34,045 bases of DNA from Hellea sp. (lineage in GTDB: Bacteria > Pseudomonadota > Alphaproteobacteria > Caulobacterales > Maricaulaceae). The DNA lies in the NCBI GenBank assembly GCA_020627655.1, contig JAHDGM010000027.1:1-34045 (forward strand). Reading direction: 5' to 3'. Both the position numbers and the translations under genes were made by a program. The notes under the pieces were generated by a model that saw nothing but the letters and a program-made list of their open reading frames with translations, was not told the DNA's origin and ran no database searches. Of the stretch, positions 1 to 34,045 are shown piece after piece (the first letter of the stretch is position 1; each line of letters opens with the position of its first letter).

Positions 1-2497
1 AGTAGACCGTGAACCACTGCGCAAGACCGTATTAAAGGTCACGCCGCGGGTAACTTCATTGGTCAGGTTAGTCGCCCAAGCTTCCAGACCCCAGCCTGAA
101 TCTTCGTTTCCGATACCGGCCCGAAGATTAATTTTGACAGTACTTTCTTGAACATCAAACGGATTTGGCGTCTGAGTTGCCAGTACGACAGCTTGTGTCG
201 AAGTCCGGCGATCCCCTTCATATCGCATTTGCCCGTTCAAGAAAAAGTCCAGACTATTACTGAGACTGCCTTCATAATTAGCACCGAGAATACCAACAGT
301 CTTAGGCGCGTTGGTCAGCGTGTTACCGCATAGCGATGTCACATTGACCACTGTCAACGTTCCAGCACAATCATCCGGATAATTAGCATCCAAAAGGGTC
401 AAGCCGCCTGATAGCGTCAGAGCATCCATTGGACGAACGACAGTTTCAATTTCAACGCCCGAAGTTTCGGCTTTTGGAACATTGAAAGTTACAAACTGAG
501 CCCCAGTGAATTCCAGAACCTGGAAGTTTGTAAATTCCTCCAAGAAAGCCGCGATGTTCAAAGTCACGCGCCCATCAGCAAATTTGGATTTCAGACCAAT
601 CTCATAGGCATCAACTTCTTCAGAATCAAAGCGCGGGTCAGATACACCAGCAACGGGAATAGCCGCCGTAGAATCAAGGTTGAAACCACCCGACTTATAG
701 CCATGGGTAAAACTTGCATAAGCCGTTGCATCATTGTTAAACTCATAAGCCAGTTTACCTGTGTAAATCAGCTCATCATCTTCGAATGTGCTATCAAAGC
801 TGCGCGGTAATGGCAGAACTGCTGCCTGAGGAAGGTCAGCTGGCGCCGTAAACGCAAAACATCCAAGGCCAAAAATCGACGGAACAAAATTCGGCACGGC
901 TGCGGGCGGTACGCCTGCCCCGACAAGAGCCCCTGCAAAACCGGTATTTAAGTTACCAAGCGTTGCCAGGCAAAGTGGATTATTGACATCTGTTTGATTA
1001 AAACCGCCATCCTTACTTTCATCAGACCAGCGCAAACCAACAGTAACGCTCAAATCGTCAGTCACGTCAAAAATATTGTGCGTGAAAATAGAAAAGCTTT
1101 CACTATTTTGCGTGTAATTATTTGTTGCCCTCACAACAGCCGGATCAACACCTGTAATGGTTTCGTAAGGCGTTGGACCTAACGCAAACGGGTTAACCCC
1201 TGGGATCCCGGATCCTGCCAGCGCGCCAGCTACTAAAGCCCCCATGAGATTGTCATAATGATCCCCAAGCCCGAACTTGGTGCTTTGCGCGATATCCTCA
1301 TCAGAATAGTAAAGCCCGACTAGCCAATCTAGGCGGTCATCCATGGCACTACCTTGAACGCGAAGTTCCTGAGTGAGAGTATCAATTGTCGTTTCACTTC
1401 CCGGTAATACATTAAATATATCCAAACCATACAGAATCATATTGTTCACCGGCTTCATATTCGCGGTATGAACCCACATAGACCAGATCTGTACTGTCAG
1501 ACAGAGCAAGTTTAAACTCACCTGTGAAACCTAACTGTTCCATGGAAGGTTTAGGCACCCGGCTTGATGTGGCGTACAGCTCATCCACAGCGGCTTGAGC
1601 GCCAGCCGTATCAGTCGCGCTGCTAGCTACAAAAGGCGCTGACATACCGCCCCGGGGACCAAGACCTGCAAAGTTGAGCAGGCCGCCTGTTTCAAGACCC
1701 GACTGCAGCACTTCTATAGCCGAACAGCAAACCGCATTGCTTTGCGTATAGTCTACTATAACCCGGCCATCGAGTTTCGAACCTTCATAACCCAATTGGG
1801 CCCGAATCATTTCCTGATCAACTTCGTTGGACTCACCAATTTTTGTCCCTGCGCCGTTATGAATATCTACATATCCATCACGATTACGAATGGCGCCGGT
1901 GACGCGGGCAGCCAGCGTATCTGACAATGGAATGTTGACAGCACCTTGCAGGCTAACATGATTATAATTGCCATATGTGGCGTTTATGAAACCACCTGTT
2001 TCGCCGATTTGAGGCTTAACATTGCGAACGTTCAAAGCACCAGCTGATGTGTTTCGTCCAAATAGAGTACCTTGCGGCCCGCGCAAGACTTCAACACTTT
2101 CCACATCGACAAATTCGCCCAAAGCTACACCTGGGCGGGATTGATAAGCACCGTCAATAAACACACCGACAGCAGATTCAAAACCGATATTGTTTGATGT
2201 GGTACCAACGCCGCGAATCCGAAGAACAACTGTTCCTGATGAAGTTTGTGCATTGGATGTTGAGAAACTCGGCGCCACACTAGTCAGATTTTGAATATTA
2301 ACAATGCCCTGCTTTTCAATCTGCTCTGGCTGAATCGCCGTAACCGCGATCGGAACATCTTGAATACTCGTGGCACGTTTTGTCGCCACGACGATGATTT
2401 CATCTTCATAATTATCTTGAGCGATGGTCGGCGTTGCCAGACCTCCAACAGTAACAGCCAAAATTGAAACGGCCGACATCAGCTTATGCCTTGACAT
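1..2497 (-). CDS. TonB-dependent outer-membrane receptor, frameshifted, C-terminus beyond the window
   Basis: Outer-membrane beta-barrel receptor expected to import a bulky substrate using TonB energy; the substrate is not predictable. The start at 2497 is supported by a GGAGG seven bases upstream. Residues 1-26 form a signal peptide ending near TIAQ. The TonB box DEIIVVATKR follows, then a plug with the RGPQGTLFGRN motif. The first frame stops at 1412 after YDSVWFGYI. The reading frame one base over continues without a stop to position 1 and gives typical barrel sequence (TQELRVQG, LDWLVGLYYSDE, TVGLRWSDESK, GYKSGGFN). Removing one T from the TTT at 1424-1426 restores a single frame, VWLDIFNVLPG. 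About 830 residues are visible; the last barrel strands lie off the left edge. The shift may be a sequencing error or a real inactivating mutation. It is divergent from the ABC exporter. Confidence 0.9.
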
Positions 2498-2651
2498 ATA
2501 TATTCCTCCCGCGATGTTTATTTTTTATAGATTTTTCTAACCCGCTTTTTTTGAATTGCCTATAGAAAAAATAGCATATGAAGAAAATTGAATAAGATGT
2601 GTCTATTATGTCACAGCGGCGCTAATGTAGAAATCTTTATAGAACAACCTC

Positions 2652-4517
2652 ATGGCTGAAACTCAAACAAGACATCACCGCAGCGGCGCGGCCGCCTATT
2701 TAGCGAAAATAGACCAAGAAAAAGGCCATCGCGGAAAATCGCGCAGCCTGCGTCCACTTCTGCGAATCTGGCCGTTTATAGCACGCTATCCTATCTGGCT
2801 GACGCTTTTCCTGATATTTCTAACCCTGTCATCCATAGCCACGCTCGCAATTCCCTCTTTGGCAAAGCTTATTGTCGATTGCGGTTTTAATAACGAGACA
2901 GCACAAAGCGTTGAAATGTGCCGCCGTATTAATGTCAGCGGCGCAGGGGACCTGACACCCTATTTCAAAATAGCATTCATTTTCGTGGCCATATATGCCG
3001 TTGTGGGTCCTATGCGCGCCTTTCTGATCACGACCCTGGGCCAGAGAGTGATCGCTGATATTCGAAACGCCGTTTACTCCCACTTGCTCAAGCTTTCACC
3101 ATCTTATTTTGAACGGGTTCGTACAGGCGAAGTTCTGTCGCGACTGACCACTGACACAACTTTGATTGAAACCGTCGTTACAGGTTCAATTTCATTTGGC
3201 ATTCGGGCCCTCGCCGTCGCTATCGGCGCTATTATCATGATGTTCATCACCAATTGGAAAATGGCGCTTATGGTTATGGCCATAGGCCCTTTCATATTAA
3301 TTCCGGTAATTGTCTTTGGACGCATGATCCGGAATTTATCTCGGGATGGCCAAGATCGATTGGCCGATGCCTCTGCCCGCGCGGGAGAAAGCCTTTCGGC
3401 AGTGCAAACCGTACAGGCCTTTAGCCGCGAAGATTTTGAAGATGCCGCTTTTACGCAGGTCGTCAATTCCACCTATGACACACACAAAAAACGAATCACG
3501 ATTCGAACAATCATGACCGCCATTATTTTTGCTGTGGCGCTGGGCGGCATAGTTTTGATCCTGTGGTACGGGGCTCAAGAGGTCGTCAATGGCACTATGA
3601 CAGGCGGGGATATTCTTCAGTTTTCCTTCTATGCTTTTTTTGCATTGTCCAACCTGTCTATGCTGACGGAGACCTGGACCAATCTTTTACGCGCTTCAGG
3701 TGCTTCCGAACGGCTTATGGAAATTCTCGCAGAAGACCCTGACATTGCCAGCCCCGAGAACCCGCAAACACCGGATGAGCCTATGGACATTCGTTTCGAC
3801 AATGTCAGCTTCAACTATCCATCCCGCCCGGATGACACGGTTCTCGATGGATTATCCTTCACAGTAAATCCCGGCGAGACCATAGCTTTTGTTGGCCCAT
3901 CAGGCGCCGGTAAATCTACAATCTATCAATTAATGCTTAGATTTTATGACATCCATTCCGGCGCTATCTCACTCGGCGGTATCGATATTACCCATATGAA
4001 CCCTAAGGTTCTGCGACAGCAATTCGCCATCGTACAGCAAAACACGCCTTTATTCTCAGGCTCCGCTATGGACAATATCCGTTATGGGCGCGAGGGCGCG
4101 ACAGACAGCGACGTCATTGAAGCCGCTAAGGCCGCTTATGCTCATGATTTTATCATGGCCCTGCCCCAAGGATACGAAACGGATCTCGGCGAACGGGCGA
4201 CGACTTTATCTGGAGGGCAAAGACAACGTATTGCAATCGCGAGAGCCATATTGCGTGACGCTCCTATTTTGCTACTGGATGAAGCGACAAGTGCGCTGGA
4301 TGCCGAGAGCGAGCAAACCGTACAAAAAGCCTTTGAAACATTATCTAAAGACCGAACAACTCTGGTCATTGCCCACCGGCTCGCAACTGTAAAACAGGCG
4401 GATAGAATTATCGTTATGGATAATGGCAAAATCGTAGGCGAAGGGACTCATAAAGCGCTAATGAAGAAAGGCGGATTATATGCGCGCCTTGCAGAGCTTC
4501 AGTTTAGCAATATTTGA
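2652..4517 (+). CDS. MsbA-like ABC exporter, fused membrane and ATPase domains
   Basis: Half-size ABC exporter of the MsbA-related lipid/multidrug type, acting as a homodimer in the inner membrane; the cargo is unknown. A basic cytoplasmic N-terminus of about 40 residues precedes an ABC transmembrane type-1 domain (roughly 45-340, six helices). The loop after the first helix is enlarged and contains two cysteines (DCGF and MCRR). The ATPase domain shows Walker A GPSGAGKST (415-423), signature LSGGQ (519-523), Walker B ILLLDE (539-544) and the switch histidine in AHRLAT (H575), so it should be active. Length 621 aa is usual for the family. No Shine-Dalgarno is obvious before the ATG. It converges on the P450 gene with a 7-base gap and has no operon partner here. 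Confidence 0.93.
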   Translation: MAETQTRHHRSGAAAYLAKIDQEKGHRGKSRSLRPLLRIWPFIARYPIWLTLFLIFLTLSSIATLAIPSLAKLIVDCGFNNETAQSVEMCRRINVSGAGDLTPYFKIAFIFVAIYAVVGPMRAFLITTLGQRVIADIRNAVYSHLLKLSPSYFERVRTGEVLSRLTTDTTLIETVVTGSISFGIRALAVAIGAIIMMFITNWKMALMVMAIGPFILIPVIVFGRMIRNLSRDGQDRLADASARAGESLSAVQTVQAFSREDFEDAAFTQVVNSTYDTHKKRITIRTIMTAIIFAVALGGIVLILWYGAQEVVNGTMTGGDILQFSFYAFFALSNLSMLTETWTNLLRASGASERLMEILAEDPDIASPENPQTPDEPMDIRFDNVSFNYPSRPDDTVLDGLSFTVNPGETIAFVGPSGAGKSTIYQLMLRFYDIHSGAISLGGIDITHMNPKVLRQQFAIVQQNTPLFSGSAMDNIRYGREGATDSDVIEAAKAAYAHDFIMALPQGYETDLGERATTLSGGQRQRIAIARAILRDAPILLLDEATSALDAESEQTVQKAFETLSKDRTTLVIAHRLATVKQADRIIVMDNGKIVGEGTHKALMKKGGLYARLAELQFSNI

Positions 4518-4524
4518 TGATCAA

Positions 4525-7500
4525 TCACCCAGCCCAGACATCCAGCACATAGCGGCCCTCTTTGGCCATATCATCCATCCAGGCAAAACCGGCCTCGAGG
4601 CTCACTTCTTTTTCCCCCGCATATAACAGCGCTAAAGCCCGTTTGACATCCGGTTCCATGGCTGCTCCATCGCCGCAAACATATATAATCGCGCCCTTTT
4701 CGATAAGCTGCCAGACATCATATCCTTTTTCCCTTAGGCGATCCTGTACATAAATACGCTTCTTGGTCTTTCGGGAAAACGCCGTATGAAGCTCAACCAA
4801 TCCATCTTTGACAGCAGCCTCGAGCTCATCTTCATATATAAAATCCTGATTAGGATGGCGGCACCCAAAGAATAACATGGCCTCGCCCAATGTCTGGCCT
4901 GCATCTTTTTGTAAGCGTCTGGCCTGCAAGAAACCTCTAAATGGCGCGAGGCCTGTTCCCGGCCCGATCATTATAATCGGTGTTTCGGAATTTTTCGGCA
5001 AACGGAACGGCGTTGTAGGCTTTTGAACCGTAGCATAAATGGTATCGCCGATTTGAGAACGGGACAGATAGCTGGAACAAACGCCGTGATAGATGCCGTT
5101 TCCGGAATAGGCTTCGCCTTCAACAACCCCCACGGTGATAGAACAATGTCCGGGCTTGTATTTGGGCGCAGATGATATTGAGTAATAACGCGGCGTCAAA
5201 AACGGAATCATTTCCAGAAACACGGCAAAGGGTAGTTCGCAGGCCGGAAACTGTTCCAGAATATCTAAAACGGAACGCCGCTTTAAAAACACTTCGTCCC
5301 GATATCGATCAATACCATCCTCGGCAGGTTTTGCCCAAAGCTTGAGTTTAGAAATCGTATCAGGACATCGTGTATTAGCCGCCAGAACCGCTATATCCTT
5401 CCGGGTCGCTACCGCCTGTAATTCGCCATAAACTTCGGCGAGGCGCTTCAGTGAAAATGTACTGCCATTAGGAAACGGACTGCGACGTCCGCCCGTTACA
5501 TTTACCCGTATGTAAGTCTGCTTATCAAAGCCAAAACGTTTTAAGGCTCTATCCACAAGTTCAGGACTGTTAACCGGAATGACGCAGAGATGATCGCCCG
5601 GCTCATAAGTCACGTCATCTGGCAAGCGGACTTCCACATGCCGGGTAGAGCGCTCAGATGGGTTTTTGCCGGACTTATTTTGAAGCTCATAATTAGCTGT
5701 AATAGACATTGGCACAGCCCCGGCCTGCATCGCCACAGGGTGGGCTGTTACGCTTTCCGCGATTTGAACATCATAGAGTGGTTCTGCCTCAGCGGCCGAG
5801 GTGAAATCGATATCCAGCTTAAGCGCAGACCCTATCTTAGGCCATAAATCATCAAACCATTCATGGAACTGCCCTGATAGATCCTCTCGCGCATCCCCCT
5901 CTGCACGATTAGCAAACCGCGCCCCGCCAAGCTCTTCCAGACGCTGATCAATCAACCGGGGAATGGTTTGAAATGTTGATGCCCAGTCCCGGTTACCACA
6001 TCCAAAAACAGCGTATGTGACATCCTTAGCCCAGCCGGGCTTTGCGACTTTCAATGCCTCAACAAACCGGATGGCATTATTCGGCGGAGCTCCGTTATAA
6101 GACGCCGTTACGATAATCACGAGACCTGATGTGGGCAGTCCCTCTGCATGACTATCAAGATCTGCTAATGTGGTATCAAACCCATTCAAATCACCGGCCT
6201 GAGCCAGCTCATGGGCGTATGCTTCGGAAGTCCCCAGATTAGACCCATAAAGTATGGTGAGTTTTCCGCCATGCTTTTGGCGTTGCTGTTTCGGGGTTTC
6301 AGTAATCTCCTCCGCCGGATCGCCTCCGTCGCGGATCAGCCCCTCGCGCAGCCGCGCTTTAATCATAAAACCTTCAGGTTTTAACGACAGGGTTTCCTTG
6401 ATATCCAGCTCATAACCATGGGGATCATAGAGGGCAAACCTCTGTAAAATCATCCCTAGAACAACCACAGCTTCCTGCAGAGCAAACTGACGTCCAATAC
6501 AGGCTCTTTGTCCATTTCCAAAAGGTTTATAGGCATAAGCTGGTCTTTTGGACTCGGCTTCTCGTGAAAAACGGTCCGGATCAAAGCTATCCGGATCATC
6601 CCCCCATATAGCTGTATCCCGGTGCAGGCTTGGAATTAATACCGTTACGAATGTCCCTTTTGGAATAGGATATTTTCCGCCAACAATTTCATCCTTAAAC
6701 GGCGAAACACTAAAGGCTGGCGCTGTCGGCCATAACCGTAGCGCTTCCAACAATACTGCCCGCGTATACTCCAGTTTACCAACCTGTGCGATCGTAGGGG
6801 CGCGGCCAATATTATTGCCTAACACTTCATCCACTTCTGCCCTTGCCCTGGCCAGAACCTGAGGATGTTTGAGGAGATAATATAATGTGAATGACAACAG
6901 GCCTGATGTGGTTTCATGGCCTGCAATCAAAAAGGTGTTTATCTGGAAACGGATATTTTCGTCAGACAGGCTTTCGCCACTTACCGGATCAACGCCTGCC
7001 AACATGAAATTCAAAAGGTCTTTCTGCTGTCCGCCTTTGCGGCGGCGCTCGGCGATTATATCATCGACCAATTTATTCATATAGGACACATCCGTATTCA
7101 TCTGCGAAATACGCTGCGCCATTTTTACTTTTTCAAAAGGCAAGCCCTTAAACATCATACAGGTCTCAAGGGTCCTTGTCAGAGAGTCGATAAAGGGGTG
7201 AAAGTCCTCCCGGTAAAAGGAATTAAACCGATAATCAAAGCCGCATAAACCGATTGTATCAAGGGCGAGCCCGGTCATATCCCGAACGACATCAATTTCC
7301 TCATCAGCATTCAGGCGTTCCCATTTCAGCATTAATTGCGTGGCAATGTCCGCCATCATCGGCAAATATTCCTCCATCGCTTTTTGCGAAAATGTTGGCA
7401 TTAAAATATTGTGGGCTTTTGACCAGTTCGGATCGACTGTATCACCCGTAAACAGGCCGTCACCGCCAATGGCCCGAACTCTTTTTAAGGGCCCGCGAAC

Positions 7501-7725
7501 AGTTTTATCAAACCGGGTTTCATCACAAAGCTCTTTAACGATTTCAGGACCGGACGCGATCATGATGGGCGTTCCCATCATATCCAGCCAGAACAGAGGC
7601 CCCTGTTCTTTGGATATTTTCATCAGGCTTTGAAGCGGGGCGTCTGAATTAACGGAAAACACATTGCCCAAAAACGGCACGCCTTCCGGTTTTGGAATAG
7701 GATGTAACCTGTTTTTTCCCGCCAT
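4525..7725 (-). CDS. Self-sufficient cytochrome P450 / NADPH-P450 reductase fusion, CYP102 (P450 BM3) type
   Basis: Catalytically self-sufficient soluble monooxygenase. BM3 itself hydroxylates fatty acids at subterminal positions using NADPH and O2. Domains in order: P450 (1-460) with I-helix AGHETTSG (268-275), ExxR 327-330 and heme-ligand Cys409 in FGNGQRACIG; flavodoxin/FMN domain (about 489-632, LTILYGSNLGTS); FAD domain with RYYS (846-849); NADPH domain with GPGTGLAPFRG (921-931) and VCGDG (1017-1021). It ends in the BM3-like RYVLDVWAG. Length 1066 aa is close to BM3. The BM3 Phe87 equivalent is kept (F92 in DGLFT). In an ungapped alignment with BM3, Arg47 and Tyr51, which hold the substrate carboxylate, correspond to Thr52 and Ile56. 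The substrate preference may therefore differ. An AGGGGA lies before the ATG. It follows edd on the same strand after a 75-base gap. Confidence 0.95.
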   Translation of the reverse strand: MAGKNRLHPIPKPEGVPFLGNVFSVNSDAPLQSLMKISKEQGPLFWLDMMGTPIMIASGPEIVKELCDETRFDKTVRGPLKRVRAIGGDGLFTGDTVDPNWSKAHNILMPTFSQKAMEEYLPMMADIATQLMLKWERLNADEEIDVVRDMTGLALDTIGLCGFDYRFNSFYREDFHPFIDSLTRTLETCMMFKGLPFEKVKMAQRISQMNTDVSYMNKLVDDIIAERRRKGGQQKDLLNFMLAGVDPVSGESLSDENIRFQINTFLIAGHETTSGLLSFTLYYLLKHPQVLARARAEVDEVLGNNIGRAPTIAQVGKLEYTRAVLLEALRLWPTAPAFSVSPFKDEIVGGKYPIPKGTFVTVLIPSLHRDTAIWGDDPDSFDPDRFSREAESKRPAYAYKPFGNGQRACIGRQFALQEAVVVLGMILQRFALYDPHGYELDIKETLSLKPEGFMIKARLREGLIRDGGDPAEEITETPKQQRQKHGGKLTILYGSNLGTSEAYAHELAQAGDLNGFDTTLADLDSHAEGLPTSGLVIIVTASYNGAPPNNAIRFVEALKVAKPGWAKDVTYAVFGCGNRDWASTFQTIPRLIDQRLEELGGARFANRAEGDAREDLSGQFHEWFDDLWPKIGSALKLDIDFTSAAEAEPLYDVQIAESVTAHPVAMQAGAVPMSITANYELQNKSGKNPSERSTRHVEVRLPDDVTYEPGDHLCVIPVNSPELVDRALKRFGFDKQTYIRVNVTGGRRSPFPNGSTFSLKRLAEVYGELQAVATRKDIAVLAANTRCPDTISKLKLWAKPAEDGIDRYRDEVFLKRRSVLDILEQFPACELPFAVFLEMIPFLTPRYYSISSAPKYKPGHCSITVGVVEGEAYSGNGIYHGVCSSYLSRSQIGDTIYATVQKPTTPFRLPKNSETPIIMIGPGTGLAPFRGFLQARRLQKDAGQTLGEAMLFFGCRHPNQDFIYEDELEAAVKDGLVELHTAFSRKTKKRIYVQDRLREKGYDVWQLIEKGAIIYVCGDGAAMEPDVKRALALLYAGEKEVSLEAGFAWMDDMAKEGRYVLDVWAG

Positions 7726-7781
7726 ATATATTTCCCCTAGTCAGGGCAAAATGGCAAAAAGACAGTCGTAATGCAAGCTAG

Positions 7782-7798
7782 AGATTAACGCTTAATCT
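7782..7798. promoter_or_regulatory. Perfect inverted repeat upstream of the P450 gene, possible operator
   Basis: AGATTAA and TTAATCT are separated by CGC: seven-base perfect arms over 17 bp. The repeat begins 2 bases past the edd stop codon and ends 57 bases before the P450 ATG. On the P450 strand a weak TTGCAT -35-like hexamer follows it within a few bases. Its symmetry and position suit a repressor site for the P450 gene. The AT-rich arms and lack of a T-run argue against a terminator. No regulator gene for it is present next door. Function is inferred from position only. Confidence 0.4.
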
Positions 7799-7800
7799 GA

Positions 7801-9636
7801 TCAAGACATCCACTCAGCTTCGCCAAGGAATGAAGCACCCTCCTCGGCGCTCCGCGACGCAGCGCGCATAGGAGCAAACATATTCATACCTGTAATAGCT
7901 GAAAGGTTATGTTTCGGCATTTTTGCATGATCGCGCTTTGATAAATCCACGTCCTTTACCTCTACGGAATTATTCATTGGATCCAGACAAATCAGATCTC
8001 CATTTTGGATCTGGCCGATCGGACCGCCCTCCAGAGCTTCAGGCACCATATGTATGGCCGCCGGGAACTTCCCGGATGCGCCGGACATACGGCCATCTGT
8101 AACCAGCGCGACTTTAAAGCCCTTATCCTGCAAGGCCCCCAATATTGGCGTCAGTTTATGCAGCTCAGGCATGCCGTTCGCTTTTGGGCCTTGAAACCGC
8201 AGAACGGCAATAAAATCTCTCTCAAGTTCCCCGGCTTTATGTAGCGCAACAAGCTCATCCTGATGATCGACAACAATAGCCGGGGCTTCAACCCGCCAAT
8301 TATCACGCTTGACCGCCGATACTTTCATAATGCTTCGGCCAATATTGCCCTTGAGTAGTCGCAGGCCGCCATCAGGTCGAAACGGCGCTTTAAAATCCGT
8401 CAAAATTTCCGCATCAAGACTCTCAGTGGGGCCGTTGCGCCAGAGGACATAATCCGGCTCGGCATGCCCATTTTTAATGGGCTCTCGCGTATAGGCAAGC
8501 AAGCCGTCATCGCCTGCAATAGTCGTCACATCCTTATGAACAAGACCTTCAGCAATGAGTTCCCCGATCAGATAAGCCATACCGCCTGCGGCGTGGAAAT
8601 GGTTCACATCGGCAATGCCGTTTGGATAAACCTTACATATGAGCGGGACTACCGCGGAGATATCCGCAAAGTCATCCCAATCAATCAGAATTCCGGCGGC
8701 GCGGGCAATCGCCACCATATGGATAGCCAGATTAGTTGATCCGCCTGTCGCCATAAGGCCGACCAGACCATTGACGATAGCCTTTTCATCAATGACTTTT
8801 CCGGCGGGCGTATAGCTATCGCCCAGATGGGTGATCTGAACCGCGCGGCGCGTTGTCTGCGCCGTTATGGCGTCACGCAGTGGTGTGTTCGGATGAACGA
8901 AACTTGAGCCGGGCAATTGCAACCCCATGATTTCCATAAGCATTTGATTGGAGTTAGCCGTTCCGTAAAATGTACAGGTTCCCGGTGCATGATATGATGC
9001 AGATTCAGCTTTGAGCAATTCTTCACGCCCCACCTCACCGAGCGCAAATTGCTGCCGGATCCTGGCCTTTTCTGGATTGGGGATACCCGAAGGCATAGGC
9101 CCGGCAGGCGCAAAAATTGCCGGCAAATGTCCGTATCGTAGCGCGCCGATTAAAAGCCCAGGCACAATTTTATCGCAAACACCCAACAGGATAGATGCGT
9201 CAAACATATCATGAGAGAGCGCCACGGCCGTGCTCATAGCGATTGTATCACGAGAAAGCATGGATAATTCCATACCGTCCTTGCCTTGCGTAACCCCGTC
9301 GCACATAGCGGGCGTACCGCCGGCCACTTGCGCCGTTGCGCCATTACGTCTGGCGGCATGTTTTATCAGGGGCGGGAATTTTTCAAATGGCTGATGCGCT
9401 GACAACATATCATTATAGGCGGTAACAATGGCCAAATTTGCCCATTGAGCGCCGAGTATTTCTGTCTTTTCATGAAGCGGACAGGCTGCGGCTGCATGAG
9501 CCAAATTCCCTTCGGATAGAAACTTCCGGCGAGGGCCTTCGCGATATCCGGCTTCAACTTGAGCCAGATAACCCGCCCGCGTTTTTTTCGAACGGCTGAT
9601 TATGCGCTCAGTAACTTTAGCTATGACGGCGTGCAT
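7801..9636 (-). CDS. edd: 6-phosphogluconate dehydratase
   Basis: Converts 6-phosphogluconate to 2-keto-3-deoxy-6-phosphogluconate, the committed step of the Entner-Doudoroff pathway. It belongs to the IlvD/Edd iron-sulfur dehydratases. Conserved cluster cysteines are visible in CDGVTQG (C112), GVCDKIVPG (C154) and PGTCTFYGTANSNQ (C221). The C-terminal half keeps DGRMSGASGKFPAAIH. Length 611 aa is normal. The start is supported by GGAG five bases before the ATG. It lies 8 bases after pgl, so zwf-pgl-edd reads as one operon. Confidence 0.97.
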   Translation of the reverse strand: MHAVIAKVTERIISRSKKTRAGYLAQVEAGYREGPRRKFLSEGNLAHAAAACPLHEKTEILGAQWANLAIVTAYNDMLSAHQPFEKFPPLIKHAARRNGATAQVAGGTPAMCDGVTQGKDGMELSMLSRDTIAMSTAVALSHDMFDASILLGVCDKIVPGLLIGALRYGHLPAIFAPAGPMPSGIPNPEKARIRQQFALGEVGREELLKAESASYHAPGTCTFYGTANSNQMLMEIMGLQLPGSSFVHPNTPLRDAITAQTTRRAVQITHLGDSYTPAGKVIDEKAIVNGLVGLMATGGSTNLAIHMVAIARAAGILIDWDDFADISAVVPLICKVYPNGIADVNHFHAAGGMAYLIGELIAEGLVHKDVTTIAGDDGLLAYTREPIKNGHAEPDYVLWRNGPTESLDAEILTDFKAPFRPDGGLRLLKGNIGRSIMKVSAVKRDNWRVEAPAIVVDHQDELVALHKAGELERDFIAVLRFQGPKANGMPELHKLTPILGALQDKGFKVALVTDGRMSGASGKFPAAIHMVPEALEGGPIGQIQNGDLICLDPMNNSVEVKDVDLSKRDHAKMPKHNLSAITGMNMFAPMRAASRSAEEGASFLGEAEWMS

Positions 9637-9644
9637 GTATGCTC

Positions 9645-10331
9645 CTAAGGGGCCCAGATTACGGTCAGCCGCTTACCAGCCGCCATCAACGCCTTTACGG
9701 GCTTATCAAGACTATCGGCCTGCACTGCGGACTCAAAAACGTCACGTTTTTCTTTACCCGTCATCAGTAAGAGTAAGGCCTTGGCATCCATCACAGCAGG
9801 CAATGTCAGGGTCAGGCGGTTTGGATAAGACCCAGCCCCCGGACATCCATTTGCATGAATTGAAGCGGTGAAATTTTCCGCCGCCGGATCAAGCGCCTTT
9901 TTCAACCCGATCGATCCAGGGAACCAGCTGGCTGTATGCCCATCTGTTCCCATACCCATCAGACATAGGTCAAACGGCGCAAGCGCGGCGACTGCCCGCT
10001 CATCTTCAAGGCCTATCATTGAAACTTTAGCCGCTTTTCTTTGTTGTAACTGAGCTTTGATCATGGACATGTTTGACCCGGCCTCATCATGAGTGACCCG
10101 CTCATCGACCAGTACAACAGTCACATTTTCCCAAGGCAAGTCCAGTTTTGACAAGGCTTCATAGACCGGAATAGGTGTGGATCCACCGGATAAGGCCAGG
10201 ACAGCCCTGCCCCGCAGATTGATAGCTGAGATCATCTGCTCGGCGATGATCCGCGTCGAAGCCTTAAAACAATCAGGCCGATTATCATATATTTGTATTT
10301 TAGGCGCCGTATCCATAATATTCAGACCCAT
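9645..10331 (-). CDS. pgl: 6-phosphogluconolactonase
   Basis: Hydrolyses 6-phosphogluconolactone made by Zwf. It is the DevB/SOL type of the glucosamine-6-phosphate isomerase-like fold, with ALSGGSTP near residues 46-53, VLVDERVTHDEAGSN, and GMGTDGHTASWFPG in the middle of the chain. Length 228 aa is typical. The first ATG overlaps the end of zwf by 10 bases. A second ATG at 10316 (giving MDTAPKI) lies 5 bases past the zwf stop and is an equally reasonable start, since neither has a strong Shine-Dalgarno. The overlap suggests translational coupling to zwf. It is the second gene of zwf-pgl-edd. Confidence 0.95.
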   Translation of the reverse strand: MGLNIMDTAPKIQIYDNRPDCFKASTRIIAEQMISAINLRGRAVLALSGGSTPIPVYEALSKLDLPWENVTVVLVDERVTHDEAGSNMSMIKAQLQQRKAAKVSMIGLEDERAVAALAPFDLCLMGMGTDGHTASWFPGSIGLKKALDPAAENFTASIHANGCPGAGSYPNRLTLTLPAVMDAKALLLLMTGKEKRDVFESAVQADSLDKPVKALMAAGKRLTVIWAP

Positions 10332-11827
10332 TTATGACCATATCGACTGAGCATATCATGGGCTTCTTCAGGGCCGTCCTGTCCTGCCTGATAAAGTTCA
10401 AGGCGCTGTTCGGATTCGCCCCATGCCGCCAATATGCTATCCACCCATTTCCAGGCCGCTTCCACTTCATCACCGCGCATGAATAATGACAGATTTCCGC
10501 GAACAACATCCATCAAAAGCCGTTCATAGGCATCGGGGTAACGCACCGTGAAATTGTCAGCATATGTCAGGTTTAGCGGTACAGTTTTCAGACGCATACC
10601 ACCTGCCCCCGGCTCTTTAATTTCAAGCCATAACCGGACAGCTTCATCAGGCTGCAAGCGGATAACCAGACGGTTGGCATTTAAATGTGTATCGCCAAAT
10701 ACGGAATGCGGTACGGGCTTGAACTGGATGACAATATCGGATCGGCGTGTTGCCATGCGTTTACCTGTACGAAGGTAAATTGGCACACCCGCCCAGCGCC
10801 AATTATCAATATGCGCTTTAATAGCTACAAAAGTTTCTGTTTCAGAAAAGTCAACGCCCACATCGGTAAGATAGTCGGCCATGACCTCATCATTGACCTT
10901 GCCCCTGGCATATTGGCCGCGAACCGTATGGTTAGCCGCGTTTTCTGACGTGATAGGCCGTAATGCCCGTAAGACCTTCAACTTTTCCGTCCGCACATCA
11001 TCTGCATCTAACGAAGCCGGTGTTTCCATGGCGGTTAAGCAAAGGAGCTGTAAGAGATGATTTTGCACCATGTCCCGAAGCGCCCCTGCCCCGTCATAAT
11101 AAGCCCCGCGGCCTCCAACACCGATAGATTCGGCAGCCGTAATTTCAATATGGTCAATGGCGCGGTTCGACCAAAGAGGTTCCAAAAGGATATTCCCGAA
11201 ACGCAGAACTAAAAGATTTTGTACCGTCTCTTTACCCAGATAGTGATCAATACGGTAAATCCGGTTTTCGTCGAATACAGCACGGACGCCTTCATTAATG
11301 GATTTGGCGGAATCATAGTCGGTACCCAAAGGCTTCTCTAAAACAACTCTTGAATTTTTCGTGACCAGACCGGCAGCCTTTAATCCCTGACAAATACCGA
11401 CAAATAATTCCGGGGGAACAGCCAGATAAAACACCCGGATACGCTCTTTGTTTTTTGACAGAGCTTTGCCGAGAGACTTCCAGTCCGCATCTTTATCAGC
11501 GACATCCAGCGGGACATAATCAACCATTTGCTCGAAATCATCCCAACAAGAAGTGTCATAATCATCACCACTTGAAAATTCTTTATACGCCTTACTGATA
11601 ATTTTTCGGTACTCTATCCCTGAGCGGTCCGAGCGTGACGTCCCGACAATGCGGCTATTTTCGGGTATCTGCCCGTCACAAAAACGGTGATAAAGCGACG
11701 GGATCAATTTCCGGCGCGCTAAGTCCCCAGTTCCCCCGAAAACAACAAGATCAAATGCCTCAACAGGCACGAATGCAGATTGGGATTCACTGCTACCATC
11801 ATCGGGTTTGGATTGAGTTTCAGACAT
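10322..11827 (-). CDS. zwf: Glucose-6-phosphate 1-dehydrogenase
   Basis: Oxidises glucose-6-phosphate to 6-phosphogluconolactone with reduction of NADP (or NAD), opening the Entner-Doudoroff and oxidative pentose-phosphate routes. The nucleotide-binding loop is GGTGDLARRKL (31-41). EKPLG lies at 164-168, and the catalytic-site signature RIDHYLGKE is at 192-200. Length 501 aa is normal. The start is supported by GGAG five bases before the ATG. It is the first gene of zwf-pgl-edd, with a recognisable promoter and operator just upstream (see 11864-11893). The glucokinase gene often found in alphaproteobacterial clusters of this kind is not in the window. Confidence 0.97.
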   Translation of the reverse strand: MSETQSKPDDGSSESQSAFVPVEAFDLVVFGGTGDLARRKLIPSLYHRFCDGQIPENSRIVGTSRSDRSGIEYRKIISKAYKEFSSGDDYDTSCWDDFEQMVDYVPLDVADKDADWKSLGKALSKNKERIRVFYLAVPPELFVGICQGLKAAGLVTKNSRVVLEKPLGTDYDSAKSINEGVRAVFDENRIYRIDHYLGKETVQNLLVLRFGNILLEPLWSNRAIDHIEITAAESIGVGGRGAYYDGAGALRDMVQNHLLQLLCLTAMETPASLDADDVRTEKLKVLRALRPITSENAANHTVRGQYARGKVNDEVMADYLTDVGVDFSETETFVAIKAHIDNWRWAGVPIYLRTGKRMATRRSDIVIQFKPVPHSVFGDTHLNANRLVIRLQPDEAVRLWLEIKEPGAGGMRLKTVPLNLTYADNFTVRYPDAYERLLMDVVRGNLSLFMRGDEVEAAWKWVDSILAAWGESEQRLELYQAGQDGPEEAHDMLSRYGHKWV

Positions 11828-11841
11828 AGTCGCTCCGTTGT

Positions 11842-11856
11842 CTAAGGTAACCTTAG
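11842..11856. promoter_or_regulatory. 15-bp perfect palindrome at the predicted zwf transcription start
   Basis: CTAAGGT-A-ACCTTAG has perfect seven-base arms around one central base. It starts about seven bases beyond the predicted -10 box of zwf and lies before the GGAG ribosome site. It could be a second operator or a short 5' UTR hairpin that includes the first transcribed bases. It differs in sequence from the LacI-type palindrome upstream, so if it is an operator it probably serves a different protein. Confidence 0.45.
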
Positions 11857-11863
11857 CGGAGCT

Positions 11864-11893
11864 ATAATAAAATAGCTATGACAGCGCTGTCAA
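11864..11893 (-). promoter_or_regulatory. Predicted sigma-70 promoter of zwf-pgl-edd
   Basis: On the minus strand a perfect TTGACA (11888-11893) is followed after 18 bases by TATTAT (11864-11869), which matches the -10 consensus at five of six positions. Transcription would start near 11857, about 30 bases before the zwf ATG. The -35 box is embedded in the LacI-type palindrome at 11879-11892, so bound repressor would block RNA polymerase. The promoter starts immediately after the lacI stop codon. Confidence 0.7.
11879..11892. promoter_or_regulatory. LacI-family operator overlapping the zwf -35 box
   Basis: TGACAGCGCTGTCA is a perfect 14-bp palindrome with a central CG, the usual form of LacI-family operators. 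It covers five of six bases of the TTGACA -35 element. It sits between lacI (stop at 11895-11897) and zwf. A related core (AAGCGCTT) occurs in the lacI/eda spacer. Assignment to the adjacent LacI protein is inference from position and symmetry. Confidence 0.65.
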
Positions 11894-11894
11894 T

Positions 11895-12902
11895 TTATTC
11901 TTTTGGCGCCACACATGACTCACGCGCAACAAGTTCGTGATCTAAAACAAAAGCGCTAATGTTATGCTCTTCGCGCGCTTTTAAGAGAAGCTCAGCTGCT
12001 TTGAAGCCCATATCACGAACAGGCTGACGAATTGTTGTAAGCTGCGGCCAGACAGAGCTGGCCAGCGGCGTGTCGTCAAATCCACAGACTGAAATATCTT
12101 CAGGAACTGACAGGCCCAAGCGAGCGGCGATGGAGACGACGCCTGCGGCCATGTCGTCATTACTGGCAAAGATGGCCGTGGGCCGCTCTGCGCCCTCTAA
12201 AATCCTTCGTCCAGCCTCTGCCCCTGACCTGTATGTAAACTCACCCTCAACAACCCAATCCGGGTTGATTCTCAAGCCTGAACTGCGCATAGCCTCTCGA
12301 AATCCCTGATATCTTAAAGCGCTAGCACTGTGGCGCGGATGCCCTTTGATAAATCCGATATCCTTGTGACCAAGCCCGATAATATGATGGGTCATTTCTC
12401 GCGCCGCGCGCTCATCATCCATTTTGACGACAGGGATATCCCCGTGATGACTGGACGGCGCTATGGGTATGTAACTCACGTTACGGCGTGATAAAAGCTG
12501 AACCACTTCTGGGCGATCACAAAGAGGCGGCGCCAATATCACGCCATCTACACGCAAATGGCCCAGTAGGTTTTCAATATGGTCCATGAAATCAGGCTGA
12601 CTGACATCCAGCGGCTCTACGATCAAATGATAGCCATGTTCGCGGCAGGCTCTCGTTGCGCCCTTCTGGATATCAATCGTATATCCGGGCGATGGGATGT
12701 CATAAAGCATGGCGATCAAATAGGATTTAGAACTTGCGAGCCCTCGCGCGGCCAGATTAGGCGTGTAGTTCAGTTCTCGGGCTGCATCTTTGACTTTTTG
12801 TCTGGTCTTCTCCGAAACACTGTTTTCATTATTCATAACCCGTGAAACGGTTTTCATGGATACGCCAGCCCGGCGTGCAACGTCCGTAATCGTAATAGTC
12901 AT
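11895..12902 (-). CDS. LacI-family transcriptional regulator of the Entner-Doudoroff genes
   Basis: DNA-binding repressor with an N-terminal LacI helix-turn-helix (ITDVARRAGVSMKTVSRVMN, about 3-24) and hinge (LNYTPNLAARGLAS). A periplasmic-binding-protein-like effector domain (about 60-330) follows. Length 335 aa is normal. It lies directly upstream of zwf on the same strand and is divergent from eda, with symmetrical CG-centred sites in both spacers. The simplest reading is that it represses zwf-pgl-edd and eda, and perhaps itself, and is relieved by a sugar or pathway intermediate. The effector cannot be told from sequence. No clear Shine-Dalgarno precedes the ATG. Confidence 0.9.
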   Translation of the reverse strand: MTITITDVARRAGVSMKTVSRVMNNENSVSEKTRQKVKDAARELNYTPNLAARGLASSKSYLIAMLYDIPSPGYTIDIQKGATRACREHGYHLIVEPLDVSQPDFMDHIENLLGHLRVDGVILAPPLCDRPEVVQLLSRRNVSYIPIAPSSHHGDIPVVKMDDERAAREMTHHIIGLGHKDIGFIKGHPRHSASALRYQGFREAMRSSGLRINPDWVVEGEFTYRSGAEAGRRILEGAERPTAIFASNDDMAAGVVSIAARLGLSVPEDISVCGFDDTPLASSVWPQLTTIRQPVRDMGFKAAELLLKAREEHNISAFVLDHELVARESCVAPKE

Positions 12903-12935
12903 AGCAGGTGTCTACGAATTAGACCGAGAATGCGC

Positions 12936-12943
12936 AAGCGCTT
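12936..12943. promoter_or_regulatory. Putative LacI-type operator in the lacI/eda divergent spacer
   Basis: AAGCGCTT is an eight-base perfect palindrome with a central CG inside GCAAGCGCTTCC. It shares AGCGCT with the longer palindrome at zwf. It lies 33 bases from both the lacI and the eda start codons, where it could control both. The match is short, so the call rests mainly on the shared core and position. Confidence 0.45.
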
Positions 12944-12975
12944 CCCTTTTTAAAAAACTCGTCTATAGAGCGCCC

Positions 12976-13596
12976 ATGAAAAAGATTCTCTCCCAACTAT
13001 CCGATGTTCAAGTCGTCCCGGTAATCACTATCCATGACACAAATGACGCCCTTCCCATGGCAGAAGCCTTGCTCAAAGGCGGCTGTAATGTAGTTGAAAT
13101 TACCTTGCGGTCAGACGCTGCCATCCCAGCTATCAAGACCATCATCAAAAACATGCCGGATATGGTCGTTGGAGTTGGCACGGTTATTACGACGGATCAG
13201 ATTGACCAATGCGCGGATATAGGTGCTGACTTCATTGTAACGCCGGGCACATCAGCACGTCTTGCGGAACATCTAGTCAAAAGCGCTATACCTGCAATTC
13301 CGGGTATCAGCACAGCTGGCGAAGCCGTTACGCTTTTGGAATATGGCTTTGAGGTTCAGAAATTCTTCCCGGCTGAAGCTAATGGCGGCATTCCGGCACT
13401 CAAAGCGCTTTCGGGGCCACTGCCGCAAATTACCTTTATGCCAACAGGCGGGATAAAAGCGGACATGGTTAGAGATTATTTAGACATTCCAAGCGTCGTA
13501 GCGGTCGGAGGTTCCTGGGTAGTGGATAAAAAGAGTCTGGCCACACAGAACTGGGCGCAGATCACCCTTAATGCACAAAAAGCAAAGTCTCTGTAG
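12976..13596 (+). CDS. eda: 2-keto-3-deoxy-6-phosphogluconate (KDPG) aldolase
   Basis: Splits KDPG into pyruvate and glyceraldehyde-3-phosphate, closing the Entner-Doudoroff pathway opened by Zwf, Pgl and Edd. It is a class I aldolase TIM barrel. Visible residues are E41 and R45 in VEITLRS, the GVGTV loop, and the Schiff-base lysine K129 in KFFPAEANGG; MPTGGI lines the phosphate site. The start is set at 12976 because the family begins here. The open frame extends upstream only into the lacI gene on the other strand. The resulting 206 aa is the family length. A TATAGA lies 6-11 bases before the ATG and could be a -10 box for a nearly leaderless message. It is divergent from lacI. Confidence 0.95.
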   Translation: MKKILSQLSDVQVVPVITIHDTNDALPMAEALLKGGCNVVEITLRSDAAIPAIKTIIKNMPDMVVGVGTVITTDQIDQCADIGADFIVTPGTSARLAEHLVKSAIPAIPGISTAGEAVTLLEYGFEVQKFFPAEANGGIPALKALSGPLPQITFMPTGGIKADMVRDYLDIPSVVAVGGSWVVDKKSLATQNWAQITLNAQKAKSL

Positions 13597-13598
13597 GA

Positions 13599-13673
13599 CT
13601 AACCGCCCAGTAAAAATGTAATAAAGAAAATCACTATCGCAATGAGGATTTCTTTAAAGTCATTAATAGTCAT
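13599..13673 (-). CDS. 24-aa single-pass membrane peptide ORF, unrecognised
   Basis: ATG at 13673 is preceded by GAGAG at a seven-base spacing. The frame encodes 24 residues: a short polar start (MTINDFKE), one strongly hydrophobic stretch (ILIAIVIFFITFLL) and GG before TAG. This is the shape of a small inner-membrane protein. It converges on eda with 2 bases between the stop codons and lies downstream of the nitroreductase on the same strand. I do not recognise a family. The clean Shine-Dalgarno, and the fact that the ORF exactly fills the gap, support it being real, but an ORF of this length can occur by chance. Confidence 0.5.
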   Translation of the reverse strand: MTINDFKEILIAIVIFFITFLLGG

Positions 13674-13705
13674 CTGTTCACTCTCAATCTAAACGGGACT
13701 ATAAA

Positions 13706-13736
13706 GCTTTTTGTCGGAATCAAAAGCCCCTTTTTT
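13706..13736 (+). terminator. Possible weak intrinsic terminator downstream of eda
   Basis: GCTTTTTG and CAAAAGC can pair around a seven-base loop (one bulge) and are followed by CCC and six T residues. The stem is AT-rich and about 110 bases beyond the eda stop, so termination efficiency is doubtful. It would also lie in the leader of the 24-aa ORF on the other strand. Confidence 0.3.
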
Positions 13737-13752
13737 GTGAAGTTTTCGCAAA

Positions 13753-14442
13753 CTAGCTATAAAAATGAACTAATTCGTTAAGTTCAGCCCGGTCAGCCCA
13801 TAAGTCATTGACCTTAGCATCCGGATTTCCATAGCCCAGAGACATGCCCACGAGCACTTCCTCATCACCGGGGAAATCCAAGTGTTCTCTGGCCGTATCC
13901 GGCCATATACGCCACCAGCCCTGAGGAGCTGTATGCAGCCCTGCCTCACGCGCCAACAGCATCAGGCTTTGAACATAAATGCCGATATCCAGATGTTGCG
14001 GCATACCCAGTTTTTTATTGCCCGTAATTATAATTCCAACAGGCGCCCCGAAAAATCGGACATTATTCGCGAGCCATCGCATCCTTGCAGGCTTATCCTC
14101 TCTTGGAATACCGACAAGGCCATACATGTCTTCACCAAGTTTGTAGCGCCAGGATCGCTGCGGTTCCCAAAGCGGACTTGGATAAGCCGGATGGGTTTCC
14201 TTTTCCATTTGCCCCTTCATCATTTTAGCCAGAGCATCATTGCGAAATTTGTCCAGCGCCTCGCCTGTCATCACATGGATGCGCCAAGGCTGCAGATTAC
14301 CTCCGGAAGCCGTCCGCCGGGCAGTCTCAAAAATACCCTTAAGTACATCATCAGGCACGGGCTTATCCAGAAAATCTCTGACTGTAATACGAGTCATGAG
14401 AGCATCTGTAACGGATGATGATTTATCTGTGTTCAGGGGCAT
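13753..14442 (-). CDS. Nitroreductase-family FMN oxidoreductase
   Basis: Flavin oxidoreductase of the nitroreductase superfamily, expected to use FMN and NAD(P)H to reduce nitroaromatics, quinones or similar compounds; the physiological substrate is unknown. Visible family features are the N-terminal FMN-phosphate segment MTRITVRDF (about 16-24), ASGGNLQPWRIHVMTG, LDIGIYVQSLMLLAREAGL in the core helix, and the C-terminal GMSLGYGNPDAKVN that contacts FMN. Length 229 aa is typical. Met16 is a possible alternative start, because the upstream residues are low-complexity and no strong Shine-Dalgarno is seen. It is probably its own unit. Confidence 0.9.
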   Translation of the reverse strand: MPLNTDKSSSVTDALMTRITVRDFLDKPVPDDVLKGIFETARRTASGGNLQPWRIHVMTGEALDKFRNDALAKMMKGQMEKETHPAYPSPLWEPQRSWRYKLGEDMYGLVGIPREDKPARMRWLANNVRFFGAPVGIIITGNKKLGMPQHLDIGIYVQSLMLLAREAGLHTAPQGWWRIWPDTAREHLDFPGDEEVLVGMSLGYGNPDAKVNDLWADRAELNELVHFYS

Positions 14443-14448
14443 AGCTTA

Positions 14449-14477
14449 AGCCTTATTCAATTCATTAAACAGGCTTA
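14449..14477. repeat. Inverted repeat upstream of the nitroreductase gene
   Basis: TAAGCCT (14449-14455) and AGGCTTA (14471-14477) form perfect seven-base arms 15 bases apart. They lie in the 68-base gap between the nitroreductase start and the 56-aa ORF stop. The repeat could be a regulator site for the nitroreductase or a weak terminator of the upstream gat operon. No T-run follows on the minus strand. Confidence 0.3.
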
Positions 14478-14510
14478 CACAATATCACCTGGTTCAAATC
14501 AAGAGGGGAG

Positions 14511-14681
14511 CTATTTTTTAAATAGCTTTTTAATGGCTATAACCAGTATATAATCAGCAATAGCCACAAGTAACCCAGCGCCTATAGCCATACCAGGCTT
14601 GGCTGTTTTCTGCCAAACCAGAAACGCAACACCCGTCCCAATAATAAGAGCCCCGAATGCCGGGCCTTCCTGTAGTTTCAC
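14511..14681 (-). CDS. 56-aa two-helix membrane protein with GTG start, coupled to the upstream small gene
   Basis: A GTG at 14681 overlaps the TGA of the 70-aa gene in the sequence GTGA, a standard translational-coupling arrangement. The frame gives 56 residues: KLQEGPAF, a hydrophobic segment (GALIIGTGVAFLVW), QKTAKPGM, a second hydrophobic segment (AIGAGLLVAIADYILVIAI) and a basic tail (KKLFKK). Two membrane passes with a positively charged C-terminus are predicted. No family is recognised. The hydrophobic pattern and the overlap support a real gene. Confidence 0.65.
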   Translation of the reverse strand: MKLQEGPAFGALIIGTGVAFLVWQKTAKPGMAIGAGLLVAIADYILVIAIKKLFKK

Positions 14682-14890
14682 GACTTATTTTCCAGGCGAT
14701 CTGCCATAAATTTAAACAGGAAAAAGTCCGGTACTGCCATAAAGGCCACAATGCCAGCTATGATATGCCCCATGTCTTGCCTGGGAAGTTTCCAGTAAAT
14801 AACCGCTGCGATCAGCAACATAACCGCGGGGCTTACGACCTGCAGTTTTCGGTACAGGGCAATCTGCTGCTCTTTGGTTTGAGTTTCCAT
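14678..14890 (-). CDS. 70-aa two-helix membrane protein, unrecognised
   Basis: The start is set at 14890 (METQTKEQQ), because AGGAGG lies five bases upstream. An in-frame ATG at 14905 would place this ribosome site inside the coding sequence. The protein has a polar N-terminus (to about residue 17), then a hydrophobic segment VVSPAVMLLIAAVIYW, a short KLPRQDMG loop, a second segment HIIAGIVAFMAVPDFFLF, and a charged tail ADRLENKS. It follows gatB by 54 bases on the same strand and overlaps the next small membrane gene by four bases, so the two may act together. I do not recognise a family. Confidence 0.75.
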   Translation of the reverse strand: METQTKEQQIALYRKLQVVSPAVMLLIAAVIYWKLPRQDMGHIIAGIVAFMAVPDFFLFKFMADRLENKS

Positions 14891-14944
14891 ATTATCCTCC
14901 TGCAAACTTAAATGTCCGCCAGAGATGTAAATATCGTCCTAACG

Positions 14945-16423
14945 CTAGAGCCCCAGCTTTGCCCGCAGGATTTGGTTTACAGCTTGCGGATTGGCCTTCC
15001 CGCCGCTGGCCTTCATGACCTGACCAACAAAGAACCCAAGCAATTTCGGATTTTGCTTGGCCTTTTCGACCTGTGCCGGATTAGCATCAAGGGCCTCTTG
15101 CACCATAGCTTCGATAGCGCCTGTGTCGGTGACTTGCTTCAGACCTTCACGTTCGATGATTTCATCAGCGCTGCCGCCACCTTCGAACATTTTTTCAAAG
15201 ACAGTTTTAGCGATTTTCCCGGAAATCGTGTTATCGGCAATACGGTCTAAAAGCCCGCCGAGGTTCTCAGCGGATACAGGGCTGTCAGCCAAATCAATCC
15301 CGGCTTTATTCAGCGCGCCGAACAACTCGCCCATAACCCAATTGGCCGCAATTTTACCATCACGTCCTTTGGCCGTGGTTTCATAATAATCACCCGTCAC
15401 CTTATCAGCGGTCAAAACACCGGCATCATAAGCCGGGATACCAAATTCTTCCACAAATCGCGCCTTACGTGCATCTGGAAGTTCCGGCAGAGTAGCCTTG
15501 ATATTATCAACAAAGCTTTGCTCAAGCTGAAGCGGTAAAAGGTCAGGATCCGGGAAATAACGGTAATCATGAGCATCCTCTTTGGAGCGCATAGATCTGG
15601 TCTCATTTTTAACACTGTCATAGAGACGGGTTTCCTGATCAATCGTGCCGCCAGCCTCGATAATTTCGATCTGGCGGCGTGCTTCGTGATTAATGGCCTG
15701 ACGAATAAAGCGCAGCGAATTGACATTTTTAATCTCGCAGCGCGTTCCAAGCTCACCGCCCGGCCTGCGTACGGATACATTCACATCAGCGCGCAGATTA
15801 CCCTTTTCCATATCACCGTCACAGGTGCCAAGCGCGCGGACAATCCCGCGAAGCTTGTCCACATAGGCTGATGCCTCTTCGGGGCTGCGCATATCCGGTT
15901 TGGAAACAATTTCCATGAGCGCAACGCCCGAACGGTTAAGGTCCACGTAAGTTTCATCGTCCGACAAATCATGCACGGATTTTCCAGCATCCTGTTCCAG
16001 ATGCAGCCGCTCAATCCCGACCTTAACAGCATCACCATCTTCGGGATGAATTTCAATTTCTCCCTCACCCACAATCGGATGCTCGAACTGTGAAATCTGA
16101 TAGCCTTGCGGTAGGTCAACATAGAAATAATTCTTGCGGTCAAATCGCGAGAACAAGTTGATTTGAGCGTTAAGCCCAAGCCCTGTTCTTACAGCCTGCT
16201 CGACGCAAAACTCATTGATTACGGGCAGCATGCCCGGCATTCCCGCATCAACAAGTGACACTTGCGTATTAGGCTCCGCGCCATATTCCGTCGCAGCCCC
16301 TGAAAACAATTTGGCATTTGAAGAAACCTGAGCATGAACTTCCAGTCCGATGATTAATTCCCAATCCCCGGTCTCGCCCTTCATCCAGTCTTTTTCGTCG
16401 GCAACGCGCTCAGCAGTAAACAT
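14945..16423 (-). CDS. gatB: Aspartyl/glutamyl-tRNA amidotransferase subunit B
   Basis: Subunit of GatCAB, which amidates misacylated Glu-tRNA(Gln) and Asp-tRNA(Asn). GatB binds the tRNA and activates the carboxyl group with ATP. The family hallmark IGLEVHAQ occurs near the N-terminus, followed by LPQGYQISQ and the [21 protein letters not shown] core. The C-terminal YqeY-like tail domain ends [17 protein letters not shown]. The start chosen at 16423 lies 2 bases after the gatA stop with a GGTGGG upstream. An ATG at 16438, which would overlap gatA by 13 bases, is also possible. Length about 492 aa is normal. It is last in gatC-gatA-gatB. Confidence 0.96.
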
Positions 16424-16425
16424 AT

Positions 16426-17892
16426 CTATACCCACCATTTCTTAGGTTTAGCCGTAAAATTGGCCGCTTTTTCCAAAGCGCCAGCCGCAGCAAATACTGT
16501 ATCTTCGTCAAGCGCCTTACCGATAATTTGAAGGCCCAGCGGCAGACCGTCTTGATCAAGTGCTGCGGGCACAGATATTCCTGGAAGACCCGCAAGATTG
16601 GCAGTCACCGTGAAAATGTCATTCAAATACATAGTGATCGGGTCGTTCAGTTTACGACCGATAGCAAATGGCGCGCTTGGACATGTGGGCGTTAACAGCG
16701 CGTCACAGTTTTCCCATGCATTTTTGAAATCCTCGGAAATCCGGGTACGAACCTTCTGGGCGCGTAGATAATAAGCATCATAATAACCGGCTGACAGAAC
16801 GTAAGTTCCGATCATGATCCGGCGCTGCACTTCAGGGCCAAAGCCCGCTGCGCGAGTTCTCTCATAAGTATCGTTTAGATTTTCACCATCAACGCGGGCA
16901 CCATAGCGCATGCCGTCATAGCGCGCGAGATTAGACGACGCTTCAGCCGGAGCGACAATATAGTAAGCCGGAAGGGCGTATTTTGTATGCGGCAGTGACA
17001 CAGGCACGATCTCAGCACCGGCGTCTTTCATCCATTCAATACCCTGATCCCAAAGCGATTGAATTTCCGTCGGCATGCCGTCCACAGTATATTCTTTTGG
17101 GATGCCAATGCGCAGGCCTTTGATGGATTTGCCGCAGGAATTAACCCAGTCGCCATTATCAACATTTAGGGATGTGGAATCTTTTGGATCATATCCCGCC
17201 ATAGAGTCGAGTAGGATCGCGCTGTCCTTAACAGTCTTGGCAATCGGGCCTGCTTGATCAAGAGAGCTAGCAAAAGCAACAATACCCCATCGGGAACAAC
17301 GCCCATAAGTAGGCTTTATGCCGACTGTACCCGTAAAAGATGCTGGCTGGCGGATAGAGCCGCCCGTATCGGTCGCTGTTGCGCCCAAGCAAATATCCGC
17401 CGCTACAGCCGCAGCCGAGCCGCCCGATGATCCACCTGGCACAAGTTCTTCACCGTTCTTCCATGGATTGACCACATTACCATAGCTGGACGTTTCATTG
17501 GACGACCCCATGGCAAATTCATCAAGATTGAGCTTACCCAGCATGACCATGCCGTCAGCTTTCATATTGGCGGAAACCGTACTTTCATAAGGCGGCTTAA
17601 AATCGCCAAGGATTTGCGACGCCGCCGTTGTTTTGACGCCTTCAGTACAAAACAGATCTTTGACGCCTAAAGGCGCACCTTCCAGCTTACCAACTTCGCC
17701 CTTAGCGCGGCGCGCATCAGAGGCCTTAGCCATATCCATGGCCTGTTCAAACGTTGTGGTGATAAAAGCATTTAGATCAGCAGCTTCCATACAGGCATCG
17801 ATATGGGCGCGCGTGATTTCTTCAGACGAGAAATCACCTGACGCCATGCCGGTAAGTGCACTTTCAAGGGTGAGGTTTGTTAAATCAGACAT
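16426..17892 (-). CDS. gatA: Aspartyl/glutamyl-tRNA amidotransferase subunit A
   Basis: Glutaminase subunit of GatCAB, an amidase-signature enzyme that releases ammonia for GatB. The Ser-cisSer-Lys triad is visible as the Lys in [17 protein letters not shown], and the nucleophile region [13 protein letters not shown]. The C-terminus, [19 protein letters not shown], is typical. Length 488 aa is normal. A GGAG lies about seven bases before the ATG. It follows gatC by 3 bases. It is related at superfamily level to the amidase at 23324-24952, but the cytoplasmic form and operon position identify it as gatA. Confidence 0.97.
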
Positions 17893-17895
17893 GAC

Positions 17896-18198
17896 CTACT
17901 CCACCGACCTTGGGACAACATAAAACCCGCTATCGGATTTAGGCGCATTGGCCAGAACTGCGTCGCGTTTACCGCCGTCTGTAATCTGGTCGGCCCGTAA
18001 GGGCGCGCTGACATCTACCGCCGACGTCATGGGCTCAACACCGTCAACATCCACTTCGTTCAGCTGCTCAATCCATCCCAGAATTCCATTAAGTTCATCG
18101 GCAAGAGGCACCAACCGGCCCTCCGCCACATGCAGGCGCGACAGCCTGGCAATCTTTCGAACAGTTTCGGCGTTAACGCCGTTTTCCGGTGCACTCAC
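17896..18198 (-). CDS. gatC: Aspartyl/glutamyl-tRNA amidotransferase subunit C
   Basis: Small belt subunit that wraps around GatA and GatB and stabilises the complex. The family pattern AETVRKIARLSRL near the start and the C-terminal FYVVPRSVE are present. The start is set at GTG 18198, because GGAG lies six bases upstream, giving a 100-aa protein starting SAPENGV. An ATG at 18216, adding six residues, has no ribosome site in front of it. It is first gene of gatCAB and divergent from the acyltransferase-like gene. Confidence 0.93.
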   Translation of the reverse strand: MSAPENGVNAETVRKIARLSRLHVAEGRLVPLADELNGILGWIEQLNEVDVDGVEPMTSAVDVSAPLRADQITDGGKRDAVLANAPKSDSGFYVVPRSVE

Positions 18199-18328
18199 GG
18201 GAGTCTCCAATTTCATTGAAATTCAGGCCGCGCAATTAGCAGGGCGAGCCGTCCGGGGCAAGTCTTGGATTGCGATTGGCCCGCAATTTAGTTATGCCGC
18301 ACATAAATGTGACTGGAGACAGGCTAAA

Positions 18329-18928
18329 ATGAAGTTTGACAATCGTGTAATAACAGCCTCAACCCCAAGAATGGGCAATGCCATTACCCGTGCTATCGGC
18401 AGTGCTGTTCTAAAGCTCATGGGCTGGAAAATTATCGGTCAATTACCAGACGAAAAAAAGATGATTATATTGGGCGCGCCCCACACATCTAATTGGGATT
18501 TCATTATTGCCATGGCTGCTATTCAGGCCGTGGGACTTAAAGTAAGTTACATGATGAAAAAAGAAGCCTTTTTCTGGCCACTCGGCGGATTTTTCAAATG
18601 GATGGGCGGCGTCCCCATCGACAGATCCTCCAAAAATGACATCACGTTTCAAATGGTCGAATATTTCAATAATAATGACAATGTCTGGCTGGGCATCACG
18701 CCTGAGGGCACACGCAGCAAAGTCGACAGATTTAAAAAAGGATATATACGGATCGCCAAAGCCGCCAATGTACCCATCGCTTTAATTGGCATAGATGGCG
18801 TAAAAAAACACGTCGTTCTGCCAGAGAAAGCCTGGAAATTCACAGGTAAAGACAATGATGAAGACAATGCATTGGTTAAGGCATTTTTTGATGAGAACTT
18901 CATAGGTATTAATCCCAAAAACCAATAG
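18329..18928 (+). CDS. PlsC-like lysophospholipid acyltransferase family protein
   Basis: Glycerolipid acyltransferase-fold protein of 199 aa. It carries the catalytic HX4D motif as HTSNWD (in GAPHTSNWDFI, about 51-61) and the PEGTRS substrate-binding motif about 75 residues later. The GGVPID segment between them is also usual for the family. It is probably membrane associated and transfers an acyl group to a lysophospholipid-type acceptor; the exact substrate is unknown. The open frame extends upstream, but the sequence resembles the family only from ATG 18329, which follows a GGAG at a ten-base spacing. It abuts the next gene with no gap and likely forms an operon with it. Confidence 0.85.
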   Translation: MKFDNRVITASTPRMGNAITRAIGSAVLKLMGWKIIGQLPDEKKMIILGAPHTSNWDFIIAMAAIQAVGLKVSYMMKKEAFFWPLGGFFKWMGGVPIDRSSKNDITFQMVEYFNNNDNVWLGITPEGTRSKVDRFKKGYIRIAKAANVPIALIGIDGVKKHVVLPEKAWKFTGKDNDEDNALVKAFFDENFIGINPKNQ

Positions 18929-19525
18929 ATGAATTCTCCGACACACAGCCTTATCGCGCTGGCCGTTCTTAGCCGAAAAGGTCAGACGCGCCGAAACTGG
19001 GCTGTGTTTATAGGCTCTCTTATTCCTGATGCTTTTATTTATCTATGCTGGGTCTGGCTCACCTTCATCGATAAACAAACGCAAAGCAAAATCTGGGATG
19101 AGATTTACTTTGATGCACCTATGCAGCTAACCGCATCCATCTTTAATTCAGTCCCAATTTATTTAATGCTCACAATAACAGGTTGGATATATCGCGCCCG
19201 TCTATGGGGGCAAGTTTTGATGTTTTTTGCCCTGGCCGCGCTTATACATATTGCCTTTGATTTCCCCGTCCATAATCATGATGCCTATGCCCATTTTTGG
19301 CCGTTCTCAGACTGGAAGTTTTTCTCCCCCTTATCCTATTACGAAGCCGATCATCACGCTGTCTGGGTCAGCCTGTTTGAAACTTTCATAGCCTTTATTT
19401 GTATCATTGTTTTATCGCGGCGTTTTCCGAAAACATGGACCCGCATAATTCTGGGCCTGCTAGCGGGACTATATATCCTCATGCAGGTGATGATCCGGCT
19501 TGCTCCTTTCGGCGCGGCAGGATAA
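18929..19525 (+). CDS. YdjM/DUF457-like integral membrane protein (putative metal-dependent hydrolase)
   Basis: Integral membrane protein of 198 aa with about five hydrophobic segments (near 24-47, 70-87, 92-112, 142-163 and 170-192). It shows the histidine/aspartate pattern of the membrane-bound metal-dependent hydrolase-like family (YdjM type): PTHSLIA at the N-terminus, GSLIPDAF, and AALIHIAFDFPVHNHDAYAH. These residues could bind a metal, but no activity has been assigned from sequence. It starts at the base after the stop of the acyltransferase gene and ends 9 bases before ruvX, so the three genes are probably cotranscribed. Confidence 0.75.
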   Translation: MNSPTHSLIALAVLSRKGQTRRNWAVFIGSLIPDAFIYLCWVWLTFIDKQTQSKIWDEIYFDAPMQLTASIFNSVPIYLMLTITGWIYRARLWGQVLMFFALAALIHIAFDFPVHNHDAYAHFWPFSDWKFFSPLSYYEADHHAVWVSLFETFIAFICIIVLSRRFPKTWTRIILGLLAGLYILMQVMIRLAPFGAAG

Positions 19526-19534
19526 AGGCGCGCC

Positions 19535-19987
19535 ATGGCATTCATTACAATTGAAGATTTGGCGCAGACAGAAGGCGCGCTTCTGGGCATAGACCCCGGG
19601 ACGAAAACCTTTGGACTCGCAGTCAGTGATCGCACTCGCATGATCGCCACAGCCCGGGAAACCATCCGCCGTGAAAAGTTCAGCATCGATGCTCAGAAAA
19701 TTTTAAAACTGATTGATGAAGATGAAATCAGCGCAGTTGTCGTCGGCCTGCCCGTTAACATGGACGGCTCCCACGGACCTCGCGCGCAATCCGTTCGAGA
19801 TTTTTGCAATAATCTGCTTAAAATCCGCGACCTGCCTATATTCCTCTGGGATGAACGCCTGTCTACAATGGCCGTCACCCGCACTATGCTCGAAGGTGAT
19901 ATGAGCCGTAAAAAACGCGCCGAAAACGTAGATAAACTGGCAGCAGCCTATATTCTTCAGGGTGTTCTGGACCGTCTGCGCGCATAA
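19535..19987 (+). CDS. ruvX: Putative pre-16S rRNA nuclease / RuvX (YqgF)
   Basis: RNase H-fold nuclease of the YqgF family, linked in E. coli to 16S rRNA 5' maturation and historically called a Holliday-junction resolvase. It has the first acidic residue D20 in LGIDPGTKTFG, GLPVNMDGSHGPRA, D106 in DERLST and D133 in DKLAAAYIL, so the acidic active site is complete. Length 150 aa is typical. AAAGG lies about six bases before the ATG. It precedes pyrB by 70 bases. Confidence 0.92.
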   Translation: MAFITIEDLAQTEGALLGIDPGTKTFGLAVSDRTRMIATARETIRREKFSIDAQKILKLIDEDEISAVVVGLPVNMDGSHGPRAQSVRDFCNNLLKIRDLPIFLWDERLSTMAVTRTMLEGDMSRKKRAENVDKLAAAYILQGVLDRLRA

Positions 19988-20057
19988 ACTCTATTGATTT
20001 CCCTTTGACTCTTTACCTCTGCCCCCTTAAAGGAGCCAAAATTCGCGATGAGGACTT

Positions 20058-21014
20058 ATGGCATCCAGTTACGGATACCCTTTCAAGCAACAGCATTGTC
20101 TGTCCATTTCCCAATTTTCCCGTCCTGATATTGAAACGCTCTTATCTCTGGGCGAGCATTATCTTGATCTCGACGTTCAAAAATCACCAGACCGGACTAT
20201 TCTAGCCGGGAAAACACTGGTGAATTTGTTTTTCGAGAACTCAACCCGCACCCAAAAAAGCTTTGAAATCGCCGGGCGCAGATTAGGCGCGGACGTCATC
20301 AATATGTCTGTTGCCGGTTCATCTGTGAAAAAGGGCGAAACCCTATTGGATACGGCGGCAACGCTCAACGCCATGAACCCGGACATATTAGTGGTGCGCC
20401 ATAACGCATCAGGCGCGCCTGCACTGCTTGCGCAGAAACTATCCGGCTCTGTCGTCAATGCGGGGGACGGCATGCATGAACATCCAACACAGGCTCTGCT
20501 GGATGCGCTAACTCTGCGGCGCGTTTTCGGTGAAGACCTTGGCGGTCTTCGGATAGCTATATGCGGTGACATTACCCACTCACGGGTGGCCCGCTCAAAT
20601 GTACAACTTTTAAATATGCTCGGCTGTGAAGTCCGGCTTGTCGGGCCTCCTACCCTCATACCATCCGATGCGGATCGCTGGGGCGTTGATGTATTTCATG
20701 ATATGGAAACCGGACTTGAGGGCTGTGATGTGGTCATGATGTTGAGATTACAGCTGGAGCGTATGAGCGGCGCTTTTGTCCCTTCCAAGCGAGAATATTT
20801 CCATTTTTACGGCCTGGATCGCGCCAAGCTTACCTATGCCAAAGACGGCGCTAAAGTCATGCACCCCGGCCCAATGAACCGCGGGGTAGAGATCAGTTCG
20901 GACGTCGCAGACGATCCGCATCTGAGCCTGATCACCCAGCAAGTCGAGTCCGGCGTTGCCATACGTATGGGGATCCTCCACGCCTTGTCTGATGCCAGGG
21001 ATGATATCGCATGA
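20058..21014 (+). CDS. pyrB: Aspartate carbamoyltransferase catalytic subunit
   Basis: Condenses carbamoyl phosphate with aspartate in pyrimidine synthesis. The carbamoyl-phosphate loop STRT (62-65) lies in [17 protein letters not shown] is at 140-143, and [11 protein letters not shown] lies near the C-terminus. Length 318 aa is the family length. GAGG lies four to five bases before the ATG. It overlaps pyrC' by four bases (ATGA). In bacteria of this type PyrB is known to assemble with a dihydroorotase-like partner, and no regulatory pyrI is present. Confidence 0.96.
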
Positions 21015-22271
21015 CCGATCTTGTCATTAAAAACGCCCGTGTCATGGATCCGGAAAGCGGCCGGGATGAAATAGCTGACATCGCTATCCAAAACGGCGTC
21101 ATAACAGATATTGCCCACGACTTAGACGGCGCAGAAATAATAGATGCCCATGGCCTGATAGCAGCCCCGGGCCTCATCGACATGCGCGTTTCGACCGGAG
21201 AACCGGGCACAGAAAACAGAGAAACCATTGTCAGTGCAGCCGCTGCGGCAGCCTCTGGCGGCGTGACCACAATCATTGTGACTCCGAATACGGACCCCGT
21301 CATTGATGACATGTCCTTGATTGACTTTATTCAGGGGCGTGCTCTTGAAACCGATATAAATGTCTACGTCTCAGGGGCGCTGACAAAAAATCTCGACGGC
21401 GAAACCATGACGGAAATCGGCCTGATGAGCGAAGCTGGCGCGGTCATGTTTTCAAATGGCGACATGCCCGTATCGGATGCTTTGATCATGCGGCGGCTCC
21501 TGGCTTATAGCGCGCGTTACAACGCCTTGATTTCCACCCGGCCCTTTGATCAAAACCTTTCAAAAGGCGCCTGTGCCCATGAAAGTGATTTTACAGCTCG
21601 GCTCGGCCTGATCGGTGAACCTTCTGCCAGTGAGCGCATAACCATAGATCGCGATGCGGCCCTGACCGAACTTACAGGCGGACGGCTTTTGATCGATATG
21701 ATCTCGTCGCGCGAAGGGGTCGAAACAGTACGCCGGGCCCGCAAGCGCGATATTGACCTTTCCTGCTCGGTCAGCATCAATCATCTCGCGCTCAATGAGA
21801 TGGATATTGGCGACTACAGAACTTTCGCCAAACTCAACCCGCCTCTTCGCGGCGGATCGACTGGCCCTTTTAGAAGCCGTAAATGACGGTACAATTGATG
21901 TCATCGTTTCCGCCCATGATCCACGCCCGGCGGGTCAGAAACGGCTACCTTTCGCTGAAGCTGCCAGCGGCGCAGTCGGCCTTGAACTTCTACTGGCGGC
22001 TGGATTGTCACAAGTGGCTGATGAAAAGCTCGATCTCATGAAGTTTCTGGCCGCTGTTACCATTAACCCCGCTAACCTTCTGGACCTTCCAAGCGGACGT
22101 CTCTGCCATGGCGCGCCTGCTGATATTGTCCTGTTTGATCCGAACAAGCCTTGGGTTTGCGACAGTGATCAACTGATTTCAAAATCCAAAAACACCCCCT
22201 TTGATGAGCGGCGCCTGACGGGTCGGGCCATTACAACTATTTCTGCCGGACGCGTCATCTATCAACGATAG
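21011..22271 (+). CDS. pyrC: Dihydroorotase-like PyrC' (probably non-catalytic partner of PyrB), frameshifted
   Basis: Amidohydrolase-fold protein following pyrB by ATGA overlap. The metal-binding DxHxH of true dihydroorotases is replaced by D57-M-R59-V-S61 in [13 protein letters not shown], as in the structural PyrC' proteins that hold PyrB in some bacteria. Dihydroorotase activity must then come from another gene. The first frame runs from 21011 through KLNPPLRGG and ends at 21886. From 21855 the second frame gives [25 protein letters not shown] and the normal C-terminus ([16 protein letters not shown]) to 22271. The shift lies within about 21848-21857. One extra base, or a small deletion, would explain it. 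The joined product is about 420 aa, the expected length. A sequencing error is likely because the flanking sequence is well conserved. Confidence 0.88.
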
Positions 22272-22343
22272 ACCCGCCCTGATCATCTATTGCCAAGCCT
22301 GCTTTTGCGGTTATCATCACAGGATAATCAATGGAGTAGATAA

Positions 22344-23324
22344 ATGGCCCGTAACTTTCTCAAAGCCCCGCTTGTTTTAGGGACATGTTTGCTGGCCCTG
22401 GCAGCCTGCAGTAAAAAAGATACGGCTCATAAAGGATCGGGTATTTCACTGGATGCTTCCTCCTTGGAACGTATGGAAAAGGCCTTTGAGATTGCCAAAT
22501 CAAGTCAAGGCGACGGTGATCCTGCCCTGTGGAAACTGGCTGATGAAGACACGACCATTTATCTTTACGGAACTGTCCATACATTACCTGAAGATGTTAA
22601 ATGGAGAACAGCCGAATTCGACGCTGCATTTAACAGTGCCGAAAATCTTTACCTTGAAGCTGATACGAGCAGTCCCGAAGCCCAGCAAAAAATAGCCATG
22701 GCTATGATGCAAAGAGCAGCACTGGCCGATGGACAAACCTTGAAAACTCTTCTGAGTGAAAGCCAATATGCTGATTTTTCAGCCGCGGCGAAAAGCGTGG
22801 GCATTCCAGAGGGCACCTTGGACACTGCAAAACCCTGGTTTGCATCCTTACAGCTTATGGCAGGCCAGATGATGAAAAACGGCTACAATCCTGAATTAGG
22901 GGTCGAATCTGTTTTGGTTAAGTCCGCAGGCGACACTAAAACAAAAAAATATCTCGAAACAGCTGAAGATCAGATCAAGCTTATTTCCGGAGGTGAATTG
23001 CAAGATCAATTAGAAGGTCTGGTTTTCCAAGTTGAAACACTCGACAAAACCCCTGAAATGCTGGACGCACTTGTGGCCGAATGGGCCGATGGTGACGTGA
23101 AGGGTCTGGGGGTTCTGATGGGCGATCCAGCCATGTTTGGATCCGTTGAGGGCTATAATGCCATTATAAAGGATAGAAATGCTAACTGGATTCCTCAAAT
23201 TGAAGCCATTTTGGACGAACCCGGTTCTAATTTCGTAGCTGTTGGCGCAGGGCATCTTGCTGGCCCTGATAGTGTTATTGCTATGCTGGAAGCCAAAGGC
23301 CACAAAGTTGAGGTTGTTCAGTAA
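22344..23324 (+). CDS. TraB/GumN family lipoprotein
   Basis: Predicted lipoprotein: a signal peptide with lipobox LAAC at 19-22 (C22), followed by SKK. The TraB/GumN (Tiki-related) fold is indicated by LWKLADEDTTIYLYGTVH near 62-79, the acidic LEAD (E105) and GAGH (301-304) near the end. The two GxxH sites and the Glu correspond to the metal-dependent protease centre proposed for the Tiki branch. Catalysis in bacterial members is not established. GGAG lies seven bases before the ATG. The stop codon overlaps the next ATG by one base, so it is coupled to the amidase lipoprotein. Confidence 0.88.
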   Translation: MARNFLKAPLVLGTCLLALAACSKKDTAHKGSGISLDASSLERMEKAFEIAKSSQGDGDPALWKLADEDTTIYLYGTVHTLPEDVKWRTAEFDAAFNSAENLYLEADTSSPEAQQKIAMAMMQRAALADGQTLKTLLSESQYADFSAAAKSVGIPEGTLDTAKPWFASLQLMAGQMMKNGYNPELGVESVLVKSAGDTKTKKYLETAEDQIKLISGGELQDQLEGLVFQVETLDKTPEMLDALVAEWADGDVKGLGVLMGDPAMFGSVEGYNAIIKDRNANWIPQIEAILDEPGSNFVAVGAGHLAGPDSVIAMLEAKGHKVEVVQ

Positions 23325-24952
23325 TGATGCGCGGCGTTTTAATAACAACTGCTCTGACAGTTTTGTTTTTATCTGCCTGCCAAAGCGATAATAACGAAAC
23401 AGCTATGCAAAAAACATCCAACACCAACATCTCTGCAAATTACAAAGCGGCGAAACATTTGTCGCAAAGCCTGCCGGAAATACGCGCTGACCTTAATGAC
23501 GGCAAAATATCATCCGAAAAACTGGTTCAGGATTATTTAGATCGTATTAGCGCCATTGATCACAACGGGCCGAAAATCCAAAGCGTTTTAAGCTTAAATC
23601 CAGATGCACTGGATGAAGCACGGCGGCTTGATAAGCTGCGCGCAAATGGGGACATATTAGGGCCGATGCACGGCATTCCGGTTCTGCTCAAGGACAATAT
23701 CGAAACCAAAGACAATCTGGCAACAACTGCGGGCGCATTAGCGCTGAAGGACAATATTACGGGCCGGGATTCACCGCTCGCCGCAGGACTTCGAGCCGAA
23801 GGCGCCATTATCCTAGGCAAAACCAATTTATCCCAATGGGCTAATTTTCGCTCCGAAGGTTCTATGAGCGGCTGGAGCGCGCTAGGCGGCCAGACTAAAA
23901 ACCCGCAAATACTTGACCGCAATCCCTGCGGGTCCAGCTCGGGGTCAGGAGCCGCCATTGCAGCTGCTATGGGCGCGGCAGCGGTTGGAACTGAAACCAA
24001 TGGATCAATCATTTGCCCGTCAAATGCCAATGGTATTGTTGGTTTCAAACCAACCGTCGGGCTTGTATCCCAGCAATATATCATACCTATTTCATCGACC
24101 CAAGACACTGCCGGGCCTATGACCCGAACTGTCACGGGCGCTGCCATGATGCTGGGCGCCATGGATAACCAACAGATCGACTATGTTGCCAGTCTTGATG
24201 CCAACAGTCTCAGCGGCAAGCGTGTGGGCGTTTTGCGGTTCGCCGAAGGTTCCAATCCCGATATTATCAAACGCTTCAATGCTGCTATAGAAGATCTGAA
24301 ATCTCTAGGCGCTGAAATCGTAGAAATCACAAATGAAAACCCGGAAGGCGAAAACCTCGGCCAGAAATCATATGACGTTTTAAAATATGAGTTTAAAGCC
24401 ACTTTGAATGAATATCTGGCCAGCACGCCCGATACGGTCAAAACACGCACGCTTTCTGACGTCATTGCCTTTAATCAGGACAATGCCGATATTGAACTTG
24501 CTCTATTTGGACAGGATATCATGGAGGCTTCTGACGCGCTTGGGCCGCTCACCGATGAAGCTTATGTGACCGGACATGCCGATATGCTCAAGGCATTTCG
24601 CGAAGGCGGGATCGACCGTCTTATGGCCAAATATAATGTTGATGTACTTATCAGCCCTTCCGGCCCTGTGCCCGGACGTGTTGATCCAATTAACGGCGAT
24701 GTGTGGCCTAGCTGGGCCGGTGCCGGTGGATGGGCCGCACGGGCGGGTTACCCTCACCTGACTGTGCCTATGGGCCTGATTGATAATATGTCGGTTGGTC
24801 TGTCATTTATGGGCGGCAAAGATATGGACAGTGAAATGCTCTCCTATGGTTATGCCTATGAACAGGCGACCAAACACCGCAAAGAGCCGTCCTATCTGCC
24901 CACGGCAGAGGCGCAGTCTCATATTGAAAAGGCTATGACCCGCAAGGATTAA
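23324..24952 (+). CDS. Amidase-signature lipoprotein, peptide-amidase-like
   Basis: Exported amidase-signature hydrolase of 542 aa. The lipobox LSAC puts the lipidated cysteine at C19. The catalytic triad is visible: K123 in LLKDNI, the cis-serine in PCGSSSGSGAA (near 204-205) and the nucleophile S228 in ETNGSIICPS. The segment GFKPTVGLVSQQYIIPIS followed by DTAGPM resembles the peptide amidases that remove C-terminal amides, but the substrate is not certain. Translation is coupled to the TraB/GumN lipoprotein (TAATG). Its stop codon overlaps that of the convergent DUF4139 gene. It is distinct from gatA, which lacks a signal sequence. Confidence 0.9.
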   Translation: MMRGVLITTALTVLFLSACQSDNNETAMQKTSNTNISANYKAAKHLSQSLPEIRADLNDGKISSEKLVQDYLDRISAIDHNGPKIQSVLSLNPDALDEARRLDKLRANGDILGPMHGIPVLLKDNIETKDNLATTAGALALKDNITGRDSPLAAGLRAEGAIILGKTNLSQWANFRSEGSMSGWSALGGQTKNPQILDRNPCGSSSGSGAAIAAAMGAAAVGTETNGSIICPSNANGIVGFKPTVGLVSQQYIIPISSTQDTAGPMTRTVTGAAMMLGAMDNQQIDYVASLDANSLSGKRVGVLRFAEGSNPDIIKRFNAAIEDLKSLGAEIVEITNENPEGENLGQKSYDVLKYEFKATLNEYLASTPDTVKTRTLSDVIAFNQDNADIELALFGQDIMEASDALGPLTDEAYVTGHADMLKAFREGGIDRLMAKYNVDVLISPSGPVPGRVDPINGDVWPSWAGAGGWAARAGYPHLTVPMGLIDNMSVGLSFMGGKDMDSEMLSYGYAYEQATKHRKEPSYLPTAEAQSHIEKAMTRKD

Positions 24953-26949
24953 AAATAATCTGTTTCGGCCTCGATAGTCAGGGTTTTCTGGTCATTGGCC
25001 GGAACAGTAATTTTCCACATGAACGGGTCTGTTGATGAGGGCGCGATAGATGTGTCGAGTAGTTTGTAGAAATATTCGGCTGATGGGAGTTCGAAAAACA
25101 CTTCTGCGTCTGCGGCAGTATCATTCTTAAATACAAACCTTTCAGTGACTAGGTAATGGTCATCGGAGCCATCAATCTCTTCAAGCTTAATTAATTCGGC
25201 TTTAAGTGTGACATCTTCATTTTCATAATCATCCGCAAATTCGGAAATCCAATCAGCCCAGCCATCTGAATTTAATTTAAATCGACCTTCTGCGAAAATT
25301 CTATCTGTATCGCCAACCTCATCCGCGTCATAGGACAGGTCTTCATAGTCAAAGAAAAAGGAGGTTTGTCCTGAGAGGTGTAAATAGAAGCGCTCGCTGT
25401 CCTCTGCGTTTACATGAAAACGATAGGTTGGCCTGATTTCATCAGCCATGGCTTCATGACTGCTGTCATCAATATTATCAAAGCTCAGCGAGGATTCAGT
25501 CAATGTCATCTCGACCAGTTTTGTATCCGGGGACGCATTATAAATATCAGCTCCGATTTGAAGCCCAAACTCATTATTGTGAGCGCCGAAACGCACATTT
25601 GGTAACATCAAAACCGACGCGCTTTCTGACACCCGAACTTCAACCGGCAAATCCACGGCCAAATCTTTGATCTGATTTTCACCTAAATAAGCCACCAGTC
25701 CATTTTCACGCTCGGTCATTATCCTGAATGTCCCGCGCGGTAGCGGCTTAGCAAGATTGCCCTCCTTAGAGTTATCAATCTCATATTCCACACTTGCTCG
25801 TACAGGCTGCTGATTTGGGACATGATAGTCCATATATCTCGGGCTCAAATCAAACTTATAAACCTGTTCATATACAGCGTCTTTCACGTCCAGAAACGCG
25901 ATCTGTTTTGTCTGCATGGCTGCAATTGTTATGGGATTGGGTGTACGGTATAATTTGTAGTCCCCAAAATCTTCTTGCGTGGCTTGGCGTTTGCTGGCCG
26001 TAACAACAATTTCATCATCCGCGTAGCCTGCTTCTGCTTCCATCATCAAAGGTTGAGGCGCTGCAGCATATTGAACGCTTCTCATTTCTTTGAACCCGTT
26101 ACGACTTACGCTATAAAGTGAGTACCCCGCAGGAATACCTGTTTTGGTCGAACCTTTTGGCCAGCAATAGGGCGAAAACCGTTTTTGGGGGACATAATCA
26201 GAGCGTGTATTGTAATCACGATTAAGGCGACCTGCAATGATAGCTGTAGGCACATCTTTGAAAGACTTGGCTGTATTATTACTGATGGTCAGCCATCCCG
26301 TCAGCGCCCCCTCACCTTCTCTATCGTCACTCACATCCAAACGATAATCCGCCTGCCAGCTAATACCTTGCGAGAGGTATGACAGTGTGATTTCCTTTTC
26401 ACCTGCTTGCTCGGCCTGCACCTCCATGGATAAGACAGGCGCAGGGTTAAGAGCCGTCGGCATGCCGGAAAAAAGAACCGCCTCGCCCAAGCCAGAACAT
26501 TCCAAAGCCTCAATACCATCACTCGTTTCAAGGATTGCGCCCTGAATAACATTATTGATGTTGGACGCTGAAACTATCCGGCCGGTTATCAGCTCTACAT
26601 CTCCATTTCCGGGATTAATGCGGCGAATGGTAATGTCTTTCCCGGTTGCTTTGTTTAGGAGCGCGCCTTTTGTGATCAGATCACTATCGAAGTTACTTTC
26701 CAGGCTGAGACCTTCAAAGCTTTGCAACACTGCTGTCTGGGCAATAATCTCATCGCTTACGCCTAAAAAACGAATAGTCGATTTCCCGGCCGGTACATTA
26801 ACCCGCCGTACTTCAGATATCATTGCAAGATTTTGCGGGTAAATCGTCAGATAAGTCTTGTCCGCTTCAGGCGAGTCTACGACTTCATTGGCCACGGCAT
26901 AAGCTGCAAATAAGACTAGAGATATGGCGGCAATAAACGCGCGCATCAT
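24949..26949 (-). CDS. Secreted DUF4139-domain protein with an internal TonB-box-like segment
   Basis: Exported protein of 666 aa with a signal peptide (residues 1-20, ending AVA). An N-terminal DUF4140-like region (about 31-130) and a large DUF4139 domain with ITLSYLSQGISWQADYRL (187-204) follow. DUF4139/MuiA-type proteins have no firmly known function. Residues 311-321 read DDEIVVTASKR, which is the sequence pattern of the TonB box/plug start of TonB-dependent receptors (compare DEIIVVATKR in the receptor at the left edge). The segment is absent from the paralogous upstream gene. It starts one base after the stop of that gene, so the two form an operon. The stop codon overlaps that of the convergent amidase. 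Confidence 0.85.
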   Translation of the reverse strand: MMRAFIAAISLVLFAAYAVANEVVDSPEADKTYLTIYPQNLAMISEVRRVNVPAGKSTIRFLGVSDEIIAQTAVLQSFEGLSLESNFDSDLITKGALLNKATGKDITIRRINPGNGDVELITGRIVSASNINNVIQGAILETSDGIEALECSGLGEAVLFSGMPTALNPAPVLSMEVQAEQAGEKEITLSYLSQGISWQADYRLDVSDDREGEGALTGWLTISNNTAKSFKDVPTAIIAGRLNRDYNTRSDYVPQKRFSPYCWPKGSTKTGIPAGYSLYSVSRNGFKEMRSVQYAAAPQPLMMEAEAGYADDEIVVTASKRQATQEDFGDYKLYRTPNPITIAAMQTKQIAFLDVKDAVYEQVYKFDLSPRYMDYHVPNQQPVRASVEYEIDNSKEGNLAKPLPRGTFRIMTERENGLVAYLGENQIKDLAVDLPVEVRVSESASVLMLPNVRFGAHNNEFGLQIGADIYNASPDTKLVEMTLTESSLSFDNIDDSSHEAMADEIRPTYRFHVNAEDSERFYLHLSGQTSFFFDYEDLSYDADEVGDTDRIFAEGRFKLNSDGWADWISEFADDYENEDVTLKAELIKLEEIDGSDDHYLVTERFVFKNDTAADAEVFFELPSAEYFYKLLDTSIAPSSTDPFMWKITVPANDQKTLTIEAETDYF

Positions 26950-26950
26950 T

Positions 26951-28387
26951 TTACCACGGGCAGGATTGACGAATTTTATATTTTAGCTTGTTCTCACCTT
27001 CGCTAGGAACCGTCACAGTCCATAATTTGGTGCTGTCATTCTTTTGAACATGATCAATATTTTCATTGAGCATTTCATAGTCACACCAGCGGGCCGGCAT
27101 GGATTGAAAAACTCTGACAGCAACCTGTTTTTTGCTGGCGTTTCGAACCTCATATTCCATTTCAAAGTCGGTGACACGCCGGCTGACATTTGTGCTTTTG
27201 ACCAAGGTGGGCTTGACCGTAATATCAAACGCCTCACCGATTTTCATAGAAATATCAGAGCCGGCCGCGATATGACCTATGCCGTCTTCACCGACAAATT
27301 GAGCCTTGCCGTTTTTGTCCTGCATATAAACCCGAACCGTTCCGGCCGGCAGGGCTTCACCCATTCCGCCAGCTGTAGAATTGGAAAACGCAATCCGGCT
27401 GTCCACATTGACAGGGTTATTATTGGTCTGAAAATTCCAGTTATAATATTCATAAACTTTCACAGCCTTAACATTATCAGCATCAACAAAGCTGATTTGC
27501 TTTTTCTGCTTACTGGCCAAAGTCGTTTTTCCCGGCAGCGGATAAAGATAGTTATCCCCGATACGCTCTGCGCTACCAGCTTCTATACCGCCCCGGCGCT
27601 GACCGCGATTAATCCCTCGGTTTTGATTATAATAAGGATTATTGTAATTATTCCTGTTATTAGCATTGCCTACATGTCCCGCGACTACGGACAGGTCTGC
27701 ATTATGGAATGTCGTATTGGTCGTATTATCAATAGTCGCCCAGCCTTGCAGGCTCATACGTTTATCTGCTTCGTTAAACACAGCAACATAATCTGACTTC
27801 CAGGTCAGACCGCTACTGATATAGGTCATATTCGCATCGCGATTACCAGGAAGACTACTATCAACCCGTAAGGATAAAGTCGGGCTGGCCCGTAAATTTT
27901 CCGGAACTTTTGGAAAGACTACGCGCGTCGGGATATTATCGTCGCGAAGAACTTCGATGCGGTCGCCGACCTGAATCACAACGCCATTATTCACAGAAAG
28001 AACTTTTGCCCGCTCCCGGGTTTCTTCGCCGCTTGCTGGGTTGGTTTTCACAATCTCTACGTATTGACCGACCGCTTTTTCCATAAGCTTGGCAGGCGTT
28101 AAAAGATCAAAATCAAAATTCTGCTCAAGAATTTCCATACCGCTGGCTTTGACGGTCACGCTTTGCGGTAAAATTGCCGACGATACGCCAGGCAATTCGA
28201 TAACCTGCTCACCACTGGTAAAGCTTAATCGGCGATTATCCTCAATGAGTGCCCGCCCATCCCCATAAATCGTAAGCGACAATTCATCTGAATGGTTTTC
28301 ATCCATTGATAGAGGGTCAGACGTTTGACTGTTCGCAGAACATCCCAAAACACCCGTCATTGTCAGTGCGATAAATATACGTTTCAT
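26951..28387 (-). CDS. DUF4139-domain lipoprotein
   Basis: Predicted lipoprotein of 478 aa. The start is set at ATG 28387, because GGGGAG precedes it. The open frame also has a GTG four codons earlier, which would put the ribosome site inside the gene. The signal peptide ends in lipobox VLGC (C16). The DUF4139 core is marked by MTYISSGLTWKSDYVAVF (187-204). Residues 241-267 are a low-complexity stretch rich in Asn, Tyr and Arg, just where the downstream paralogue carries its TonB-box-like insert. The two proteins align over their N-terminal domains (PGVSSAILPQ versus LGVSDEIIAQ; NFDFDLLT versus NFDSDLIT), so they are tandem paralogues. Function is unknown. Confidence 0.85.
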   Translation of the reverse strand: MKRIFIALTMTGVLGCSANSQTSDPLSMDENHSDELSLTIYGDGRALIEDNRRLSFTSGEQVIELPGVSSAILPQSVTVKASGMEILEQNFDFDLLTPAKLMEKAVGQYVEIVKTNPASGEETRERAKVLSVNNGVVIQVGDRIEVLRDDNIPTRVVFPKVPENLRASPTLSLRVDSSLPGNRDANMTYISSGLTWKSDYVAVFNEADKRMSLQGWATIDNTTNTTFHNADLSVVAGHVGNANNRNNYNNPYYNQNRGINRGQRRGGIEAGSAERIGDNYLYPLPGKTTLASKQKKQISFVDADNVKAVKVYEYYNWNFQTNNNPVNVDSRIAFSNSTAGGMGEALPAGTVRVYMQDKNGKAQFVGEDGIGHIAAGSDISMKIGEAFDITVKPTLVKSTNVSRRVTDFEMEYEVRNASKKQVAVRVFQSMPARWCDYEMLNENIDHVQKNDSTKLWTVTVPSEGENKLKYKIRQSCPW

Positions 28388-28428
28388 AATTCTCCCCACG
28401 AGTCAGTCGCATAGCTTTTTGAAGCTGC

Positions 28429-28494
28429 ATTATGACAACAATAGGGCAAATCTTCCTAAAATGGAAGTATCTGTTACACAGTTACAAAGTTATA
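28429..28494 (-). promoter_or_regulatory. Predicted activator-dependent promoter of the DUF4139 operon with tandem TGTAAC repeats
   Basis: On the minus strand TATAAC (28489-28494), TGTAAC (28481-28486) and TGTAAC (28473-28478) repeat with an eight-base period. A -10-like CATAAT (28429-28434, five of six matches) lies downstream without a good -35 hexamer. Transcription would start near 28422, leaving a leader of about 35 bases. The repeats would then sit about 50-72 bases upstream of it, a usual place for an activator. A small inverted repeat, CTTCC/GGAAG (28452-28456 and 28463-28467), lies between. The binding protein is unknown. Confidence 0.5.
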
Positions 28495-28501
28495 GAAAAA
28501 A

Positions 28502-28930
28502 CTAAGCGGCACCGCGAATGACATTTGGAGCTGGAATCAGCTTTGTCAAAAGCGCACGCGCTTTACTATAATTACTTTTCAGGCTCATGCGCATCTTATT
28601 GTCCCCCAGCAAAGATGCCAGCGTAATCGCGCTTCTATATGCCTCAACAGACCGAGCCAGTGCATCAACATCATTTTGCGCTTTACCTAATGTATAAAGC
28701 GTATCGGCCAAAGCTTGACGAATTTCAGCCGTTTCTCGCGGAGTGGTTTCACTAGAAAACAACTCATCAGCTTTCTGCAAAGCGTCCACTGCCTGTATCA
28801 AAGGGGCCGTATCACCTGTTTGGGAGGCTAATAAAATCATCTTGGCTGCAAGCTCTCTGTTAAGCTTGACTAGCTCTTGCGTATTTTTACGGTGGTCCCT
28901 CTTTAGTTCGAATTTCTTTCTGCTAGCCAC
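28502..28930 (-). CDS. Small all-helical hypothetical protein, TPR-like
   Basis: Start set at GTG 28930 (MASRKKFELKRDH), because GGAG lies seven bases upstream; an ATG at 28966 would add 12 residues but has no ribosome site. The 142-aa product lacks a signal peptide and begins with a basic segment. Two or three helix-hairpin units follow with TPR-like spacing (LVKLNRELAAKMILLASQTG, APLIQAVDALQKADELF, ALARSVEAYRSAITLASLLG). It probably mediates protein contacts. No family is recognised. It is divergent from purA and upstream of the DUF4139 operon on the same strand, with about 114 bases between. Confidence 0.7.
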   Translation of the reverse strand: MASRKKFELKRDHRKNTQELVKLNRELAAKMILLASQTGDTAPLIQAVDALQKADELFSSETTPRETAEIRQALADTLYTLGKAQNDVDALARSVEAYRSAITLASLLGDNKMRMSLKSNYSKARALLTKLIPAPNVIRGAA

Positions 28931-29078
28931 ACAACTACTCCATATAATCGGAGAAGAGAATCCCATGACATAGTTAATCAGAGTTTAACAATTTGAAAAA
29001 TCAATTTTACGTTTGTAAACTTTTTGGCCAAAATCCCGTTTTACGTGCGACCAATTTATCAGGAAATAGATTCGCTTT

Positions 29079-29094
29079 GCCAATGATAATTGGC
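29079..29094. promoter_or_regulatory. Inverted repeat GCCAAT-N4-ATTGGC in the divergent spacer before purA
   Basis: Perfect six-base arms separated by GATA, between the divergent hypothetical gene and purA. It lies about 25 bases before the purA -10-like TATAAA (29119-29124). It has the size of a dimeric regulator site. No regulator is assigned. Confidence 0.35.
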
Positions 29095-29123
29095 TAAACG
29101 ATACAGGCTTAAAGATTCTATAA

Positions 29124-29147
29124 AAAGGCGCGGCCATCCGCGCCTTT
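29124..29147. terminator. Strong hairpin just before purA; intrinsic-terminator form on the minus strand
   Basis: AAAGGCGCGG and CCGCGCCTTT pair perfectly (10 bp) around CCAT. Read on the minus strand, the stem is followed by two more T residues (TTTTT in total), then ATA, which is the form of an intrinsic terminator, yet no minus-strand gene lies to its right. Read on the plus strand it is a 5' UTR hairpin ending nine bases before the purA GAGG ribosome site. It may block antisense transcripts leaving purA or affect purA translation. Confidence 0.5.
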
Positions 29148-29164
29148 GAAATGTGAGGGATATT

Positions 29165-30457
29165 ATGGCGAATGTCGTAGTCGTCGGGTCTCAGTGGGGC
29201 GATGAAGGTAAAGGCAAAATTGTGGACTGGCTTTCCAGCCGGGCCGACGTTGTTGCCAGATTTCAAGGTGGACACAATGCAGGGCATACTCTGGTTGTTG
29301 ACGGTGAAACCTATAAACTAAGCCTTCTACCATCAGGCATTGTCCGCGGCGGAAAATTATCTGTTATTGGCAATGGTGTAGTTCTGAATCCATGGGCCTT
29401 TCTGGACGAAGTTGAACGTATCAAAGGACAGGGCGTTCGCGTCACACCCGTAAACCTTTTGATTTCCGAATCCACCGCTTTAATTCTGCCAATTCATTCC
29501 GAACTTGACGGCATTCGTGAAAACCGCGCTGACGGCATCAAAATCGGGACAACAAAACGCGGCATCGGCCCTGCCTATGAAGATAAAGTTGCCCGCCGTG
29601 CTATCCGGGTTTGTGATCTGGCCGATCCAGACAATCTGATGGCGCGGGTTGAAAACCTGCTGCACCATCACAATGCGCTGCGAAAAGGTCTCGGACACCC
29701 GCCCTATGACGCGAAAGAGCTGTATGACTCGCTCACAGAAGTTGCCCCTAAAATCCTGCCTTATATGGCCCCAGTCTGGAAGGTTCTGGACGACGCCACC
29801 CGCGCCGAGAAAAAGATTTTGTTTGAGGGTGCCCAGGGTGCCATGCTCGACATTGACCATGGCACTTATCCCTTTGTGACAAGCTCCAATACCACAGCCG
29901 GACAAGCCGCAGCCGGTTCAGGCCTGGGACCTCGCGCCCTTAATTATGTTTTAGGTATCACGAAAGCTTACACGACCCGTGTCGGTGAAGGCCCTTTCCC
30001 GACTGAGCTCACAGATGATATCGGTCAACGACTTGGTGAACGCGGTCATGAGTTTGGAACCGTCACAGGTCGCCAGCGCCGCTGCGGCTGGTTTGATGCC
30101 TGTATGGTCAGCCAAGCCGTCATTACAGGCGGCATCACAGGCATTGCCTTGACCAAGCTCGACGTTCTGGACGGTTTATCTGAAATCAAAATTTGTACAG
30201 GCTATCGCCTTGACGGCAAAATCCTCCGCCATCTACCCGCCGGCATTACTAATCAGGCCAGCGTAGAACCCATTTATGAAAGCATGCCCGGTTGGTCTGG
30301 GTCTACAAGAGGCGCAAGAAGCTGGGCTGACCTTCCAGCCGAAGCCGTGAAATATGTTCGTCACGTCGAAGAGCTTATCGGCTGTCCTGTCTCCATGGTG
30401 TCAACTTCTCCGGAACGTGAAGATGTCATTTTAATGCGCGACCCATTTAAGGCATAA
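29165..30457 (+). CDS. purA: Adenylosuccinate synthetase
   Basis: Joins IMP and aspartate using GTP, the first step from IMP to AMP. The GTP-binding loop [11 protein letters not shown] lies at the N-terminus. Other family segments are GHNAGHT, NVVLNP-type [11 protein letters not shown], the [13 protein letters not shown] site, and the [11 protein letters not shown] and [11 protein letters not shown] segments. The start is set at ATG 29165 (430 aa), because GAGG sits six bases upstream. The GTG at 29153 would put that site inside the gene. It is first gene of a purA-nadB-nadC run with gaps of 6 and 12 bases. A GATTC (GANTC, CcrM-type site) touches its -10-like TATAAA. Confidence 0.97.
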
Positions 30458-30463
30458 GCCATT

Positions 30464-31990
30464 ATGGCAAATTGGCATTTGGATACTGAAAAGCTACCCA
30501 AAGGTGCCGTTCTGATAGTTGGGGCGGGCCTCGCCGGTATATATACAGCCCTAAAACTGGCGCCGCGTCCCGTTTATATTCTGACCTCTCGCCGCTCTAA
30601 AGAAGGCGCAGCCTCAGCCTGGGCGCAAGGCGGAATAGCCGCAGCGCTTCATCCTGATGACTCTCCTGAATCCCACGCAGCAGACACAATTGCAGCGGGC
30701 GATGGTCTGGTCGATCCGGAAATCGCTCATATATTAGCAACTGAAGGTCCTGACCGGGTTCGTGACCTAGCGGCTCTGGGCGTGCCTTTTGACCGCAAAG
30801 AAGACGGCTCTCTTTATCTCTCGCTCGAAGCGGCCCACTCCATGGCCCGTGTGGCCCGGGTCAAAGGCGACACCGCAGGACGCGAAATCATTAATGTCAT
30901 GGTCAAACATGCCAGAGCAGCCGATCACATCACGCCACTGATCGGCTGGCGCGCCGAAAGTCTGCTATCCGACGGGCATGGCGGTATTGCAGGCGCACTG
31001 GCTCGCCGTGATGATGGGTCCCTGCTTGGGATCGAAGCCGATGTTACCGTTTTGGCCACAGGCGGTGTTGGCGGCTTATTCGCTGTCACCACAAACCCCA
31101 AAACCGCCCGGGGCGATAGCCTTGGCATGGCTGCGGTCATGGGCGCTGTGATGCGAGATATGGAATTTGTGCAGTTTCACCCAACAGCTATCGACATAGG
31201 CCGTGACCCGGCCCCGCTTGCGACAGAGGCCCTACGCGGTGATGGCGCCGTCCTGATTAACAAGACGGGCAAACGGTTCATGACCAATTATCATCCTGAC
31301 GGGGAACTGGCCCCAAGGGATGATGTTGCCCGTGCAATTTTTGCCGAAATTGAAGCGGGGCGCAAACCTATGCTGGATTGCCGCGAAGCTGTCGGAGATC
31401 ATTTTCCGGATCATTTCCCAACTGTTTTTGACGCCTGTATGAGCGCCAAAATCGACCCGCGGATTCAGCCCATTCCGGTGGCCCCGGCTGTTCATTACCA
31501 TATGGGCGGTGTCGCTACGGATAGCTATGGGCGCAGCTCCTTGCCCGGTCTTCTGGCCGTTGGTGAATGTTCCGCAACCGGGCTGCACGGCGCGAACCGA
31601 CTCGCCAGTAATTCACTGCTGGAGGCGATCGTCTTTGGCGGACGCGCGGCGGAAATGATCCTGGGTAGTGAGCTACCCGCTCGAAACGCGGAGAAAATCA
31701 GATCCCAACCCTGGCTTGCCATGACACCCGAAGTCACTCAAACGCTGCGAACCGGTATGACGCAGCTTTGCGGCGTAAGGCGCAAGGCCGCTGGCCTCAA
31801 CCGGTTGCAGGGGCAGATTGACGAATTGATTGATCAGGTCGGCCGAGCCAACCCGCTCATCGCCTCGCGCTTAATCGTTGCATCGGCTCTTGCCCGAGAA
31901 GAAAGCCGTGGTGGCCATTTCCGGGATGACCATCCGGACGTAGTAAACCCGGCGCTTTCATCCTATATTACCTATGACATGCTGGATTAA
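30464..31990 (+). CDS. nadB: L-aspartate oxidase
   Basis: FAD enzyme that oxidises aspartate to iminoaspartate for quinolinate synthesis. The N-terminal FAD fold GAGLAGIYTALKL is clear. The succinate dehydrogenase-type active site follows: SAWAQGGIAAAL, FVQFHPTAID, ATEALRGDGAVLIN, and GLHGANRLASNSLLEAIVFG. Length 508 aa is normal. It starts 6 bases after purA and ends 12 bases before nadC. The usual partner nadA (quinolinate synthase) is not in the window. Confidence 0.95.
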   Translation: MANWHLDTEKLPKGAVLIVGAGLAGIYTALKLAPRPVYILTSRRSKEGAASAWAQGGIAAALHPDDSPESHAADTIAAGDGLVDPEIAHILATEGPDRVRDLAALGVPFDRKEDGSLYLSLEAAHSMARVARVKGDTAGREIINVMVKHARAADHITPLIGWRAESLLSDGHGGIAGALARRDDGSLLGIEADVTVLATGGVGGLFAVTTNPKTARGDSLGMAAVMGAVMRDMEFVQFHPTAIDIGRDPAPLATEALRGDGAVLINKTGKRFMTNYHPDGELAPRDDVARAIFAEIEAGRKPMLDCREAVGDHFPDHFPTVFDACMSAKIDPRIQPIPVAPAVHYHMGGVATDSYGRSSLPGLLAVGECSATGLHGANRLASNSLLEAIVFGGRAAEMILGSELPARNAEKIRSQPWLAMTPEVTQTLRTGMTQLCGVRRKAAGLNRLQGQIDELIDQVGRANPLIASRLIVASALAREESRGGHFRDDHPDVVNPALSSYITYDMLD

Positions 31991-32002
31991 TCAGGAAAAA
32001 TC

Positions 32003-32866
32003 ATGACTGAATTACCACCTCTGCCGCCAACAGTTATCGAGCCTATCATTCGGCTTGCCTTGATCGAAGATTTCGGCACTGCAGGCGATGTTACGGCCAA
32101 TCTGTTAATCCCTGCGGCTCAATCAGGCCACTTGTTTTTCAAATCACGGGATACAGGCGTTATTAGCGGCATGCAGGCCGCCCAAATGACCTATGCCATG
32201 GTTGATCCATCTGTTCAGTTCACAGTGCACAAAGGCAATGGTTCCCATGTCAAAAAAGGAGATGTCATTGCCGAAGTTACGGGTTCGGTCAGGTCTTTAT
32301 TAATGGCCGAACGGACGGCTCTCAATTTTTTAGGGCGGATGTGCGGGATCGCCACACTGACCTCTGAATATGTGGCATTGATCAAAGGTACCAAAGCCCG
32401 GATTGCCGCTACGCGAAAGACAACACCTGGATTACGCGCACTCGAAAAACGGGCCGTACTCTCTGGCGGCGGACATACACACAGGCAGTCTCTCTCAGAC
32501 GCCATTATGATCAAAGATAATCATATTGCCATGGGCGGCGGCATTGAAAAAGTACTGAGCCGGGTCATGGAACAGGCTGATCATATGGTGCGTGTCAGCG
32601 TCGAGGTGGATACATTGGCGCAGCTCAAAAAAGCCCTGCCCTACGCACCTCATGTGGTTCTGCTGGATAATATGGGCCCGGAAAAACTCAAAAAAGCCGT
32701 TGCTCTGGTTGACGCTTTTGACGGAGCGCGTCCAACTCTCGAAGCCTCCGGCGGGGTAAACCTAAAAACCGTAAAAGCCATAGCGGAGAGCGGCATTGAC
32801 GTTATCTCAATTGGCGGCCTCACCCACTCAGCCACTAATTTTGATATCGGGCTTGATGCCGAATAA
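32003..32866 (+). CDS. nadC: Nicotinate-nucleotide pyrophosphorylase (quinolinate phosphoribosyltransferase)
   Basis: Makes nicotinate mononucleotide from quinolinate and PRPP. Conserved type II segments are ALIEDFGTAGDVTA near the N-terminus, AERTALNFLGRMCGIAT, ATRKTTPGLRALEKRAV, GGGHTHRQSLSDAIMIKDNH, VVLLDNM, EASGGV and GGLTHSA. Length 287 aa is normal. It follows nadB by 12 bases and is 3 bases ahead of the next gene. Confidence 0.96.
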   Translation: MTELPPLPPTVIEPIIRLALIEDFGTAGDVTANLLIPAAQSGHLFFKSRDTGVISGMQAAQMTYAMVDPSVQFTVHKGNGSHVKKGDVIAEVTGSVRSLLMAERTALNFLGRMCGIATLTSEYVALIKGTKARIAATRKTTPGLRALEKRAVLSGGGHTHRQSLSDAIMIKDNHIAMGGGIEKVLSRVMEQADHMVRVSVEVDTLAQLKKALPYAPHVVLLDNMGPEKLKKAVALVDAFDGARPTLEASGGVNLKTVKAIAESGIDVISIGGLTHSATNFDIGLDAE

Positions 32867-32869
32867 AAC

Positions 32870-33991
32870 ATGGCGGAGCAGCGCAAAAAAGTCGGCTTCC
32901 TGCTCCTTGGCGGCATCCATCATATCCTGCACCTGATACCCCCCGCCGCAGAACTGGCTAAAGCTAAAAACATCCAACCTATTATCTATACACGCACAGA
33001 TGATGAGGCGGATTATTGCCGCAATATCCTCAGCCGGCTCGGCGCGCCAGATGTGCAAATAAAAACTTTGAAAAGCCAAGCTTTACTTGCGGCGATCAGC
33101 GCCAAGCTCGGCCCGCTTTTGTCAAACCGCAAAGAATTGGCCGGACTGGACGCAATCATTGTAGCTGAGCGTACCTCAACTCTTATGAAGCGCCTGCCCG
33201 ACCGCACGCCTCCCATGATCCATATCCCCCACGGTGCAGGTGACCGGGCCAAAAGCTATGACCCGCGTATTAAATATTTTGACCATGTTATTGTGGCTGG
33301 CCCCAAAGACAAACGCCGCATGATTGAAATGAACGTCGTAAAAGATAAGAACTGCTCCGTATCGGGATATTTAAAAACCCAGACACTGGACACGCTTTAC
33401 CCAAAGCGAGATCCTTTATTTAAAGATAAAAAACCTGTCGTTTTATATAATCCGCATTTTGACAAGACCCTGTCCTCCTGGTGGAATGACGGGCAAAAAC
33501 TGCTGAAAATCTTTGCCGCGCAAGATCAGTATAATTTTGTTTTCGCCCCGCATATCCGGCTCTTTGCCAATGCCTCGGAAACTGAGCGTAAAAACATAGA
33601 AGCCTTCAAACGACACCCACATATGATCATTGATCCGGGCAGCAAAAAATCAACGAACATGGCCTATACGCGCGGGGCTGATATATATTTGGGCGATGTC
33701 AGCAGTCAGGTTTATGAATTTCTAAGCGGCGGGCCCAAGCCCTGTCTTTTCCTGGCCCATGGAAATATCGATTGGCAAAATGACCCGGATTATGCTCACT
33801 GGAAATATGGCCCTGTTTTCTATGCAGCTGATGACACTCTGAAAACTTTACGGCAATCCATATCAACGCATGATGACTACAAACAAATTCAGATAACAGG
33901 TGTCGAGCAAGCCCTCGGCAATCCAGACTGGAACGCAAGACAGCGCGCCGCCCAGCAGATTATGGAATTCGTCAATAATCCGGGAAAGTAA
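32870..33991 (+). CDS. CDP-glycerol glycerophosphotransferase-like (TagB/TagF-type) protein
   Basis: Resembles the C-terminal catalytic domain of CDP-glycerol glycerophosphotransferases, a GT-B-like fold also similar to UDP-GlcNAc 2-epimerase. Visible segments are IHIPHGAGDRAKSY (about 116-129, compare the HG...K pattern of the family), VLYNPHFDKTLSSWW, FAPHIRLF and GADIYLGDVSSQVYEFLSGGPKPCLFL. In Gram-positives this domain polymerises glycerol phosphate for teichoic acid. In an alphaproteobacterium it may decorate a surface polysaccharide; an unrelated nucleotide-sugar role is possible. No membrane segment is seen. 373 aa. It is translated in the same run as nadC (3-base gap), so cotranscription with NAD genes is likely. 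Confidence 0.75.
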   Translation: MAEQRKKVGFLLLGGIHHILHLIPPAAELAKAKNIQPIIYTRTDDEADYCRNILSRLGAPDVQIKTLKSQALLAAISAKLGPLLSNRKELAGLDAIIVAERTSTLMKRLPDRTPPMIHIPHGAGDRAKSYDPRIKYFDHVIVAGPKDKRRMIEMNVVKDKNCSVSGYLKTQTLDTLYPKRDPLFKDKKPVVLYNPHFDKTLSSWWNDGQKLLKIFAAQDQYNFVFAPHIRLFANASETERKNIEAFKRHPHMIIDPGSKKSTNMAYTRGADIYLGDVSSQVYEFLSGGPKPCLFLAHGNIDWQNDPDYAHWKYGPVFYAADDTLKTLRQSISTHDDYKQIQITGVEQALGNPDWNARQRAAQQIMEFVNNPGK

Positions 33992-34045
33992 CATTATCAC
34001 TTTGTAACTTTATACGGCATGGATTTCCGCGTAGAAAATACACAT

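Follow-up and report, generated by a model that had tools for sequence, protein, structure and literature searches.

A protein of the Alphaproteobacterium Hellea sp. carries, in the middle of its chain, a segment (DDEIVVTASKR) that matches the TonB boxes of the same organism's own TonB-dependent receptors, and this segment is kept across distant relatives, so that, as far as the sequences tell, it is probably functional rather than a chance match. The protein, P0001, is encoded in the window, i.e. the whole stretch of 34,045 nucleotides that was analysed (Table 1), and belongs to a DUF4139-like subfamily, referred to here as A, whose genes stand in tandem with those of a box-free paralogous family, B. 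To our knowledge, TonB boxes are a feature of receptors and of bacteriocins that are imported. The reading that we lean towards, and consider moderately probable, is that a receptor-type TonB box is displayed on a disordered periplasmic loop and has been kept so that TonB can grip the A protein.

Table 1. Position and basis of the features of the window discussed in the text
Feature	Position	Strand	Basis or remark
A-type DUF4139-like exported protein (P0001), 666 aa	24949..26949	-	ORF, N-terminal signal peptide, carrier of the box
TonB-box-like segment DDEIVVTASKR	25987..26019	-	P0001 residues 311-321; 18.2 bits for the loop in the own-receptor profile
Long variable loop ahead of the box	26020..26229	-	P0001 residues 241-310; AlphaFold2 pLDDT, column entropies
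Conserved DYKLY	25948..25962	-	P0001 residues 330-334; point where A and B align again after the loop
B-type DUF4139 tandem paralogue (P0002), box-free	26951..28387 from first ATG	-	Pfam DUF4139 44.1 bits, cut-off 31.8
DEIIVVATKR, TonB box of the window's receptor (comparison)	2375..2404	-	Receptor ORF 1412-2497, Plug domain

A preliminary description of this DNA had placed the segment mid-chain in a secreted protein, had compared it with the start of a receptor encoded in the window, and had seen an Asn/Arg-rich stretch at the aligned place of the tandem paralogue. All three points hold: translation of the reverse complement gives the segment within the open reading frame (ORF) of P0001, the receptor's DEIIVVATKR lies in an ORF with a Plug domain, and the paralogue rejoins the alignment at DNYLY after its Asn/Arg-rich stretch. 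The N-terminal signal peptide of P0001 was judged from the sequence, and export to the periplasm is predicted from it. The B gene is the upstream neighbour of the A gene, and its ORF reaches 28399 if a GTG start is taken. The receptor ORF ends at 361 amino acids, and receptor-like coding seems to run on downstream in another frame; it appears to be a broken gene or an assembly error. The window also encodes, at 4525-7725 (-), a self-sufficient cytochrome P450 fused with flavodoxin and FAD/NAD reductase domains (1066 aa).

That P0001 is a DUF4139 protein, as the description had it, holds for its ancestry and not for formal membership. With the Pfam model of DUF4139 (PF13598) it scores 20.3 bits, below the curated cut-off of 31.8, whereas its A relatives L098 and L101 (locus handles of this study) score above it. 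When the profiles of the two families were compared with hhalign, they aligned over 464 columns with an E-value of 4e-101 and 100% probability, the loop being mostly gap; by this comparison A and B are homologous nearly end to end. With the NCBIfam model MuiA (TIGR02231), P0001 gave no match and P0002 scored 15.8 bits against a cut-off of 112.6.

The pairing of the two genes was followed in 37 loci fetched with the peptide pattern [EG][EDN][FLV][GA]D[YF][KQ]LY, which sits after the box and excludes it. An A-type and a B-type ORF occur together by score in 33 of them; in L103 and L106 the pair is recognised by position, as the scores of the second ORF with A and with B are about the same, and the exceptions are L095 and L108, in both of which the A gene lies at a contig end. 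Besides the B-A pair, no gene cluster occurs in more than 9 of the 37 neighbourhoods, so that the pair is the only widely conserved element. Inspection of the 16 clusters listed revealed no gene for TonB, ExbB or ExbD, a point against the reading favoured here. The idea of a lipoprotein partner, suggested by the lipobox-like start of P0002, was dropped, as only 6 of 41 B proteins have such a start by a crude rule. In L091 (5871-7310) the B gene is split into two ORFs in different frames. The locus L339, part of a Sphingobium replicon of 998 kb that is recorded as a plasmid, holds at 2412-5494 an A gene (3917-5494) and a preceding gene, presumably the B partner, both annotated as hypothetical, and a search of the PLSDB plasmids with P0001 gave four Sphingobium records only.

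The frequency of the box was determined in the loops of 49 A and 41 B proteins, leaving out L012 (same contig edge as L095), L011 (identical to L091) and other duplicate copies of genes already kept under named records. The strict pattern [IVLM][VITM][VI][TV][GA] is found in 37 of the 49 A loops and is absent from all 41 B loops; when the A loops were shuffled, 173 of 24,500 sequences contained it. A box can be seen in 42 A loops once five looser forms are admitted by eye (L082, L093, L096, L105 and L106). The other seven (L075, the first copy in L078, L079, L080, L084, L086 and L016) have no recognisable box, so that it is dispensable in some lineages. A later phylum-wide draw yielded 13 further A loci, of which L318 was left out as the same gene as L016, and the strict pattern is present in all 12 others (106 of 13,000 shuffles); this draw is a replicate rather than a blind test and not fully independent, because its profile, A2, has loop columns. 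A chance match is ruled out by the shuffles, the box-free paralogue and the later draw together. Similar segments in other alphaproteobacterial proteins, mentioned tentatively in the description, do exist in A proteins of Hellea, Robiginitomaculum, Aquisalinus and Parvularculaceae records as well as of Brevundimonas, Phenylobacterium, Sphingobium and others. The description had further proposed that the segment would be accidental if homologues had random sequence at its place or if close relatives were without the motif; for most of the family this fails, as the strict counts indicate, while three Hellea-type relatives (L075, L079 and the first copy of L078) do lack the box.

Near-full-length A matches were listed in 8 of the 387 genomes of a class-wide draw and in 20 of the 397 genomes of the phylum draw, the latter all in the window's own class; the remaining matches of both draws are partial, or consist of two pieces flanking the loop. 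Nine loci of this latter kind from the phylum draw were inspected (L330-L338, of which seven are outside the class), and the pattern is absent from their ORFs as displayed, and L105, the A gene of a record titled as a Gammaproteobacteria MAG, has a loose box only. A tree was calculated from 49 A proteins and 4 B proteins with the loop removed (52 of 53 rows). In it, A forms a single clade with a support of 100, and the box is present on either side of its deepest split. The fewest box changes on this tree are six when L094 is included, and five after correction, most simply losses, since L094 had been mislabelled owing to masked letters. On this tree the box appears to go back to the ancestor of the A subfamily and to have changed about five times since, rather than to stem from a recent event in the Hellea sp. 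genome, and the wording of the description, that it is inserted in the protein, is imprecise: it lies within a long loop that is typical of A proteins. L078 (Hellea MAG-193, 6001-10079) carries two consecutive A copies, of which only the second has a box, and the close relatives L109, L091 and L092 differ in box type (VTGTR, VTGAR and VTASKR, respectively) at about the same place. Alignment A2, from which L105 and L094 were left out, shows that the C-terminal 130-150 residues of A (approximately 24949-25360, -) are an extension present in most Hellea-type rows; it is absent from L074 and from the other full-length rows of A2, and present in genome G010.

The genome of Hellea sp. has 18 Plug-domain matches, 17 of them with a visible start, and D-E-[IV]-[IV] stands ahead of the plug in 15 of these 17. 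A profile was built from the N-termini of 17 of the 18 Plug-domain ORFs, excluding L187 at a contig edge. With this own-receptor profile, 16 of the 49 A loops score at least 10 bits, against none of the 41 B loops and none of 9,000 shuffles (for P0001 see Table 1). A DNA pattern for [DE]-x-[IVM]-[IVM]-V-T-[AG] gave 11 matches in the genome (6 with the reversed control), namely 10 receptor N-termini soon after the ORF start and the gene of P0001. The same pattern occurs at 22 places in G010 (control 15), i.e. 19 N-termini that are receptor-like on inspection, one A gene and two unrelated places, and at 16 places in genome G038 (control 3), i.e. eight receptor-like, one A, one of TraB/GumN type and six unrelated. 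A looser DNA pattern was not used, as its 30 matches in the Hellea sp. genome showed no enrichment over the reversed control with 37. The agreement of the motif with the genome's own receptor boxes supports, at the sequence level, the idea of a contact with TonB. That the segment was copied recently from one of the genome's own receptor genes was rejected: with none of the 11 receptor boxes compared does it share more than 19 of 24 bases or 4 of 8 codons.

The loop is predicted to be disordered, in P0001 from about residue 269. The AlphaFold2 model of P0001 has a mean pLDDT of 82, with residues 269-314 under 50, and that of the Brevundimonas guildfordensis protein L098, also with a mean of 82, has three low loop stretches, the last of which (307-322) ends at the start of the box. 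Column entropies average 2.65 bits in the loop ahead (275-311), 1.65 in the box (312-320) and 1.04 at the re-entry (330-349). The loop of P0001 contains a conserved CW at residues 262-263; Cys262 is invariant in A2 and is mostly followed by Trp. Cys151 is nearly invariant in the A alignment, and a Cys151-Cys262 disulfide, which would tether the loop at its base to the domain, is possible. The P0001 model is rich in beta structure, and none of the 50 PDB matches listed for it is a receptor; the best Foldseek match, a chain of the oligosaccharyltransferase complex, has an E-value of 8e-5 and the TM-scores are only 0.11-0.12, so that no useful relative was obtained. Neither a plug nor a barrel is recognised by Pfam in P0001, which gives a weak DUF4139 match only. 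By the criterion of a plug and a 22-strand barrel, P0001 is not a TonB-dependent receptor.

The same model contains a three-residue strand at VVT (315-317), just ahead of the ordered re-entry, and a structural role of the segment is thereby possible. The segment might thus be kept as a short beta strand of the DUF4139 fold or of an A-B interface and be merely box-like, in keeping with the conserved A-family residues that start a few positions after it. We hold this to be fairly unlikely. The segment is missing from seven of the 49 A proteins, it lies earlier within the loop in L106, L317 and L326, and the Brevundimonas model has low confidence around the box and a strand of two residues there. 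Furthermore, what the segment matches is the boxes of receptors from the same genome rather than a generic strand, and in several lineages the likeness extends into the receptor plug (see below).

According to excerpts of one source (PMC11658791), TonB boxes are said to be found in all receptors and all TonB-dependent colicins, and the C-terminal domain of TonB pairs with receptor boxes as an added beta strand, through its beta3. In the favoured reading, an old DUF4139 subfamily, A, would display a receptor N-terminal module, in some lineages including the start of the plug domain, on its loop. The box on this flexible periplasmic loop could be reached by one of the proteins behind the five TonB_C-domain matches of the genome, which would bind it by beta-augmentation, as with receptor boxes. 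The ExbB/ExbD/TonB motor might then pull on or reposition A, or a complex of A with B or with an outer-membrane partner. Binding might also occur with no use of energy, the box buffering, parking or competing for TonB and so regulating the receptors. The resemblance to the receptors' own boxes would fit this equally, as would the reported in vivo inhibition of TonB-dependent processes by a TonB-box pentapeptide (title of a 1992 paper in the reference list of PMC7142613), but the product of a single A gene would face competition from those of as many as 18 Plug-domain ORFs, and we rate such a role as unlikely.

In some A proteins the likeness to receptors runs past the box. The loop segment of L096 matches, at 49% over 51 residues, a receptor-like ORF of its own genome that has a plug-like continuation (E 2.3e-8), and its best match to plasmid TonB-dependent receptors has an E-value of 5e-5; no match was found among PDB sequences. 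For the loop of L113, the genome it comes from has receptor-like ORFs that match at 52-55% over 31 residues (E 1.4e-5 and 4.2e-5), and a plasmid receptor matches as well (E 2e-3); other DUF4139 loops match it about equally (E 7.4e-6 and 1.6e-5). A control query, a B segment, found DUF4139, hypothetical or unannotated places, and no receptor in the best 12 of 14 matches. The stretch after the box was further scored with two receptor profiles against 1,000 shuffles in which the box was fixed and the following residues were shuffled; 22 loops were testable in this way, and 19 others, including P0001, have fewer than eight residues after the box. With a profile of 29 receptors, six of the 22 loops were reached by at most 1 in 1,000 shuffles (the second copy of L078, L096, L101, L109, L113 and L015), the scores of L096 and L113 being inflated because 20 of the 29 receptors had been fetched by likeness to those loops. 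With the own-receptor profile, which is free of this bias, the corresponding counts per 1,000 were 11, 4, 128, 89, 9 and 3, so that only L096, L113 and L015 of the 22 fall under 10. L101 is a weak case, with 0 of 1,000 in the former profile and plasmid matches of E 2 or worse, and the second copy of L078 and L109 are counted as weak too, on their own-receptor values.

In the later draw, one of eight testable loops, L329, was reached by 0 of 1,000 shuffles with both profiles, as was BDX59942.1 (Sphingobium sp. TomMM7A, annotated as hypothetical); next came L324 (6 per 1,000 with the 29-receptor and 61 with the own-receptor profile), L322 (12 and 198) and L328 (34 and 9). The best match of the L329 piece is to an unannotated place (E 6e-3) and the best to an annotated receptor has an E-value of 0.04; of the best 12 of its 46 matches, four are Sphingobium proteins annotated as hypothetical. 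Less surely, L327 has a plug-like piece ahead of the box (best annotated receptor E 0.06), and L105 contains, by eye, a string that we take to resemble the end of a receptor plug, for which tblastn found nothing.

The occurrence of such longer pieces in several lineages suggests that receptor genes have recombined with A genes, a possibility raised in the preliminary description; a recent copy within the same genome is, on the other hand, not visible in the DNA. Receptor fragments might then simply recombine into a tolerant disordered loop and stay there as harmless filler, and the plug-like pieces in L096, L113 and L329, and less surely in L327 and L105, are what such a process would leave. 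Filler would decay, yet the box spans the deepest split of A while the loop preceding it is mostly poorly conserved, and L109 and L092 retain a box at about the same place despite changed flanks and box type, which makes this explanation quite unlikely.

Box-like N-termini were also seen in divergent TraB/GumN proteins. Among TraB/GumN-family matches of the order, 20 further N-termini were inspected, excluding L276 and L279, which are cut by contig ends. Of the 13 lowest-scoring of those listed, 11 (L298-L301 and L303-L309) have by eye a box-like stretch shortly before the domain, e.g. DEIIVTARRSGAPMW; the other seven of the 20 have none, and 28 readable top-scoring proteins gave one chance pattern match, in a signal peptide. 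Ten of the 11 were scored with a receptor profile, L307 being near-identical to L304 and outside this set: L304, L300, L303 and L308 reach about 7 bits or more, and 15 and 23 of 3,600 shuffles reach at least 5 bits. The window's own GumN protein (22344-23324) has no box-like N-terminus. A wider proposal, which we put forward tentatively and regard as possible though doubtful, is that in Alphaproteobacteria some envelope proteins other than receptors are driven by the Ton motor as well, receptor N-terminal modules having been grafted repeatedly onto DUF4139-A and divergent TraB/GumN proteins.

It is very improbable, in our estimate, that the box is an address tag engaging a receptor or TonB-like partner for outer-membrane passage or docking: TonB boxes on TonB-dependent colicins (PMC11658791, excerpt) and the receptor-dependent secretion of PopC through Oar (PMC6434023, excerpt) are precedents for it, but in PopC/Oar the box studied belongs to the receptor.

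In open-licence PubMed Central we found no report linking DUF4139 with TonB, although subscription papers may exist, nor one of a TonB box on GumN or on another non-receptor or periplasmic protein; the DUF4139 papers listed there concern only a Leishmania proteogenome and a nematode, and those on TonB boxes together with domains of unknown function concern pyocins and iron piracy in Bacteroides. If a conserved box on a resident non-receptor protein works, transporters are not all that the Ton system pulls on. For DUF4139, whose name reflects its unknown function, there would be a testable partner, and annotation by TonB-box patterns would not be receptor-specific. The wider proposal, if true, would imply a hidden class of TonB-coupled machines other than transporters, with the box on an internal loop in DUF4139-A and at the N-terminus in TraB/GumN.

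Among the closest known systems, the DUF4139/MuiA-type family (PF13598, TIGR02231) is related to A by descent, as the profile match of A to B-type DUF4139 proteins indicates. A differs from it in its loop, whose length is 65-105 residues in A and 31-67 in B (47 A proteins were counted, as L115 and L117 had been entered with shortened loops of 47 and 45 residues), and in the box, found in A only, and P0001 differs also in falling under the Pfam cut-off with no NCBIfam match. With TonB-dependent receptors (PF07715), A proteins share the box residues seen in 15 of the 17 receptor N-termini of the genome, a predicted flexible region and, in some cases, a plug start following the box; the receptor box, however, lies near the mature N-terminus and that of P0001 mid-chain in a loop, and the plug and barrel of receptors are both unrecognised by Pfam in P0001. 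Colicins are imported toxins, whereas A is a resident, tandem-paired envelope protein with no Pfam toxin domain. The likeness of TonB-dependent colicins to A is that they too are non-receptor proteins bearing a TonB box (PMC11658791, excerpt). Finally, in Oar/PopC of Myxococcus the Ton system serves a role other than nutrient import, i.e. protein secretion (PMC6434023, excerpt), as it may in the case proposed here, with the difference that the box is there on the receptor Oar and here on the non-receptor A.
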